From: Pseudidiomarina halophila
Lineage (GTDB): Bacteria; Pseudomonadota; Gammaproteobacteria; Enterobacterales; Alteromonadaceae
DNA: 64,000 bases
NCBI RefSeq assembly: GCF_003987215.1
Contig: NZ_PIPW01000001.1
Coordinates: 930,001-994,000 of the forward strand
Direction of reading: 5' to 3'
Position 1 is the stretch's first letter, and each line of letters starts with the position of its first letter. Of this stretch, positions 1-64,000 are shown one piece after another. The translations under genes were made by a program, and so were the position numbers. The notes beneath the pieces are model-generated. The model worked only from the letters and a program-made list of their open reading frames with translations, was not told the DNA's origin and did no database searches.

Positions 1-377
1 CGTTGTGTCGACAGGTGTTGATCGAGTAACGCAGCTAATTCTTCAATTTCTTGCGCCGGCATTTGCTCAGCGGCCAGTCGACACGCTAAGCCTTCCAGCT
101 CTTCCCGGATTTGGTAAAGCGAGATAAGTCCTTCAGGTGTGAGGGTAACTACGCGGGCACCGGCGTTCGGAGTACGTTCGATGAGGTGACAGCGTTCAAG
201 CCGCGCCAGTGCTTCGCGCAGCGGTGCGCGACTTACATCAAAACGGCGGGCAAATTCAGGCTCGCTGATTTTACTACCGGCCGCGATGGTTCCTTCGACA
301 ATGGCGCGTTGAATTTCGTACAACACGCGATCGGAGGCGGTAATGGCCTGTCGTAATAAACTGGGGTGCTCGGTCAC
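1..377 (-). CDS. GntR-family transcriptional regulator (partial, PrpR-like)
   Basis: The reverse strand reads as an open frame from a GTG at 377 to the window edge, giving about 125 residues. The N-terminal part (about residues 15-75) is a GntR winged helix with the family pattern R-x-F-D-V-S-R-A-P-L-R-E-A-L-x-R-L; the start of the FCD ligand-binding domain follows (IREELEGLACRLAAEQM). FCD-type GntR proteins bind small organic acids. In many marine gammaproteobacteria such a regulator heads the methylcitrate (propionate) operon, and GTCGAC-centred palindromes just upstream (439-450, 513-522) resemble the operator I recall for that PrpR type. The prp assignment is an inference, because the downstream genes lie outside the window. 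The 3' end is cut off. Confidence 0.8.
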   Translation of the reverse strand, partial: MTEHPSLLRQAITASDRVLYEIQRAIVEGTIAAGSKISEPEFARRFDVSRAPLREALARLERCHLIERTPNAGARVVTLTPEGLISLYQIREELEGLACRLAAEQMPAQEIEELAALLDQHLSTQ

Positions 378-438
378 TTTTTCGCCTTTGCTTCAAATGG
401 ATTAGCTGCGCGTCTGACGTATCGAAACCTCACCGGAT

Positions 439-450
439 AGTGTCGACACT
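439..450. promoter_or_regulatory. GTCGAC-centred palindrome, candidate PrpR/GntR operator 1
   Basis: The 12-base sequence AGTGTCGACACT is a perfect palindrome, 62-73 bases upstream of the GTG start of the GntR gene, where autoregulation would be expected. It shares the core TGTCGACA with the site at 513-522. Similarity to the methylcitrate GntR operator is from memory of the family, not from a search. Confidence 0.6.
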
Positions 451-512
451 TTTTCAACACGCCAAGCATTTTAATGCTTCAAAGCGCCTTTTTCAATATT
501 TTGAGCATCCAA

Positions 513-522
513 TTGTCGACAA
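513..522. promoter_or_regulatory. GTCGAC-centred palindrome, candidate PrpR/GntR operator 2
   Basis: TTGTCGACAA is a perfect 10-base palindrome, 74 bases (centre to centre about 73) from the first GTCGAC site. It partly overlaps the T-tract of the fasciclin-gene terminator on the reverse strand. Two such sites in one short intergenic region suggest paired or looped binding by the neighbouring GntR protein. Confidence 0.5.
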
Positions 523-551
523 AAAAGCAAAAACCCCGCAAAAGCGGGGTT
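521..551 (-). terminator. Rho-independent terminator of fasciclin gene
   Basis: An 8-bp stem (AACCCCGC at 532-539 with GCGGGGTT at 544-551) closes a 4-base loop. On the reverse strand it is followed by a T-rich run (TTTGCTTTTTT). It lies 26 bases after the fasciclin-gene stop codon. Confidence 0.85.
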
Positions 552-577
552 CTATAGAAAAAGTTGGAAGACAACCG

Positions 578-1087
578 TTATTGCATTGAAGGCGGTAGAA
601 GAACCTGATCGATGGTATGAATGACACCGTTCGATGCCTTTAGATCAGTGGCGATAACCTCAGCAGCGCCCACTTTTACTCCTTCCATACCGTTCACTGA
701 TAACTCTTCGCCCTGAACTGTTACGTGCGCCGATGCGCTACCATTAATATCGGAGCTCATAACTTTGCCGCTCAATACATGGTACGCAAGGACTGCCTGT
801 AACCTAGCCTTATTCTCTGACTCTAAGAGAGAGTCCAGCATGCCTTCAGGCAACGCGTCAAAGGCTCTGTTTGTTGGTGCGAAAACGGTATAAGGCCCCT
901 CTCCTCGAAGAGTTTCAACCATGTCTGCTGCTTCTAAAGCTGCAACAAAAGTTGAAAATCTCGAGTCACTGACCGCGACGTCAACGATATCCCGCTCTTC
1001 ATGTGCATAGGTGTTGGCTGAAACTAAGAATGCGCCTATTACTAGCGCGCCTGCTAACCACTTATTCATTGCCGGTACGTTTAACAT
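578..1087 (-). CDS. Secreted fasciclin (FAS1) domain protein
   Basis: A 169-residue protein with an N-terminal signal peptide (hydrophobic stretch about residues 12-27, cleavage near NTYAHE) followed by one FAS1 domain. The FAS1 hallmarks are visible: FAALEAADMVETLRGEGPYTVFAPTNRAFDALP and a C-terminal DLKASNGVIHTIDQVLLP. Small bacterial single-FAS1 proteins are exported and thought to act in adhesion or surface interactions; the exact role is unknown. The ATG at 1087 is preferred over the in-frame ATG at 1069 because AGGAGAT lies 5 bases before it. It is monocistronic, with its own terminator, and divergent from the YceI gene. Confidence 0.88.
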   Translation of the reverse strand: MLNVPAMNKWLAGALVIGAFLVSANTYAHEERDIVDVAVSDSRFSTFVAALEAADMVETLRGEGPYTVFAPTNRAFDALPEGMLDSLLESENKARLQAVLAYHVLSGKVMSSDINGSASAHVTVQGEELSVNGMEGVKVGAAEVIATDLKASNGVIHTIDQVLLPPSMQ

Positions 1088-1296
1088 GGTGATCTCCTTA
1101 TTGAAGTTTCACATTTTAGTTCTGCTCTGCTTATCTATGGTAGTAGTGTACGGGGGTGACTGCAAAAAGGTTTAATTTGAGCACTGATCACAACCCATGC
1201 TGTTGCTGTTCCGGCTATCTGCGTGATCAATCAAAGAGATATGCTAGTATTAGTGGTAACAGACTTTACAATTCACGAGCAAAACGAGGTGTATAT

Positions 1297-1893
1297 ATGT
1301 TGAAATCTCTATTCGGTGCGTCACTTATGGCGCTCGCCTTAAATGTTGCCACCAGTAGCTCAGTGCTGGCCGATGAGTGGCAGTTAGATACAGATCATTC
1401 GAGCTTGCACTTCGTATCAGTGAAAAATGATCACATTGCAGAGCGGCACCGCTTTACGCAACTTGAAGGTCAGCTGATCGATGGAGCACTAAAAATCAGT
1501 ATTCCGGTAAGCAGCATTGATACAGAAATTCCGATCCGCAATGAACGCATGCTTGAGCATCTGTTTGAAGCCAGTGAGTTCCCGGTGGTGACTGCTACTG
1601 CGCAGGTGCCCACCGAGGTTTACGAGCACGAAACTCCTACAGGCACCTTGCCTGCTGTAATTCCGTTAACAGTGTTTATTGCCGGCGAAGCGGTTGATCT
1701 TGAAGCTATGGTGCAGGTCACTAAATTAAGTGCTGACCGCATGGTGGCGACCACATCACAGCCGATACTCATCAGAACCAAAGAGTTCGGTCTGGTCGAA
1801 GGTGTTAATAAACTACGGGAAATTGCCGGATTAGAGCGAATCGATTATGTAGTGCCTGTGACCTTTAGTGTGCAATTCGATCGTGAACGTTAA
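1297..1893 (+). CDS. YceI-family periplasmic protein
   Basis: About 198 residues from the ATG at 1297, with a Sec signal peptide (about residues 1-24, ending SSVLA-DE) and a single YceI lipocalin-like domain. The domain begins with the typical WQLDTDHSSLHFVSVKN and contains RNERMLEHLFEASEFPVVTATA. YceI proteins bind polyisoprenoid or other amphiphilic ligands in the periplasm. The open frame extends upstream to 1156, but that extension is Cys-rich and unlike the family; the start at 1297 follows a GAGG ribosome-binding site and places the signal peptide at the N-terminus. It overlaps the next gene by about 10-25 bases, suggesting co-translation. Confidence 0.9.
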   Translation: MLKSLFGASLMALALNVATSSSVLADEWQLDTDHSSLHFVSVKNDHIAERHRFTQLEGQLIDGALKISIPVSSIDTEIPIRNERMLEHLFEASEFPVVTATAQVPTEVYEHETPTGTLPAVIPLTVFIAGEAVDLEAMVQVTKLSADRMVATTSQPILIRTKEFGLVEGVNKLREIAGLERIDYVVPVTFSVQFDRER

Positions 1894-2356
1894 TGATCAA
1901 CAACTCAGCTTCCGTGCTGCAAGCGTTGCCGATGTGGCAGCGCTGACAGCACTGGAGGCCAGTTATTACCCTACCGATGGCTACCCAGCCCCTCTGTTCT
2001 TCCAGGCTCATCATCAATGGTCCGAATTATTGCAGCTGGCTTGCTGCGGCGAACAGGTCGTCGGTTATTGTATGGGCGCACCTGGTCTGCAACCACAATC
2101 ACTGTGGCTGATGTCGATGCTGATTAGCGCCGAACATCGTGGCCAGGGGATTGGAGCAAAGCTACTGCGTCACTGGTTGGCAAAAGTAGATCAGCTCGGC
2201 TATCAGACCACTCAGTTGAGCGTAGCTCCGGACAACACCAATGCCATCAGGTTATATCAACAGCTGGGTTTTCGTAGCGGTGCACAAAAGCACGACTATC
2301 TGGGCCCGGGCGAGCATCGTTTACTAATGCAGCGCCAGGCATTGACCTCAGATTAA
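1868..2356 (+). CDS. GNAT-family N-acetyltransferase
   Basis: A GNAT acyl-CoA transferase of about 160 residues. The acetyl-CoA pyrophosphate loop is seen as HRGQGIGAKLLRHWL, and the C-terminal strand as APDNTNAIRLYQQLGFR, both diagnostic for the superfamily. The substrate cannot be predicted. The frame opens with GTG at 1868; a second GTG at 1883 (NVNDQQLSF...) is an equally plausible start and gives a shorter overlap with the YceI gene. The overlap indicates a two-gene transcript with the YceI gene. Confidence 0.85.
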   Translation: MCNSIVNVNDQQLSFRAASVADVAALTALEASYYPTDGYPAPLFFQAHHQWSELLQLACCGEQVVGYCMGAPGLQPQSLWLMSMLISAEHRGQGIGAKLLRHWLAKVDQLGYQTTQLSVAPDNTNAIRLYQQLGFRSGAQKHDYLGPGEHRLLMQRQALTSD

Positions 2357-2402
2357 GTTTGGCACATAGTGAATCGGTGCTTCTAAAACTATAACAATAA
2401 AT

Positions 2403-5400
2403 ATGATCTATCGTCGTAGTCTCGCCCTATCGCTGGTTAACGTCACGCTTTACGTGACTATTAGCGCCACCTTTTTGTTTGGCTTGCTGGGGCTTGCTTT
2501 AAATATCTATTCACAGCCAGCCAGCGCCTTTGAACGGGTTATTTCCACCACCTCGGCAGTGGTTGCGATTGCTGTTGCCTTTGCACTTTTTGGCCTCGCG
2601 GCAAAACGTCGTTTAATCCAGATCTTCTCAGCAGCAGTGGTTATTCTCGCTGCCTTACACAGCCTGATAATCAATCTCTCCATCGCTTCGATTTTTTATC
2701 TGGACTTTTTAAAAGCCATTGATGCTTATTTCTATCCGCCCGTAGCGCTCACTTTCGTGCTCCTTGGCATTACCTTGATGCTGAATCCCCGAGAACCCAT
2801 TCAGCGCCGTTGGATGCGTGTTTTTGCAAGTTTTCTGGTGCTGCTGTCGCTGGCGGCGATGGCACTGCATTTTGTCGAAAATGGCTTTGCCTATTTAGGT
2901 CCGCATCCACCTGTTACCTCGCTCGCATCCCTGACGTTGTTGCTGATCGGGATCTCATTACTGTTAAGCAGTTCGAATCGGGTGCTATTATTCCGGCTCA
3001 ATAATAATCCTGCCGCCTGGGTCACCTTTGTCTTCATCAGCATCATTTGCTGCGCCTGGTTTATTCTTAGTCTGAATCAGATCAAAGAGATCCGTGCCGA
3101 AGCTATCACCACAATTGAAAAAGTCGCCCAAGTTCGGCAACAAACCATTCAGGTCAATATCCAGGTGTTGAATCGCTTGCGGGAGCGCTGGCAAGAACTC
3201 GGGATTGCGCCAACGGCGCCTTTTGCCCAATTTGACGTCGCTACTTATTTGCGTGACATCCCCCACTACCTGGGCATCCACCTGCTCGATAGCCGCGGCC
3301 GTCCGCAGTGGCAGCAGCACCGCAATGATAACGATGACTACCGTGAACACCTCAATCACCCGGAGGTACAAACCTGGCTGACCTCAGCACCACCAGATAT
3401 TTCAATGCTGATCCCTCAGGAAGAGTTCCGCGCTGAAAAACGCCCGGTAGGCTTAATGTTGATGCCAGTCGGCTACGAAGCGGATCGGCGTTATTATTTA
3501 TTGGTGGTCTTTGATCTTTTGCAGCTTATCAGTCCGGAAACGCGCATGTTACCGGAGAATTTAAAGGTCTATGCGGCGATGGATGACGACCGTGTGATCA
3601 GCTTCGATCAAAGCAAACCTTCACATTTAAACGAACTGTCGATCGCTAAAGCAGAGTTGAAGATTCCCTACAGCCAACCATTACAACTTTCTGTCACACT
3701 CTATTCATTCGAAGAATTGTCCAATGCATCAAATCTACGCATGCTTATTGCAACTTTGGGCTTCCTTTTCTGTATTGCATTTTTGGCTCTGACGCAGCAA
3801 AACACCATGCTAACCAAGCACAGCAGACGTTTGAATAATGTGCGCTCGCAACTGCAGGACCAACAGAGCCAGTTAAAATTTAATGAACAACAATACAGCT
3901 CGTTGTTCTTGTTTCATCCCGACGCTGTATTCTCCCTTGATCTTGAGGGTATGGTCACCAGCGCCAACCACGCTGTGCTCAACATTCTCAATGCCGATGA
4001 AGATAAAATTATCGGCAGCCATTTTAGTGCTTTTGTATTGCCCGCTGATCGACGCTACGCCGAAGAGTGTTTTCAACGCTCACTTCAGGGTGAAACCTGC
4101 CGTTATGATATCAGGGTCTTTGCCAGCCAGGGCCAGCTGCTGCATGTTCACGTCACAAACTTGCCTATTGTCATTAACGGTGAAATTACCGGTGTATTTG
4201 GGATAGCGAAAGACATCTCGCTACAAAAAGAACAAGATGAACAACTTAACGTATTAATGCGAAGTGTTAATGTCAGCACCAACGGCATTGTCATATCTGA
4301 CGGCACGGATCCAAGCAGCCCAATCATATACAGCAATGATGCCTTTACCCGCATGACCGGTTACGCCGCGAAAGATATTGTCGGCAAACCCTGTGATTTT
4401 CTGATCGGAGAGAAAACCGACCCGGATGTGGTAGCGACAGTGCGCAAGGCTTTATCTGAACGCACGGCGTGTAAAGTTGAAGTGATCCATTACCGCAAGG
4501 ATGGCAGCTATTTTTGGGATGACTTGCAGTTGGCTCCGGTGGCTGACGCAGGTGGCGTAATTACCCATTTCGTTGGTGTTCACCAGGATATTACCGACCG
4601 CATTGATAACGAGAAGTTACTCGCTTTTCAAGCGGAACATGATGCATTGACAGAGTTGTTCAACCGTTATGCCTTTGAACGCCGTTTGGCCGAAGCCATC
4701 GAATACGAGAAGCATGACTTCCAGCACGGACCACAATGGGGCGTATTGTTTATCGATTTGGATGGTTTTAAACCCATTAATGAGGCCATGGGTCTGGAAG
4801 CTGGCGACCAGGTACTTCAGCAGGTCGCTGCTCGTTTGTCCGAAAATCTAAAAGCAACCGCCTTTGCCGCTCGCTTTGCCGGGGACGAGTTTGTGGTGGC
4901 GGTGCAAACCGAAGACCTTACCGCTCTGGAGGCTCTGGGGCAAAAGTTACTCGCAGCGATTGCTGACCCCTACCCGATCCGACAACAGAAGGTTTACCTT
5001 ACGGCCAGTATCGGCATAGCCTCACACTGCAATGCCTCGCAACAGGCTGTTGATTTAATCCAGCAAGCTGATATTGCCATGAGTATGGCCAAACGTCAGG
5101 GCCGTAATCACTTGTTTTTCTATAAGCCGCAAATAGCACAAAATCAGCGGCTGGACGTTAATTTACGCAATCAATTTCAGCAAGCCATCGACCAGGAACG
5201 ACTGCAGTTGTTTTATCAGCCCATTGTTGATTTGAAAACCGGCAAGGTGATCGCCGCGGAAGCGCTTATGCGCTGGCAAATTCACGAAGGTAATTATGTT
5301 CCCCCGGCGAAGTTTATTCCGATGGCTGAGACCACTGGCCAAATTATTCCTGCGAGCCAATGGGCTTTCGCTCAGGCGTGTGACGATCTGCGGGTCATGC

Positions 5401-5909
5401 TGCAACAGCAAAGTGACTTGCAGGTTTGCGTCAATTTGTCGGCAGTACAATTTAGTCGCGCAAACTTCTTTGAACAAATAGTTGCCACCATAGAAGAACA
5501 TCAACTTACCAATCAACAGGTTGAACTGGAGCTGACTGAAAGCATCCTCATGGACGACAGCGAACATGCCATTGCCTTGATTAATCGCTTCCGGGAAGCG
5601 GGACTGTCAATGACAATTGATGATTTCGGCACCGGTTTCTCGAGTTTGAGCTATCTGAAAAAGTTACCCGTTAACAAACTGAAAATCGATCGGGCCTTTA
5701 TTCAGGACATCATTAAAAAGCCCAGTGACGAAGCTATCGTGCGCGGGATATTGGCAATGGCACGCCAGCTCAATATTGCAGTAGTGGCCGAAGGCATCGA
5801 AACCAAAGAACAAGCGGTCCGGCTGGCTGAATTAGGTTGCGACTATGGGCAAGGCTATTACTTCGCCAAGCCCATGCCGCTGGCTGAGTTTATGGAGTTT
5901 CTGGCTTAA
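2403..5909 (+). CDS. Membrane PAS-PAS-GGDEF-EAL cyclic-di-GMP signalling protein
   Basis: A 1168-residue inner-membrane sensor. The N-terminal ~220 residues hold about seven hydrophobic segments, followed by a probable periplasmic sensing region (about 225-445) and another membrane segment (about 448-465). Two PAS domains follow (about 495-610 and 620-745), the second with a PAC-like KDGSYFWDDLQL stretch. A GGDEF domain has the signature AGDEF (about residue 826) instead of GGDEF, a variant compatible with activity in some enzymes. The EAL domain is intact: EALMRW (about 953), NLSAVQF, DDFGTGFSSLSYLKKLPVNK and the C-terminal EGIET. It may therefore make and degrade c-di-GMP or act mainly as a phosphodiesterase; which activity dominates is unknown. 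It is convergent with the BCCT gene, overlapping by 20 bases. Confidence 0.95.
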   Translation: MIYRRSLALSLVNVTLYVTISATFLFGLLGLALNIYSQPASAFERVISTTSAVVAIAVAFALFGLAAKRRLIQIFSAAVVILAALHSLIINLSIASIFYLDFLKAIDAYFYPPVALTFVLLGITLMLNPREPIQRRWMRVFASFLVLLSLAAMALHFVENGFAYLGPHPPVTSLASLTLLLIGISLLLSSSNRVLLFRLNNNPAAWVTFVFISIICCAWFILSLNQIKEIRAEAITTIEKVAQVRQQTIQVNIQVLNRLRERWQELGIAPTAPFAQFDVATYLRDIPHYLGIHLLDSRGRPQWQQHRNDNDDYREHLNHPEVQTWLTSAPPDISMLIPQEEFRAEKRPVGLMLMPVGYEADRRYYLLVVFDLLQLISPETRMLPENLKVYAAMDDDRVISFDQSKPSHLNELSIAKAELKIPYSQPLQLSVTLYSFEELSNASNLRMLIATLGFLFCIAFLALTQQNTMLTKHSRRLNNVRSQLQDQQSQLKFNEQQYSSLFLFHPDAVFSLDLEGMVTSANHAVLNILNADEDKIIGSHFSAFVLPADRRYAEECFQRSLQGETCRYDIRVFASQGQLLHVHVTNLPIVINGEITGVFGIAKDISLQKEQDEQLNVLMRSVNVSTNGIVISDGTDPSSPIIYSNDAFTRMTGYAAKDIVGKPCDFLIGEKTDPDVVATVRKALSERTACKVEVIHYRKDGSYFWDDLQLAPVADAGGVITHFVGVHQDITDRIDNEKLLAFQAEHDALTELFNRYAFERRLAEAIEYEKHDFQHGPQWGVLFIDLDGFKPINEAMGLEAGDQVLQQVAARLSENLKATAFAARFAGDEFVVAVQTEDLTALEALGQKLLAAIADPYPIRQQKVYLTASIGIASHCNASQQAVDLIQQADIAMSMAKRQGRNHLFFYKPQIAQNQRLDVNLRNQFQQAIDQERLQLFYQPIVDLKTGKVIAAEALMRWQIHEGNYVPPAKFIPMAETTGQIIPASQWAFAQACDDLRVMLQQQSDLQVCVNLSAVQFSRANFFEQIVATIEEHQLTNQQVELELTESILMDDSEHAIALINRFREAGLSMTIDDFGTGFSSLSYLKKLPVNKLKIDRAFIQDIIKKPSDEAIVRGILAMARQLNIAVVAEGIETKEQAVRLAELGCDYGQGYYFAKPMPLAEFMEFLA

Positions 5910-7971
5910 GATCGTCATCGTGCTGTTGCAGATCCCAGGGCAGACTTCCCGGGGAAATATGCATGAACTGCAGGTAGTTCTCGAACTGGTTGATAACATC
6001 GTTAATGATGTCGCCCGGTTCATAGCCATACACATCATACGCCTGGCCGCCCTGACGCAGGAACACTTCAGCGCGATAATAGGTGGTATCTTCCTTGTCA
6101 TCACCAATGATGGCGAATCCAGGGCGTTGATACGCACGCAGCCGCACTTCATAGTTAAACTCAATTTCTCCTTCTTTACGCACGGTCAGAATCGAGCGCA
6201 CGTTCTCAGCATCGAACTCGGTCCGGGTTTCCCATTCATGACCATTGAGTTCTTTACTGACGTCGTTCAGGCAATCAATCACCGTATGCTCAATAAACTC
6301 CCGGACTTCACGTTGCTGAGGGAAATTAACCACCCCGGCAAGACGTTTTTTCCAGTAGCCCGGTCCTGCATGAACACCCCGTCGATGAGTACGCATTGCA
6401 CTTTTCAGACTGGCATACTGATGCCCTTCAATGACCAGAGCTCGCCACATTCCAAAAGCAGCAATGAGAATAATAAAGGCGAAAGGTAAGGCACTGGCAA
6501 TGGATGCGGTTTGTAACGCCCCCAAGCCACCAGCAAGCAACAATACACCGGCAACCAGACCTTCGGCGCTGGCCCAGAATATACGTGACCAGACTGGGGT
6601 GTCGGTACGGCCGCCTGAAGCCAGCGAGTCAATCACCAGCGAGCCGGAATCCGACGAGGTTACAAAGAAGGTTATGATTAAAATCACTGTCGCGAAGGAC
6701 AAAATACTCGTCCAGGGCAGGTTTTCATAAAGCTTAAACAGTGCGATAGCTTCATTATTCTGTACTTCAGTGATGAGTGTGGTGTACCCCTCGTTCATGA
6801 TCATGTTCAGGGCGGTGTCACCAAACACGCTAAACCAGAAAAAGGTAAACATGGTAGGCACAAACATCACCCCAAATACAAACTGCCGGATGGTACGGCC
6901 ACGGCTTATCTTGGCAATAAACAAGCCCACAAAGGGTGCCCAGGCAATGGTCCAGCCAAAAATAAACAGGGTCCAGTTTCCGATCCAGTCACTACGGGAA
7001 TAGGCCTGTAAGTTAAAGGTCCGCTCGATGATATTATTCAGGTACGCACCGGTATTTTGCAGGTAGGTTTCCAGGATGTGGACCGTCGGCCCAGCAAAGA
7101 ACACAAAGAGCAAAATAAAGAGCACCAATATCATGTTGACGAACGACAGCCGTTTGATCCCTTTATCAAGCCCGGCAACCACCGACATGATGGCGAACAA
7201 AGTGATCACGGCAATAGCAATCATTTGCACGGTAGTGCCGACCGGGATCTGCGGCCACAGGTAATTCAGACCGGCATTGATCTGAATCACCGACAAGCCC
7301 AGAGTCGTGGCGATACCAAACATAGTGCCTAAAATTGCAAAGGTATCGACCGTATGTCCCGCCACGCCATGAATTTTTTCTCCAATCAAAGGGTACAGCG
7401 TTGAACGCATGGACAGCGGTAAGCCATGGCGAAAGGAGAAGTAGGCCAACACCAGGCCAACCAGACCGTAAATCGCCCAGATGTGAAAGCCCCAATGGAA
7501 ATAGGCAATTTGCATGGCTTGTTTTGCAGAATCAACGGTTTCGGCAGCGCCTACAGGTGGGCTGGAATAATGTAAAACCGGTTCAGCAACACCGAAAAAC
7601 AACAACGCAATACCGTAGCCAGCGGAAAACAACATGGCAAACCAGGCGACGAAACTGTATTCAGGCTCCGCATGGTCAGGGCCTAATTTAATGCGTCCCC
7701 ATTTGGAAATAGCCACACTGACGATAAACACCAGGAATATAGCTACGGCCAGCATGTAAAACCAGCCAAAATCAGCAGTTATCCAGGCCAGCACGTCGCT
7801 GAACACTTCGCCGGCGAGCTCGGGATTGCTAAGTGTGCCAACGACCAGTAACGCAATAACAGCGACCGCGGGGAAAAACACCGGAGCGAGGATTGCCGAA
7901 TTCCACTTTCTGGGTTCTGGCGGTTGCTCCGGGTTAGATTCCGAATCAGGTTCGGACACTGAATCTGACAT
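5890..7971 (-). CDS. BCCT-family betaine/choline/carnitine transporter (BetT-like)
   Basis: A 693-residue secondary transporter with about 12 membrane segments and the BCCT core motif GWTIAWAPFVGLFIAKISRGR followed by TIRQFVFG. A hydrophilic N-terminal tail (about 25 residues, rich in Pro/Glu/Ser) and a C-terminal cytoplasmic domain of about 150 residues match the length of BetT (about 670-690 residues) rather than shorter BCCT members. The family imports choline, glycine betaine or related trimethylammonium compounds for osmoprotection. A strong AAGGAG lies just before the ATG at 7971. No bet oxidation genes are adjacent, so betaine, choline or ectoine are all possible substrates. Confidence 0.92.
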   Translation of the reverse strand: MSDSVSEPDSESNPEQPPEPRKWNSAILAPVFFPAVAVIALLVVGTLSNPELAGEVFSDVLAWITADFGWFYMLAVAIFLVFIVSVAISKWGRIKLGPDHAEPEYSFVAWFAMLFSAGYGIALLFFGVAEPVLHYSSPPVGAAETVDSAKQAMQIAYFHWGFHIWAIYGLVGLVLAYFSFRHGLPLSMRSTLYPLIGEKIHGVAGHTVDTFAILGTMFGIATTLGLSVIQINAGLNYLWPQIPVGTTVQMIAIAVITLFAIMSVVAGLDKGIKRLSFVNMILVLFILLFVFFAGPTVHILETYLQNTGAYLNNIIERTFNLQAYSRSDWIGNWTLFIFGWTIAWAPFVGLFIAKISRGRTIRQFVFGVMFVPTMFTFFWFSVFGDTALNMIMNEGYTTLITEVQNNEAIALFKLYENLPWTSILSFATVILIITFFVTSSDSGSLVIDSLASGGRTDTPVWSRIFWASAEGLVAGVLLLAGGLGALQTASIASALPFAFIILIAAFGMWRALVIEGHQYASLKSAMRTHRRGVHAGPGYWKKRLAGVVNFPQQREVREFIEHTVIDCLNDVSKELNGHEWETRTEFDAENVRSILTVRKEGEIEFNYEVRLRAYQRPGFAIIGDDKEDTTYYRAEVFLRQGGQAYDVYGYEPGDIINDVINQFENYLQFMHISPGSLPWDLQQHDDDLKPETP

Positions 7972-8083
7972 GACCTACTCCTTTGCTTCGAATGTTCATT
8001 TACCCTATGTCCTTTGGTCTGAAATTTCAAATAAGACAACTATTTGCTAATCTACATTGAGTTTCAATTTAACGGGTCAGCAC

Positions 8084-9454
8084 ATGCAAAAATGGCATTT
8101 GATTTTGGCGCCGGTTGCGGCAACTGTAGTTTATTTCTTAGTTCAGGCCTGGGCCGGCTTTGCCCACCCTGCAGCCTGGACACTTGCTGTTACTGTCTGG
8201 GTTGCCTGGTGGTGGATAAGTGAAGCCCTGCCCCTGCCCGTAACCTCACTGTTGCCTTTTGTATTGCTGCCGTTGGGCGCCATTACACCGCTGAATGAAG
8301 TCTCCGCTGCACTGGGTAACCCCATCATCTGGCTCTTTATGGCGGCTTTTATGCTGGCCAAGGCTGTCGAACTTAGCGGCGTGCACCGGCGTCTGGCACT
8401 GACATTGGTGCATTACGTCGGCAACGGTCATGGTAAACGTATGATCTTTGCCTTTATGCTCGCCACCGCATTGCTGTCGATGTGGATCTCAAACACGGCG
8501 GCAGTGCTTGCCCTGTTACCCGTTGCCCTGGCGCTGGCGGATGCTTGTGACGATCAGCCGTTCCAACGGGCGTTGTTGCTTGGCCTTGCCTACTCTGCCT
8601 CAGTCGGAGGCATAGCGACACTGGTCGGCACTCCCCCGAATTTAATTTTTGCATCCGTCTACGAAACTACCACCGGCACCCCATTTTCTTTTACTGATTG
8701 GTTCGCCATTGGCTTACCTTTTGTCATCGTCAGTATTCCGCTGATGGCATGGTGGCTGTCGCGCAACGTCCGCGGAGCCATTGAGTTGAAAATCCCTACC
8801 CCGGGGGCAATGCAAAGCGCCGAAAAACGTGTACTTGTTATCTTTGGTCTGGTGGTGCTGCTATGGGTCACCCGCACCACGCCATTTGGCGGCTGGGCCG
8901 GATGGACTGGCCTTAACTACTTAGGTGATGCCAGTGTCGCTATCGCCGGCGTCATCGCGATGTTTTTAACTCACGACAAGCAGGGGCAGCCCCTGCTGAC
9001 CTGGTCCGCAGCGGTAAGTATTCCATGGGGCATATTACTCTTGTTCGCCGGCGGTATTGCCCTGGCGCAAGGCTTTATCAGCAGTGGGTTAAGCGTGCGC
9101 ATTGGTGACGCGCTGACGGGACTGGGCGGCTTACCGGTTTGGCTATTGGTGTTTTGTCTGACGCTGAGTGTATCCTTTCTCACCGAAGTTACCTCGAACA
9201 CCGCTACGGCAACCTTGCTGATGCCTATCATGGCTGCCGCTGCAGTTGCCCTTGACCTGCCGCCGGCGTTACTGATGATTCCGGCCACAATTGCCTGTAG
9301 CACAGCCTTCTGTATGCCCGTGGCAACGCCACCGAACTCCATCGTGTTCTCGTCGGAACGCTTAACCGTCAAAACCATGGCGCGCGAGGGGGTAGTTCTG
9401 AACCTGATGTTAGCGGTCATCACCACCGCAGTGGTGATGCTTTTTGTCGCCTGA
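8084..9454 (+). CDS. DASS/SLC13-family sodium:anion symporter
   Basis: About 456 residues with 11-12 hydrophobic segments and both repeats of the divalent-anion:Na+ symporter fold. SNT motifs (SNTAAVLALLP, TSNTATATLLMP) are each followed by a TPP/PPN motif (GTPPNLIF, ATPPNSIVF) that binds substrate carboxylates and sodium. The family imports C4-dicarboxylates, citrate or sulfate; the exact substrate is not evident. The open frame extends to a TTG at 8057, but the ATG at 8084 gives the expected N-terminus (QKWHLILAP). It stands alone, with its end two bases from the stop of the convergent nuclease gene. Confidence 0.9.
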   Translation: MQKWHLILAPVAATVVYFLVQAWAGFAHPAAWTLAVTVWVAWWWISEALPLPVTSLLPFVLLPLGAITPLNEVSAALGNPIIWLFMAAFMLAKAVELSGVHRRLALTLVHYVGNGHGKRMIFAFMLATALLSMWISNTAAVLALLPVALALADACDDQPFQRALLLGLAYSASVGGIATLVGTPPNLIFASVYETTTGTPFSFTDWFAIGLPFVIVSIPLMAWWLSRNVRGAIELKIPTPGAMQSAEKRVLVIFGLVVLLWVTRTTPFGGWAGWTGLNYLGDASVAIAGVIAMFLTHDKQGQPLLTWSAAVSIPWGILLLFAGGIALAQGFISSGLSVRIGDALTGLGGLPVWLLVFCLTLSVSFLTEVTSNTATATLLMPIMAAAAVALDLPPALLMIPATIACSTAFCMPVATPPNSIVFSSERLTVKTMAREGVVLNLMLAVITTAVVMLFVA

Positions 9455-9456
9455 AA

Positions 9457-10812
9457 CTAAAAGTGCAGCACTTGCCGGTAAGCGCCAATATGCACATCAA
9501 AGCTGGTGGTTTGCTTGAGATGATCAGACATTGCTTCCAGTGCATCAGGTTCACCATGCACCAGATAGATCTTAGTATCACTACGCAGGGCCGACTGCGC
9601 TAACCACTCCTGCAGTTCAACGTAATCGGCATGGCCAGAGAGTCCGTCAAGTTCACGGATCCGGGCTTTTACTGGCAACCACTGGCCGTGCAGTTTAATT
9701 CGTTCCACACCCTGTACCATTTTCGCACCACGGGTGCCGCCGGCCTGATGTCCAGTAAACAATACTGTACTACGATGATCACCCAACCAATGTTTGAAAT
9801 GATGCAAGATACGGCCTCCGGTCGCCATACCGCTGCCAGCAATAATAATGTGCGGTGCCCCCTGCTCGGCAATGGCTTTGGATTCATCCACGCTGTGCGT
9901 GTAAACAATGTTTTGTTCAAGTGCTGCACACTGGCGGGCTGTCAAACGATGGTAATCGTGGTGTTCGCGATAGGTATCGGACACGCTTATCGCCATAGGA
10001 CTATCTAAAAAGACTGGCAGTCGCGGAATTTTACCCTCAGCCATCATAGTGACCAGCATGTGCTGAATCAGCTGAGCACGGCCTACAGCAAAGCTTGGAA
10101 TCATTAACACACCGCCAGCCGCTGCTGTTTCATTCACCACATCAGCAAACTGCTGCCAGGGATCATCGTCGCCATGGCGGCGATCACCATAGGTCGATTC
10201 CAGTAACAGGTAATCGACTTCCGGCAACGGTCGTGGCGGTTTCATAAGAATATCATTGGAGCGACCTACGTCACCACTGAAGCCAATCCGAATGCCCTGA
10301 TGCTCAGCAATGACACTAGCGGCCCCCAGAATGTGTCCGCTGGGCTGCAAAGTGAAACTGATATCGCCCACCTGAAAGGTTTTATCGTACTCAATGCCGT
10401 GCATTAAACGTAACGCTGCGTCGGCGGTGGCTTCATCGTACAACGGCTGCGGCTGCGCATGGCGGCTCAGGTTATGCTTTTTATAAAATTTGGCGTCTTC
10501 TTCCTGAATGCGGCCACTATCGGGCCACAAAATCTGACATAGGCCGACGGTGCCGTAATGCGAGTAAACCCGCCCACGAAAATCATGTTTGTAGAGTACC
10601 GGCACAAAACCTGAATGATCCAGATGAGCATGGGTAAGAACGATGGCGTCGACTTCGTTAATGCCTAAGGGTAAAGGCTGCCAATTACGTTCCCGCAGCC
10701 ACTTATAGCCCTGAAACAAACCACAGTCGATAAGCACCCGGGTGGTATCGGTTTCTAATAAGTACTTTGAACCGGTTACGGTTTCACTGCCGCCAAGAAA
10801 GGTTAATCGCAT
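9457..10812 (-). CDS. Beta-CASP metallo-beta-lactamase RNA nuclease
   Basis: A 451-residue MBL-fold hydrolase. The N-terminal half has the zinc motif THAHLDHSGFVP plus SGDVG; the insertion with LLLESTYGDR and PSFAVGRAQ is the beta-CASP domain; the C-terminal SGHADYVELQEWL and VHGE are the RMMBL segment. Relatives (CPSF-73/KH-less archaeal types and bacterial YsgA-type proteins) cleave RNA, so a cytoplasmic RNA-processing role is inferred. The start ATG at 10812 is preceded by CAGGAG. It is separated by 27 bases from the upstream cardiolipin synthase-like gene and may share its transcript. Confidence 0.9.
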   Translation of the reverse strand: MRLTFLGGSETVTGSKYLLETDTTRVLIDCGLFQGYKWLRERNWQPLPLGINEVDAIVLTHAHLDHSGFVPVLYKHDFRGRVYSHYGTVGLCQILWPDSGRIQEEDAKFYKKHNLSRHAQPQPLYDEATADAALRLMHGIEYDKTFQVGDISFTLQPSGHILGAASVIAEHQGIRIGFSGDVGRSNDILMKPPRPLPEVDYLLLESTYGDRRHGDDDPWQQFADVVNETAAAGGVLMIPSFAVGRAQLIQHMLVTMMAEGKIPRLPVFLDSPMAISVSDTYREHHDYHRLTARQCAALEQNIVYTHSVDESKAIAEQGAPHIIIAGSGMATGGRILHHFKHWLGDHRSTVLFTGHQAGGTRGAKMVQGVERIKLHGQWLPVKARIRELDGLSGHADYVELQEWLAQSALRSDTKIYLVHGEPDALEAMSDHLKQTTSFDVHIGAYRQVLHF

Positions 10813-10839
10813 AGTTGCACTCCTGCATTGAGCTAAGCC

Positions 10840-12306
10840 TCAAAGTAATCGTTCTATCGGCAAGCGTTCGAGAATTCTTACCGCCAGACGACGCCAAATC
10901 GATGCCCCCGGTTCCGAATGGTAATAGGTACGTTCGTCACCCAAACGCTCGACCCAAACTACTTTATTCTTGATCAAGCGTAGTTGATAGGCGTAATGCG
11001 GCAAAGTTTTCACGATGGCTTGTTCCAGCTGCGCGGCAAGTTCACGACTGTGCATCACAAAGCCAAGTTCGGTATTAATCGCCGCTGAGCGCGGGTCAAA
11101 GTTCAACGAACCCACAAACACGCGCGCCAGGTCGACCATTAACGTCTTGGCATGCAAGCTTGAAGCCGAGCTACCGAAGCGTTCCTTACCTTTCAAACGT
11201 TGCCGGCGCTCTTTTCGTTGTTGCTTGCGGGCCAGTGGCGAGATACGTTGCAGCTCGAATAGCTGAATGCCATTACGTAGCAGTCTGTGCCGCCATTTAG
11301 CATACCCCGCATGCACCACCGCAACATCGGTGGCCGCCAGCGAGTTGGTCAAAATAACAACTTGTACCCCACGCCTTGCCATGGCAATCAATTCGGTCAC
11401 TCCAGCCTGAGTAGGAACAAAATAGGGTGAGACCAGAGTGACATGCGACTTAGGGTCGCCAATCGCCTGTTGCAACTGATGCGGGACCATTTGTTGTGGC
11501 TTCGCGCGGCCCATGGTTTTCTCAGGAGAATCACTTACCAGCTGAGTGCGCGACCAGTAGATATCCAGTTCCTGTCGTTGCAGTTGCTGCATGAAAGGCA
11601 GTTCTTCGATGGCTTTCATGTACGCTTGCGCCTGTGGGAGTTCCTTATAACGGGCGGCGGTTGCCCGTAGCATGGATAAATCCTGTGGTTTAGTGAGGGT
11701 AAAAAGTTTCTGCAAAGGTACCGCTGACTCGCATTGCCAATAACGTTCAAAATCTTTTTCCACATCATCGACAATAGGACCAATTAGCAAAGCATCAAGA
11801 TCCGCAAACAATAGCTCGCTGGTCGCGCCAAAATACTCATCACCAATATTGCGGCCGCCGCTGATCACCACCTGACCATCAACCACAAAACATTTGTTGT
11901 GCATACGTCGATTGACCCGGCGAAAATCAAACAGGTAGTTCAGAAATCGTGGGCGTCTCAGCTTCAGCGGGTTAAACAAACGAACTTCGATGTTTTCGTG
12001 TTGGTGTAAGCCAATTAAAGTTGCATCTAGGCCGGCAGTGTTGTGGTCATCGAGTAACAGGCGGACCTTCACGCCGCGCTCAGCGGCTTCATGCAAGGCT
12101 TCGAAGAGTATGGTGCCGGTCATGTCATGACGCCAGATGTAGTACTGAATATCTAAGCTGTATTCAGCCTGACGGGCAAATAGCACGCGAGCGGCAAAAG
12201 CTTCTCGGGCATCAACCAGGGGAACAGCACCACTTTCCCCCTGATGTTCTGCCACCAATGGTTCAATCGCTTTTGCCAGTCGTCCTTGTGCATTTACATC
12301 TGTCAC
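10840..12306 (-). CDS. Phospholipase D family protein, ClsC-like cardiolipin synthase
   Basis: A 488-residue protein with two PLD catalytic (HKD) motifs: HNKCFVVDGQVVISGGRN near residue 137 and HAKTLMVDLARVFVGSLNFDPRS near residue 390. It has no N-terminal membrane anchors. That arrangement and length fit ClsC (YmdC) of E. coli, which condenses phosphatidylglycerol with phosphatidylethanolamine to cardiolipin. ClsC often works with a partner (ymdB), which is not seen here. A GTG at 12306 begins the frame; no strong ribosome-binding site is visible. It could also be a general PLD-type phosphatidyltransferase. Confidence 0.85.
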   Translation of the reverse strand: MTDVNAQGRLAKAIEPLVAEHQGESGAVPLVDAREAFAARVLFARQAEYSLDIQYYIWRHDMTGTILFEALHEAAERGVKVRLLLDDHNTAGLDATLIGLHQHENIEVRLFNPLKLRRPRFLNYLFDFRRVNRRMHNKCFVVDGQVVISGGRNIGDEYFGATSELLFADLDALLIGPIVDDVEKDFERYWQCESAVPLQKLFTLTKPQDLSMLRATAARYKELPQAQAYMKAIEELPFMQQLQRQELDIYWSRTQLVSDSPEKTMGRAKPQQMVPHQLQQAIGDPKSHVTLVSPYFVPTQAGVTELIAMARRGVQVVILTNSLAATDVAVVHAGYAKWRHRLLRNGIQLFELQRISPLARKQQRKERRQRLKGKERFGSSASSLHAKTLMVDLARVFVGSLNFDPRSAAINTELGFVMHSRELAAQLEQAIVKTLPHYAYQLRLIKNKVVWVERLGDERTYYHSEPGASIWRRLAVRILERLPIERLL

Positions 12307-12338
12307 TTACAGGACAGCTCCTCTGTTCTATGTGGTTA

Positions 12339-13439
12339 TCAATCTTGATTGGTGAGCTTACCGTAGTTTCGCTCACGTGCTGCAGCGCGTTGTTCCCGTT
12401 CTTCGTCACCAGCGCCTATGGCCCAGCCCTGCAATTCTCTTTTTACCAATGCGGTAAGTGCTGCAATGTGGGGTTCGCTGGCATTGAGTGCCGGAATATA
12501 GGCGTAATGCTCACCGCCGGCTTGCTCAAAATACTCGCGATTTTCCTCGCCAATTTCTTCAATGGTCTCCAGGCAGTCGGCACTGAAGCCCGGGCAGAAT
12601 ACCTGCACATTCTTAACGCCCAGATCCGGTAATGCTTTGAGGGTTTCATCGGTATAGGGCTGCAACCATTCCTCACGACCAAAGCGTGACTGAAAGGTTG
12701 TTAGATAATCATCTTTGCCTAACTCTAGCTGTTCTGCGATTAAACGCGATGTTTTGTGACATTCACAGTGATAAGGATCACCTTTTAACAGGTAGTTTTT
12801 TGGCACCCCATGATAAGAAAAAATCAGTTTTTGCGGACGTCCATGCTGCTGCCAAAACGCTTTAATCTGTTGCACACAGGCATCAATATACCCCGCGTCG
12901 TCATGATAATGACTGATAAAGCGCAAATCTGGTAACCAGCGGCGTTGCAGGAAGTCCCGCGCCAGTGCATCAAAGGTCGACCCTGAGGTAGCGCCGGAGT
13001 ATTGCGGATACAGTGGTAGCAACACCAATTTACGCACACCGGAACTTAACATTTCATCAAGCACGCTGGCCATGCCAGGGGAGCCATAGCGCATCGCAAA
13101 GCGCACCACCACATCGTCGCCGTAGTCCTTTGCTAATGAAGCCTGCAACTCTTTGGCCTGGGCTTCCGTATGAAACATCAGCGGTGACCCCTGCTCGGTC
13201 CACACAGTTTTATAAGCAGCTGCAGAACGGCGTGGCCGAATTCGTAAAATAACGCCGTTGAGAATTAACCACCATAGCACCCGCGGCACTTCAACCACTC
13301 TCGGATCCGACAGAAATTCCTTCAGATAGCGGCGTAGCGACGGGGTATCCGGTGCATCAGGTGTACCGAGATTGGTAATGAGAACGCCCACTTTATCTTT
13401 CTGTGCGTGGGAGAATCCTGCGTAACCGCGATAATTCAT
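12339..13439 (-). CDS. hemH: Ferrochelatase
   Basis: A 366-residue enzyme inserting Fe2+ into protoporphyrin IX, the last step of protoheme synthesis, on the inner face of the membrane. The family signature is visible as LIFSYHGVPKNYLLKGDPYHCECHKT (written here in part as SYHGVPKNYL) with the metal-binding His, and VFCPGFSADCLETIEEI near the C-terminus contains the conserved Glu pair region. The N-terminal VLITNLGTPDAPD is typical. The final ~25 residues are charged and variable. A GAGG precedes the ATG at 13439. The patatin gene starts the same strand run, with its stop 16 bases upstream. Confidence 0.97.
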   Translation of the reverse strand: MNYRGYAGFSHAQKDKVGVLITNLGTPDAPDTPSLRRYLKEFLSDPRVVEVPRVLWWLILNGVILRIRPRRSAAAYKTVWTEQGSPLMFHTEAQAKELQASLAKDYGDDVVVRFAMRYGSPGMASVLDEMLSSGVRKLVLLPLYPQYSGATSGSTFDALARDFLQRRWLPDLRFISHYHDDAGYIDACVQQIKAFWQQHGRPQKLIFSYHGVPKNYLLKGDPYHCECHKTSRLIAEQLELGKDDYLTTFQSRFGREEWLQPYTDETLKALPDLGVKNVQVFCPGFSADCLETIEEIGEENREYFEQAGGEHYAYIPALNASEPHIAALTALVKRELQGWAIGAGDEEREQRAAARERNYGKLTNQD

Positions 13440-13455
13440 GCCTTACCTCAAAATG

Positions 13456-14523
13456 TTAGGTCCAGAGTTCAACTTTGTCGCGGATCTTGTCCGTGGCAAC
13501 CCACTCATGGAATTGGTCGGCCATCCATTTCCCTTGTTCAACCGCCTGGTGCCAGTACTTGATGCGAGCATCAGCATCGAGCTTAGCAAAGTCAGTGCGG
13601 TCCGGGATTTTACCGAATGGTAGTGCATCAATGAATTCTTGGGTTGGGGTTAAAAGGATCACATTTGGCCATTGGCTGCCGGTCGTTCGACGTTTTTTTA
13701 TACGCTTATCGAACCAGCCCGGAATAACTTCATGGTGGAAGTGCGGGTAAAGCACCAAGCCATCGACGCCACTAAAGTCGAGATCAAAGTGGTAATCGGT
13801 GACCCCGCCGTCGCGATAAATACCGGCCGGAGCGCCCGGGATATCGCGCACTCCTTCCAATACCAAAGGAATAGAGCCGGTTGCCAGCAGTGCTTGCTTA
13901 AAGTTTGCGGTGGATAATTGCGCGTAGCGCGTCGGTATATCGTTCCAATGCTCGGTAAATGTCGCAGGCGATGCCGGATGGTGAAAAATCACCCGTTCAT
14001 AAAACTTACCTAACCACTTACGTTTAACGGAGTTCGCTGCCGCCGAGGTGAGCAGACCTAAAATCTGGCGCTTGCCTTCGATTGCTGTCATGCCGCGACA
14101 GCGGGCGACGATCCAGTGATGGCGAAAACGATCCTGACTCAGGATTTCATCTACCGCCCGGTCCGGTATATACTCGGCCAAAAGCTTCCTGGCTTCATCG
14201 GTGATTTCCAGTACATCAGGTTTGGCACTGTACGTCTGAGTGCTGTACAGACGGCAAAACAGTTCACTGGCGGCAACGGGATCCTGTTGGCCTAAAGCAG
14301 CGAAACGCCAGGCGCCGGCTGAGGTACCGAGTAAGTCCAGATGCCCCTGCCGCGCGGCAAAAAACTCACCGAACAAATAACGATCCAGCCCTTGTAGCAC
14401 AAACCATTTCGGCCCGCCTGAAGCGCCGACCAGCAGTTGCACTGCATCTTCAGTTAAACCCTGTTCCTTAATCTGCAACCACGCACTTTTGCCGGCACGT
14501 AACTGCAACCAATCGGTTGCCAT
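13456..14523 (-). CDS. Patatin-like phospholipase domain protein
   Basis: About 355 residues. Patatin features are the glycine-rich oxyanion loop GASGGPKWFVLQGLDRY, the nucleophile elbow GTSAGAW (Ser in G-x-S-x-G) and the catalytic Asp in DGGVTDYHFD. The family comprises serine/aspartate-dyad lipid acyl hydrolases; no signal peptide is evident, so it is probably cytoplasmic. Its position just before hemH, near the cardiolipin synthase-like gene, hints at membrane lipid turnover, but this is only context. The frame begins at GTG 14529; the ATG at 14523 is used here, and a GGAG lies 10 bases before it (4 before the GTG). Confidence 0.82.
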   Translation of the reverse strand: MATDWLQLRAGKSAWLQIKEQGLTEDAVQLLVGASGGPKWFVLQGLDRYLFGEFFAARQGHLDLLGTSAGAWRFAALGQQDPVAASELFCRLYSTQTYSAKPDVLEITDEARKLLAEYIPDRAVDEILSQDRFRHHWIVARCRGMTAIEGKRQILGLLTSAAANSVKRKWLGKFYERVIFHHPASPATFTEHWNDIPTRYAQLSTANFKQALLATGSIPLVLEGVRDIPGAPAGIYRDGGVTDYHFDLDFSGVDGLVLYPHFHHEVIPGWFDKRIKKRRTTGSQWPNVILLTPTQEFIDALPFGKIPDRTDFAKLDADARIKYWHQAVEQGKWMADQFHEWVATDKIRDKVELWT

Positions 14524-14689
14524 CGCCACTTGTCTCCATTGGATTATTATTCTTTGTTGTTATGCGAGCTTTAGTATACCCAAAAATACAGCTTCACTAC
14601 ACCCTGACTGTCGCACCTGTTCAGGGCTTCTGGTATGCTTTATGCACGCCCAGATTCACTAGCCTAACGACCACGGGAAACACCTTTTT

Positions 14690-15499
14690 ATGAAAGTTAT
14701 TTCGTTTAATATCAATGGCATTCGCGCCCGACTACATCAACTACAAGCGCTCATTGAAAAGCACCAACCCGACGTCATCGGCTTGCAGGAAACTAAAGTC
14801 CATGATGACCAGTTTCCTCTGGCGGATGTCGAGGCGCTCGGTTATCACGTCATCTATCATGGCCAGAAAGGCCATTATGGTGTGGCACTGCTGAGCAAGC
14901 AGCCATTGGAGAATCCGCAGTTTGGCTTTCCAACTGATGAAGATGACGCGCAGCGGCGTATGATCATGGGTGATTTTGTTACCGCCGACGGTAAACGGGT
15001 CAGAATTCTTAATGGCTACTTCCCGCAAGGCGAGAGCCGCGATCACCCGCTGAAATTCCCGGCAAAAGAGAAGTTTTATGCCGATCTGATGCACTATTTG
15101 GAAAGTGAACTGGATCCCGGGCAGCCCGTGGTGGTCATGGGTGACGTCAACATCTCCCATCAGGATTGTGATATCGGTATCGGTGCAGATAACGCCAAGC
15201 GCTGGTTACGTACCGGCAAATGCAGCTTCCTGCCAGAAGAGCGCGATTGGCTGAACACGCTGCTTAACTGGGGGCTGGTGGATACCTATCGCCTTAAACA
15301 TCCCGAAATAACCGACCAGTTTAGCTGGTTTGATTACCGTTCACGCGGCTTTGACGACAATCGAGGTCTGCGTATTGACCTGATTCTGGCAACGGAAACG
15401 CTCGCGGCTCATTTGACTGACTCTGGTATCGATTATGCGCTGCGAGGCATCGAAAAACCGTCGGATCATGCACCAATCTGGAGTGAGTTTAAGCTCTGA
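14690..15499 (+). CDS. xthA: Exodeoxyribonuclease III
   Basis: A 269-residue EEP-fold nuclease of base-excision repair: an AP endonuclease with 3'-5' exonuclease and 3'-phosphatase activity. It shows [13 protein letters not shown] at the start, the catalytic Glu in [15 protein letters not shown], the GDVNISH Asp/Asn pair and the terminal SDHAPIW with the catalytic His. The length equals E. coli ExoIII (268). Monocistronic; it ends 11 bases from the convergent yfbV stop. Confidence 0.97.
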
Positions 15500-15509
15500 T
15501 GTTGCTAAA

Positions 15510-15923
15510 TTAGTGCTCGTCAGGGGGAAGCTCTTTTAATGCCTTGCGCAACAGCCGTGCCAGGTCCATACGTGTGGGCTTGCTGCGCGGCTGCACACTC
15601 AATTTCTGCGCCAGTTCCAGGTACCAGTGCTTTAACCTTGCATCGAGCGGGCTCAGAGCACGCCGTCCCAACCAGAACCAACCCTGAATAGGCAATGACA
15701 GCAAAAACAACGAGCTGACCACTGCCTGCGGCATAAGAGTTTCTCCCAGCCACTGCCATTGCACCAGAAAATTCACCACCGCCGCCCCCGGCATCCACTG
15801 TGCGGCAAATTTTACAGCCGGCACCACCCGCGTTTCAGTCATAGCAGCAACCACCGCATGGTGAGGCCAGATTGCCGCGTATTTTTGACCACTTTGCAAT
15901 ACTTGCCAGATCGAGTGGGACAT
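15510..15923 (-). CDS. yfbV: UPF0208 membrane protein YfbV
   Basis: A 137-residue protein with two central hydrophobic segments (about residues 44-85), preceded by GQKYAAIWP and followed by LPIQGWFWLGRRALSPLDARLKHWY, which match the YfbV family closely. In E. coli YfbV helps insulate the Ter macrodomain of the chromosome; whether that function holds here is unknown. An AAAGGA lies before the ATG at 15923. It is transcribed away from yffB, with a DnaA-box-containing intergenic region between them. Confidence 0.9.
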   Translation of the reverse strand: MSHSIWQVLQSGQKYAAIWPHHAVVAAMTETRVVPAVKFAAQWMPGAAVVNFLVQWQWLGETLMPQAVVSSLFLLSLPIQGWFWLGRRALSPLDARLKHWYLELAQKLSVQPRSKPTRMDLARLLRKALKELPPDEH

Positions 15924-16045
15924 GAAAATTCCTTTGAATTTAACTTGACAGATCAGCTTTCAACCAACTTGGTTAACTTTCAAACAAGCCGTTATTTCCA
16001 TATATTTCAGAAGCTTAACGAGTTCAGACCAGCTAACCCACAGAG

Positions 16046-16076
16046 TTATCCACACAAACTGTGGAGAATCCACAGT
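16046..16076. promoter_or_regulatory. DnaA-box cluster with inverted repeat
   Basis: TTATCCACA at 16046-16054 is a perfect match to the E. coli DnaA-box consensus. Four bases on, ACTGTGGA-GAA-TCCACAGT (16058-16076) is a perfect 8-bp inverted repeat containing TGTGGAGAA (16060-16068), one mismatch from an oppositely oriented box. The cluster lies between the divergent yfbV and yffB starts. Confidence 0.6.
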
Positions 16077-16133
16077 GCTTTTGTCACAATGCTACGATGC
16101 TTGTTTCTTTCCTGATAATAGACAGAGAACACT

Positions 16134-16484
16134 ATGACCGTAACTGTTTTTGGTATTCCAAATTGCGATACTGTGCGCAAAGCCCGTCGCTTTCTTGATG
16201 ACAACGCTATTGATTATGACTTCCACGATGTGCGCGAGCAACCATTGCCGCTGGAAACCCTGCAAACCTGGCTCAAACAGGTTGACCGAAATACTCTGAT
16301 CAACAAGCGCAGCACCAGCTGGCGCGAGCTTTCTGACGCTGAAAAAGAATTGCTGGACGATGCGATTGCGATCCAGCTGTTGCAACGTTTCCCTACCTTA
16401 ATGAAGCGACCCGTTTTGCTGCAACAGGACAAGTTGCTGGTCGGCTTCAAGTCCGCTGAATGGCAACAGGCGTTCGGTTTATGA
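16134..16484 (+). CDS. yffB: ArsC/Spx-family reductase YffB
   Basis: A 116-residue thioredoxin-fold protein of the ArsC family beginning [19 protein letters not shown], with a single CxxxxR-type active-site start and no second glutaredoxin Cys. YffB-type proteins bind glutathione and are not known arsenate reductases. It immediately precedes dapE, overlapping it by 4 bases (ATGA), the same order as in E. coli, so the two are translationally coupled. Confidence 0.9.
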
Positions 16485-17626
16485 GCTATGACGCAGCGGC
16501 AGAAGATATTCTGAAACTTGCTGAACAACTTATCGCCCGTCCCTCGGTAACACCTGAGGATGCCGGCTGCCAAACCCTGCTTGGTGAGCGCCTGGCGACG
16601 CTGGGCTTCGCATTAGAGCCGATGGTGTTTGCCGATACCACCAACCTTTGGGCACGAAGGGGGCATTCAGGTCCGCTCTTTTGCTTCGCCGGGCATACTG
16701 ATGTTGTCCCTGCTGGCGCTGAACATGCGTGGCGTTTTCCGCCGTTTACTCCAACCCGGGATAACGGCTATCTATTTGGCCGCGGCGCCGCTGATATGAA
16801 AGGCAGCCTGGCAGCGATGCTGGTTGCCACCGAGCGCTTCGTTAAACGTAATCCGCAGCACAATGGCAGTATTGCTTTTCTCATTACCAGCGATGAAGAA
16901 GGTCCATTTATCAACGGTACGCCAAAGGTCATCGAAACGCTCGAGGCGCGCAACGAGAAAATAGACTGGTGTCTGGTCGGGGAACCATCGAGTACTACCC
17001 GGGTCGGTGATGTCGTAAAAAACGGCCGCCGCGGTTCCTTATCTGGCGAATTGACAGTATTCGGAATCCAGGGCCATGTGGCCTACCCTCATCTGGCCGA
17101 AAATCCGGTTCACAATGCCGCACCCGCGCTCGCCGTGCTGGCGACTACAGAATGGGACTCCGGCAATGCTGCGTTTCCCCCGACCAGTTTCCAGATCTCT
17201 AACGTCCACGCCGGGACAGGCGCCGGCAACGTCATCCCGGGCGAATTCAAAGTCAGTTTCAATTTCCGCTATAGCACCGAAAGTACGGCTGAACATCTGA
17301 AAGAGCGAGTTATCGCTATTTTGGATGCGCACCAGCTCGATTATGCACTAGACTGGAAACTTAACGGTGAGCCCTTTCTTACCGCCGAGGGTGACCTGGT
17401 CACTGCTACCGCCACGGCCATCAAACAGGTAACGGGCACAGCGCCCCAACTCTCCACTGCCGGTGGCACCTCAGATGGTCGTTTCATTGCCCCAACGGGG
17501 GCGCAAGTGATCGAGCTGGGGCCAGTAAATGCTACCATTCATAAAGTAAACGAATGTGTTGCCATGGACGACTTAGTACAACTTACCGATATGTATGAGG
17601 CTATTTTGGAGCAATTACTATGCTAA
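16481..17626 (+). CDS. dapE: Succinyl-diaminopimelate desuccinylase
   Basis: A 381-residue M20 zinc amidohydrolase. It releases succinate from N-succinyl-LL-diaminopimelate, giving DAP for lysine and peptidoglycan. Conserved segments are [11 protein letters not shown] (metal His and catalytic Asp), [15 protein letters not shown] (bridging Asp), TSDEEG (catalytic Glu and metal Glu) and the terminal [10 protein letters not shown] with the metal His. The ATG at 16481 overlaps the yffB stop; the longer frame from 16460 adds seven non-conserved residues. The next gene overlaps its end by 7 bases. Confidence 0.97.
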
Positions 17627-18342
17627 CGGTGCAACAGCTGACCGGACAGACCGACAGTCACGTTGTCTGCAATGAAATTTGTCGTCCTTCTGTGCGCCTG
17701 CAGGCGCCTGTATTTGCGGCCTACTCGGCTATGCACAGCGCCGCAGCTGAGGCCGGCCTGGCCTTAGGTATAGCTTCAGGATTTCGCGATTTTGATCGGC
17801 AACTGGCCATCTGGAATCGTAAGTTTAGTGGTGCTGCGCCGCTGTACACCATTGACGGCGCACAACTGGATTACAGTAGTTTAGCGGTGGGAGAAATTGT
17901 TGAAGCGATCATGACCTGGTCAGCGCTGCCCGGCGCCAGTCGCCATCACTGGGGTACAGACCTCGACGTATACGATCCCCGGCCTTTTGCTGCTGGTGAG
18001 CAAACTCTGCAACTGGTTCCAGAAGAATACGACGAAGGCGGCCCCTGCCATGAACTCGCACTCTGGCTGCAACGTCATGCTCAGGACTTTGGCTTCTTTT
18101 TCCCCTATCGACAGTATCGTGGCGGTGTCGCCGCTGAACCCTGGCATTTGAGCTACCGTAATCTTGCGGCTCTGGCACAGGAACAGCTGAGCCTTGAGGT
18201 ATTACAACAGGCCCTGAGCGATGCCGACCTTGCCGGCAAAGAATACGTACTGGCGTGTTTACAGGAGTTAAAAGAGCGTTATGTCGATACTATCTGCGGT
18301 GCAAATGCTGAAGAGGAGGATAACGGATGGGTTTTTGGTTAA
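17620..18342 (+). CDS. M15-family D-alanyl-D-alanine carboxypeptidase (VanY-like)
   Basis: A 240-residue protein with the zinc-peptidase M15B pattern: [14 protein letters not shown], the metal motif [14 protein letters not shown], and EPWHLSYR carrying the third ligand and catalytic residues. VanY-like enzymes trim D-Ala from peptidoglycan stem peptides or act as L,D/D,D-peptidases. No signal peptide is visible, which is unusual for a cell-wall enzyme and could mean a cytoplasmic recycling role. It is in the yffB-dapE operon, overlapping dapE by 7 and the next small gene by 16 bases. Confidence 0.87.
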
Positions 18343-18506
18343 TTCTGGCGTTAGTTTTCGGGGTGGTGATTGGCAACCTGATGCTGCTTAAGCATACGGC
18401 GAAAATGAAAATGCCGTCGCTTAAGCAACGGCATTCGGAGGATTCCACTAAAGCGGATACCGATAAAAAAGATAGCGATAAAAAAGATACCGACAAAGAA
18501 GATTAA
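18327..18506 (+). CDS. Small DUF2897-type membrane protein
   Basis: A 59-residue protein starting at ATG 18327 after GGAGGA. Residues 3-21 form one hydrophobic helix ([19 protein letters not shown]), followed by a basic stretch and a low-complexity Asp/Lys tail with the repeat DKKD. This layout matches the DUF2897 family of small gammaproteobacterial single-pass proteins, which have no known function. It overlaps the M15 peptidase gene by 16 bases, so it is translationally coupled, and its stop overlaps the purC stop by 4 bases on the other strand. Confidence 0.8.
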
Positions 18507-19216
18507 AGCGCAACACCTAAGCGCTGTGCGACTTCTTCATAGGCCTCTACGACGCCGCCTAACCCTTGGCGGAAGCGATCTTTATCAAGCTTCTTGCGGG
18601 TTTCTTTGTCCCACAAGCGACAGCCATCCGGGCTGAATTCATCGCCCAGTACAATGTTGCCATCCGCATCGACACCAAATTCGAGTTTAAAGTCGACCAG
18701 TAACATACCTGCGTCGTCGAAGAGCTTCTTCAATACATCGTTCACTTTAAAGGTTAGCGTCTTCATTTGCGCCAATTGCTCGGCACTTGCCCAACCAAAG
18801 GCTACCGCGTGGGTTTCATTGATCATCGGATCGTGCAAGGCATCGTTCTTCAGAAACAGCTCAAAGGTTGCAGGGCTAAGCTCTAGCCCTTCCTCGACGC
18901 CTAAGCGTCGTACCAGACTGCCGGCGGCATAATTACGTACCACACACTCAACTGGAATCATCTGCAAGCGCTTAACCAGCGTTTCCGTTTCACTCAACAC
19001 CTGGTCAATCTGTGTTGCCACCCCGGCAGCTTCAAGCTTCTCCATAATAAAATTATTGAATTTATTATTGATCATGCCTTTACGTTCCAGCTGCTCAACT
19101 TTCTCACCATCAAAAGCTGAGGTGTCATTACGGAAATGCAAAATCAAACGCTCCGGGTCATCTGTTGTGTAAACCGTTTTGGCCTTACCACGATAGAGTT
19201 CAGTACGTTTTTCCAT
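18503..19216 (-). CDS. purC: Phosphoribosylaminoimidazole-succinocarboxamide synthase
   Basis: A 237-residue SAICAR synthetase of purine synthesis, joining aspartate to CAIR with ATP. Characteristic segments are [42 protein letters not shown], and the C-terminal [29 protein letters not shown]. Length equals E. coli PurC (237). It follows dapA-bamC on the reverse strand with a 30-base gap, so it may be the last gene of that transcript, as in E. coli. Confidence 0.97.
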
Positions 19217-19246
19217 GAGCAGCAGATTCTCCAGCTTGATCAGAAG

Positions 19247-20311
19247 TTACAGCGCGCTACGCCGACGAATTTCAGCAGCAATTGGACCATACAGGCGGTC
19301 TATATCTGCTGCGGTTAAAGGTTGTCCATCATCATTCAGGATCGTAATTGTGGTCGCGTCATCATCACCTTTGACATTAACCTGGTAGTCACCGTCTGGC
19401 AGATCAAGCTGACCTTTATTACGCGAATTCCAGAACGCCAGGCTAAACCCGGAGTCATTCAGATAAGTGGTGTAGTACATACCAGCACTTTGATTCAAAT
19501 CGTTAATTTCAAAACCAAGATTCTCTAATACTTCAGCCATTAGTGGCCACGCGGCATCAAAACCTATATCCATTGTGTAAGCTGGGAAACCTTCATCGTT
19601 AAAGGTCGGCTCAACGGTCACCACCGAGGCTTCTTCTGCGGCTTTAAAGATGTCTTGCTGACGCACAGCGATTTCATTAATCATGCTGTTTAACAGTTGC
19701 GCTTCAGCATTGGTATCCGGCACACCTGATGGCAGCACCCCACGGCCCGGGCCTGACTCCTGTTTATCAATCATATTGACTGCAAGGGTCACCAGACGTC
19801 GATGATCGGGAACATCAAGTAACACTTCGTAGCGGCGTTCAACCAGAACTTCCAGCTCATCTTCGCCAACTTCAAGTCGTTCACCCACCCAATCCGTGGT
19901 TAAACGTTGCTGTTCAACTTCTTCAACAATATTAATATCTTTACGCGCCAGCGTGTCTTTCACTTCTTCCCAGGTAAAGGCTGGTAAATCATCCATACCT
20001 TCAAGTTCAGAAAAATCCACCGCTGTCACGCCCACGCGATCACTCGGACGACTGCCGGCCGCCGTGGCACGTACTAGCACCGGAGAAATTACATTAATGC
20101 GCTTACCCACCGCACCGTCCACCTGAACGTCCGGCACCACAAATCTATTGGTCGGTTGCGGTACCTGTTTACCAGGCGCCGCAGTAATAGGCTCAACTAA
20201 CTCTTTGTTGGTGTAATCAAAGCTGCCTTCCGCTTGTTCGCGAGGAGTGAAGCTACATGCCGAGATTGCCAGTGAGGTAAAACATAAGATTGCAATATGA
20301 GAAAATTTCAT
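19247..20311 (-). CDS. bamC: Outer membrane assembly lipoprotein BamC
   Basis: About 354 residues from the ATG at 20311. It has a lipoprotein signal peptide with lipobox LAIS-AC (Cys about residue 18) and an extended N-terminal region with VVPDVQVDG, which lies against BamD in the E. coli complex, then two helix-grip domains (about 95-215 and 230-345). BamC is an accessory lipoprotein of the BAM complex that inserts outer-membrane beta-barrels. The frame is open up to 20440, but that stretch overlaps dapA and lacks a signal. The start overlaps the dapA stop by 4 bases. Confidence 0.93.
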   Translation of the reverse strand: MKFSHIAILCFTSLAISACSFTPREQAEGSFDYTNKELVEPITAAPGKQVPQPTNRFVVPDVQVDGAVGKRINVISPVLVRATAAGSRPSDRVGVTAVDFSELEGMDDLPAFTWEEVKDTLARKDINIVEEVEQQRLTTDWVGERLEVGEDELEVLVERRYEVLLDVPDHRRLVTLAVNMIDKQESGPGRGVLPSGVPDTNAEAQLLNSMINEIAVRQQDIFKAAEEASVVTVEPTFNDEGFPAYTMDIGFDAAWPLMAEVLENLGFEINDLNQSAGMYYTTYLNDSGFSLAFWNSRNKGQLDLPDGDYQVNVKGDDDATTITILNDDGQPLTAADIDRLYGPIAAEIRRRSAL

Positions 20312-21198
20312 TCGTGCTCCGCGCTTATTAATCCAGCTTGTTTTAATGTTTGTTCGATGTGTTGTTGTTGCGGAAGTTCCGGAGCCGTCATCGGCAACCG
20401 GTAATTCGGTGCAAGTTTGCCCATACAGCCTAATGCCCATTTCACCGGGATCGGGTTGGCCTGCACAAACATTGCTGCGTGGACTGACTGCATCTGTGCA
20501 TCGATTTCTCGCGCCCGCTCAGCATTACCAGCGCAAGCTGCGGTAACCATTTCTTTCATCTGTGCTGGCATCACGTTGGCGGTGACACTAATCACGCCAT
20601 TGCCGCCAGCTAACATAAACTCACAACCCGTAGGGTCGTCACCACTTAATAAAATAAAGTTACTGCCGCAGCGGGTGCGCAATTCGGCCACTCTATCCAC
20701 ATCACCCGTCGCTTCTTTAATACCGACGATATTTGGAATTTCAGCCAATTCAGCAACCTGTTCAGGCTTTAGATCAGCGCCAGTGCGGCCAGGTACGTTA
20801 TAAAGCAATTGCGGCAAGTCGCTGGCACTGCAACAGGCACGATAGTGCTCAAGCAGGCCACGCATCGATGGTTTGTTGTAATAAGGGTTAACGTTCAGGT
20901 AGCCAGCGAGTGGCAGATGCGCCATACGCTCGGTAAGGTAGACAGCTTCTGCGGTGGCGTTAGAACCATTGCCCGCAATCACCCGAATCCGTCCCGCCGC
21001 AAGTTCACAGACAGCGCTAACCACCATAATGTGTTCATCATGGCTCATGGTTGGTGATTCGCCGGTGGTTCCCATCGCTACAATGGCATCCGTACCCTGC
21101 TCAACATGCCAGTTGACGAGCTCTTCCAAAGCACCGTAATCAACGTTGCCCTGCTCCGTAAAAGGCGTCACCAACGCAACAATACTACCTGTTAACAT
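20308..21198 (-). CDS. dapA: 4-hydroxy-tetrahydrodipicolinate synthase
   Basis: A 296-residue class I aldolase that condenses pyruvate with aspartate semialdehyde, the first committed step to DAP and lysine. Seen are GTTGESPTMSHDEH (substrate loop), YNVPGRTG (catalytic Tyr and Arg) and GIKEATGDVDR with the Schiff-base Lys, then LLSGDDPTGCEFM. A strong GGAG precedes the ATG at 21198. It heads dapA-bamC-purC. The gcvR gene often found next to it in relatives is absent. Confidence 0.97.
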   Translation of the reverse strand: MLTGSIVALVTPFTEQGNVDYGALEELVNWHVEQGTDAIVAMGTTGESPTMSHDEHIMVVSAVCELAAGRIRVIAGNGSNATAEAVYLTERMAHLPLAGYLNVNPYYNKPSMRGLLEHYRACCSASDLPQLLYNVPGRTGADLKPEQVAELAEIPNIVGIKEATGDVDRVAELRTRCGSNFILLSGDDPTGCEFMLAGGNGVISVTANVMPAQMKEMVTAACAGNAERAREIDAQMQSVHAAMFVQANPIPVKWALGCMGKLAPNYRLPMTAPELPQQQHIEQTLKQAGLISAEHE

Positions 21199-21344
21199 TA
21201 CTGCTCCTGATCTTTTTTAAGGCGACAATGGTACTTTTGTACGGCTACAAAGACAAGGGGTGAGCCCTTTGCGTTGCGCAATTTGTTTGCTTAAGATAAG
21301 CGCCATGACTCACCTCTTCTACCTGCAACCTTACAAGGATAATT

Positions 21345-21815
21345 ATGAATACGTTAAAAGTTGGAGATAAAGCACCCCAGTTTACGCTAAGTGATGCCAA
21401 TGAACAGCAGGTCGCGCTGAATGAATTATTAAAACAAGGCAAAGTTCTGGTTTATTTCTACCCTAAAGCCATGACGCCGGGCTGCACTGTGCAAGCCCAG
21501 CAATTACGGGACCATCAGGCCGAGCTGGCCGAACATAATGTCATCACTGTAGGAATTAGCCCTGACGCTCCTAAGCGATTAGCCAAGTTTACTGAGCGTG
21601 ATGAACTCAACTTCACCCTGCTTAGTGATGAAGATCATGCGGTAGCTGAAGCTTTCGGGGTTTGGGGTCTGAAAAAGTTCATGGGCCGTGAATACGATGG
21701 TATTCATCGCATTAGTTTTCTCATTAACCAGGACGGCACTATTGCTGAGGTCTTTGATAAATTTAAGACCAAAGACCACCATCAGGTGGTCCTTGATACC
21801 TTAAGCGACAGTTAA
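21345..21815 (+). CDS. bcp: Thiol peroxidase Bcp (single-cysteine form)
   Basis: A 156-residue PrxQ/Bcp-type peroxiredoxin that reduces hydroperoxides in the cytoplasm. The peroxidatic Cys47 lies in YPKAMTPGCTVQ, and the protein closely follows E. coli Bcp (DGIHRISFLI, FGVWG). E. coli Bcp has a resolving Cys five residues later (CTVQAC); here that residue is Gln (CTVQAQ) and no other Cys exists in the protein, so it must use a 1-Cys mechanism with an external thiol. An AAGGAT lies before the ATG. It ends 4 bases into the convergent perM-like gene. Confidence 0.95.
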   Translation: MNTLKVGDKAPQFTLSDANEQQVALNELLKQGKVLVYFYPKAMTPGCTVQAQQLRDHQAELAEHNVITVGISPDAPKRLAKFTERDELNFTLLSDEDHAVAEAFGVWGLKKFMGREYDGIHRISFLINQDGTIAEVFDKFKTKDHHQVVLDTLSDS

Positions 21816-22909
21816 TCTGCCGCGGATGACGCCGGTTTCTTCTCGATCTGAGGGGAAATCGGCTCATTACTCGACAAGGCTGTAATCACTGCTTTCACCA
21901 GACTCGCCAGCGGGATGGCGAAAAACACGCCCCAGAAGCCCCAAAACCCGCCAAAAATTAACACCGCTGCGATAATGTACACTGGGTTGAGACTGACAGC
22001 CTCGGAGAACAACAGCGGCACCAACACATTGCCATCTAACGCCTGAATAACTAAGTACGTGATCAGCACGTAGGCCAACATTGGGCTCCAGCCAAACTGG
22101 AACAACGCGACCAATGCTACTGGCAAGGTCACCACCGCAGCACCAATATACGGAATCAATACCGACAAGCCGACCAATACCGCCAGCAACGCTGCATAGC
22201 GCAAATCGAAAAGTGCAAAAGCGATGTAGGTAACGCCACCGACAATAACAACTTCAATAGCCTTGCCGCGGATGTAATTCATGATTTGCAGGTTCATTTC
22301 ATCGCTGACCTGCGAAATTAAACGCCGATTCGCGGGTAATGAACGGCTTAAATGGCCGAGCAGTTCACGCTTATCTTTTAGCATAAAAAACACCAATAAC
22401 GGCACCACAATCAGGTAAATAAGCAACGCCATAATACCGATGATACGGCTCAGCGACTGGCTGATAAGGGTTTCGCCAAACGCCATCACCCGTTGATTCA
22501 GATTATCCATAACCTGGTGGATATTCATTTCACTGATATATCCGGGGAACAGCTCAGGTAAACGGTTCAGCAGCTTGCGAACTTCGCTGAACATTTCCGG
22601 CAATTCGGCTATCAGGGTAATACTTTGCTGCCAGATGACAGGCACCAAAAATAGTATGAGCAACACATTAAGGGCAATAAACAGGGTAAATACCACCACC
22701 ACCGAGATCAGGTGACTCAGCCCCATACTTTGCAAGCGTTGTACCGGCCAGTCCAGCAGATAAGCAAGGGCGACGGCGACCAGAATAGGCGCCAGTAGGT
22801 TTCCAAAAAAGACAATAAGCAAAAAGAGTACTGCGATTAACAGGAATAACGTAATCGCGTCTGGGTCAGAGAACTTGCGTTTGTACCAGACCTTCAAATA
22901 GTCCCACAT
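21812..22909 (-). CDS. perM: AI-2E family transporter (PerM-like permease)
   Basis: A 365-residue membrane protein with about eight hydrophobic segments in the AI-2E/PerM arrangement: two pairs at the N-terminus, a hydrophilic stretch (about 100-150), then the conserved GGFWGFWGVFFAIPLASLVKAV near the C-terminus. The family includes the AI-2 exporter TqsA and uncharacterised permeases; the name PerM follows the E. coli neighbourhood next to bepA. The substrate is unknown. It is divergent from bepA across a 143-base intergenic region. Confidence 0.85.
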   Translation of the reverse strand: MWDYLKVWYKRKFSDPDAITLFLLIAVLFLLIVFFGNLLAPILVAVALAYLLDWPVQRLQSMGLSHLISVVVVFTLFIALNVLLILFLVPVIWQQSITLIAELPEMFSEVRKLLNRLPELFPGYISEMNIHQVMDNLNQRVMAFGETLISQSLSRIIGIMALLIYLIVVPLLVFFMLKDKRELLGHLSRSLPANRRLISQVSDEMNLQIMNYIRGKAIEVVIVGGVTYIAFALFDLRYAALLAVLVGLSVLIPYIGAAVVTLPVALVALFQFGWSPMLAYVLITYLVIQALDGNVLVPLLFSEAVSLNPVYIIAAVLIFGGFWGFWGVFFAIPLASLVKAVITALSSNEPISPQIEKKPASSAAD

Positions 22910-23052
22910 TCCGCGGTCATCTCCATACTTAAGGGTTGCTGAACGACATGATAGCCGTGTTACTGCAGATTATACAATTTAAACTATTCAAATGTGGGAA
23001 CCTTTTACCTATAGTGAACTCTATCAAGATGCCGTAGCTGCTAGGTAAATTT

Positions 23053-24507
23053 ATGTTGTATTCGTTGTTGTCGCGTATTGCGGCCCTGTCCATCGGTTTG
23101 CTGTTCGCATTTTCAGCCGCAACTGCCGCTGCTCAACAAACCCGTTTGCCCGATATCGGTACTGCCGGTGGCAGTGTCATGTCGATTGATCGCGAACTTG
23201 CCGTTGGCGATATGTACATGCGGCAAATCCGCGCCTCCGCGCCTATCGTTGGCGATCCCGTCCTGAATGCTTACTTGCATGATATCGGCACGCGACTGGT
23301 GCGTAACACCAATGACGTCAAATTCCCGTTTAAATTTTTCTGGGTCAATCAGGACCAAATCAATGCGTTTGCGTTTTTTGGTGGTCATGTAGGCGTCAAT
23401 ACCGGGCTGATCGCTGAAACCCGTAATGAGTCAGAGCTGGCTTCGGTACTGGCGCACGAAATCGCCCACGTCTCCCAGCGCCACATTGTGCGGAATATGG
23501 ATGCTATGGAGCGCAGCGGCCCTACCGCAATCGCCACCATGTTGGGCTCGATCCTGCTTGGCATCGTCAATCCTGAACTCGGTATGGCGGCAATTTCCGC
23601 AAGTATGGCCGGCATGCAGCAGCGCAGTATCAATTACACCCGGTTATTTGAACAGGAAGCCGATCGTATCGGTATAACCATTCTTGCTGAAACCGGATTC
23701 GACCCTATGGGCGCACCGGATTTTTTCGGGCGGCTGGCTGAGAAATACCGTTATGCCAGTAAGCTCCCGGAAATGTTGCTGACCCACCCGTTAAGTGAGT
23801 CACGCATTGCGGACACGCGGGTTCGCGCCGAACGCTTGCGGCAGAATATGCAGTTGCAACGCGACGAGCTTTCCTTCTGGTTGGCAAAATACCGGGTGCT
23901 GGTGCGCCATATTGGCCGCTACAACGCAACTGCTGCGCGCAACGATATGAATGATCCGAATCCAACAATTGCCACCGCTGCACGCTATGGGCTTGCCATT
24001 GCCCTACTCGATTCCAATCAGCCGCAAGCTGCGGCCGAAGCCCTTGCTCCGCTGCTTGAAAAGGATCCTTACAACACCTTTTATGTCGACGTGCAAACAG
24101 ATATTTTTCTGGCACAAAAGCGTTTTGATGAAGCACTTGAGATGCTGCAACAAGCCTACCAGCGGATGCCCAACGAGCGCACCATTACCATCAACTTTGC
24201 CAATGCTGCAATGCAGGCTGGCAAGCTTGATTTAGCCATAGATTTATTGCGTGATTATCTGATTCGCGAAGACAAAAATGTGGTCGCCATGTCACTGCTC
24301 GTCGACGCTTACCGTCAACGTGGCGATACCAGTGCGATGCATGAAGCGCGGGCCGAATTGCTGGCCCTACATGGCCAGTTTGATCAGGCGATTGATAGTC
24401 TGCACCGCGCCCATCGTGATAGCTCAAGTACCCTTGAACAACGCCGGTTACAGGCGCGGATTGAACAGCTTATGGCGGCAAAACGCCAACTCGAAAACCT
24501 CGGTTAA
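23053..24507 (+). CDS. bepA: Periplasmic M48 metalloprotease/chaperone BepA
   Basis: A 484-residue protein with a signal peptide (about residues 1-27), an M48 zinc-protease domain (HEIAHVSQRH, with the third ligand in EQEADRIG) and a C-terminal TPR region (about 310-480) with repeats such as FDEALEMLQQAYQRMPNE. BepA assists LptD folding at the BAM complex and degrades misassembled outer-membrane proteins. The length and neighbourhood (perM, a YfgD-like gene, hda) match E. coli YfgC. Confidence 0.95.
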   Translation: MLYSLLSRIAALSIGLLFAFSAATAAAQQTRLPDIGTAGGSVMSIDRELAVGDMYMRQIRASAPIVGDPVLNAYLHDIGTRLVRNTNDVKFPFKFFWVNQDQINAFAFFGGHVGVNTGLIAETRNESELASVLAHEIAHVSQRHIVRNMDAMERSGPTAIATMLGSILLGIVNPELGMAAISASMAGMQQRSINYTRLFEQEADRIGITILAETGFDPMGAPDFFGRLAEKYRYASKLPEMLLTHPLSESRIADTRVRAERLRQNMQLQRDELSFWLAKYRVLVRHIGRYNATAARNDMNDPNPTIATAARYGLAIALLDSNQPQAAAEALAPLLEKDPYNTFYVDVQTDIFLAQKRFDEALEMLQQAYQRMPNERTITINFANAAMQAGKLDLAIDLLRDYLIREDKNVVAMSLLVDAYRQRGDTSAMHEARAELLALHGQFDQAIDSLHRAHRDSSSTLEQRRLQARIEQLMAAKRQLENLG

Positions 24508-24515
24508 ACCGGGTT

Positions 24516-24977
24516 TTAGTGCTGGATACCGATAGCGCGTAACAGACTAGCCTCGGTTTGCTCACCTAACAACGGACCTTTTACGTCACCGCTGGGTGTC
24601 ACCACATAGGTTGCTGGCAACATGCCAGGTGTGGGAAAAGGTAAATTTGCCGGTGGTTGATTAAGGATCAACGGGAATTCAATCGCATACTCATCGCGCA
24701 GCGCTGCCAGTTGCTCATTGTTCAAACCATCAAAACTAACACCGAACAACTTGGCCGAGGCACCATGCTCCGCGTAAAACTCATTTAACTCGGGTAGTTC
24801 GCGCAAACAAGGCGCACACCATTCGGCGAAGTAATTTACGATGACGTAATCGCCCTCTAACTCCTGCCAGCGATACTGCTCGCCCTGATTGGTATGAAAG
24901 TCTGCAGCAGGGGCACATGCACTTACCAAAGTTGCCATAAGCAACACGCGAAACACGGACAAAAATCGACAACACAT
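24516..24977 (-). CDS. TlpA-like thioredoxin-fold lipoprotein
   Basis: A 153-residue exported thiol-disulfide protein. The N-terminal hydrophobic segment ends in a lipobox LVS-AC (Cys about residue 21), so it is probably lipid-anchored in the periplasm. The redox motif is WCAPC in NYFAEWCAPCLRELPEL, followed by GVSFDGLN and the cis-Pro segment PATYVV. TlpA/ResA-type proteins reduce disulfides, for instance in cytochrome c maturation; the partner is not known. Convergent with bepA (8-base gap), with its start facing the arsC-like gene. Confidence 0.88.
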   Translation of the reverse strand: MCCRFLSVFRVLLMATLVSACAPAADFHTNQGEQYRWQELEGDYVIVNYFAEWCAPCLRELPELNEFYAEHGASAKLFGVSFDGLNNEQLAALRDEYAIEFPLILNQPPANLPFPTPGMLPATYVVTPSGDVKGPLLGEQTEASLLRAIGIQH

Positions 24978-25026
24978 ACTGATTCCCTTATGCTATCTGT
25001 CTATTGAGACTCTGAAGGAACTTAGC

Positions 25027-25377
25027 ATGTCTGAAGTTAGCATTTATCACAACCCTCGTTGCTCGAAAAGCCGCCAAACGCTGGCTTTACTGGAAGAACA
25101 AGGCATTCAGCCAAGAGTCATTGAATACCTGAAAGAATCCCTTACTGCCGATGATATTAAGGACCTGCTAAGTAAACTCGGTTTTATGTCAGCCCGCGAA
25201 CTTATCCGTTCCAAAGAAGAAGCCTATAACGAATTACAGCTAAAGGACGAACACGACGAAGATCGACTGATCGATGCTATGCTGCAGCACCGGAAACTCA
25301 TCGAACGTCCGATCGTAGTGAAAGGGTCACAAGCGCGACTGGGCCGGCCACCTGAAGCAGTGTTGGAGATCCTCTAA
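25027..25377 (+). CDS. arsC: ArsC-family arsenate reductase (YfgD-like)
   Basis: A 116-residue glutaredoxin-dependent reductase of the ArsC family. The active site is HNPRCSKSRQTLALL, with the catalytic Cys, and the conserved C-terminal RPIVVKGSQARLGRPPEAVLEIL is intact. Arsenate reduction to arsenite is the family activity. Position between bepA and hda matches E. coli YfgD, so it may be a housekeeping paralogue rather than part of an ars resistance set; no arsenic efflux gene is nearby. GAAGGA precedes the ATG. wrbA begins at the very next base after its stop. Confidence 0.9.
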   Translation: MSEVSIYHNPRCSKSRQTLALLEEQGIQPRVIEYLKESLTADDIKDLLSKLGFMSARELIRSKEEAYNELQLKDEHDEDRLIDAMLQHRKLIERPIVVKGSQARLGRPPEAVLEIL

Positions 25378-25959
25378 GTGAGTGTCAGCTGTAACATCAT
25401 CATTTTGTACTACAGCCGTAATGGCAGTACGCAACAGCTTGCTGATGCTATCGCCAATGGTGTGCGAAAAGCCGGTGCTGAACCCATACTGCGAACGGTT
25501 AGCAGCGACGATGCCGCGGCCAGTGCCCGCGATCTGGTACTCACCAGCGATGAACTGGCGCAATGTGATGGTTTAGTGCTTGGTAGTCCGACCCGGTTTG
25601 GCCACATGTACAGTGGCTTGCAGCAGTTCTGGGAACAAACTTCGAAAGAATGGTTACGCGGCGCGCTGGTGGATAAACCTGCAGCGGCCTTTACCTCCAG
25701 CAGCTCAATGCACGGCGGGCAGGAAAGCACCTTACTATCGATGATCGTGCCCTTATTACATCACGGCATGATGGTACTGGGTCTGCCCTACACCGAGCCG
25801 GAATTGCAACAAACCACTGCGGGCGGAACTCCCTATGGGGCGTCTCATGTTGAGCACGCCGCCGGCTCCCGCTTAAGCAAGCATGAGCTTGCTCTGGCCG
25901 AACAACTCGGCAAGCGCGTTGCTAAAACCGCTTTACGTCTATCTGAACACGAGGAATAA
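25378..25959 (+). CDS. wrbA: WrbA-type NAD(P)H:quinone oxidoreductase
   Basis: A 193-residue flavodoxin-like FMN enzyme that reduces quinones by two electrons. The FMN phosphate loop is YYSRNGSTQQLADAI; GSPTRFGHM and the C-terminal GGTPYGASHVEH are WrbA hallmarks. It starts with GTG directly after the arsC-like stop (no gap), so the two are co-transcribed, together with DUF2069. Confidence 0.92.
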   Translation: MSVSCNIIILYYSRNGSTQQLADAIANGVRKAGAEPILRTVSSDDAAASARDLVLTSDELAQCDGLVLGSPTRFGHMYSGLQQFWEQTSKEWLRGALVDKPAAAFTSSSSMHGGQESTLLSMIVPLLHHGMMVLGLPYTEPELQQTTAGGTPYGASHVEHAAGSRLSKHELALAEQLGKRVAKTALRLSEHEE

Positions 25960-25966
25960 ATCAACT

Positions 25967-26353
25967 ATGAGCGCAGCGATTGCCCGTTACCGTTGGCTGG
26001 CACTGGTTAGCTATTTTGCCCTGTTTATCTGTGTGGTGATCTGGCAATTCGGCACTGCATACAGTGAGCAGTCGGCACTATTCCGTGGCCTGTTCTATGT
26101 TCTACCCTTGCTCTTCCCCATGTATGGTATTGCCCGGGGTAAACCGTACACCCATGCCTGGGCTAACTTTATTCTGATGTGGTATTTCCTGCACAGCCTG
26201 ACCATGCTTTACATTGCCCCTGAACAACGGCTGTGGGCGGTAACGGAACTCGTGCTGACAACTCTGGCATTCGCCGGTTGCACCTTGTACGCACGCCATC
26301 AGGGCCGCGCGCTTGGGCTGGGCCTGAAAAAGTTAAAAGACGAAAAAAATTAA
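25967..26353 (+). CDS. DUF2069 membrane protein
   Basis: About 128 residues from the ATG at 25967, with four hydrophobic segments (roughly 10-28, 38-55, 62-82, 88-106) and the conserved PLLFPMYGIARGKPYTHAWANF region typical of DUF2069. Function is unknown. It is the last gene of the arsC-like/wrbA/DUF2069 unit, which recurs next to hda in related bacteria. Its stop overlaps the convergent hda stop by 4 bases. The open frame upstream of 25967 lies inside wrbA and is not conserved. Confidence 0.87.
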   Translation: MSAAIARYRWLALVSYFALFICVVIWQFGTAYSEQSALFRGLFYVLPLLFPMYGIARGKPYTHAWANFILMWYFLHSLTMLYIAPEQRLWAVTELVLTTLAFAGCTLYARHQGRALGLGLKKLKDEKN

Positions 26354-27030
26354 ATCGCCAGAACCGCTTTAACAAATGGGATGGTCAGTTTACGTTGCGC
26401 CGCGATTGAAGCTTTATCAAGGCGCTGCAGACAGTCAATTAAGCTGACCAGATCACGTCCCAATCGCTGCACCATGAAAAGTGCGGTGTCTGACCGTAAC
26501 TCAAGTCCCATAGCCCGCGCACGAACCTGCAAAGCACGGACCTTGTCCGCATCATCGAGTGCGTGAACCTGCACCACCACCCCCCAGCTTAACCGTGACT
26601 GCACGTCCGGATATGCGGCGGTCAGCTGCGCCGGTGAACAGCTGGCGGTGACCAACACGCGGCCCGCCTGCGCATCTCGCACCCGATTTAGTAAGGCAAA
26701 AAGCTCAAAACACCAGGTTTCATCGTCAACCACAGCATCGATATCATCCAGGCAAAGCCAGGGGTAAAGCTCCAATCCGCGCAGTACTTGCGCGGAAACC
26801 GTATCACGCAACTCGGCCAGCGGCAGGTACATCACTTGTTGTTGCGCAGCGGCGCAAGTGGCATGCAGTAAATGACTCTTGCCAACGCCCCGGCGCCCCC
26901 ATAAGTAGACCAGCGGCTGCGAGCCTGTACGCGCCAGATTCACGGCTTCGTCATTAGGTCCAGTGACCAGGGTTGCGAAAGTTTCATTTGCCGGAAGCTG
27001 CACATTTAGCGGTAACTGCTGCAACGTCAT
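26350..27030 (-). CDS. hda: DnaA inactivator Hda
   Basis: A 226-residue DnaA-homologous AAA+ ATPase that works with the sliding clamp to hydrolyse ATP on DnaA and prevent re-initiation. It has an N-terminal clamp-binding-like motif QLPLNV (near residue 5), Walker A GRRGVGKSHLL, Walker B LCLDDIDAV, sensor 1 VTASCSP and an arginine-finger region (SRLSWGVVV). The ATG at 27030 overlaps the DUF2066 stop (ATGA); the GTG at 27045 is a less likely start. It shares its transcript with the DUF2066 gene. Confidence 0.95.
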   Translation of the reverse strand: MTLQQLPLNVQLPANETFATLVTGPNDEAVNLARTGSQPLVYLWGRRGVGKSHLLHATCAAAQQQVMYLPLAELRDTVSAQVLRGLELYPWLCLDDIDAVVDDETWCFELFALLNRVRDAQAGRVLVTASCSPAQLTAAYPDVQSRLSWGVVVQVHALDDADKVRALQVRARAMGLELRSDTALFMVQRLGRDLVSLIDCLQRLDKASIAAQRKLTIPFVKAVLAI

Positions 27031-28076
27031 TGCGTCGTCACCCACCTGAACTCAGCACCGTTATCGGTATCCAGCGGTTGCAGTCGCTTACTCAAATCAA
27101 TGGCCTGACGAATGCGTGCCGGATCGGCCTGCATGGTCAGCTCAAAACGTGCGGAGTGGTTACCGTAGCCAATCAGTTGCACATCGATAATCGCTGGAAA
27201 ATTCGACAGTAATTGTTCGGCGGCAATAGTGCTTTCCAGACTGATTAAGTTATGAATGGTGAGTTCCCAGCGCTTGATAACATCGGATTGGCTGCCGATA
27301 CGATAGCGTTGCGCCAGCTCTTCCGTGACCGCGCTGATAACTTTGGCGCCCAGCTCACTTTTGTCCATCGCTGTGACTTCGCCACTCCAGCGCAATTCGC
27401 CGAAATTGAGCGTCCAGTCGGCCATCCACTTATCGCTCACATCTGCACCAGGTTCGGTCTGGTATACCCGGGCGACAATAACCCCATCAGGCGTATAGCG
27501 GGCGCTGGCGAACGTTATGGTATCCATGAATCGTGCCCAGACATCAATCACTGAAACTGTCATGGTGTCATTTAAATCAAGTAATGGCAGTTGTATCGGT
27601 AAACCACGGCGGCGTGCTGCATTGCGTAACTGCTGAACGATAATGGCTTCGCTGTCTGCGGCCATAAGTTTACGCGTGAGATCCTGCTCTTCGACCACCA
27701 GCCAGACCAATAACTTGGGTCGCATGGTACTCCAGATCCCAGAGTCAGCCTGTTGGATCAAACGATCCACCTGGGGTTGGTCAAACTGCGCCCATAACCA
27801 CAATTGCTCGTCTTGCTGATAACCATACTGCACAACCAGATCACGCACGTCTCGCAAGGCTGCAGTGACCGCAGGATGTTGCAACACAGAACTATCACCA
27901 GTCAGTTTCAGTAAAGTGGCCTGCAAAGCATCCTGCAACGCACTATCACGTTCACTGGCGGCCTGACTGTTTACCTGCACCCGGTGTTGATAAAGTTCAG
28001 TCACTTCTTCCGCTGCCTGAGCAGGCAGCAAACAGGCCGAAATGGCTAACCAAAAGATTATAATAAGTCGCTGCAT
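27027..28076 (-). CDS. DUF2066 exported protein
   Basis: A 349-residue protein with a clear signal peptide (residues 1-21, ending PAQAA). The family opening is visible as LYQHRVQVNSQAASERDSALQDALQATLLKLTG (cited here as RDSALQDALQ). DUF2066 proteins are periplasmic or membrane-associated, of unknown function, and sit upstream of hda or the purine genes in many gammaproteobacteria. It overlaps hda by 4 bases. A perfect DnaA box lies 67 bases upstream of its start. Confidence 0.88.
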   Translation of the reverse strand: MQRLIIIFWLAISACLLPAQAAEEVTELYQHRVQVNSQAASERDSALQDALQATLLKLTGDSSVLQHPAVTAALRDVRDLVVQYGYQQDEQLWLWAQFDQPQVDRLIQQADSGIWSTMRPKLLVWLVVEEQDLTRKLMAADSEAIIVQQLRNAARRRGLPIQLPLLDLNDTMTVSVIDVWARFMDTITFASARYTPDGVIVARVYQTEPGADVSDKWMADWTLNFGELRWSGEVTAMDKSELGAKVISAVTEELAQRYRIGSQSDVIKRWELTIHNLISLESTIAAEQLLSNFPAIIDVQLIGYGNHSARFELTMQADPARIRQAIDLSKRLQPLDTDNGAEFRWVTTQ

Positions 28077-28142
28077 AACTGCCTCAATTCCTCATTCTTT
28101 GCACATCATAAACAGCCCCGGAGATACGAGCAAGTAACAAGC

Positions 28143-28151
28143 TGTGGATAA
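28143..28151 (-). promoter_or_regulatory. Perfect DnaA box upstream of DUF2066-hda
   Basis: TGTGGATAA here is TTATCCACA on the reverse strand, an exact consensus DnaA box, in the 169-base region between the divergent DUF2066-hda operon and the MFS gene. Binding of DnaA here could tie hda expression to DnaA level; this is an inference. Confidence 0.55.
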
Positions 28152-28245
28152 CCTTCCGGCGTTTCCGAAAACTATCATCCGTGCTACAATTTTGCCGAAT
28201 TTCAAGCTGCCACGCTTTAACCCAACGAACCAAGGACATGACGTC

Positions 28246-29552
28246 ATGCTAAAACAACAGCTACGCGCCATTAGCTCACTTCTTAGCAGTATCACGCTGA
28301 TCGGTATCTGTGTAGGCATGACCAGTACGCTTCTTAGTCTGCGCGCCACCATCGAAGACTTTGGAACCCTGACGACCGGTATTATCATGTCGGCGTATTT
28401 CATTGGTTTCCTGTTTGGTACCACGCGGGCTTCCAAAGATATTCGCAGGGTCGGTTATATTCGTGCTTTTGGTGGCCTTGCTGCATTAGCCGCAGCGTCA
28501 ATTCTGATTCAGGCCATCTGGATTGATCCTGTTGTCTGGTTCGTCATGCGCTTTATCACCGGTTTTGCTATCTCGGCCATTTTTGTCATTGTTGAGAGTT
28601 GGTTAAATACCATGGCCGACAATAAAAACCGAGGCACTTTACTCTCCGTTTACTTAGTACTCATATACGCCGGTCTGGTGGTTGGCCAACTGCTACTCGG
28701 CGTGGCTGACCCTGCTGGTTTCATGGCCTTTGCTCTGGTCGCACTGCTAATCAACCTGGCCCTGATCCCGATTTTGATCAGTGTAACGGTCGAGCCGACC
28801 ACGCATGAGCCAAAGAAAGTGCCGATTCGCAGCCTGTTTAAACTGGTACCGTTGGGCATAGTTAACGCCTTTATTATGCAGGCCTGTTACTCCATGTTTT
28901 ACGGTATCGGGCCTATGTACGCACTCTATATAGGCTTGAGTATCGCCGAAGTCTCACTGTTTATGGCTTCGTTCATTCTCGGTGGTATGCTGGCACAGGC
29001 GCCTATAGGCTTACTTTCAGATCGCTTCGACCGCCGTATTATCATGGCTGCCTGCGCGGGCCTGGGCGCTGTTATGGCGCTGATCCTATCGCAGCTTGGC
29101 GCTTCGCTGGTTTGGCTGATTTATCTTTGCGTCGCCCTATTTGGCGCTTGTGTCATGCCACTCTACTCGCTTGGCATGGCACATACCAACGATTATCTTG
29201 AGAAGGATCAGATGATTGGCGCGACCAGTGCCATTATCAAAGTCGGCGGTATAGGCTCGATTATCGGTGCACCGGCGGTCGCTGCGCTGATGCAATTTGG
29301 TGCCGTTGACTATTTCTTCCTGTTGATTATGGTACTGACCATTATTGTCTGTCTGTATTCCTTGTACCGTGTCACTCGCCGCGCTCGAGCCGAAGACCAG
29401 CTTACCAGTAGCTATGCCATGCTGGGGCCATCACAGACATCAGATGAGTTGTTGACGACCCTGGTTGACGAGCATGAATATCAGGTTGAACAAGCAGCTA
29501 CGGAAGCCACCGAAGAAACTGACAGTGAAGAGCCAAAAAGTAGCTCGCCGGG

Positions 29553-29556
<4 letters not shown>
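28246..29556 (+). CDS. MFS transporter (YcaD-like)
   Basis: About 436 residues with 12 hydrophobic segments and an acidic C-terminal tail (about 45 residues rich in Thr/Glu/Ser). The cytoplasmic loop between helices 2 and 3 (TTRASKDIRRVGYIRAFGGLA) and the loop SDRFDRRIIMAACAGLG between helices 8 and 9 are the MFS motif A pair. FITGFAISAIFVIVESWLN is typical of the YcaD/CynX-type subgroup. The substrate is unknown. The ATG at 28246 is preceded by AAGGA at 9 bases; the frame from 28144 would include the DnaA-box region. It ends 4 bases into the convergent pgm gene. Confidence 0.87.
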
Positions 29557-31189
<1,633 letters not shown>

Positions 31190-31190
<1 letters not shown>

Positions 31191-31702
31191 TAAAGGAAGT
31201 CCCTTATTTTTTCGGCTTCTGCCTGGTTATACCCTAGTTCGAGCGCCACCTGGTTAAGCATCGATTTTTTGCGGGTGGTGTTGTTATTGGTGACCACGTA
31301 AAAATCAGAATCAGGAATTTGTTTCGGATTAGTGCTGGTACCACTGGCTTCCAATTCTGCCGCGCTACGGGAAAAATACTGGCGATCACGACCACTTATC
31401 TGCAGTACTTTCGGGAACATTTGCCGATGGCATTTATGCAGCATCGCTAAAATGTACAAAAATCGGGCGACCACACTACGTTGACCGGCGAGGTCAGCAC
31501 TGGTCATACTGTCAAAAATTGTACGCCCGTGCGCTTTTTCTGCTACTGGAGGTTCAACCACTGGCGCACCGTCTGCCCGCTTATCACTTTGATCTAAGCC
31601 GAGCAGGCGGCGTAAGATAGATGAAGCACTTTCGCCAATATGCTGAGTGTGGCTGGCGATATGACGATAGATGTCGTCATCAATTTCAATCCGTTTAGTC
31701 AT
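31190..31702 (-). CDS. seqA: Replication initiation regulator SeqA
   Basis: About 170 residues from the ATG at 31702. The N-terminal oligomerisation domain begins TKRIEIDDDIYRHIASHTQHIGESASSILRRLL, followed by a variable linker (about 50-75) and the C-terminal domain that binds hemimethylated GATC, with FYVVTNNNTTRKKSMLNQV and LGYNQAEAEKIRDFL. SeqA sequesters newly replicated origins. The frame is open to 31768, but the extra residues do not fit the family. It is translationally coupled to pgm and divergent from ybfF. Confidence 0.95.
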
Positions 31703-31785
31703 GCGCTGTTCACTTCTTTTGGGTTTATAGCTGACGTTATGCACGCTATTATACTCAACCGACCACAAGGGTACAGGAATTCAAT

Positions 31786-32577
31786 ATGGCAGATGCAGAA
31801 CAGAACTTGGTAAATTACGAAATCATGGGTAAAAAAGGCCCGGCGGTACTCTTGATTCACGGCTTATTCGGCGATCTGGATAACCTCAAACGTCTGGCCC
31901 GGGATCTTGAGAGCGATCACCGGGTGATTCTCATGGACTGTCGTAACCACGGTGACTCATTTCATAGCACGACCATGACCTATGCAGCGATGGCGGAAGA
32001 CGTCAAACGCCTGCTCGATAAACTTGAAATCAAATCTGTCAGTCTGGTCGGTCACTCCATGGGCGGAAAACTTGCCATGGAATTCACCTTAACTTATCCG
32101 GATTACGTGCAGTCACTAATCGTTGCTGATGTTGCCCCGGTTGCTTACGATGCCCGTCACCGTCATATTCTCGATGCCCTTGAAGCGCTGGATCTGAGCA
32201 GTATCAACAACCGTAAAGATGCTGATGCTGAGCTGGCTAAGAATATTGATGAGCGTGGCGTACGTCAGTTTCTGTTGAAAAACTTACAGCCAGAAGACGA
32301 CGGCTATCACTGGCGGCTGAATTTACCGGTGATTGACCGTTGCTACGAGGAAATTTCCGCAGGCGTTCGTGAAGGTCACTACGATGGTCCTGTGCTGTTC
32401 ATTAAAGGCGGCGATTCTAATTACCTGACCGAGGAACATCGTGACGCCGTGACCTCGCGCTTCAGCGATGTGGAGATCAAAATTATTGAAGGCACTGGCC
32501 ACTGGTTACATGCGGAAAAGCCGCGAATATTTAACCGTTTGGCGCGTGGCTTTCTGGAGCAACATTCTCGCACCTGA
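31786..32577 (+). CDS. ybfF: Alpha/beta-hydrolase YbfF
   Basis: A 263-residue alpha/beta-hydrolase esterase. The oxyanion/lid start HGLFGDLDNLKRLARDL, the nucleophile elbow GHSMGGKLAM and the catalytic His in GTGHWLHAEKP are all present. E. coli YbfF is an acyl-CoA esterase of broad specificity. Gene order ybfF-small protein-fldA-fur opposite seqA-pgm is the enterobacterial one. An AGGAATT lies before the ATG at 31786. Confidence 0.92.
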   Translation: MADAEQNLVNYEIMGKKGPAVLLIHGLFGDLDNLKRLARDLESDHRVILMDCRNHGDSFHSTTMTYAAMAEDVKRLLDKLEIKSVSLVGHSMGGKLAMEFTLTYPDYVQSLIVADVAPVAYDARHRHILDALEALDLSSINNRKDADAELAKNIDERGVRQFLLKNLQPEDDGYHWRLNLPVIDRCYEEISAGVREGHYDGPVLFIKGGDSNYLTEEHRDAVTSRFSDVEIKIIEGTGHWLHAEKPRIFNRLARGFLEQHSRT

Positions 32578-32587
32578 TGCCTGTGCG

Positions 32588-32596
32588 TGTTATAAT
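32588..32596 (+). promoter_or_regulatory. Extended -10 promoter element before DUF2788-fldA
   Basis: TGTTATAAT fits an extended -10 (TGn before a perfect TATAAT), starting 11 bases after the ybfF stop and ending 35 bases before the DUF2788 start. No good -35 is seen, which extended -10 promoters can tolerate. Confidence 0.45.
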
Positions 32597-32631
32597 CGCC
32601 CTCTCATTTTGGCTGAACGGATGGCGCTGTT

Positions 32632-32847
32632 ATGTTGTCAGAGCATTATGAAACCATTGAGATTCTGGGTACCAATATTGCCATTGGCATACTTTTTTTG
32701 CTCATAGGTCTCGCCATACAGGACGTACTCACTAAGAGTAATGTGCCTAAGTTTGGCCGTTGGTTCGTGTGGTTGGTGTTGTTTCTTGGCTGCGCCGGCT
32801 TTATCGCCAAAGGTATTATTCAGGTAATCTGGGAAGCTGGCATTTAA
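32632..32847 (+). CDS. Small DUF2788 membrane protein
   Basis: A 71-residue protein with two hydrophobic helices: IGILFLLIGLAIQDVL (about residues 18-35) and FVWLVLFLGCAGFIAKGIIQ (about 44-65). Its sequence, size and place before fldA match the DUF2788 family of gammaproteobacteria, which has no known function. It probably shares the transcript that starts at the extended -10 at 32588 and continues into fldA, 40 bases downstream. Confidence 0.85.
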   Translation: MLSEHYETIEILGTNIAIGILFLLIGLAIQDVLTKSNVPKFGRWFVWLVLFLGCAGFIAKGIIQVIWEAGI

Positions 32848-32887
32848 CCAGTACTCCGTTCATTTCAATTAAGGTAGTAGCACAACT

Positions 32888-33412
32888 ATGGCTAGTGTTG
32901 GAATTTTCTTCGGTAGCGATACAGGTAACACCGAAGCAGTTGCTCAAATGATTCAGAAAGATTTAGGTAAAAGCCTCATCGATGTCTTTGATATTGCGAA
33001 ATCGAGCAAAGAAGATATCGCTGGCTACGACTTGCTGATGTTTGGTATCCCAACGTGGTATTACGGTGAGGCTCAATGTGACTGGGATGACTTTTTCCCG
33101 GAACTTGAAGAAATCGATTTTAATAACAAACTCATTGCCATTTTTGGTTGTGGCGACCAGGAAGACTACGCTGAGTACTTTCTTGATGCGATGGGTACGG
33201 TACGTGATATCGTCGAAGCGCGCGGCGGCATAATCATTGGCCATTGGCCAACCGCTGGATACGAATTTGAAGCTTCCCGGGCGTTGGTCGATGACGAGCA
33301 TTTTGTCGGCTTAGGTATCGATGAAGATCGCCAGCCCGAACTAACCAAAGAGCGCGTAAAACAGTGGTGTGCGCAACTGCGTGATGAGATGGGCCTCGAC
33401 CAATTGGCTTAA
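32888..33412 (+). CDS. fldA: Flavodoxin
   Basis: A 174-residue long-chain flavodoxin, a low-potential FMN electron carrier in the cytoplasm. The FMN phosphate loop is FFGSDTGNTEAVAQMI; the isoalloxazine-flanking loops are IPTWYYGE and the FGCGDQEDYAEYF stretch, the latter being the loop insertion of long-chain forms. The protein is strongly acidic. An AAGGTAG lies before the ATG at 32888. fur follows after 72 bases. Confidence 0.95.
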   Translation: MASVGIFFGSDTGNTEAVAQMIQKDLGKSLIDVFDIAKSSKEDIAGYDLLMFGIPTWYYGEAQCDWDDFFPELEEIDFNNKLIAIFGCGDQEDYAEYFLDAMGTVRDIVEARGGIIIGHWPTAGYEFEASRALVDDEHFVGLGIDEDRQPELTKERVKQWCAQLRDEMGLDQLA

Positions 33413-33418
33413 TTGGTC
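33398..33418. terminator. Hairpin at fldA stop, possible weak terminator
   Basis: GACCAATT and AATTGGTC form a perfect 8-bp inverted repeat around a 5-base loop, overlapping the fldA stop codon. The following GTTCCCTTTCT is only moderately T-rich, so it is at best a weak terminator or attenuator before fur. Confidence 0.4.
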
Positions 33419-33443
33419 GTTCCCTTTCTGTCGGAACTTTGCC

Positions 33444-33449
33444 TATAAT
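33444..33449 (+). promoter_or_regulatory. fur: Candidate -10 of fur promoter
   Basis: A perfect TATAAT lies 35 bases upstream of the fur ATG. No recognisable -35 lies at 16-18 bases, so activation by a regulator would be needed if this is the fur promoter. Confidence 0.35.
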
Positions 33450-33484
33450 GGCGACAAGTACAACTAACGAGAAAGTGGATTCTA

Positions 33485-33931
33485 ATGAGCAGCAACGGCG
33501 AACAACAACTTAAAAAAGCAGGGCTGAAAGTCACCTCTCCACGCGTTAAAATTCTTGAAATTTTAAAGAATCCGGATAACCAGCACATCAGTGCGGAAGA
33601 CGTGTATAAAATACTGCTCGAGAAAAATGAAGAGATTGGCCTGGCCACGGTTTATCGGGTGTTAAACCAGTTTGATGACGCCGGAATTGTAACCCGTCAT
33701 CATTTTGAAGGTGGACGTTCTGTATTTGAACTGAGTGCCAAAGATCACCACGACCATCTGGTCTGCTTAACCTGTGGCCACGTATTTGAATTTGAAGATG
33801 ATATTATTGAAGATCGGCAGCTAAAAGTAGCCAAAGAGAAAAACATCAAGCTTACCAACCATAGCCTTTATCTTTACGGCGAATGCAAAACCCCGGACAC
33901 TTGCGAACATAACCAGGCCGACGCTGATTAA
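33485..33931 (+). CDS. fur: Ferric uptake regulator Fur
   Basis: A 148-residue iron-responsive repressor. The DNA-binding winged helix spans about residues 10-80 (AEDVYKILLEKNEEIGLATVYRVLNQF), followed by the metal-binding dimerisation domain with HHFEGGRSVFEL, DHHDHLVCLTCGHVFEFEDD (CxxC Zn site) and the late CKTPDTCEH pair. With Fe2+ it represses iron-uptake genes. One clear Fur box is present nearby (34873-34891). Its last codons and stop form a perfect palindrome with the end of the DUF2007 gene on the other strand. Confidence 0.97.
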   Translation: MSSNGEQQLKKAGLKVTSPRVKILEILKNPDNQHISAEDVYKILLEKNEEIGLATVYRVLNQFDDAGIVTRHHFEGGRSVFELSAKDHHDHLVCLTCGHVFEFEDDIIEDRQLKVAKEKNIKLTNHSLYLYGECKTPDTCEHNQADAD

Positions 33932-33939
33932 TCAGCGTC
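33920..33939. repeat. 20-base perfect palindrome spanning two convergent stops
   Basis: A perfect palindrome (GACGCTGATTAATCAGCGTC) contains the overlapping TAA stops of fur and the DUF2007 gene; both proteins therefore end in Asp-Ala-Asp. It could fold as a hairpin on either transcript, but it has no loop to speak of and no T-tract. Confidence 0.6.
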
Positions 33940-34164
33940 GTCACTAAGCGCAAACTCACCACTGTCATAGCGTTCGACAAGCGCAAGAGCTTTCGCACTA
34001 TCTTCATCTGCAACCCAGAGTTTGGCAAAACCTGACGCTGCCAGATCACCTACAGCGCCCTGCAAATAAAACCCACCGCTATGGCAATCAATGCCCTCTG
34101 ACTCGAGCAAGCCTTTTACCAACTCGGCCTCAACCACGTTTTCAGCTTGAAATACGCATTGCAT
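33928..34164 (-). CDS. DUF2007 domain protein
   Basis: A 78-residue protein starting CVFQAENVVEAELVKGLLESEGIDCH with LWVADEDSAKALALVERYDSGE near its end, the pattern of the DUF2007 (putative signal-transducing, PII-like fold) family. Function is unknown. It overlaps fur tail to tail by 4 bases and lies 23 bases downstream of the PKHD hydroxylase gene on the same strand, so it probably belongs to that Fur-box transcript. Confidence 0.85.
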   Translation of the reverse strand: MQCVFQAENVVEAELVKGLLESEGIDCHSGGFYLQGAVGDLAASGFAKLWVADEDSAKALALVERYDSGEFALSDDAD

Positions 34165-34187
34165 AGGGTTTCCTTAGATTTATGATC

Positions 34188-34862
34188 TTAGCGTTTGACC
34201 CAGCGTCGCAAAAGATTGTTGTAGGTTTTACTCAATACGTCAAACTGCGCGGACTTTCCCTGGGTTTTGAATTCGTGTTGCAAGGCTTGGAATAACTCAA
34301 AACAGATTTCCCGCTGCTGCGCTTCGGGCAATAAACTCTCGATCCATCCAACCATTGCCACACGTGCTCCTGCAGTAACTGGATTCACACGATGTAAGAA
34401 ATGGCTGGGATAGAGTAGTAAATCTCCGGCATCTAACCGCCAGGCGCGTTCACCGGAGCTGTCCTCAATAACTAATTCCCCACCTTCATAATCTGATAGT
34501 CCAGTCAGTCCAAGAGTGAATGAAATATCGGTCCGCACATAGCTCTCACCCCTTTCATCGCGTTTTATCATGAGTGCGTCATCCATGTGAGAACCATAAC
34601 TCTGTCCTCTCTCGTATCGATTTATCATGGTATTAACGAACTGCGCTGGACGCGCCGCTTGCTGCACCAACTCGTGCTTCTTAAGTCGGGCTAACGCCAA
34701 CTCAATTAACGGGTGTGGTGCCCGCAATTGCTGATTTTTCTTAACCTCTTTGGCCGCCCAACCGGCACTTTCACGCCCGTCAGCAAAGGTCTCTGCGGTT
34801 AACTTGTCAAGAATGACTGACAAGGTTGCAGGATCGATAACATTTTGAATATGTAAGATCAT
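34188..34862 (-). CDS. piuC: PKHD-type Fe(II)/2-oxoglutarate hydroxylase (PiuC/YbiX)
   Basis: A 224-residue non-haem iron dioxygenase. The PiuC opening (AETFADGRESAGWAAKEVKKNQQL) and the metal triad are visible: GSHMDDAL (His and Asp), LLYPSHFLHRVNPVTAGARVAMVGW (distal His and the 2-oxoglutarate Arg; quoted in part). PiuC/YbiX proteins are Fur-repressed and linked to siderophore or TonB receptor genes, though their substrate is unknown. A Fur box lies 11-29 bases before the start. The neighbour here is an unknown exported protein rather than a TonB receptor. Confidence 0.93.
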   Translation of the reverse strand: MILHIQNVIDPATLSVILDKLTAETFADGRESAGWAAKEVKKNQQLRAPHPLIELALARLKKHELVQQAARPAQFVNTMINRYERGQSYGSHMDDALMIKRDERGESYVRTDISFTLGLTGLSDYEGGELVIEDSSGERAWRLDAGDLLLYPSHFLHRVNPVTAGARVAMVGWIESLLPEAQQREICFELFQALQHEFKTQGKSAQFDVLSKTYNNLLRRWVKR

Positions 34863-34872
34863 AATAACCGGT

Positions 34873-34891
34873 ATTGAGAATGACTCTCATT
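34873..34891. promoter_or_regulatory. Fur box between piuC and exported protein gene
   Basis: ATTGAGAATGACTCTCATT has TGAGA/TCTCA arms around a 5-base centre and differs by little from the common Fur site AATGAGAATGATTCTCATT. It lies 11 bases from the piuC start and 62 bases from the divergent exported-protein start, so iron-bound Fur could repress both. Confidence 0.85.
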
Positions 34892-34953
34892 TGTGGAATT
34901 ATGTGCAGTATAACCAATCTCGCACAAGTTAAGCAATTAGGATGGTCACGAGT

Positions 34954-35754
34954 ATGAATGAAAAGCGTAAAATATGGCTGGCAGTAGGTGCTGCTGTGCT
35001 TGGCAGTACTACGGTGCAAGCCAACGAAGTTGAACCTATTTCACAGCATCAGCACACTACGAGCATCATCGCACCATTTGAAGGTGGTGGCGGTGAAGGT
35101 GAAGGCGAAGGTTCCGGCGCAGTGGATTTGCGCGTCAATGACAGTGCTTATCTCGCCCAGTTAGGGCTTATCCGCGGGCATCTTTACGTCGGAAAGAAGC
35201 TTTATGACCAAGGTCATATAGCAATGGCAAAGACGCACATGAAACACCCTGAAGATGAACTTTATGCAGCTTTAGTACCAGCCTTTACTGCACGTAAACA
35301 AAGCGGATTTAGCGCTGAACTCAGCGCCCTGGCAAATGCGGTTAACGATGAGCAAGGTGACGCTGCGGTCGATGCAGCATATCAAAAACTGGTGGCCGCA
35401 ATTACCGAAGCTGAACAAGTGACGCAAAAATCCGTTAGAGACGTGTTAATGAGCTTAAGCACAATGCTACTTACTGCCGGTGAAGAATACGACATTGGCG
35501 TTAAACAAGGTGCTGTGGTTAACGTTCATGAATTTCAGGACGCCTACGGTTTTACCCAAATCGCCAAAGCTCGTATTGAAGAGTTGAGTCAAAGCCAGCG
35601 TGACGCCAACGCTGCAGCTATTTCTGAAGTTGAAATGGTTTTGACTGAGTTACCTGAATTGTGGCCGACGATCACTCCGGAAGGAGAGGTACAAGGTGAT
35701 TCGGGAGCTTTGTATGGCGCTGCCGCGCGAATTGAATTGGCGACCTTAAACTAA
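34954..35754 (+). CDS. Unknown exported protein, Fur-box controlled
   Basis: About 266 residues with a signal peptide (hydrophobic about residues 7-22, ending TTVQA-NE). A short linker with EGGGGEGEGEGSG follows, then a mostly helical region: YLAQLGLIRGHLYVGKKLYDQGHIAMAKTHMKHPEDELYAAL (begins LAQLGLIRGHL), and further Ala/Glu-rich helices. Regularly spaced His, Glu and Asp residues (GHL, MKHPEDE) could bind metal. The pattern reminds me of periplasmic helical domains attached to FTR1-type iron permeases and of imelysin-like proteins, but I cannot confirm either. Shared Fur box with piuC points to an iron-limitation role. The start at 34954 is chosen over 34942, where the SD would be too close. 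Confidence 0.75.
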   Translation: MNEKRKIWLAVGAAVLGSTTVQANEVEPISQHQHTTSIIAPFEGGGGEGEGEGSGAVDLRVNDSAYLAQLGLIRGHLYVGKKLYDQGHIAMAKTHMKHPEDELYAALVPAFTARKQSGFSAELSALANAVNDEQGDAAVDAAYQKLVAAITEAEQVTQKSVRDVLMSLSTMLLTAGEEYDIGVKQGAVVNVHEFQDAYGFTQIAKARIEELSQSQRDANAAAISEVEMVLTELPELWPTITPEGEVQGDSGALYGAAARIELATLN

Positions 35755-35784
35755 GAGGTTAAGGTCACCAATAACCGGCGAGGT

Positions 35785-37446
35785 CTAGGCCTCGTCGGTC
35801 CACGTATCGCGCAAGCCGACGGTCTGATTGAACACCAGATGCTCGCTTGAGCTGTCCTGACTGTCCGCACAGAAGTAACCGATACGCTCAAACTGAAACG
35901 GTTGTTCAGCTGTCGCGCTAGCCATACCTGGCTCGACAAAGCCTTGTTTGATCACCAGACTGGCTGGATTCAGGGTGCTGAAAAAGTCTTCCTCTGCGGC
36001 TGGGTTCGGTACCTGGAACAAGCGATCGTACAAACGGAATTCCGCTGGCTTTGCATGTTCCGCAGCAACCCAGTGAATTACGCCTTTCACCTTACGGCCA
36101 TCGGCTGGGTCCGTACCCAGAGTCTCAGGATCGTAAGTGCAGTAAATGGTGGTAATGTTGCCATCTGCGTCTTTGTCGACGCGTTCAGCCTTAATCACAT
36201 AGGCATTACGTAAACGTACTTCTTTGTCGAGTACCAGCCGCTTATATTTCTTATTTGCCGACTCACGGAAGTCGTCACGTTCAATGTAGATTTCCCGGGC
36301 AAAAGGCAGTTCACGGGTTCCCATGCTGTCATCGTTCGGATGATTCGGTGCCTGCAGTTGCTCAACTTCACCTTCCGGATAGTTCTCAATGACCAGACGC
36401 ACCGGATCAAGTACCGCCATGGCGCGCGGTGCGCCATGATTAAGTTCATCACGGATGCAGGCTTCGAGCATGCTCATTTCAACCTGGTTATCCATTTTCG
36501 TCACCCCAATGCGATGACAGAACTCACGCACTGAGCTTGGTGTATAGCCACGACGCCGCATACCGGCAATGGTTGGCATGCGTGGGTCATCCCACCCACT
36601 CACTTTACCCTCTTCCACCAACAGGTGTAATTTGCGCTTGCTCATCACCGTGTACTGCAGATTCAGGCGCGAAAACTCGATTTGTTGTGGATGACAATCA
36701 ATGCTGATGTTCTCCAGCACCCAATCGTATAACCGCCGATTATCCTGAAACTCAAGGGTACACAATGAGTGGGTGATCCCTTCTATCGCATCGGAAATAC
36801 AGTGGGTGAAATCGTACATTGGGTAAACACACCATTTATCACCCGTCTGGTGATGGTGGGCAAAGCGTACGCGGTAGATCACCGGATCACGTAGCACCAT
36901 AAAAGGCGAGCTCATATCGATTTTGGCGCGCAACGCAGCCTTGCCTTCTTCATGTTTGCCCGCAGTCATATCGGCAAAATGCTTCAGGTTTTCTTCGATC
37001 GAGGTGTCGCGATACGGGCTATTTACACCAGGTTCTTTCAGCGTGCCGCGCATTTCGCGCATCGCTTCCTGAGTGGAAAAGTCGACGTAGGCCAGGCCTT
37101 TTTCAATGAGTTCAACGGCGTAACCGTGTAACTTGTCAAAATAGTTTGAAGAGTAACGTGGTTTGCCTTCCCACTCATAGCCTAACCAACGCACGTCTTG
37201 CTGAATTGAGTTGACGAAATCGACCTTTTCTTTCAGCGGATTGGTATCGTCAAAACGCAGATTGCAGGTACCCTGGTAATCTTCTGCAATACCGAAGTTC
37301 AACACGATGGATTTCGCGTGGCCAATGTGTAAAAAGCCGTTAGGTTCAGGCGGAAATCGCGTGTGGACCTGAGTGTGCTTACCACTGGCAAGGTCTTTAT
37401 CGATAATCTGACGTATAAAGTTACTGCGAGGCGCGTCGGCTGCCAT
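35785..37446 (-). CDS. glnS: Glutaminyl-tRNA synthetase
   Basis: A 553-residue class Ib synthetase charging tRNA-Gln. Seen are the HIGH motif [15 protein letters not shown], the KMSKS-type [13 protein letters not shown], and the two C-terminal anticodon-binding beta-barrel regions. Length equals E. coli GlnS (554) from the ATG at 37446; the frame continues to 37566, but that extension is not conserved. A GC-rich hairpin (35775-35798) overlaps the stop but has no clear T-tract. It lies 92 bases downstream of pxpC, probably with its own promoter. Confidence 0.97.
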
Positions 37447-37538
37447 GGAATTTACTTCTCCGAACATCAAAAAATGAGCGTTATGATCGCAGTTTATGAG
37501 GCGGCTGGCAAGGCTTGCGCCAGAGTGTGCAGCGACAA

Positions 37539-38480
37539 TTAACGCTGGATATTGAAAAAACGCCAAACCTGGCGCAGTTCCCGTTGCGCTTCGGCAAGTT
37601 CAAGCCAGCGAAACTGGAATTTACGGCCGGCAGGAAGCTGAGCCAGAATACTACGAGCGGTCCAGCTCAGCACGCCGATTTTGGGATAGCCACCTAATGT
37701 CTGGTGGTCATTCATCATTACAATCGGCTGCCCATCCGCTGGCACTTGCACGCTGCCAATAGGCAGTGGCTCAGAAATCATACTGGCAGGTACATCGGGT
37801 AAAGGTTGCTGACCCTGCAACCGCACTCCCATTCGATCCTGCTTCTCAGTGACCCGGTAGGTCTGTTTGACCAACAGTTCCCGTGCAGCTTTACTGAATA
37901 ATTGCACTTGTGCGGCGGGGATCAATGGCAGTACCGGGCGAGCCGGCACTGCTGTGACAACCGAACTACTGGGTCGTCGACTTTCCAGCGTCTGCCCGCC
38001 ACCATTGCCCGCGTTCAGCACATCACCACTACGCAGGGGCTGCCCCTGCTGATGCAAGCCACCAAGTTCATCACGGACGACGGTGGCGACACTGCCAAAC
38101 ACCGGTTTCGCTGCAAAGCCACCGGATACTGCCAGATAGCAGCGTAAACCCGATTCGTTGGTCCCAATAGCGAGCGTATCGCCCGCCTGGGCCTGAGTGA
38201 CGCGCCAGCTTTTGATGCCTTTGCCGTTAAGCATTAGCGGAAATTCTGCGCCGGTTACGACAAATAATGTCGCGCGGGTAAAAGTTGCTTTGAATTGACC
38301 TAAAGTAATTTCAATTTGTGCCGCATTGTATGAGTTTCCCAGCAGTCGATTGCCCCATAAAAATGCGCGCTCGTCCATAGGCCCGCCTTCAGTTATACCT
38401 TGAGCCTGATAACCAAAACGCCCAAGATCCTGTAAGGTTGCCAACAAGCCGGGTTGTTGAATCTTTAGCAATTCAGACAT
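37539..38480 (-). CDS. pxpC: 5-oxoprolinase subunit PxpC
   Basis: About 313 residues of the KipA/biotin-dependent carboxyltransferase-like family ([29 protein letters not shown] near the start; quoted from [10 protein letters not shown]). With PxpA and PxpB it forms the ATP-dependent 5-oxoprolinase that opens pyroglutamate to glutamate. The conserved [18 protein letters not shown] is intact. The ATG at 38480 overlaps the end of pxpB by 8 bases. The final ~20 residues are basic and variable. Confidence 0.93.
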
Positions 38481-39168
38481 CTTGTGTTCCCTCGGCCTCA
38501 CACAATTGCTCGTACTGCTCACGACTAATGGCTTTGAATGTCACGGTATCACCAGGGTGCAATTGCGGCCATTGCACGGCGCGGCCAATCACTTGCCAGC
38601 CACCGGGAGAGGTTCGCGGATAAATTGCGGTTTGCTGCTCGGCGATAGCGACGCTGCCGCGCGGCACCTTTTGTCGCGGTGTCGCGTGACGCGCCATACG
38701 CAGGCGCTCATCGACATCGCCCATATAGGCGAATCCAGGGGCAAAACCAAGGGTATAGACATGATAGGTTGGTGCGCTATGCAACTTAGCTACGGCTTCG
38801 ACGGAGTCCTGCAAGTGCTCAGCAACAGCGGCTAAATCCGCCGCCAGTTCAGTAGCGTAACAAACTTCGATTTCATGATGCTGAGATTCGATGGCAGTAT
38901 CATCTGCACCGCTCACGACCTCATCAATCACTGGTTTTAACGCTCGCCGTACCTGCGCTTCACTGCATTCCAGTACGTTGTAATAAAGCAACAGGCTTCG
39001 ATAACTAGGCACGACCTCGCGCAGCCAGTCCGTGTCTTCCTTTTGCATAGTTTGCAGGCGCCTGGCCAGTTGCTGAACTTTAGCATTAATCTGCAGGTCA
39101 ATCCGCGCATCGAATTGCACCATAAGCGCATCAGCTGCAGCAGTTTGAAAGGTCCAGTTCATGGTCAT
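38473..39168 (-). CDS. pxpB: 5-oxoprolinase subunit PxpB
   Basis: A 231-residue KipI-family protein with TLGFAPGFAYMGDVDERLRMARHATPR and VPRGSVAIAEQQTAIYPRTSPGGWQVIGR (in part: GSVAIAEQQTAIYP), the hallmarks of the family; in Bacillus the paralogue KipI inhibits a sporulation kinase, but with PxpA and PxpC alongside the oxoprolinase role is favoured. The ATG at 39168 overlaps the pxpA stop (ATGA), so translation is coupled. It overlaps pxpC by 8 bases. Confidence 0.93.
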   Translation of the reverse strand: MTMNWTFQTAAADALMVQFDARIDLQINAKVQQLARRLQTMQKEDTDWLREVVPSYRSLLLYYNVLECSEAQVRRALKPVIDEVVSGADDTAIESQHHEIEVCYATELAADLAAVAEHLQDSVEAVAKLHSAPTYHVYTLGFAPGFAYMGDVDERLRMARHATPRQKVPRGSVAIAEQQTAIYPRTSPGGWQVIGRAVQWPQLHPGDTVTFKAISREQYEQLCEAEGTQDV

Positions 39169-39902
39169 AGTCGTGCACGAATAGCTTTTACCGCGGCCAG
39201 CGCCTGGGGATTATCGCCATGCACACATAGTGTATCGGCGGCCAACAGCAGCTCACTGCCATCGTGTGCCTGAACGGCACGTCCTCCCGCAAACGCCAGT
39301 GCCTGTTCGACAATTGCCGTCTCTTCACTTAGCACAGCACCTTCAAATGTCCGGGCGCGCAGTTCGCCGTTAGCTTCGTAGCAGCGATCGGCAAAGGCTT
39401 CGAACAACAAAGGAACCTGATAGCGTGCCGCCAGATTCGCTTCGGTTTCGCGATGGAGTTTGGCCAGGGTCATTAATGCCAGTGGCTCTGCCCGACCACG
39501 ATTTAACTCACTCAAGGTGCGCACAATGACCTCAAACAACTGGCTATCCACCTGCATCGCATTATACATAGCACCATGGGGCTTCACATAGCTGAGCGGA
39601 ACCTGCTCGGCGTGACAGACAGCCTCCAGCGCACCAATCTGATACAGCAATATCGCCCGCAATTCATCGGCACTGAAGCGCATGGCTCTGCGACCAAAGC
39701 CATGGCGATCGGGATAGCTCGGATGCGCGCCAATCAACACTTTGTGTTGTTTAGCCAGACGCACGGTATTTTGCATAATGCTGTAATCACCAGCGTGAAA
39801 GCCACAGGCAATATTTGCCCTATCAATAAACGGCATGACCGCAGCATCATCGCCCATGCGCCAGACGCCGTAGCCTTCACCTAAGTCGCAATTAAGATCC
39901 AT
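39165..39902 (-). CDS. pxpA: 5-oxoprolinase subunit PxpA
   Basis: About 245 residues of the LamB/YcsF family: DLNCDLGEGYG, NIACGFHAGDYSIM, GAHPSYPDRHGFGRR and YVKPHGAMYN are all conserved. PxpA is the metal-dependent subunit that supplies the activated 5-oxoproline. The frame begins at a TTG (39908); the ATG at 39902 is used because it yields the family N-terminus. It lies two bases after the stop of the upstream small membrane gene, in an operon whose promoter is presumably upstream of 40784. Confidence 0.94.
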   Translation of the reverse strand: MDLNCDLGEGYGVWRMGDDAAVMPFIDRANIACGFHAGDYSIMQNTVRLAKQHKVLIGAHPSYPDRHGFGRRAMRFSADELRAILLYQIGALEAVCHAEQVPLSYVKPHGAMYNAMQVDSQLFEVIVRTLSELNRGRAEPLALMTLAKLHRETEANLAARYQVPLLFEAFADRCYEANGELRARTFEGAVLSEETAIVEQALAFAGGRAVQAHDGSELLLAADTLCVHGDNPQALAAVKAIRARL

Positions 39903-39904
39903 GC

Positions 39905-40315
39905 TCAAGATTCTTTCTTTTCTTTGGCCGAGTTGTCGTCACGCTTATGCGCAGCAAAGCGCGCATAGCTGTAAACAAACAGATAAATTCCAAGACCGAC
40001 CGCAGTGATCGATAAGGGCGGCAATATCAAACTACCTTGCTGATGCGCTGCGTATACTGCCGCCGCACCGGTAAGCCCCAAAGTAATAAGCGACGCAGCT
40101 ATGAAGGTCAGCGGTTCCAGCCATTTCTGCAGTTGCTGCAGGGCAACCAGATTTACCAGTGCTCCAAGGATCAGTCCCCAGGCCAAGGGAACGCCTAACT
40201 TATACCAGTTCAACTGATAGTCGACGATGGTGGCCCATAATTGTTCGACACTGGCGTTATAGAACATTAAGCCGATCAAACCAGCTAAGATAATTAAACG
40301 CTTAGTAAGCGACAT
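39905..40315 (-). CDS. Small four-helix membrane protein upstream of pxpA
   Basis: A 136-residue hydrophobic protein with four predicted membrane helices (about 6-22, 40-60, 68-92, 98-118) and a charged C-terminal tail (HKRDDNSAKEKKES). I do not recognise the family. It is directly upstream of pxpA in a tightly packed operon with two other small membrane proteins, so a role in oxoproline or amino-acid uptake or in membrane placement of the enzyme can be suggested but not shown. Confidence 0.75.
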   Translation of the reverse strand: MSLTKRLIILAGLIGLMFYNASVEQLWATIVDYQLNWYKLGVPLAWGLILGALVNLVALQQLQKWLEPLTFIAASLITLGLTGAAAVYAAHQQGSLILPPLSITAVGLGIYLFVYSYARFAAHKRDDNSAKEKKES

Positions 40316-40324
40316 GGCTTACTC

Positions 40325-40615
40325 CTAAACCAGCAGCGATAGAATAGCGACCACGGCTACGATCACAGGTACCCATAAAATGGGCGACTGGTACCAACGT
40401 AGTGGTGGACTTTCTGCACGTTGCTCAGCTTCGGCAGTGCGTTGTTCATCGGTGGTTTTCTGGCCCAGCAAAAAGTACACCCCAAGCACAATCAAAAACA
40501 GTCCGAACCAGCGCCAACTGGCGGTATTACCACCTGCGGGAGCCAATACAGCCGCTAACAAACCGGCGACAATAACGGCGAGCGAGCCAATACGTTTTGT
40601 GATACTACTTTTCAT
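40325..40615 (-). CDS. Small membrane protein in the pxp operon
   Basis: A 96-residue protein with hydrophobic segments at about residues 8-26, 32-48 and 74-94, separated by a hydrophilic stretch rich in Glu, Arg and Ala (about 50-70). No family is recognised. The ATG at 40615 lies inside the end of the preceding 59-residue gene (11-base overlap) and its stop is 9 bases before the next gene, so all are probably co-translated. Confidence 0.7.
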   Translation of the reverse strand: MKSSITKRIGSLAVIVAGLLAAVLAPAGGNTASWRWFGLFLIVLGVYFLLGQKTTDEQRTAEAEQRAESPPLRWYQSPILWVPVIVAVVAILSLLV

Positions 40616-40784
40616 TTTTTTTCATGTTTCCTTGTTTTTTAGCAGCGTGCCACTTAAAAAAGAAGCTGACCAAACCGACAACTTCCAGCAGCGCACCGAG
40701 AATTATGGTCGCTAAATTTTGCTCCCATATACCACTGAAGAACACGGCGATGCCGATAACGATAATGATAATGGCATAAATCAT
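40605..40784 (-). CDS. 59-residue membrane protein, first gene of pxp operon
   Basis: Starts at ATG 40784 after AAGGAG and ends at 40605. Nearly all of residues 2-46 are hydrophobic, broken at about residues 18-26 (GIWEQNLAT), indicating two membrane helices, followed by a basic tail (KWHAAKKQGNMKKNEK). No similarity is recognised. Support for being real: strong ribosome-binding site, 11-base coupling overlap with the next gene, and a hydrophobic profile fitting its two neighbours. Confidence 0.65.
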   Translation of the reverse strand: MIYAIIIIVIGIAVFFSGIWEQNLATIILGALLEVVGLVSFFFKWHAAKKQGNMKKNEK

Positions 40785-40913
40785 AAAGGCTCCTTGTACT
40801 TGGTCTAACCTTAACTAATCTTAGCCTAAGAAGGAAGTCAGCGGATAGTCGCATATCGACCCTTGGTTATTCTAATGGCATACTGCGGCTAACAGCAGCT
40901 ATGGAGCACCGCC

Positions 40914-41873
40914 ATGACGCGAACAAAAAACGATGCCGAAGCGCAACCGACCACCTGTGAATCCGAGCATTTGCGCCGCGAGGCCAGCGTGCTGCCGGCA
41001 CTTCCGCGCCAACTCACGCCACAGCTGCGGGTCTTCAGAAGTCTGCCTCAGCGTCAGTTGCGTATGATTGGCCCCTGGTGTTTTCTCGATCATTTTGGCC
41101 CAGTAGCACCGGCCGATTATCAGCAATTTGATGTGCCCCCACATCCGCATATAGGGTTACAGACCATTACCTGGCTGGTGTCCGGTCAATTGCTCCATCA
41201 AGACAGCCTCGGCTATGAACAACCCTTGCTCGCCAATGAATTAAACTTAATGACCTCGGGCCGCGGCATTTCCCATGCCGAAGTTGCAGCGCAGCAGGTT
41301 CGTGACCCGTTACAGGGCTTGCAATTATGGGCGGCACTACCGGAAGCTGATGAAGAAACCACGCCCCGCTTTGATCACTACAAGGCGTTGCCGCAATTTG
41401 CTATCGGCGATGCTCAGGCCACCTTGATCGTCGGTGACTACCAAGGCCGTGAACGTAGTTATCATTCACCTGCACTGCAGTTTCATCCGGGCTTTGCGCT
41501 ACAGCTCCAGACCCCTCGGGTAGCGGTAAGTGAACTGATGCTCAACGACGAGTTTGAGTACGGTATATACGTGGTTTCCGGTCGCGTGGATTGTTTAGGC
41601 AAGAAGGTGACCACACATGAGCTGCTGTTCCTTGGTAGCGATCGTGAACGACTGACACTGGAACTCGCCGCAGATACGCTGATCGTGATCCTCGGCGGTG
41701 AGGCTTTTGCGAAACCTGTCCACATGTGGTGGAATTTTGTCAGTGGGCAACCACAGCGTATTAAGCAAGCGCAGCAGGAATGGAACGCGGCGCATGAACG
41801 CTTCGGTCAGGTCGCGCACTACGCGGGTGAACGCTTATTAGCACCGGAACTTGAGACAAAAAGCAAGGAATAG
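40914..41873 (+). CDS. Pirin-family protein
   Basis: A 319-residue bicupin. The pirin N-domain contains GPWCFLDHFGP, the metal-binding PPHPHIGLQTITWL (two His), and MTSGRGISHAE with another His/Glu, followed by LQLWAALP and a second cupin fold. Pirins bind iron; some are quercetin dioxygenases and others act as redox or regulatory proteins. The substrate is unknown. GGAG lies 7 bases before the ATG at 40914. It is divergent from the pxp operon and 9 bases upstream of an unknown membrane-anchored protein. Confidence 0.92.
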   Translation: MTRTKNDAEAQPTTCESEHLRREASVLPALPRQLTPQLRVFRSLPQRQLRMIGPWCFLDHFGPVAPADYQQFDVPPHPHIGLQTITWLVSGQLLHQDSLGYEQPLLANELNLMTSGRGISHAEVAAQQVRDPLQGLQLWAALPEADEETTPRFDHYKALPQFAIGDAQATLIVGDYQGRERSYHSPALQFHPGFALQLQTPRVAVSELMLNDEFEYGIYVVSGRVDCLGKKVTTHELLFLGSDRERLTLELAADTLIVILGGEAFAKPVHMWWNFVSGQPQRIKQAQQEWNAAHERFGQVAHYAGERLLAPELETKSKE

Positions 41874-41882
41874 GGGCAGTTT

Positions 41883-42377
41883 ATGGGACTCATACGTAGC
41901 CTTAGTGATTTCACCAAACGGGTTGGACTCTGGTTTTTAGCAGCCGGTATCACCTTGACGGTCTTTTTTATTTCGGTACTTATATACCAGCTTTCGGTCT
42001 ACGAACCGGATCCCCCGACCACCTCCGACTGCCAGCCCCTGCAGACCCAGACGACCGTTGATGCCGAAGCCCAGCTTTCGTTGTACCAGTGTCAGCGCGG
42101 CAATGATCTGGGTTGGGAAGGTTACGAGGTATGGGCTTACAAGGTGGTTACTGAGGAATGGCAACGGTTGGCGACAGCTCCACTTGCCAGCGGTTGTTTG
42201 CAAATTAAAGTGGATGAGCGTCAGCTGACAATCATGCATGACAATTCGCGCGGCGAACTGAATATTCCGGCTGCTTCATTTATCTATGAATTGAAAGCGG
42301 GTGGCGCACGTACGCTCAGTATTGCTACCGAGCGCGTTGATCAATGCTCTCTGACCGCCACAGATAACCTCGACTAG
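41883..42377 (+). CDS. Unknown membrane-anchored protein
   Basis: A 164-residue protein with one N-terminal membrane helix (about residues 16-36) and an exposed C-terminal region of about 125 residues containing four Cys (CQPL, YQCQRG, SGCLQI, DQCSLT), which may form two periplasmic disulfides. I do not recognise the family. It follows the pirin gene by 9 bases with its own RBS-like GGGGCAG, so it is probably co-transcribed. Its stop overlaps the convergent SDR gene by 4 bases. Confidence 0.7.
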   Translation: MGLIRSLSDFTKRVGLWFLAAGITLTVFFISVLIYQLSVYEPDPPTTSDCQPLQTQTTVDAEAQLSLYQCQRGNDLGWEGYEVWAYKVVTEEWQRLATAPLASGCLQIKVDERQLTIMHDNSRGELNIPAASFIYELKAGGARTLSIATERVDQCSLTATDNLD

Positions 42378-43138
42378 CCGAGTTTCATCACCATCTTCAG
42401 AGGTAAGCGCTTCATCAGAAAGCCGATAACCGCCCACGGCCAGGTCGGTACATACGACTGTACCGGCTCTTTCTCAATCGCCTTGACTAATAACCGGCAA
42501 CCGGTCGCGTTGTCGATCATAAACGGCGTATTTTTCACCTTTTCGTTAATTTCCGAACGAATGTAGCCCGGCAAAATACAGCTCACTTTGATCGGTGAAT
42601 GCGATTTAATCAGGTCCGCACGAATCCCCTCAGTCAGTGATAACAAGCCCGCTTTGGTCGCAGCATAAACCGTCATGGCCCGCGGCATACCCCGCAATGC
42701 ACTGATTGAACTGATGGTCACCAGATGGCCACTGTTTTGCTCACGAAAGATTTCCAGCGCTGCCTCGCACTGCGCCAAAGCGCCTACAAAGTTAGTTTGA
42801 GCGGTTTGCACATTGGCGTAAAAATAACCTGTACCTAAGGACGCGCCCTTGCCCATCCCGGCGTTAACGATAACGCGGTCGAGTTCACCAAACTCTGCCT
42901 TAAATTCTTCAAACACCCGGAACACCGCGTCATGATCGTTAACATCGAGCGCTTTCACACTGACTTTGCTATTCGGATAATCCTTTGCCAACTCAGTCTG
43001 CAACTGCTCCAGGCGGTCAGTGCGCCGGGCGCAGAGTGCCAGGTTGCGTCCGCGTTTGGCGAATTCGCGCGCCATACCCTCGCCTAAGCCAGAGCTTGCA
43101 CCTGTGATTAAAATGGTTTTGCGTACTGCGTGGCTCAT
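42374..43138 (-). CDS. Short-chain dehydrogenase/reductase
   Basis: A 254-residue classical SDR: cofactor motif TGASSGLGEG (TGxxxGxG), VNAG at the end of strand 4, the catalytic Ser (SSISALRG) and YAATK (Tyr and Lys). Basic residues after strand 2 (CARRTDRL) suggest NADP(H). The C-terminal ~25 residues are hydrophobic (WPWAVIGFLMKRLPLKM), possibly a membrane contact. It is the last gene of an acyl-CoA dehydrogenase/phosphotransferase/SDR operon, overlapping the phosphotransferase gene by 4 bases; a fatty-acid or hydroxyacid substrate is likely. Confidence 0.9.
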   Translation of the reverse strand: MSHAVRKTILITGASSGLGEGMAREFAKRGRNLALCARRTDRLEQLQTELAKDYPNSKVSVKALDVNDHDAVFRVFEEFKAEFGELDRVIVNAGMGKGASLGTGYFYANVQTAQTNFVGALAQCEAALEIFREQNSGHLVTISSISALRGMPRAMTVYAATKAGLLSLTEGIRADLIKSHSPIKVSCILPGYIRSEINEKVKNTPFMIDNATGCRLLVKAIEKEPVQSYVPTWPWAVIGFLMKRLPLKMVMKLG

Positions 43139-44211
43139 GCTTTCCCCTGCTGTTTGATCAATCGGCGACACCGCCAGTGTAAATAATGCACCAGGAACCA
43201 GAAGTTCTTAAACGCCGGGTTGCGGGTTTGTTTATGGTGATAACGATAATAAATTTGCTGCGCAATAACACTTAAACGAAACAGTCCAAAGACTTCATAA
43301 AACGTGAAATCAGCAACGTCAACATCCATCCGCTGGCAGTAATAGTCGATCACTTCTTTGCGGGTCATCATCCCCGGCAGATGGGTCGGCTGGCGGCGGG
43401 TCGAACGCGCAATCGCATCATCGTCGGCCTGAATCCAATAAGCCAGGCTATTACCGAGATCCATTAACGGGTTACCCAGGGTCGCAAGCTCCCAGTCCAG
43501 CACGCCAATAATCCGGGTGGGATCAGTACTATCCAATACCAGATTATCAAAGCGAAAATCATTATGCGTCATGCACAAGCGTTCGTTTTCCGGGCGGTTA
43601 CGCTCCAGCCACGCCATTATCTTTTTACTTTTCGGCACGTTCCAGGTCTTTGCCTGACGATAACGCTTATTCCAGCCAAGTACCTGACGCTCGGTGTAGC
43701 CTTCCCCTTTGGCAAGACTATCAAGGCCATGCTGGTGAATGTCTATTTGGTGCAGCTCAATCAGACAATCAAGGGCATTCTGGCAGAGTTGCCGGGTCTG
43801 CGCTTCGCTCAGCTTTAACTCGCGTGGCATATTTTTCCGCGGGATAATTCCGGCTACCCGTTCCATAATATAAAACTCGGCGCCGATGATGCTCTCATCA
43901 TCCGTGTAATGCAGCATTTTCGGAACGTAGGGATACACCGGCTGTAATGCGCTTTGCAGTCGGTACTCGCGCCCCATATCGTGCGCTGAAGCCGCCTTAG
44001 TGCCGGCCGGAGGGCGCCGCAAAATCCAGTCGGCATTGGCAAATTGCAGACGATAGGTCCAGTTCGAGGCGCCGCCAGCGTATTGGGTTACGGTTAAATC
44101 ACCCTCAAGGTCCGGAAAGTGCTCACGCAAGTAGGCTGCCAGCTTGGCGATCGGCAGCTCCTCACCTTCGCGCACTTCACCGGCTTTGTCTTCCAGACGC
44201 CGTTCGCTCAT
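43135..44211 (-). CDS. Phosphotransferase (APH) family protein, ACAD10-like
   Basis: A 358-residue kinase-fold protein with the APH catalytic loop HNDFRFDNLVLD and the metal motif GVLDWELATLGNPLMDLG. In bacteria and mammals (ACAD10/11) this kinase type is paired or fused with an acyl-CoA dehydrogenase, and recent work on ACAD10/11 shows it phosphorylates 4-hydroxy fatty acyl-CoAs for their breakdown. Here it lies one base from an acyl-CoA dehydrogenase gene and overlaps an SDR gene, so an analogous hydroxy-acid pathway is a good inference. Confidence 0.9.
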   Translation of the reverse strand: MSERRLEDKAGEVREGEELPIAKLAAYLREHFPDLEGDLTVTQYAGGASNWTYRLQFANADWILRRPPAGTKAASAHDMGREYRLQSALQPVYPYVPKMLHYTDDESIIGAEFYIMERVAGIIPRKNMPRELKLSEAQTRQLCQNALDCLIELHQIDIHQHGLDSLAKGEGYTERQVLGWNKRYRQAKTWNVPKSKKIMAWLERNRPENERLCMTHNDFRFDNLVLDSTDPTRIIGVLDWELATLGNPLMDLGNSLAYWIQADDDAIARSTRRQPTHLPGMMTRKEVIDYYCQRMDVDVADFTFYEVFGLFRLSVIAQQIYYRYHHKQTRNPAFKNFWFLVHYLHWRCRRLIKQQGKA

Positions 44212-44212
44212 G

Positions 44213-45439
44213 CTAGCGCTCCCGGTACTTGTTCAATTCAACTTTGGCAATGGTCGCCCGATGCACCGCATCTGGCCCATCGGCGATTCGCAACGCGCGG
44301 GCCACCGCAAATAATTGGGTGAGCGGCGTGTCGTGGCTCATACCAGCACCGCCATAGAGCTGAATGGTCTCATCCACTACCTGTTGCAATACGTTGGGTG
44401 CAGCTACTTTTATGGCAGATATTTCCGCCAGCGCTTTCATGGCTCCCACCTGATCAATTTTCCAGGCGGCGAAAAAGGTCAGCAAACGCGCCTGATCAAT
44501 AGCGATCCGCATGTCAGCGACACGCTCCATGTTTCCGCCCAGCTGTAACAGTGGCCGGCCAAAGGCAATGCGCTCCTGACCCCGTTGCATGAATAGCTGT
44601 AACGCTTTCTCCGCAGCACCAAGTGCGCGCATGCAATGGTGGATGCGCCCCGGACCCAGCCGTCCCTGAGCTATTTTAAAGCCCTGACCCAAACCGGCAA
44701 TCAGATTGTCTTTCGGCACCCGGACATTATCAAAGCGCACCTCGCCGTGACCATAAGGTGCATCATATTCACCAAAGGCCGGCAACATCCGTTCGATATT
44801 CACACCTGGGGCGTCCAAGGGTACGATGACCATCGAGTGGCGCTCGTGCTTGGCCGCTCCAGCATCAGTAAGACCCATTACAATGGCAAATTTAGCATCC
44901 GGATGACCTAGCCCCGTCGACCACCATTTGCGGCCATTGACGACCACGTCATCGCCATCAGCCACAATCGAGGTTTGCATATTCGTGGCGTCTGAAGAGG
45001 CAACGTCCGGCTCAGTCATGCAGAAAACTGAACGTATTTCACCGGCCAGCAAAGGTTGTAACCAACGCTCTTTTTGCGCGGCGCTGCCAAAGTGGTACAG
45101 CACCTCCATATTGCCGGTATCCGGAGCATTGCAGTTAAATACCTCCGGCGCGAGCAGACTATGACCCATGACTTCTGCCAAAGGTGCATACTCAGTGGTG
45201 GTCAGACCCGCACCAAGTTTCGCATCCGGTAAAAACAGGTTCCATAACCCCTGTTCCTGCGCTTTCGCTTTTAACTCGGCAACCACCGGTGGCACTTGCC
45301 AATCCCGCCAGTTACCGTCCGGGTTGAGGCGTCGGATCTCTTTATGGTAGTTCGCTTCAATTGGTTCGATGTTTTCTTTTATAAACTTAATCAGACGCTT
45401 ACGGTAATCAAGAGTCTTATCGCTGGGGCTAAAATCCAT
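44213..45439 (-). CDS. Acyl-CoA dehydrogenase
   Basis: About 408 residues, a flavoprotein of the ACAD10/11-type branch. Seen are CMTEPDVASSDATNMQT (FAD/substrate loop), the GRKWWSTGLGHPDAKF strand and the C-terminal IQLYGGAGMSHDTPLTQLFAVARALRIADGPDAVHR (quoted from YGGAGMSHDTPL). The catalytic base region is present. The frame opens with a TTG at 45460, but the ATG at 45439 gives the expected start. A 20-base palindrome lies 22-41 bases before it. First gene of the operon with the phosphotransferase and SDR. Confidence 0.92.
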   Translation of the reverse strand: MDFSPSDKTLDYRKRLIKFIKENIEPIEANYHKEIRRLNPDGNWRDWQVPPVVAELKAKAQEQGLWNLFLPDAKLGAGLTTTEYAPLAEVMGHSLLAPEVFNCNAPDTGNMEVLYHFGSAAQKERWLQPLLAGEIRSVFCMTEPDVASSDATNMQTSIVADGDDVVVNGRKWWSTGLGHPDAKFAIVMGLTDAGAAKHERHSMVIVPLDAPGVNIERMLPAFGEYDAPYGHGEVRFDNVRVPKDNLIAGLGQGFKIAQGRLGPGRIHHCMRALGAAEKALQLFMQRGQERIAFGRPLLQLGGNMERVADMRIAIDQARLLTFFAAWKIDQVGAMKALAEISAIKVAAPNVLQQVVDETIQLYGGAGMSHDTPLTQLFAVARALRIADGPDAVHRATIAKVELNKYRER

Positions 45440-45458
45440 CTTGTTTCTGGCCTTTTTC

Positions 45459-45480
45459 AAACAATCGTTTAAACGATTGT
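45459..45480. promoter_or_regulatory. 20-bp palindromic operator upstream of acyl-CoA dehydrogenase
   Basis: Bases 45461-45480 (ACAATCGTTTAAACGATTGT) are a perfect palindrome; with two flanking bases it contains AAAC-N4-GTTT followed by AAAC-N4-GT, the overlapping double layout seen for some TetR-family operators. It lies in the 53-base gap between the LysR stop and the acyl-CoA dehydrogenase ATG. A stem-loop role at the end of the LysR transcript is an alternative, but the perfect palindrome leaves almost no loop. Confidence 0.65.
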
Positions 45481-45492
45481 AGAGAGCATTGC

Positions 45493-46416
45493 TTATCCGA
45501 TCAATAACGAACGTTGCGCAAGCGCAGGAATATGCTCCACCATGTAATCAATAAATACCCGCACGGCAGGCAACAGCCCGCGCCGATGAGGGTAAACCAG
45601 GTGCATAATGCCAACAGGTAACTGCCAGTTCGGCAGGACACGCTGCAACTGCCCTGCCGCCACTGCGTCAGCACACAGGTAATTCGGCAGTGCAACTAAG
45701 CCTTCGCCCTGCACCGCCGCTTCACGCAGCACTAGCATGTCGTCAGTAATCAACCGCGGATTGAAACTAATACTCAGCTGCTCGCCGTTCTCAGCACTTA
45801 GCGGGTAAGTATAACGCCCACTGGTGTAATGTAATGACAGATGCGGAAACTGCAGTAAATCCAACGGATGTTGCGGTGTGCCGAAGCGGGCCAGAAGTGC
45901 CGGAGCGCCATAAAGCGTGCCGGGAGAGTCCGCCAGTGGGCGGGCAATCAGACTTGAATCTTCAATAGACGAGCGTACGCGCAAAGCAACGTCGATGCTC
46001 TCATCAATGAGATTGATCGGACGGTTAGTCACCGTGAGTTGTACGTTCACCTCAGGATAAGCCTGCATGAAAGGGGGTAACAGCACGGTCAGCAAACTCT
46101 GGCTCAAGGCATAGGGTGAACTGACATTTACCGTGCCACGCGGGGTTTCACGGACCAACTGGGTCACCTGTTGCGCTGCCTCCGCGGCGCTCACCAAAGC
46201 TTCGCAATGGATAAGAAAAGCCTGACCAATATCAGTCAATTTTAAGCCTTTGCGCGTGCGATGTACCAAACGAATGCCCTGCTCATCTTCCAGTTCCGTT
46301 AACCGTCGACTGACCGTTGATTTGGGCATTCCCAGCTCACGCGCACCTGCGCTGATGCTGCCGGCAGCGACCACGCGGGCAAAAATTAAGTAGTTGGTGA
46401 GATCGGGTAATGACAT
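45493..46416 (-). CDS. LysR-family transcriptional regulator
   Basis: About 307 residues. The N-terminal winged helix (residues 1-62) has FARVVAAGSISAGARELGMPKSTVSRRLTELE (begins FARVVAAGS) and the effector domain begins PRGTVNVSSPYALSQSLL. This is the CrgA/DsdC-like subgroup with L-P-x-L-T-N-Y. The ATG at 46416 has GGAG 8 bases upstream; the frame continues to 46440. It is divergent from azoR across 164 bases with GGAA/TTCC repeats, so azoR is its likely target; quinones or electrophiles would be the typical inducers. Confidence 0.92.
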   Translation of the reverse strand: MSLPDLTNYLIFARVVAAGSISAGARELGMPKSTVSRRLTELEDEQGIRLVHRTRKGLKLTDIGQAFLIHCEALVSAAEAAQQVTQLVRETPRGTVNVSSPYALSQSLLTVLLPPFMQAYPEVNVQLTVTNRPINLIDESIDVALRVRSSIEDSSLIARPLADSPGTLYGAPALLARFGTPQHPLDLLQFPHLSLHYTSGRYTYPLSAENGEQLSISFNPRLITDDMLVLREAAVQGEGLVALPNYLCADAVAAGQLQRVLPNWQLPVGIMHLVYPHRRGLLPAVRVFIDYMVEHIPALAQRSLLIG

Positions 46417-46472
46417 GGTGAACTCCGCCCTGGTAGCCAAGTGTTAATGGCCAGCTAAAAGTAACTACCTTG

Positions 46473-46498
46473 TTCCGTTATTGGAACGATAGTTTCCA
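46473..46498. promoter_or_regulatory. GGAA/TTCC repeats, candidate LysR operator
   Basis: TTCC-GTTATT-GGAA (46473-46486) and TGGAA-CGATAGT-TTCCA (46482-46498) are overlapping inverted repeats in the region between the lysR and azoR starts. Regulators of this family bind such imperfect dyads. A further TTTTTGGAAC lies closer to azoR (about 46518-46527). Confidence 0.5.
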
Positions 46499-46580
46499 TT
46501 ATAACCATCTACCACCATTTTTGGAACTTGATAGACTGCCTCCATATGAAGAACACAGCGCACCCAATTTGGAGTTTATG

Positions 46581-47141
46581 ATGAACATTTTGCATTTAGA
46601 TTCAGGTTTATTCTTAGAGCAGTCGGTCAGCCGCAAGTTGAGTCAGCAGATCGTAAAACGGATCAGCGGCGAACAGGATCAGGTCGTTTACCGTGATTTG
46701 GTCAACAGTCCGGTTCCACACCTCGATGCTGAAACCTTGTTAGCTGAGCATGACCCATTGGCGCAAACCCTGCTGGACGAACTCTTTGCCGCAGATGTGG
46801 TGGTCATTGGCGCACCTATGTATAACTTCACTATTCCAACCCAGCTTAAAGCCTGGCTTGACCGGGTGTTGAAGGCGGGCGTCACTTTTAATTACACGGA
46901 ACAAGGTCCAAAAGGCCTGCTGCAAGGCAAGAAAGTTTATCTCGCCTCAGGTCGTGGTGGTATTTACAGCAAGGGTGAAGCTGCAGCAATGGACCATCAG
47001 GAAAGCTATCTGCGTCAGGCATTAGGCTTTATTGGCCTGACCGATGTACAGATCATCCGTGCGGAAGGGGTTAATTTAGGCGAACAGCCCCGTCAGCAAG
47101 CTCTGGCAGCCGCTGACGAAGCTATTGCGCAACTCGCTTAA
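46581..47141 (+). CDS. azoR: FMN-dependent NADH-azoreductase
   Basis: About 186 residues of the flavodoxin-like AzoR/quinone reductase family. Conserved are the phosphate loop region HLDSGLFLEQSVSRKLSQ, IGAPMYNFTIPTQLKAWLDRV, VTFNYTEQGPKGLLQGKKVYL and ASGRGGIYSKGEAAAMDHQESYLRQALGFIG (quoted from SGRGGIY). It reduces azo compounds and quinones with NADH. GGAG lies before the double ATG at 46578/46581. Divergent from the LysR gene, which probably controls it. Confidence 0.94.
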   Translation: MNILHLDSGLFLEQSVSRKLSQQIVKRISGEQDQVVYRDLVNSPVPHLDAETLLAEHDPLAQTLLDELFAADVVVIGAPMYNFTIPTQLKAWLDRVLKAGVTFNYTEQGPKGLLQGKKVYLASGRGGIYSKGEAAAMDHQESYLRQALGFIGLTDVQIIRAEGVNLGEQPRQQALAAADEAIAQLA

Positions 47142-47148
47142 GTCCTGC

Positions 47149-48105
47149 TTATTCGATCCGGGTGGTATAGTTGGCGGGTACCCAACGGTATCCGTCAGCT
47201 TCCGCCTTCATGCGACCAATCCCCGGAAAGGAAATATGCGCCCCGGCAATCCAATGGCCTTCTTCGGCGATACGTTTAAATAGTTTTAGCCGCTGCTCAC
47301 GCGCTTGTTCAGGGTTACTGTCGTAAGCGATAGTCACCTCTGGATGAGGGAACTGTACCGCAGCCACATGTAAGGTATCCCCCCAGATCACCATGGTCTG
47401 GTCATTACTTTCAACATGGTAAACACTATGACCGGGCGTGTGGCCAGGAGTTGGATTTACCACAATACCCTCATGTAGTTGCTCACCGTCGGCAAATGTT
47501 ACAAATGCATCTGCGGCTTGATAAGGAGCAAACAGACGCATTGCGTTTTGGAAACTTCCCCGGCGCTCTTCCGCAACTTTTGCCATTTCGTCTTCGTTCA
47601 ACCAATAATTCGCGTCACGCTCGTGGGCATAAACCGTAGCGTTAGGGAATGCCCGTTGCTCGCCATCAAGCAACCCACCAATATGGTCACCGTGCATGTG
47701 AGTAATATAAATTGCATCGATGTCAGCCGCGGTATAACCCGCCGCTTCAATATGATCCTTTAACTGGCCTAGACTCGGACGCACGCCACTACCGATGCCG
47801 GTATCGACAAGGATCAAATGCTCACCGGTGTTGACTAAAAATCCATTGATCGAGCCTTCAACGGGCGACGTTAAATACTCTTTCGCAAGTGCCGCGTTGA
47901 TTTTATCTTCATCCCAATGCAGCAACCGGGCTGCAGCCATGTCGCTGGTACCATCGTTCAGTGCGGTAATGCGAAACTCTCCGACATTCATGTGATAGTA
48001 GCCAGGAGCCTGACTAACAGTGTGATCATCTGCCGCAGTTGCAGCGCTTAAAGTGGCACAGCTAAACACCAAAAGTGGTGCTAAAATTTGCTTTGCATAA
48101 CCCAT
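47149..48105 (-). CDS. Exported MBL-fold metallohydrolase
   Basis: About 318 residues with a signal peptide (residues 1-25) and an MBL fold: THMHGDHIGGL (HxHxDH zinc motif), NPTPGHTPGHSVYHV (His) and VIWGDTLH (bridging Asp), with the terminal WIAGAHISFPGIGR carrying another His. This layout is like the N-acyl-homoserine-lactonase/subclass B3-like hydrolases, so lactone, ester or beta-lactam cleavage are all possible. An AAGGAG lies before the ATG at 48105. Convergent with azoR. Confidence 0.87.
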   Translation of the reverse strand: MGYAKQILAPLLVFSCATLSAATAADDHTVSQAPGYYHMNVGEFRITALNDGTSDMAAARLLHWDEDKINAALAKEYLTSPVEGSINGFLVNTGEHLILVDTGIGSGVRPSLGQLKDHIEAAGYTAADIDAIYITHMHGDHIGGLLDGEQRAFPNATVYAHERDANYWLNEDEMAKVAEERRGSFQNAMRLFAPYQAADAFVTFADGEQLHEGIVVNPTPGHTPGHSVYHVESNDQTMVIWGDTLHVAAVQFPHPEVTIAYDSNPEQAREQRLKLFKRIAEEGHWIAGAHISFPGIGRMKAEADGYRWVPANYTTRIE

Positions 48106-48233
48106 AGTTTTTGTCTCCTTCACTGACAAAAAGATCTGAAAAGAATCTGCCAAACGTTGATTACAGATTCATTAGGTATGGCAACAGGCTGAAAATAGTT
48201 CAACTTATTTCACCACTCAGCGGCAGAAATTAA

Positions 48234-49538
48234 CTAGGGAGCAATACCGGTCACCGCGGGTAACTGCTGGTAACGCAGTTCAACACGGGTACGCAGCTGC
48301 TCAGCAAAGGCTTCATCGGTCAGCTGCGCCAGTAATTTGAAGTACAGCTGATACGTATCAGCATAAGGGTCTTCGGCAAGTTCCTGCACGTACATATACC
48401 AGAGGAAGAAAAGCCCGTGTGGATACTGCAGTTTAATCTGCTGATCAATATCCGCTGCCCACAGCAAGCCACACGCATAGTGCACCTCGAATGTATCCTC
48501 ACTTGTAGCGCACTTTTGTTTTGCGCCCTGCAGGCGATGATTTAAATACACACCATTGGTGCGGATTGTACGTAGATAGCTCAGTGCCATAAATTCTGCT
48601 GCCCCTTCATGAATCCAGGCCTGCTCGTTGCTGAATTGCCCGGCCTGATACAGATGGGCGAACTCATGGGCAACAAACCACAAGGTATCCTCAACAAAAT
48701 AAGGTGCGGTCACGCGTTCAGCCATGCTGTGCCCGTACCAGTGCAACAACATTTGATTACCGATCACCCCACCCTGATAGCCAAAGCGGCCGTCAGTTGT
48801 TGGGCTAAATGACGCCAGTAGCATAGGGCGTTCGGTTAAGTGCGGCATCCGTTGATTGAAGTAAGCGGTAAGCGGCGGTACGTCCTGACGCAGGCGTTGC
48901 TTCAGCGAGGCGGGTAAAATAGGGTCAATAATGGTTTCAAAACCATTTTTCGCTGTCGCATCTGCAGCCTGAGGTCCAACATAGACCACCTGCCCGTCAC
49001 TGGCCGATTCCTGCCAGTTCAGCTCGCCGCGAACCGCTTGCTCGGGTAAACGAATATAATCGCTTAGCGGTGCTTGCATGGTGAAATTATAGGAAAACGC
49101 CAGCGCACTTGAGCAACTTTGCGGACATACCTTAAACCGGCCAGTAAACCAGGCGGTGCCACCGTCACTAAACGTTGAAAACGGCGCGTAATCCTTGCGC
49201 AATGCAACATAGGTGGGATCCAGTTGAAAGGCGACGCTGTTAAATGCTTGCCCGTCAGAGCGCGCCACATACTCGTTGCCGGTTTCGCTATCAACGGCGA
49301 GATAATAATTTGGCTCGATAGGTGCCCATCGTTGTAATCTTGAAGTGTCTGGATTGCGGATAAAGGTGACCCGCTCGACCGGCTCTTCAAAATGATACGC
49401 GACAAACCATTCGTCTTGTTCTGTTTTACTTACTTCAACCTCAACAATTGCTTTTGAATTGGCATCCATCCAGGCAGCAGCAAGCCAAATACCTATGGCG
49501 CATGCCAACAAAACAAGGAGAACAAGTTTTTTATGCAT
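48234..49538 (-). CDS. Membrane-anchored gluzincin-like protein
   Basis: A 434-residue protein with an N-terminal signal anchor (about residues 5-25). Near residue 275-310 it has VAHEFAHLYQAG (HExxH) followed by AWIHEGAAEFMAL, where the Glu is the third zinc ligand of a gluzincin; M1/MA-clan peptidases show this pattern. The first ~200 residues carry beta-rich segments like an N-terminal M1-type domain. No known family was recognised. It could be a periplasmic metallopeptidase. It stands alone, between the MBL gene and a small excalibur protein. Confidence 0.75.
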   Translation of the reverse strand: MHKKLVLLVLLACAIGIWLAAAWMDANSKAIVEVEVSKTEQDEWFVAYHFEEPVERVTFIRNPDTSRLQRWAPIEPNYYLAVDSETGNEYVARSDGQAFNSVAFQLDPTYVALRKDYAPFSTFSDGGTAWFTGRFKVCPQSCSSALAFSYNFTMQAPLSDYIRLPEQAVRGELNWQESASDGQVVYVGPQAADATAKNGFETIIDPILPASLKQRLRQDVPPLTAYFNQRMPHLTERPMLLASFSPTTDGRFGYQGGVIGNQMLLHWYGHSMAERVTAPYFVEDTLWFVAHEFAHLYQAGQFSNEQAWIHEGAAEFMALSYLRTIRTNGVYLNHRLQGAKQKCATSEDTFEVHYACGLLWAADIDQQIKLQYPHGLFFLWYMYVQELAEDPYADTYQLYFKLLAQLTDEAFAEQLRTRVELRYQQLPAVTGIAP

Positions 49539-49679
49539 TACGAAAACCCAGGTTTAATGTTCAGATTAAGCATACGTCGTCAGTTGCGCTCTGCCCAGTA
49601 AAAAAGTGTTAACTTGAGAGGATTTCAAAAATGGGAATCGGTAGTCGTCGCAATGCGTTGGCAGAACTGTTCATACCAA

Positions 49680-49970
49680 CTATTCTGGAGCAAAATGCTG
49701 TTCGCAAGGAATGCCGTTAGCGTTATCATCCAGCTGCGTCTCGGGGCAGTTACTCAGAAAGAACATGGCCTCGTCGCGGGAGCGCATTTCGCTACAGAAC
49801 CTGCGGCCATCGCAACGATACTGTGGATCGCGTTTAAAAACTGCCCCCTGCACACCTTGCACAATCTCTTTTATGAAACCGCGTTCCTCGCCCTTTTCGG
49901 CCGCCTCCTGATTCAGATGATAATTCCAGGCCGCCAGCGCCAATATCGCTAACAAAATCCACTTTTTCAT
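49680..49970 (-). CDS. Small excalibur-domain exported protein
   Basis: About 96 residues starting MKKWILLAILALAAWNYH, a membrane anchor or signal. The C-terminal CDGRRFCSEMRSRDEAMFF...CPETQLDDNANGIPCE is the excalibur domain (extracellular calcium-binding region, EF-hand-like DxDxDGxxCE with D-D-N-A-N-G-I-P-C-E). Function is unknown; such domains also occur on cold-shock-like proteins and extracellular nucleases. The ATG at 49970 is preferred over 49991. Confidence 0.8.
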   Translation of the reverse strand: MKKWILLAILALAAWNYHLNQEAAEKGEERGFIKEIVQGVQGAVFKRDPQYRCDGRRFCSEMRSRDEAMFFLSNCPETQLDDNANGIPCEQHFAPE

Positions 49971-50080
49971 TATTGTGTCTCCGCAGGACAACTTTGCTTG
50001 TGGTAAGTTTTAGTTAGTTATTCTTTTAAAATCTAGCGTAGCGTATTACGAGAAATAGTAAAACTATGAATAAAGGTGAG

Positions 50081-50968
50081 TTATTTTGTTTGTCTTTTGT
50101 TGGATCTGCTTTTGATCACCACGAAAATACTCAAAAGGATGACCGCGCTGGCAATAACAAACCGGCTTTCGATGGGTTCATTAACAAACAGGATACCGCC
50201 TAACGCAGCAATAATGGGCACACTTAACTGACCTACGGCGGCGGTGGTGACGCGCAGATGCGGAAGTACTTTGAACCAGATAGCATAACCCACAGCCGAG
50301 GTTAGTGCGCCCGACGTTAAAGCTAAGACAACTGCCGGCAATGACCATTGCTGTTGCCATTCGATGATGAACAGCACCGGCGATGCGAGCAGCACTGCGC
50401 GATAAAAATGAATCCTGGTATCAAGTAAGGGTGTCGGTGACCCGCGACCTAGGGTGCTATATGCGCCCCAGGCGGCTCCGGCCAGCACCATGGCAAGCAG
50501 CGAGACCACGGATACCGGCGCAGCCAATTGCGGCCAGACCAAATAGACGAACCCTGACAAGGCACAGGCTACACCCAGGATTTCCACCACTGAATAACGC
50601 TCACCACGCCAGGCCGAAATCGCCAACATACTAAACTGCACGGCGGTAAACAGCACCAGTGCGCCAACGCCAGTCGCTATACCTACGTATGCGTAAGCGA
50701 AGGCCAGCGCATAGGTGACCAGCCATAGCGCTCCCCACCAGGATAACGAAGCCTGTGTTTCAGGCCGCAGCTGTTGCACAGCAATCTGCTTGCGCCGCGT
50801 AAAGAAAACCAGCAATGCCAGCACCATGGCTCCACTGACCAGGCGCAGCAAGGTAAACCGTGCCGGATCCATTTGGTATTCCGCGAGCGCCCAACGACAC
50901 AATACTGAATTGCCAGCAAAGGCGACCAAGGCCAACAAGGTAAGGCTAAGTTTGGTAAATCCTGCCAC
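50081..50968 (-). CDS. EamA/DMT-family transporter
   Basis: A 295-residue protein with ten hydrophobic segments in two EamA repeats: SVLCRWALAEYQMDPARFTLLRLVSGAMV in the first (quoted from CRWALAEYQM) and GALTSAVGYAIWFKVLPHL in the second, with a basic C-terminal tail. The drug/metabolite transporter family exports amino acids or metabolites; the substrate is unknown. A sucD terminator separates it from sucD on the same strand, so it is separately expressed. Confidence 0.9.
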   Translation of the reverse strand: MAGFTKLSLTLLALVAFAGNSVLCRWALAEYQMDPARFTLLRLVSGAMVLALLVFFTRRKQIAVQQLRPETQASLSWWGALWLVTYALAFAYAYVGIATGVGALVLFTAVQFSMLAISAWRGERYSVVEILGVACALSGFVYLVWPQLAAPVSVVSLLAMVLAGAAWGAYSTLGRGSPTPLLDTRIHFYRAVLLASPVLFIIEWQQQWSLPAVVLALTSGALTSAVGYAIWFKVLPHLRVTTAAVGQLSVPIIAALGGILFVNEPIESRFVIASAVILLSIFVVIKSRSNKRQTK

Positions 50969-51013
50969 CTGAAAAATTCCTTTGAAAACTCGTTAAACGG
51001 CTTGCGCAGACAA

Positions 51014-51045
51014 AAAAGGCACTGACGTTGCCGACAGTGCCTTTT
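51014..51045 (-). terminator. Terminator after sucD
   Basis: An 11-bp stem (AAAAGGCACTG at 51014-51024 and CAGTGCCTTTT at 51035-51045) with a 10-base loop, followed on the reverse strand by TTTTTT. Placed 44 bases after the sucD stop. Confidence 0.9.
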
Positions 51046-51088
51046 CAATTGCTATCCTATTACGGAAAAACGTGCGGATAAAAAACCC

Positions 51089-51961
51089 TTACCAACCCGT
51101 TTTTTCGCGCAACGCTTTGCCGATTTCAGCCAGGCTACGTACGGTTTTTACGCCAGCAGCTTCAAGTGCAGCAAATTTCTCATCAGCAGTACCTTTACCA
51201 CCAGAGATGATGGCGCCTGCGTGGCCCATACGTTTACCCGGAGGTGCAGTAACACCAGCGATGTAAGATACAACAGGCTTGGTTACGTGATCTTTGATGT
51301 ACTCAGCAGCTTCTTCTTCTGCGGTACCACCAATTTCGCCGATCATAACGATAGCTTCAGTTTCTGGATCTTTTTCGAACAACTCAAGGATGTCGATAAA
51401 GTTTGAACCAGGAATCGGGTCACCACCGATACCAACACAGCTGGACTGGCCGAAACCTTCATCTGTAGTTTGCTTAACCGCTTCATAAGTCAGGGTACCT
51501 GAACGTGAAACGATACCCACTTTACCTTTCTTGTGGATATGGCCAGGCATGATACCGATCTTACACTCATCAGGCGTAATGACACCCGGGCAGTTCGGAC
51601 CAATCATGCGCACGCCTTTGTGCGTCAGATATTCTTTCACGTACAGCATATCCAGGGTCGGAATGCCTTCAGTGATACAGACGATAAGCTCGATACCTGC
51701 ATCAGCAGCTTCAATGATGGAATCTTTACAGAACGGAGCTGGTACATAAATAACTGATGCAGTCGCACCAGTTGCTTCTACCGCTTCGCGAACTGTATTG
51801 AATACCGGTAATCCAAGGTGCGTTTGACCGCCTTTACCCGGAGTTACACCGCCGACCATTTGTGTACCATAGTCAATTGCTTGCTCAGAGTGAAATGTAC
51901 CCTGGCCGCCAGTGAAACCCTGGCAGATAACTTTGGTGTTTTTATCGATCAAGATAGACAT
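51089..51961 (-). CDS. sucD: Succinyl-CoA synthetase alpha subunit
   Basis: A 290-residue subunit that carries the phosphohistidine intermediate in [17 protein letters not shown], and the CoA-binding start [30 protein letters not shown] and [14 protein letters not shown] are conserved. With SucC it makes ATP (or GTP) while converting succinyl-CoA to succinate. The start shares one base with the sucC stop, so the two are translationally coupled. Confidence 0.98.
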
Positions 51962-53127
51962 TATTGACCTCCTGCCGCAGCAACCACTTTATCTGCAGCG
52001 TCAGACAAGCTCTCTGCTGCGATAATGTTCAGGCCACTTTCTGCTAATTTCTGACGACCAAGTTCTGCGTTATTACCTTCAAGACGCACAACTACTGGAA
52101 CTTTAACGCCGACTTCTTCTACTGCGCCCATGATGCCTTCAGCAATCATGTCGCAACGGACGATACCGCCGAAGATGTTAACCAACACGGCTTTTACAGC
52201 GCTGTCAGACAGGATGATTTTGAACGCTTCGGTAACACGCTCTTTCGTCGCACCGCCACCAACATCGAGGAAGTTTGCCGGTTCGCCACCTGCAAGCTTA
52301 ACGATATCCATGGTACCCATGGCAAGGCCTGCACCGTTGACCATACAGCCAATGTTGCCGTCAAGCGCAACGTAGTTCAGTTCCCACTTAGCAGCTTGCG
52401 CTTCACGCTCGTCTTCCTGCGACGGATCGTGCATTTCTTTGATTTTCGGCTGGCGGTATAGCGCGTTGCTATCGATATTGATTTTACCGTCGAGACAATG
52501 CAGGTTGCCTTGCTCGGTGATCACCAACGGATTGATTTCGAGCAGTGCGAAGTCGTACTGTTCGAACATCTTCGCCAAACCTAAAAAGATTTTGGTGAAC
52601 TGCTTCACCTGGTCGGGATTAAGACCTAACTTGAAACCAAGCTCACGACCTTGGAACGGCTGTGCGCCAACGGTCGGGTCAATCACTGCTTTCAGGATTT
52701 TTTCAGGTGTCTCTTCAGCAACTTTTTCAATCTCAACGCCACCTTCAGTTGACGCCATGAACACGATCTTACGTGTTGCACGGTCAACGACGGCACCGAG
52801 ATACAGTTCAGAAGCGATATCGGTCAGGCTTTCAACCAAGATTTTTGATACTGGCTGACCGTTAGCGTCTGTTTGGTACGTTACTAAGTTTTTACCTAAC
52901 CAGTTGCTCGCGAACGCGTGCACGTCGTCAAGGCTGGAAACAAGTTTCACACCGCCCGCTTTACCGCGGCCACCGGCGTGTACCTGGGTTTTGACAACCC
53001 AACGATCACCGCCAATTTTCTTGGCAGCTTCAACGGCTTCATCCGCAGTGTCAACTGCGTAGCCTTCAGATACTGGCAAACCGAACTCTTTAAAGAGTTG
53101 TTTGGCCTGATACTCATGCAAATTCAT
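51961..53127 (-). CDS. sucC: Succinyl-CoA synthetase beta subunit
   Basis: A 388-residue ATP-grasp subunit ([57 protein letters not shown]) that binds nucleotide. Length equals E. coli SucC. It lies 145 bases after sucB, a region with two hairpins, so it may be expressed from its own promoter. Its ATG has no strong SD (TTCGGAAGATCATC). Confidence 0.98.
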
Positions 53128-53157
53128 GATGATCTTCCGATTCGTTTGAACAACAAA

Positions 53158-53174
53158 AGCAGCGTCATGCTGCT
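53158..53174 (-). terminator. Hairpin just upstream of sucC
   Basis: AGCAGC (53158-53163) and GCTGCT (53169-53174) form a 6-bp stem with a 5-base loop. On the reverse strand it is followed by TTTTGTTGTT, 31 bases before the sucC ATG. It may be a weak terminator or attenuator. Confidence 0.45.
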
Positions 53175-53214
53175 TACCCGAAAATTCGCGCGTATTTTAC
53201 AGTTTTGCGCGGCA

Positions 53215-53264
53215 AAAAGACAGCCGCAAGCGTGAATGTAACAAGATTACGACGCTGCGGCTGT
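53215..53264 (-). terminator. Terminator after sucB
   Basis: ACAGCCGCA (53220-53228) pairs with TGCGGCTGT (53256-53264), extended by GCGT/ACGC after a one-base bulge, and is followed on the reverse strand by CTTTTTG. It begins 9 bases after the sucB stop. Confidence 0.8.
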
Positions 53265-53272
53265 GCTCAATG

Positions 53273-54922
53273 TTAAATGTCCAACAGCAAACGCTGCGGA
53301 TCTTCTAACAATTCTTTGATGGTAACCAGGAAGCCAACTGACTCCTTACCATCTACGATGCGGTGGTCATAGGATAATGCCAGGTACATCATAGGTAGAA
53401 TCTCAACTTTGCCATCCACTGCCATCGGCCGGTCCTGGATCTTATGCATGCCCAGGATTGCACTTTGCGGTGGATTCAAAATTGGTGTCGACAACAATGA
53501 GCCGAATACGCCACCGTTAGTGATGGTGAAGTTACCGCCTTGCATGTCATCCATGGTCAGTTTCCCGTCACGACCTTTCAGTGCCAGGTCGCGAATACCA
53601 TTTTCAATATCAGCGATGCTCATCTTGTCCGCATCACGTAATACCGGAGTAACCAGCCCGCGAGGAGTAGATACCGCGATGCTGATATCGAAATAGTTAT
53701 GGTAAACGATATCATCGCCATCAATTGAGGCGTTGACTTCCGGGAAGCGTTTCAAAGCTTCGGTGACGGCTTTTACGTAGAAGCCCATGAAACCTAAACG
53801 GGTGTCATGACGCTTCTCAAACTCGTCTTTGTATTTCTTACGCAAGTCCATGATCGGCTTCATGTTGACTTCGTTAAACGTGGTCAGCATTGCAGTCGCG
53901 TTCTTCGCCTCCAACAGGCGTTTGGCGATCGTTTTACGCAAACGCGTCATAGGTACGCGCTTCTGATCGCGATCACCGGCTGCGGGTGCACTGCTTTCGC
54001 TCTTCGCGGCAGCTGGTGCTTCTTTCTTACCGCCGTCTTTAACATGTTTCTCAACGTCTTCTTTGGTCACGCGACCGCCTTTGCCAGTGCCTTTAACGTC
54101 AGACACTTTCAAATTATTCTCAGCCAGCAAACGACGCACTGCCGGACCAGCAACTTCTTTGTCGCTGGCATCGTCTGAAGATTCAGATTCTTCTCCAGAG
54201 TCACCATTCTCCGTAGTAGAACTACCGCCTACGTCGTCGTCAGCGGCGCCTTCGCCGCCCGCTTCAACAATACCGATAACGTCGTCGGCACCAACTGTAG
54301 CGCCCTCATCCTGCTTAATTTCTGCAAGTACGCCATCGGCAGGAGCTACTACTTCCAGCACAACCTTGTCGGTTTCGATATCGACCAGATTCTGGTCGCG
54401 GGTGACTTTATCGCCCGCTTTAACGTGCCAGGTAGAAATTGTCGCATCGGCAACAGATTCTGGTAGTTGCGGAACTTTAACTTCAAGCTTTTCACCTGAA
54501 CCTGCTTTCTTGTCAGACTTGCCATCAGATTTCTTGTCAGATTTGTCGTCAGACTTTTTGTCAGACTTCTTGTCAGATTTCTCATCAGACTTCTTGTCAG
54601 ACTTGTCATCAGATTTCTTGTCAGATTTGTCATCAGACTTTTTATCAGACTTGTCGTCTGAATCATCTGACGAGCCATTACCGTCACCTTTTTCAAGTTT
54701 GCCGATAACTTCGTCGGCACCGACGGTAGCGCCTTCTTCAGCGATGATTTCGCCGATTACGCCATCTTCAGGTGCGACAACTTCAAGCACCACTTTGTCA
54801 GTTTCAATGTCGACCAGATTTTGATCGCGAGAGACTTTATCTCCTGGCTTTACGTGCCAGGTAGCGACTGTTGCATCAGCAACAGATTCAGGTAATTGTG
54901 GAACTTTTATATCAATAGCCAT
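53273..54922 (-). CDS. sucB: 2-oxoglutarate dehydrogenase E2 with two lipoyl domains
   Basis: About 549 residues, longer than the usual ~405 of E. coli SucB. It has two lipoyl domains, residues 1-77 and 146-222, nearly identical ([28 protein letters not shown]), with lipoyl Lys43 and Lys186. They are joined by a low-complexity linker (residues 84-140) of [11 protein letters not shown] repeats. The E3-binding domain ([19 protein letters not shown], about 258-295) and the transsuccinylase domain (about 320-549, catalytic SYDHRIVDG) are intact. The double lipoyl arrangement is usual in pyruvate dehydrogenase E2, less so in SucB. Start ATG 54922 is chosen over a TTG two codons earlier. Confidence 0.95.
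54503..54673 (-). repeat. Lys/Ser/Asp-encoding repeat tract in sucB
   Basis: A tandem array of imperfect 12- to 24-base units, each giving KSD or KSDDKSDK on the reverse strand, spans the linker between the two lipoyl domains. Such repeats can vary in copy number by replication slippage. Confidence 0.85.
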
Positions 54923-54935
54923 GGTCAATTATCAC

Positions 54936-57743
54936 CTATTTAATGGTTAGCGCGTCATCGACTAATTTCTGTTGTTGTTTGTTATGCTCAGAGAGATAAC
55001 CCACTGCTGGTGCGGCAGATGCTTCGCGACCAGCGTACGTCAGGTCTGCTCCTTTCGGAATTGCTGCACGGAAGTGGTGTTGGCTACTGTACCAAGCACC
55101 CTGGTTCTGCGGCTCTTCCTGACACCAAACAAAATCTTTCACGTGTTTGTATGCTTTCAGAATTTCTGCGACTTCTTCTGCCGGGAACGGATACAGCTGT
55201 TCAATCCGAATCAATGCAACATCCCCGGTCTCGCGCTCACGACGCTCTTTCAGGAGATCGTAGTACACTTTTCCGGAGCAGAATACCACGCGTTTGACTT
55301 TCTTCGCTTCCAGCGCATCGATCTCAGCAATCGCGTTCTGGAATACGCCGTCACTCATATCTTCCAGCGATGAAACAGCAAGCGGATGACGTAGCAATGA
55401 TTTCGGCGTCATAACAATCAACGGCCGGCGAACCGGACGTAAGTGTTGGCGGCGCAGCATATGGAACACTTGCGCTGGCGTAGTTGGCACACAGACTGAC
55501 CAGTTATGATCTGCCGACAATTGCAGGAAACGCTCAAGTCGGGCTGAACTGTGTTCCGGCCCCTGACCTTCGTAACCATGCGGAAGCAACAGCGTGAGTC
55601 CACACAAACGCCCCCACTTTTGCTCGCCGGAGCTTAAGAACTGGTCAATGACCACCTGAGCACCGTTCACGAAATCACCGAACTGCGCTTCCCACATCAC
55701 CAATGCTTTTGGCTCTGCTGTAGCATAACCATACTCAAATGCTACGACCCCGGCTTCGGATAACACCGAGTCGTAAATTTCGATTTGGCCCTGACCTTCG
55801 CGAATATTATTCAGCGGCATATAGGTCGAAGCGTCTTTTTGGTTGTGTAGCACTGCGTGACGGTGGAAGAACGTTCCACGGCCGGAGTCCTGTCCAGTCA
55901 GGCGAATATGTACACCCTGATCAACCAGCGATGCATATGCCAGAGTTTCGGCGAAACCCCAGTCAGCTTTCTTCTCGCCTTTGGCCATTTTCAGACGTTC
56001 GTCATAAACTTTCTTCACCCGCGAATGCAGCTTATGGTCTTCTGGTACCGTGCTCATTTTCGTACCAAGTTCTGTGATCTGCGTTTTGCTAATCTTGGCG
56101 TCGTATTCAACGTCCCATTCATTACCAAGATACTCAGACCAGTCACTTGAGTGCGATTTCATCTCGCGGAATTCATCGACCACGATCTCACCTTTATCCA
56201 ACAAGTCGCGGTATTCGCTGACCAGGGACTCTTCGCGGTCTTCGTCAATAACTCCAGCTTTAACCAAACGCTCAGCATAAATACTGCGCGCAACGGGGTG
56301 TTTTTTCACCTTTGCGTACATCAGTGGCTGCGTTGCACTCGGTTCATCGGCTTCGTTGTGACCATGACGGCGATAGCACACGAGGTCGATCATGACATCG
56401 CGTTTAAAGGTATTGCGGTAGTCGATAGCCAATTGCGTAACAAATACCACAGCTTCCGGATCATCAGCATTGACATGAAAAATAGGCGCCTGAACCATTT
56501 TCGCAATATCAGTACAGTATTGCGTCGACCGGCTATCTTCACGCTTAGACGTGGTAAAACCGACCTGATTGTTAATCACGATGCGAATTGAACCGCCCAC
56601 CTGGAAAGCACGCGTCTTCGACATGTTAAAGGTTTCTTGCACAACACCCTGACCAGCAATTGCGGCGTCACCGTGGATGGTGATAGGTAAGACTTTCGCA
56701 CCGTCTTTATCACCCAGTCGATCCATTCGAGCGCGTACCGAACCCATAACCACCGGATTCACAATTTCCAGGTGCGAAGGATTAAAGGCAAGGGCCAGGT
56801 GAACATCGCCACCAGGCGTGGCAAAGTCAGACGAAAAACCCATGTGATATTTAACATCACCGGAGCCTTTGTTGGTGCCGTGTTTACCCGCGAACTCGTC
56901 AAACAAATCCTGCGGCTTTTTACCCAATACATTCACCAGCACGTTCAGACGACCGCGGTGAGCCATACCGATGACGGCTTCTTTAGTGCCCTGTTCACCC
57001 GCGCGGCTCAGCAGCGCTTTCAACATTGGCACCAGGCTATCACCACCTTCCAGTGAGAATCGCTTCGCGCCCGGGAACTTAGAGCCAAGGTACTTTTCAA
57101 GACCGTCAGCTGCGATCAGCTCTTTAAGAATTTTCTTTTGATGATCCGCTTTAAATTCTGGTTGGCCACGCATACCTTCGAGTCGTTGCTGAATCCAGCG
57201 TTTCTCTTCAGTCGAGACAATGTGCATGTATTCAGCACCAATTGACCCACAGTAGATCTGCTCCAGAAGTTTATGGATTTCTCCCAACTTCATGGTTTCC
57301 TGACCAACCGCAAGTGAGCCAACGTTGAATTCGGTGTCGTAGTCATCCTTCGATAAATCGTGATGCTCTAACGACAAATCCGGAACCTGTTCTTGTTTCC
57401 ACAAATCCAGCGGATCGAGATTGGCATGTTGATGACCGCGGAAACGGTACGCATTGATAAGTTGCAATACGCGCACTTGTTTAAAATCAGGAGCGCCGGA
57501 AACAACCGTACCTGCTTGCTTAAATTTATTTTTAGCAAGGGTCCGGAATTGTTCACGAATTTCACTGTGTTTGGTGTCCTGGCCGCCGCCTTCACGAGGC
57601 AACTGATCGAAAAACTCGCGCCACTCATCACCAACTGCATTAGGATCGTCGAGGTAAACTTCAAAAAGCTCCTCAACATAGGCCATGTTACCACCAGCCA
57701 GGTGGGAGGATTCTAGCCAGGCTTGCATTACGCCATCTTGCAT
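54936..57743 (-). CDS. sucA: 2-oxoglutarate dehydrogenase E1 component
   Basis: A 935-residue thiamine-diphosphate enzyme, the size of E. coli SucA (933). It decarboxylates 2-oxoglutarate and passes succinyl to SucB. GMAHRGRLNVLVNVLGK, GDAAIAGQGVVQETFNMS, VNADDPEAVVF and PHGYEGQGPEHSSARLERFL are conserved, and the N-terminal HLAGGNMAYVEELFEVYLDDP matches. sucB follows after 13 bases. A strong hairpin ends 29 bases upstream of its start. Confidence 0.98.
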   Translation of the reverse strand: MQDGVMQAWLESSHLAGGNMAYVEELFEVYLDDPNAVGDEWREFFDQLPREGGGQDTKHSEIREQFRTLAKNKFKQAGTVVSGAPDFKQVRVLQLINAYRFRGHQHANLDPLDLWKQEQVPDLSLEHHDLSKDDYDTEFNVGSLAVGQETMKLGEIHKLLEQIYCGSIGAEYMHIVSTEEKRWIQQRLEGMRGQPEFKADHQKKILKELIAADGLEKYLGSKFPGAKRFSLEGGDSLVPMLKALLSRAGEQGTKEAVIGMAHRGRLNVLVNVLGKKPQDLFDEFAGKHGTNKGSGDVKYHMGFSSDFATPGGDVHLALAFNPSHLEIVNPVVMGSVRARMDRLGDKDGAKVLPITIHGDAAIAGQGVVQETFNMSKTRAFQVGGSIRIVINNQVGFTTSKREDSRSTQYCTDIAKMVQAPIFHVNADDPEAVVFVTQLAIDYRNTFKRDVMIDLVCYRRHGHNEADEPSATQPLMYAKVKKHPVARSIYAERLVKAGVIDEDREESLVSEYRDLLDKGEIVVDEFREMKSHSSDWSEYLGNEWDVEYDAKISKTQITELGTKMSTVPEDHKLHSRVKKVYDERLKMAKGEKKADWGFAETLAYASLVDQGVHIRLTGQDSGRGTFFHRHAVLHNQKDASTYMPLNNIREGQGQIEIYDSVLSEAGVVAFEYGYATAEPKALVMWEAQFGDFVNGAQVVIDQFLSSGEQKWGRLCGLTLLLPHGYEGQGPEHSSARLERFLQLSADHNWSVCVPTTPAQVFHMLRRQHLRPVRRPLIVMTPKSLLRHPLAVSSLEDMSDGVFQNAIAEIDALEAKKVKRVVFCSGKVYYDLLKERRERETGDVALIRIEQLYPFPAEEVAEILKAYKHVKDFVWCQEEPQNQGAWYSSQHHFRAAIPKGADLTYAGREASAAPAVGYLSEHNKQQQKLVDDALTIK

Positions 57744-57765
57744 CGCTGTTCCTTCACACTCGTTT

Positions 57766-57800
57766 ATAAAAAAATAGCCATCCGAGCTGGATGGCTATTT
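57766..57800 (-). terminator. Terminator between sdhB and sucA
   Basis: A 12-bp stem (AAATAGCCATCC at 57772-57783 and GGATGGCTATTT at 57789-57800), a 5-base loop, then TTTTTTTATAAACG on the reverse strand. It lies 44 bases after the sdhB stop and 23-57 bases before the sucA start. Confidence 0.88.
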
Positions 57801-57844
57801 CGATACAGCTCGGCCATTACTATAGCAAAATCAGCGCGATTAAA

Positions 57845-58564
57845 CTAAACCGCGCGACTCAATAGCATGGATTTGATGTGTCCAATAGCCTTTGTAGGGT
57901 TCAAACCTTTCGGGCAAACATTGACGCAGTTCATGATTCCGTGGCAACGAAATACGCTGAATGCATCGTCTAACTCGCTCAGACGCTCATCGGTCGCGGT
58001 ATCGCGGCTATCAATTAAAAACCGATAGGCTTGCAACAGACCTGCTGGACCAACGAACTTATCCGGGTTCCACCAAAATGATGGACAGGATGTAGAACAA
58101 CATGCACAAAGAATACATTCGTACAAACCATCCAACTTTGCCCGCTCTTCAGGCGACTGCAAACGCTCACGCGCGGGTGGCGTTTTGTCGTCATTAATCA
58201 GATAAGGTTTGATTTTTTCGTATTGCTTGTAAAACTGTGTCATGTCGACAATTAAGTCACGAATGACTGGCAACCCTGGTAGTGGACGAACCACTACTTT
58301 CTTGGCACCGCCCTTTAGGGCTGACAATGGCGTAATACATGCTAAGCCATTTTTGCCGTTCATATTCAAACCGTCAGAACCACAAACACCTTCACGGCAT
58401 GAGCGACGGAATGCCAACGTCGGGTCTTGTTCTTTCAATTTCAACAAGACATCCAGCACCATCATGTCACGCCCTTCTTCCACTTCAAGGGTGTAATCTT
58501 TCATGTAAGGCGCGTTATCAACATCCGGGTTGTAACGATAAACTGAAATGTTCAACGTCTTCAT
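57845..58564 (-). CDS. sdhB: Succinate dehydrogenase iron-sulfur subunit
   Basis: About 239 residues. The three cluster motifs are present: CREGVCGSDGLNMNGKNGLAC ([2Fe-2S], quoted from CREGVCGSDG), CILCACCSTSCPSFWWNPDKF ([4Fe-4S]), and CHGIMNCVNVCPKGLNP ([3Fe-4S]). It passes electrons from the flavin to ubiquinone. The ATG at 58564 has AGGTGG about 7 bases upstream; the frame opens with a GTG at 58573. Confidence 0.97.
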   Translation of the reverse strand: MKTLNISVYRYNPDVDNAPYMKDYTLEVEEGRDMMVLDVLLKLKEQDPTLAFRRSCREGVCGSDGLNMNGKNGLACITPLSALKGGAKKVVVRPLPGLPVIRDLIVDMTQFYKQYEKIKPYLINDDKTPPARERLQSPEERAKLDGLYECILCACCSTSCPSFWWNPDKFVGPAGLLQAYRFLIDSRDTATDERLSELDDAFSVFRCHGIMNCVNVCPKGLNPTKAIGHIKSMLLSRAV

Positions 58565-58579
58565 CGTTTCCACCTAATT

Positions 58580-60346
58580 TTAGTAAGTCCGCGCTTTTGG
58601 CGGGAATGCTTCACGCAACTTCGGCTGCATATTTACTTCGCGGGTCGTCATTGACTCATCCGCCGGACGGTAAACCGTATGTACTAACCACTTCTCGTCA
58701 TCACGATCAGGGTAGTCAGCGCGACTATGAGCGCCACGGCTTTCGGTACGGAAGTTCGCAGCTACTGCCGTCGAGTACGCAGTTTCCATGAGGTTATCAA
58801 GTTCTAAACACTCGATACGTTGCGTGTTGAATTCTTTACTGGTGTCATCCAGGCGTGCATTTTTCAAACGTTCACGAATAGTTTCCAGCTCTTTCAAACC
58901 TTCCGCCATTGAGTCGCCTTCACGGAATACCGAGAAGTTAAGCTGCATGCAGGCTTGCAGATCTTTCTTGATCTGTACCGGGTCTTCGCCGTCTTTGTTG
59001 TTTTCCCAGCGGTTCAAGCGGGCCAATGCAGCATCGATGTCTTCTTCAGTCGCATCACGTGCTTCAGTGTTCGCAGCCAGAGCTTCACCAAGGTGCAGAC
59101 CGGTCGCGCGACCAAAGACCACCAGGTCAAGTAGCGAGTTACCGCCAAGGCGGTTGGCACCGTGGACAGATACGCAAGCAATCTCGCCGCAGGCAAACAA
59201 GCCCTGAATTGGCGTGGTGTTGCCTTTGTCATCGACCTGTAATGCCTGGCCATGCACGTTAGTTGGGATACCACCCATCATGTAATGACAGGTTGGAATG
59301 ACTGGAATAGGCTCTTCCGCCGGGTCGACGTGGGCAAAGGTCTTCGCCAGGTCACAAACCCCTGGAAGACGACTTTCAAGCACATCGCGACCCAGGTGAT
59401 CAAGTTTCAACTTGATATGAGGACCATCCGGGCCTTCACAACCACGGCCTTCACGGATTTCGCTCATCATGGCGCGCGCAACAACATCGCGGGAAGCCAA
59501 ATCTTTCGCATTCGGAGCATAACGCTCCATGAAGCGTTCACCGTCTTTATTCAGCAGGTAACCGCCCTCACCGCGACAACCTTCGGTCACCAGTGAGCCC
59601 GCGCCGGCAATACCGGTCGGGTGGAACTGCCACATTTCCATATCCTGAACAGGTACACCGGCACGCAATGCCATACCGATACCGTCGCCAGTATTAATGT
59701 GAGCATTGGTGGTCGACGAATAAATACGCCCAGCACCACCAGTGGCCAGAATAACGGCTTTTGCTTTGATGAAAAATACTTCACCGGTTTCAATATCGAG
59801 CGCCGTAGTACCTACTATTGCGCCGTCTTGGTTTTTAACCAGGTCGAGTGCAAACCACTCGGAAAATACCGTTGTTTTGTTTTTAATGTTTTGCTGGTAA
59901 AGCAAGTGCAACAATGCGTGACCTGTGCGGTCTGCTGCTGCAGCGGTACGTGCCGCCTGCTCGCCACCAAAAGCTTTCGACTGACCACCAAATGGGCGCT
60001 GATAAACCTTACCATTTTCAAAGCGTGAAAACGGCAAACCCATGTTTTCCATTTCTAAAATAGCTTCGGGACCTGTCTTACACATGTACTCGATGGCATC
60101 CTGGTCACCGATGTAATCCGAACCTTTGACGGTATCGAACATGTGCCATTCCCAGTTATCTTCGTGGGCATTACCAAGGGCAACGGTGATACCACCTTGT
60201 GCCGAAACAGTATGCGAACGAGTTGGGAACACCTTCGACATCAGCGCACAACTCATGCCGGATTCAGAAATTTGTAATGCTGCTCGCATACCTGCGCCGC
60301 CAGCACCGATGACTACTGCATCATATTCAAGTGTTTTTACGCTCAC
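58580..60346 (-). CDS. sdhA: Succinate dehydrogenase flavoprotein subunit
   Basis: A 588-residue flavoprotein (E. coli: 588). The FAD-binding [12 protein letters not shown], the covalent FAD site in SHTVSAQGG, and the active-site [20 protein letters not shown] are visible, plus [19 protein letters not shown]. It oxidises succinate to fumarate. The start is a GTG directly following the sdhD stop (no gap). Confidence 0.98.
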
Positions 60347-60712
60347 TTACACACCCTCCACAGGCCACACTACGAGTAAACCGGCGAGCCAGTACACGAT
60401 GAGCGCGACGCTTACTACGAATTGAATGAAAGCTCGTAAGCCAGAAATCTTGACGTAATCGGTGATCACCTGCCAGATACCAATCCAGCCATGGATTAAC
60501 ACTGAGGTTAACGCCAACATAGTAAAGATTTTCATGCCGAGGTGAGCAAATAAATTGGTCCAGACCGCATAATTCAGCGTGTCTGCGGAAACCAGAAAGC
60601 TCACCATGAAAATCGTGTACAACGCCATAATAATGGCGCTTGCGCGTAACAGAACAAAGTCATGGGTTCCGCTACGACCGAATGTTCCTGCTGCCTTTAC
60701 CATTTTCACCAT
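60347..60712 (-). CDS. sdhD: Succinate dehydrogenase membrane anchor SdhD
   Basis: About 121 residues with three membrane helices (about 20-40, 50-75, 90-115) and the quinone- and heme-proximal FAHLGMKIFTMLALTSVLIHGWIGIWQVITDYVK (quoted from FAHLGMKIF) region containing the His ligand. The ATG at 60712 overlaps the sdhC stop (TTATGGTGA). Confidence 0.93.
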   Translation of the reverse strand: MVKMVKAAGTFGRSGTHDFVLLRASAIIMALYTIFMVSFLVSADTLNYAVWTNLFAHLGMKIFTMLALTSVLIHGWIGIWQVITDYVKISGLRAFIQFVVSVALIVYWLAGLLVVWPVEGV

Positions 60713-61080
60713 AACCACACCCCCGCCAATACAGATAGTACGATGCCCAGCACAAATGAAATTTGTGCGGTAATACGACCGGAAACGAGCTCTTCAAAAT
60801 AGCCCATGTCCATTATCATGTGCCGTATACCGGCGACCAGATGATAGCCAAGTGCGGTAAGGATGCCCCAGAGGATAAACTTAGCAATGAAGCCGGTGAA
60901 CAATTCATGCACCATTGCAAAGCCTTCCGCTGATTGCAGCGAAGTTGCCAATGCCCAAACGAGCAGACCCACGGAAATCAGCATGATAAGACCAGAGATC
61001 CGATGAAGGATTGAACTGATCGCTGCTGCGGGTTGGCGAATAGTCATTAAATTTAAATTTACAGGTCTTTGTTTTTTCAC
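60706..61080 (-). CDS. sdhC: Succinate dehydrogenase cytochrome b556 subunit
   Basis: A 124-residue anchor with three helices. The start carries VNLNLMTIRQPAAAISSILHRISGLIM (quoted from AAAISSILHRISG), typical of SdhC, and HLVAGIRHMIMDMG with the haem-axial His. A GTG at 61080 starts the gene, with AAAGG about 10 bases before it. First gene of sdhCDAB, divergent from gltA. Confidence 0.95.
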   Translation of the reverse strand: MKKQRPVNLNLMTIRQPAAAISSILHRISGLIMLISVGLLVWALATSLQSAEGFAMVHELFTGFIAKFILWGILTALGYHLVAGIRHMIMDMGYFEELVSGRITAQISFVLGIVLSVLAGVWLW

Positions 61081-61146
61081 GATTGTTGTGCCTTTAGGAA
61101 AAGCATTTTAAACATGCTCGGAACTTCAAACATCCTCGTCCCATGC

Positions 61147-61170
61147 ATAACTTGCTATAACTTCTATAAC
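61147..61170 (-). promoter_or_regulatory. Three GTTAT direct repeats, candidate ArcA site for sdh
   Basis: ATAAC occurs at 61147, 61157 and 61166, reading GTTAT three times on the reverse strand with 9- to 10-base spacing. ArcA recognises GTTA-type direct repeats of about 10-11 bases and represses sdh in E. coli. The array lies 67-90 bases upstream of the sdhC start. Confidence 0.45.
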
Positions 61171-61483
61171 GCGTTGAAGGTTAAGAGGACCCTGTTAGAT
61201 CGCCGCCAAAGTATATAAGCCATAGCCTTCAATTACAATTCTCCATGGCCGACTTTCCAAGAAAAACGTTAATTTTTCCGGTTTAGATCAACAGACTGGA
61301 AAGTCGTTGTTGATGCAACCCTACCTTAGTCGTATACACAGAAGTTCTTCAAGCAAGTATAAACTTAGCAAGAGACACGATAGACTGTGCACAGTGTCAT
61401 CCAAATGCCACATTGATGCGTAATCATGGCAGTTTTACTTGACGGAACGCAGGGTTTTGCAACCAATTAAACAGCTGTTTGAA

Positions 61484-61513
61484 TTGACAGCAGCGGTAAA
61501 GATCAAGTAAATT
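61484..61513 (+). promoter_or_regulatory. Candidate gltA promoter
   Basis: A perfect -35 (TTGACA, 61484-61489) and a weak -10 (TAAATT, 61508-61513) with an 18-base spacer lie 50-79 bases upstream of the gltA ATG. Confidence 0.4.
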
Positions 61514-61562
61514 CTATCGCCCTTTTTAGTGATGAAGCAGACTCAAACAAGGAGATTTCCTT

Positions 61563-62843
61563 ATGGCTGATCGTAAAGCCACCCTGCAGATTGACGGCCA
61601 ATCCATTGAGCTACCAGTGTTATCTGGTACAGCCGGCTATGATGTAGTTGACGTGCGTACTCTAGGCAAACACGGTTACTTCACCTTTGATCCAGGCTTT
61701 CTGGCCACCGGTTCTTGTGAATCAAAAATCACTTATATTGATGGTGAGAAAGGTATTCTACTGCATCGCGGATACCCGATTGATCAGCTGGCAACACAAG
61801 CGGATTATCTCGAAGTATGTTACATGCTGCTTCATGGCGAAGCGCCAAACGCAAAACAATACGATGACTTTAAGCAGACCATTACCAAGCACACCATGGT
61901 GCATCAGGGCTTGCATAACTTCTTTAATGGCTTCCGCCGTGACGCGCATCCGATGGCGATGTTGTGTGCAGTGACGGGAGCGCTGTCATCGTTCTATCAC
62001 GATGACCTTGATATCCATGACGAGAAACAGCGCCGTCGCAGCGCGTACCGGTTGATTGCTAAGATGCCAACCATCGCCGCAATGGCCTACAAGTTCAGCA
62101 TTGGTCAGCCGTTTGTTTATCCTAAGAACGACTTATCCTACTCAGAAAACTTCCTGAACATGATGTTCTCGGTACCTGCTGAAAACTATAAAGTGAATCC
62201 GGTGATTGCTAAGGCAATGGATCGTATCTTCACCTTACATGCTGATCATGAACAAAACGCGTCAACTTCCACTGTGCGTTTAGCTGGCTCTTCTGGTGCC
62301 AACCCTTATGCATGTATCGCCGCTGGTGTCGCTTCACTTTGGGGCCCTGCCCATGGTGGCGCAAACGAAGCTTGCCTGCGTATGCTGAAAGAAATCGGCA
62401 GTGTCGATAATATTCCAAAATACATTGATAAAGCGAAAGACAAAGATGACCCGTTCCGGTTGATGGGCTTCGGTCACCGTGTTTACAAAAACTTTGACCC
62501 ACGCGCAACAGTGATGCGGGACAGCGCGCACGAAGTCTTGAAAGAGCTGAACATCAGCGATCCATTATTGGATGTCGCAATGGAGCTCGAGCGTATTGCG
62601 CTGGAAGACCCGTACTTTGTTGAGAAGAAATTGTACCCGAATGTCGATTTCTACTCCGGCATTATTTTAAAAGCCATTGGCATTCCTACCAACATGTTTA
62701 CCGTGATTTTCGCATTATCACGGACCGTAGGTTGGATCTCGCATTGGCATGAAATGATGGGTGAAACGAACCAGAAGATTGGTCGTCCGCGTCAGCTTTA
62801 TACCGGTGAAGCACAACGCGAATTTACACCTATCAAGCGTTAA
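61563..62843 (+). CDS. gltA: Citrate synthase
   Basis: A 426-residue type II (hexameric, NADH-sensitive) citrate synthase, the first step of the TCA cycle. The conserved [22 protein letters not shown] (quoted from [10 protein letters not shown]), [14 protein letters not shown] and YPNVDFYSG carry the catalytic His and Asp. Length equals E. coli GltA (427). AAGGAG lies before the ATG. A terminator follows at 62872. Confidence 0.98.
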
Positions 62844-62871
62844 CTTAGCAACTTTCACCACTAGTTAGTCA

Positions 62872-62898
62872 AAAAGCACGCTTCGGCGTGCTTTTTTT
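62872..62898 (+). terminator. Terminator of gltA
   Basis: A 10-bp stem (AAAAGCACGC and GCGTGCTTTT) around a TTCG tetraloop, followed by a run of T. It begins 29 bases after the gltA stop codon. Confidence 0.92.
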
Positions 62899-62914
62899 AT
62901 TTCCACGCATCACA

Positions 62915-62935
62915 AATGTAACTATTTGTTACATT
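62915..62935. promoter_or_regulatory. Inverted repeat upstream of RND adaptor gene
   Basis: AATGTAAC-TATTT-GTTACATT is a perfect 8-bp inverted repeat with a 5-base spacer, 187-207 bases upstream of the RND adaptor start, in the 186-base stretch left after the gltA terminator. Its form is that of a TetR-family operator. No TetR gene is in view. Confidence 0.5.
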
Positions 62936-63121
62936 CACGCCCCTAGCATTAGCTCTATCCATTTGTTTTTTATAGCTTTATCGTTTTCAGTTTTTGTATT
63001 TTTAAAGTTGGCACACAACCTGCATAAACTTCTACATCTTCGCCAACGTCTTAAGCATTAATAACGAAACGAACAGCGAATAGCGAACATTGATTGCAAG
63101 AGTAAATACAGGGACCAAATA

Positions 63122-64000
63122 ATGACTACCAAACCAGTACACATCACCCCACGTTTTGTCGGTCTGACCGCTTTAATTCTGACTTCAAGTCTGTTGCTAA
63201 ACGGTTGCGGTCAGGCCGACGCCTCAAATCAAGCTGCTACCACCGAAGAAGAGGTGGTGGTCCGTATCCCAGTAGCGACTGAGCAGGTCGTACGCGGCGC
63301 AATTACCTCGAGTTTTAGAACAACAGCGACTCTCGAAGCGCGCGACGAAACTGACATTATCAGTAAAGCTAACGGGATTGTTGAAGAAATCTATGTCGAA
63401 GAGGGCCAGCAGGTCGAGAAAGGTCAGCTGTTAGCCAAACTCCGCGACGAGGAATATCGGATTCAACTGGCCCAGGCGCAAGCCGAGCTGAATAGTATCG
63501 AGCAAGAGCTGCGCCGCGTTAAAGATATGGCGGAGCGCGATATGATCAGTGCCGATGCCTATGACAAATTGCGTTATCAGGCTGATTTGTTGCAAGCGCG
63601 CTACGATATGGCCAAATTAAATCTCACCGAAACCGAGATTCGCGCACCTATTGCCGGAGTTATCGCCAGCCGTTATGCAAAAACCGGCAATATGATCAGT
63701 CAATATCAAGCCAAGAAACTTTTCCATATCATCGCCCTGGATGAACTTGAAGGAAATGTTTACTTACCGGAACGTGAACTGCAATTTGTCGCTGTCGGCC
63801 AAACTGCGCAGCTACGTCTAAGTGCCCTGCCGAATCAGGTCATCGAAGCTCAGGTCGAGCGCATCAGTCCGATGGTCGATACCCAATCCGGCACCTTTAA
63901 AGTTGTGCTGAAAGTAAGTAATCCTGAGCTTAAGTTGAAAGCCGGTATGTTTGCCCATGTCAGTCTGCATTATGCGACCCATGAAGATGCCATTACGGTG
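63122..64000 (+). CDS. RND efflux periplasmic adaptor lipoprotein (partial)
   Basis: The first 293 codons of a membrane-fusion protein; the 3' end is beyond the window. AGGGA precedes the ATG. The signal peptide ends in a lipobox LLNGC (Cys near residue 35), so it is probably lipid-anchored to the inner membrane. The biotinyl-lipoyl-like half-motif IVEEIYVEEGQQVEKGQLLAKL and its partner EIRAPIAGVIASRYAKTGNMI flank a coiled-coil hairpin (about 115-165); the beta-barrel follows with GNVYLPERELQFVAVGQ. The typical partner RND pump is expected downstream. Confidence 0.93.
   Translation, partial: MTTKPVHITPRFVGLTALILTSSLLLNGCGQADASNQAATTEEEVVVRIPVATEQVVRGAITSSFRTTATLEARDETDIISKANGIVEEIYVEEGQQVEKGQLLAKLRDEEYRIQLAQAQAELNSIEQELRRVKDMAERDMISADAYDKLRYQADLLQARYDMAKLNLTETEIRAPIAGVIASRYAKTGNMISQYQAKKLFHIIALDELEGNVYLPERELQFVAVGQTAQLRLSALPNQVIEAQVERISPMVDTQSGTFKVVLKVSNPELKLKAGMFAHVSLHYATHEDAITV

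Follow-up and report, generated by a model that had tools for sequence, protein, structure and literature searches.

The gene at positions 53273 to 54922 of the window (the whole stretch of 64,000 nucleotides analysed here) encodes a SucB protein with two similar lipoyl domains joined by a repetitive Lys/Ser/Asp linker, which raises the question of how old the second domain is and from what kind of DNA the linkers were built. The first-pass annotation had suggested a recent or homogenised duplication. We consider it highly probable that the protein is an ordinary two-lipoyl dihydrolipoyllysine succinyltransferase (E2o) in which linker 1 was enlarged by duplication of Lys/Ser/Asp (KSD) coding DNA and linker 2 was entered by a GTAG-REP that has since decayed.

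The open reading frame was found on the minus strand as first annotated, from an ATG at 54922 to 53273, and encoded a SucB of 549 aa. Pfam confirmed the two lipoyl domains with the Lys/Ser/Asp linker between them and showed two Biotin_lipoyl stretches, one E3_binding domain and one catalytic domain in that order. All features were on the minus strand; lipoyl domain 1 (LD1, residues 6-77, 54692-54907) and lipoyl domain 2 (LD2, residues 149-220, 54263-54478), each with a 72-residue core, were separated by linker 1 (54479-54691) and followed by the E3/peripheral-subunit binding domain (residues 258-291, 54050-54151) and the acyltransferase catalytic domain (residues 319-547, 53282-53968). The protein scored 700.6 bits with the TIGR01347 sucB profile (cut-off 378.65) and 738.4 bits with PRK05704, also above cut-off, while its score with SucB_Actino TIGR02927 was 351.4 bits, below the cut-off of 423.45, and it was not assigned to that family. 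IETDKV was present in both lipoyl domains, so the same active-site Lys stretch was indeed found in each; we take it to be the lipoyl-site motif, with Lys43 and Lys186 as the predicted lipoyl sites. The neighbours, named by eye, were sucA upstream and sucC and sucD downstream. Overall, the window SucB is probably an ordinary E2o subunit and is predicted to be functional, and, as in the rest of the family, both of its lipoyl domains would shuttle succinyl groups among E1o, the E2o core and E3. An antisense ORF of 253 aa (54063-54824, plus strand) also overlapped sucB; its Ser/Asp-rich repeat part would arise simply because the KSD array is encoded on the opposite strand.

The distribution of the two-lipoyl form was read from 233 SucB loci, which comprised 80 named genome contigs, loci from further searches and 80 extracted regions. 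The named-contig set leans to two-domain proteins since it was the best-scoring 80 of at least 590 matches. The lipoyl HMM found two domains in 194 loci and one in 39, although these are not independent counts because some loci were the same gene reached twice. Within the GTDB family of the window, 52 genera were sampled, 50 had a match and at least one locus was read for each matching genus; SucB carried two domains in 48 of the 50 and one domain in the other two (g42 and g69). For the other families of the order, 24 genomes were sampled, one had no match and 21 were read, and the SucB of all 21 carried a single lipoyl domain. The identity between LD1 and LD2 of the same protein had a median of 76% across 174 distinct pairs and was 82% in the window, with 5 of the 174 pairs higher. 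As the two-domain form was present across 48 family genera and a single domain outside the family, the duplication is old, and the two-lipoyl SucB is the ancestral or near-ancestral form in the GTDB family of the window. The first-pass annotation had itself named a two-domain form with divergent lipoyl copies in most relatives as evidence against its proposal. This was the pattern found, and a recent duplication was rejected, also because 25 of the 60 residues common to LD1 and LD2 of the window were encoded by different codons.

The single-lipoyl SucB loci of g42 and g69 (L132, L135, L180-L192, L206 and L207) were suspected to be split genes since their ORFs seemed to lack an ATG. A split gene, frameshift or readthrough was rejected because all 17 loci had a GTG start at the lipoyl domain, where GTG was its first residue. 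The arrangement resembles a deletion that removed domain 1 together with the old start. In a quick tree, the g42 lipoyl domain was placed beside an LD2 with a support of 88, which weakly suggests that g42 lost lipoyl domain 1.

LD1 and LD2 of the window agreed at 60 of 78 residue positions and 175 of 234 base positions. The two domains had been called nearly identical, and they are similar, but the wording was somewhat strong for these values. The longest base run identical between them was 13 of 216. The other half of the first proposal, homogenisation, corresponds to gene conversion in Idiomarinaceae that would keep the two domains alike by concerted evolution and make them look younger than they are. 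In a tree of 72 columns, LD1 and LD2 of the Idiomarinaceae representatives grouped together with a support of 94 (this group was named after the first tree was inspected, and two long rows were dropped for the second tree), and 4 of the 72 sites showed a departure from the commonest state in both copies. At identical LD1/LD2 residues of the window, the codon was shared in 34 of 58 cases where 23.1 would be expected (z 3.0); this ranked fourth among 174 proteins, 22 of which had a z above 2. However, the tree has only 72 columns, and approximately unbiased (AU) tests on it rejected neither a clade of all LD1 (p 0.566) nor one of all LD2 (p 0.185). The mean z within proteins, 0.72, differed little from the 0.63-0.85 obtained when LD1 and LD2 were compared across species, and the longest identical run was 13 nt. 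Likewise, the median identity of 76% within a protein was close to that of LD1 with LD1 between distant relatives (75-77%), with LD1-LD2 identity across proteins slightly lower (72-73%). Homogenisation of the window domains is hinted at, and we regard concerted evolution in Idiomarinaceae as a rather unlikely explanation of their likeness.

Linker 1 consisted of 71 residues, of which 63% were charged, with a net charge of -1. Within it, Tandem Repeats Finder (TRF) detected an imperfect array at 54506-54658 (residues 89-139) with periods of 12, 24, 36 and 48 and 73-85% matches. All Ser codons of this 51-residue KSD tract were TCT (12/12), whereas those of sucB outside the linker were mixed (TCT 10/24), and the longest exact repeat was 25 nt. 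The repetition of the array is at the level of DNA and more than chance, and the uniform Ser codons and the 25-nt repeat suggest that the tract grew by DNA duplication; its history fits duplication of a short unit coding Lys/Ser/Asp followed by drift, by which linker 1 would have been enlarged. The earlier description of a charged, repetitive linker expanded at the DNA level was therefore upheld. An assembly artefact, against which it had cautioned, is improbable: the reading frame is unbroken and relatives have charged linkers of a related kind. A genome-wide search for the KSD repeat DNA pattern gave 6 matches, all within the sucB tract, and none elsewhere. The length of linker 1 was 31-71 residues in 25 proteins of the same genus and 24-100 in 174 proteins. 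Two linkers of the same genus (L025, L026) were Ala-rich with 16% charged residues compared to 63% in the window, while charged expansions of linker 1 with other units were present in other species (L005, L016, L193), with mixed Ser codons. In genus g35, the linker of L193 (G168) was a 100-residue Lys/Ser/Asp stretch and that of L233 (G281) had 71 residues and was strongly acidic, with a net charge of -43. A second, unrelated Ser/Thr-Asp-Lys repeat was found in the window at 18327-18506 (plus strand), in a 59-aa protein with a hydrophobic N-terminus and a C-terminal repeat coded by a 15-bp tandem repeat.

Linker 2 contained a different kind of repeat, which the first-pass annotation had not noticed. 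The peptide VARSSTAG was common to the linkers of the other two E2 proteins of the source genome (E2p and E2b), and the DNA coding for it was a GTAG followed by a hairpin. In linker 2 of the window SucB, the GTAG palindrome was matched with 3 mismatches at 54209-54232 (minus strand, phase 0, read as VGGSSTTE), with 0 matches in 100 shuffles. The stem was broken by the mismatches and the segment folded at -6.5 kcal/mol, a value that 26 of 200 shuffles equalled or bettered. As the pairing is lost, its origin rests on its place, its phase and its match of 21 of 24 bases to the SucB copy of a congener (G007). The SucB genes of G007 and G018, both of the same genus, carried a copy without mismatch, in frame, in the matching linker 2 and a further copy with at most 1 mismatch in linker 1; the other 22 SucB genes of the genus scanned had no REP copy. 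The segment at 54209-54232 is thus identified, from its sequence, as a putative remnant of a decayed GTAG-tagged REP. Linker 2 would have taken in a GTAG-REP, a mini mobile element of the RAYT type, that read VARSSTTG and later decayed to VGGSSTTE.

The source genome contained 44 REP copies at ≤2 mismatches, and a degenerate exact pattern found 46 copies there and 130 in G007; the reversed-pattern controls gave 0 in each case. The copies had a GTAG head followed by a palindrome and were many, dispersed and often in inverted pairs, as is characteristic of GTAG-REPs. A Y1_Tnp gene at G000:C3:610033-610371 of the source genome was identified as a REP-associated tyrosine transposase (RAYT; NF047646, 155.9 bits, cut-off 80), and it was flanked by REP copies at C3:609338, 610547, 610635 and 610723. 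The family was present in 16 of 26 genomes of genus g1, which includes Pseudidiomarina piscicola (G003, L048) and Idiomarina loihiensis SN11 (G014, L045), and was found in none of 33 other genera (one genome each) and none of 19 genomes of the sister genus g52. A REP-dense stretch of G007 (L303-L308, within G007:C1:1149600-1276500) held many inverted pairs, tandem groups and several subtypes. Another REP-positive genome, G006, had 42 copies, but its E2p, E2b, SucB and Der genes were free of them.

A total of 65 genes were scanned for REP copies: 22 E2p/E2b, 25 SucB, 15 Der and one each of RodZ, HscA and YjbH. Der, RodZ, HscA and YjbH were chosen because a REP had already been found there, and the E2 genes were first noticed likewise. 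Der, HscA, YjbH and E2p were identified by profile; RodZ scored 172.4 bits, under its cut-off of 208, with RodZ_C and HTH_25 found by Pfam, and the gene called E2b was below every equivalog cut-off among those shown, its branched-chain assignment being made by eye. The 65 genes contained 44 copies, 43 in sense phase 0 and one antisense (the second copy in YjbH), and twenty further E2 genes had 3 copies, all in sense phase 0. Hence 46 of 47 copies in profile-identified genes were read in sense in one phase, the independent number being smaller because many in-gene copies are orthologous. Ten gene-linker sites besides YjbH (E2p 2, E2b 3, SucB 2, Der, RodZ and HscA) all shared one reading out of the three or four stop-free readings per subtype. 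Intact in-frame copies, coding a VARSSTAG-type peptide, were present in both sister E2s of the source genome and, within the genus, in SucB, Der, RodZ, HscA and YjbH. The YjbH-type gene (L318, G000:C1:53000-57500) held an opposite-orientation REP pair with in-frame read-through, and with it the only antisense copy in a profile-identified gene.

The picture differed for ORFs at large. Of the 44 copies in the source genome, 5 were in ORFs of at least 140 aa, all of them identified genes and in sense phase 0, and 28 were in no ORF of 80 aa; the remaining 11 were in ORFs of 81-134 aa that were not taken as genes (3 sense phase 0, 1 other sense phase, 7 antisense). In the G007 stretches, 90 of 124 copies were in no ORF of 100 aa and 34 were in one, 22 of these in sense phase 0 and 12 in other readings. 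Twelve of the 34 were counted, all in sense phase 0 in E2p, E2b, Der, RodZ and HscA, and 22 were left out, including all 12 other readings, as they were judged by eye to be outside true genes (close to either end of an ORF, within ORFs 110-141 aa long, or inside two REP-array-like ORFs of 212 and 286 aa). The frame bias holds for profile-identified genes and not for ORFs at large; both the antisense YjbH copy and the other readings in long ORFs not accepted as genes were counted against the REP explanation. In-gene REPs would be read almost only in the hydrophilic frame, which may reflect tolerance and selection on the frame.

The E2p and E2b genes of the source genome held three intact REP copies and one decayed copy. 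The three E2 genes make up 0.19% of the genome and contained 3 of the 46 exact copies against 0.09 expected (P about 1e-4, a value calculated after the fact, as the E2 genes had already drawn attention). At least one E2p/E2b copy was found in 10 of the 16 REP-positive genomes and none in the other 6 (E2p alone was checked in G023), and the E2 genes of seven REP-negative genomes (both genes in four, one gene in three) had no copy. The same REP family would have entered the linkers of the sister E2s and, in a few other proteins, a linker or loop, with transposition as the likely route.

In linker 1 of E2b, the 24-nt REP core was identical (24/24) in the source genome, G007, G016 and G018, compared to 50-74% identity at third positions of the catalytic domain and 47-65% in the REP flanks, apart from one close pair with 88%. 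Across the 43 sense copies, the eight stem pairs were Watson-Crick in 40-43 and more than one Watson-Crick type (two or three) occurred at three inner pairs. One stem pair at the Der site read T-A in G007, against C-G in three further species. REP subtypes at the same linkers also differed by species. These alignments point either to renewed entry or conversion of the same sites by REPs or to selection on the sequence. The VARSSTAG-type segment might be a conserved functional peptide, such as one for docking or modification, and not a mobile palindrome; linkers of several E2 proteins do carry this same peptide. This is very improbable, however, since the in-gene DNA equals repeats outside long ORFs base for base, silent positions included, changes in the stem preserve the palindrome among the subtypes seen, and the peptide shifts with the subtype (VARSSTAG, VARGSTTG, VARTSSTG, VARRSTPG).

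The in-gene hairpins could instead be kept for ribosome pausing at domain boundaries or for control of mRNA stability. The identical E2b core set against the diverged third positions and the compensated stem change at the Der site would agree with such a role, as would the fold of two in-gene copies with 8 pairs at -12.3 and -14.3 kcal/mol. Yet many congeners have no copies, the window copy has decayed, and the identity is equally well explained if in-gene copies were homogenised with REPs elsewhere in the genome or inserted repeatedly. In addition, Rfam gave no match at gathering score in four REP-bearing loci (L235, L234, L006 and L319), and we consider a hairpin role improbable. A wider possibility, offered tentatively and as doubtful, is that in this genus RAYT-driven REPs reside in core-metabolism genes with the linkers of the three E2s as standing landing sites, through repeated insertion, subtype swap or upkeep of DNA identity, so that a mobile hairpin serves as a renewable linker module and perhaps as an inter-domain pause signal.

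With the favoured reading of an old two-lipoyl E2o with a duplicated KSD tract and a decayed REP, the two-domain SucB is ordinary for its family, and the linker repeats would be without effect on catalysis. What the linkers show is how repeated and mobile DNA can supply the flexible tethers of central enzymes. In its E2 genes, the genus also offers a natural experiment, with zero, one, two or more REPs per linker in related species, and this variation makes it testable whether the REPs are neutral passengers, are homogenised by the transposase or affect translation or folding.

Among known systems, Rickettsia palindromic elements are palindromes found in frame inside working genes, and in this they resemble, by description, the copies reported here. 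E. coli-type SucB (TIGR01347 / PRK05704) has the same catalytic, E3-binding and lipoyl domains; the window SucB differs by a second lipoyl domain and the 71-residue charged linker. The E. coli-type models have 404 and 408 positions, with room for one lipoyl domain; the contrast first drawn between one domain there and two here was upheld. E2 chains are described in PMC6270654 as having one to three lipoyl domains and flexible linkers that are Ala/Pro-rich in E. coli E2p; the window protein is like these chains in its repeated lipoyl domains on extended flexible linkers and unlike them, as far as that description goes, in linkers that are rich in Lys/Ser/Asp and contain DNA repeats. A literature search for Idiomarina with lipoyl found none, and the match for two lipoyl domains with succinyltransferase was bovine. 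Among the matches listed, none for Idiomarina with palindromic was evidently on REPs, none for REPs with lipoyl or linker was evidently on E2 linkers, and no precedent appeared for the E2-linker REP set, the single frame or the in-gene identity across species. GTAG REPs with RAYTs, some of them inside ORFs, were described by Di Nocera et al. 2013 (PMC3733652), whose main text also mentions Rickettsia palindromic elements and has 0 occurrences of 'Idiomarina' and 'dehydrogenase'. The text itself proposes that linkers may tolerate intragenic REPs, and its emphasis is on repair and replication genes, with more than half of the in-gene inserts being dimers or groups. The GTAG head, the short stem and loop, the inverted pairs and the RAYT beside REPs are shared with the family described here. 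In contrast to the inserts presented in that text, those of this genus are mostly single copies in one frame in the linkers of three E2 paralogues. Intragenic REPs are already known; what appears to be new is the set of host genes, the use of one frame and the apparent homogenisation inside genes.
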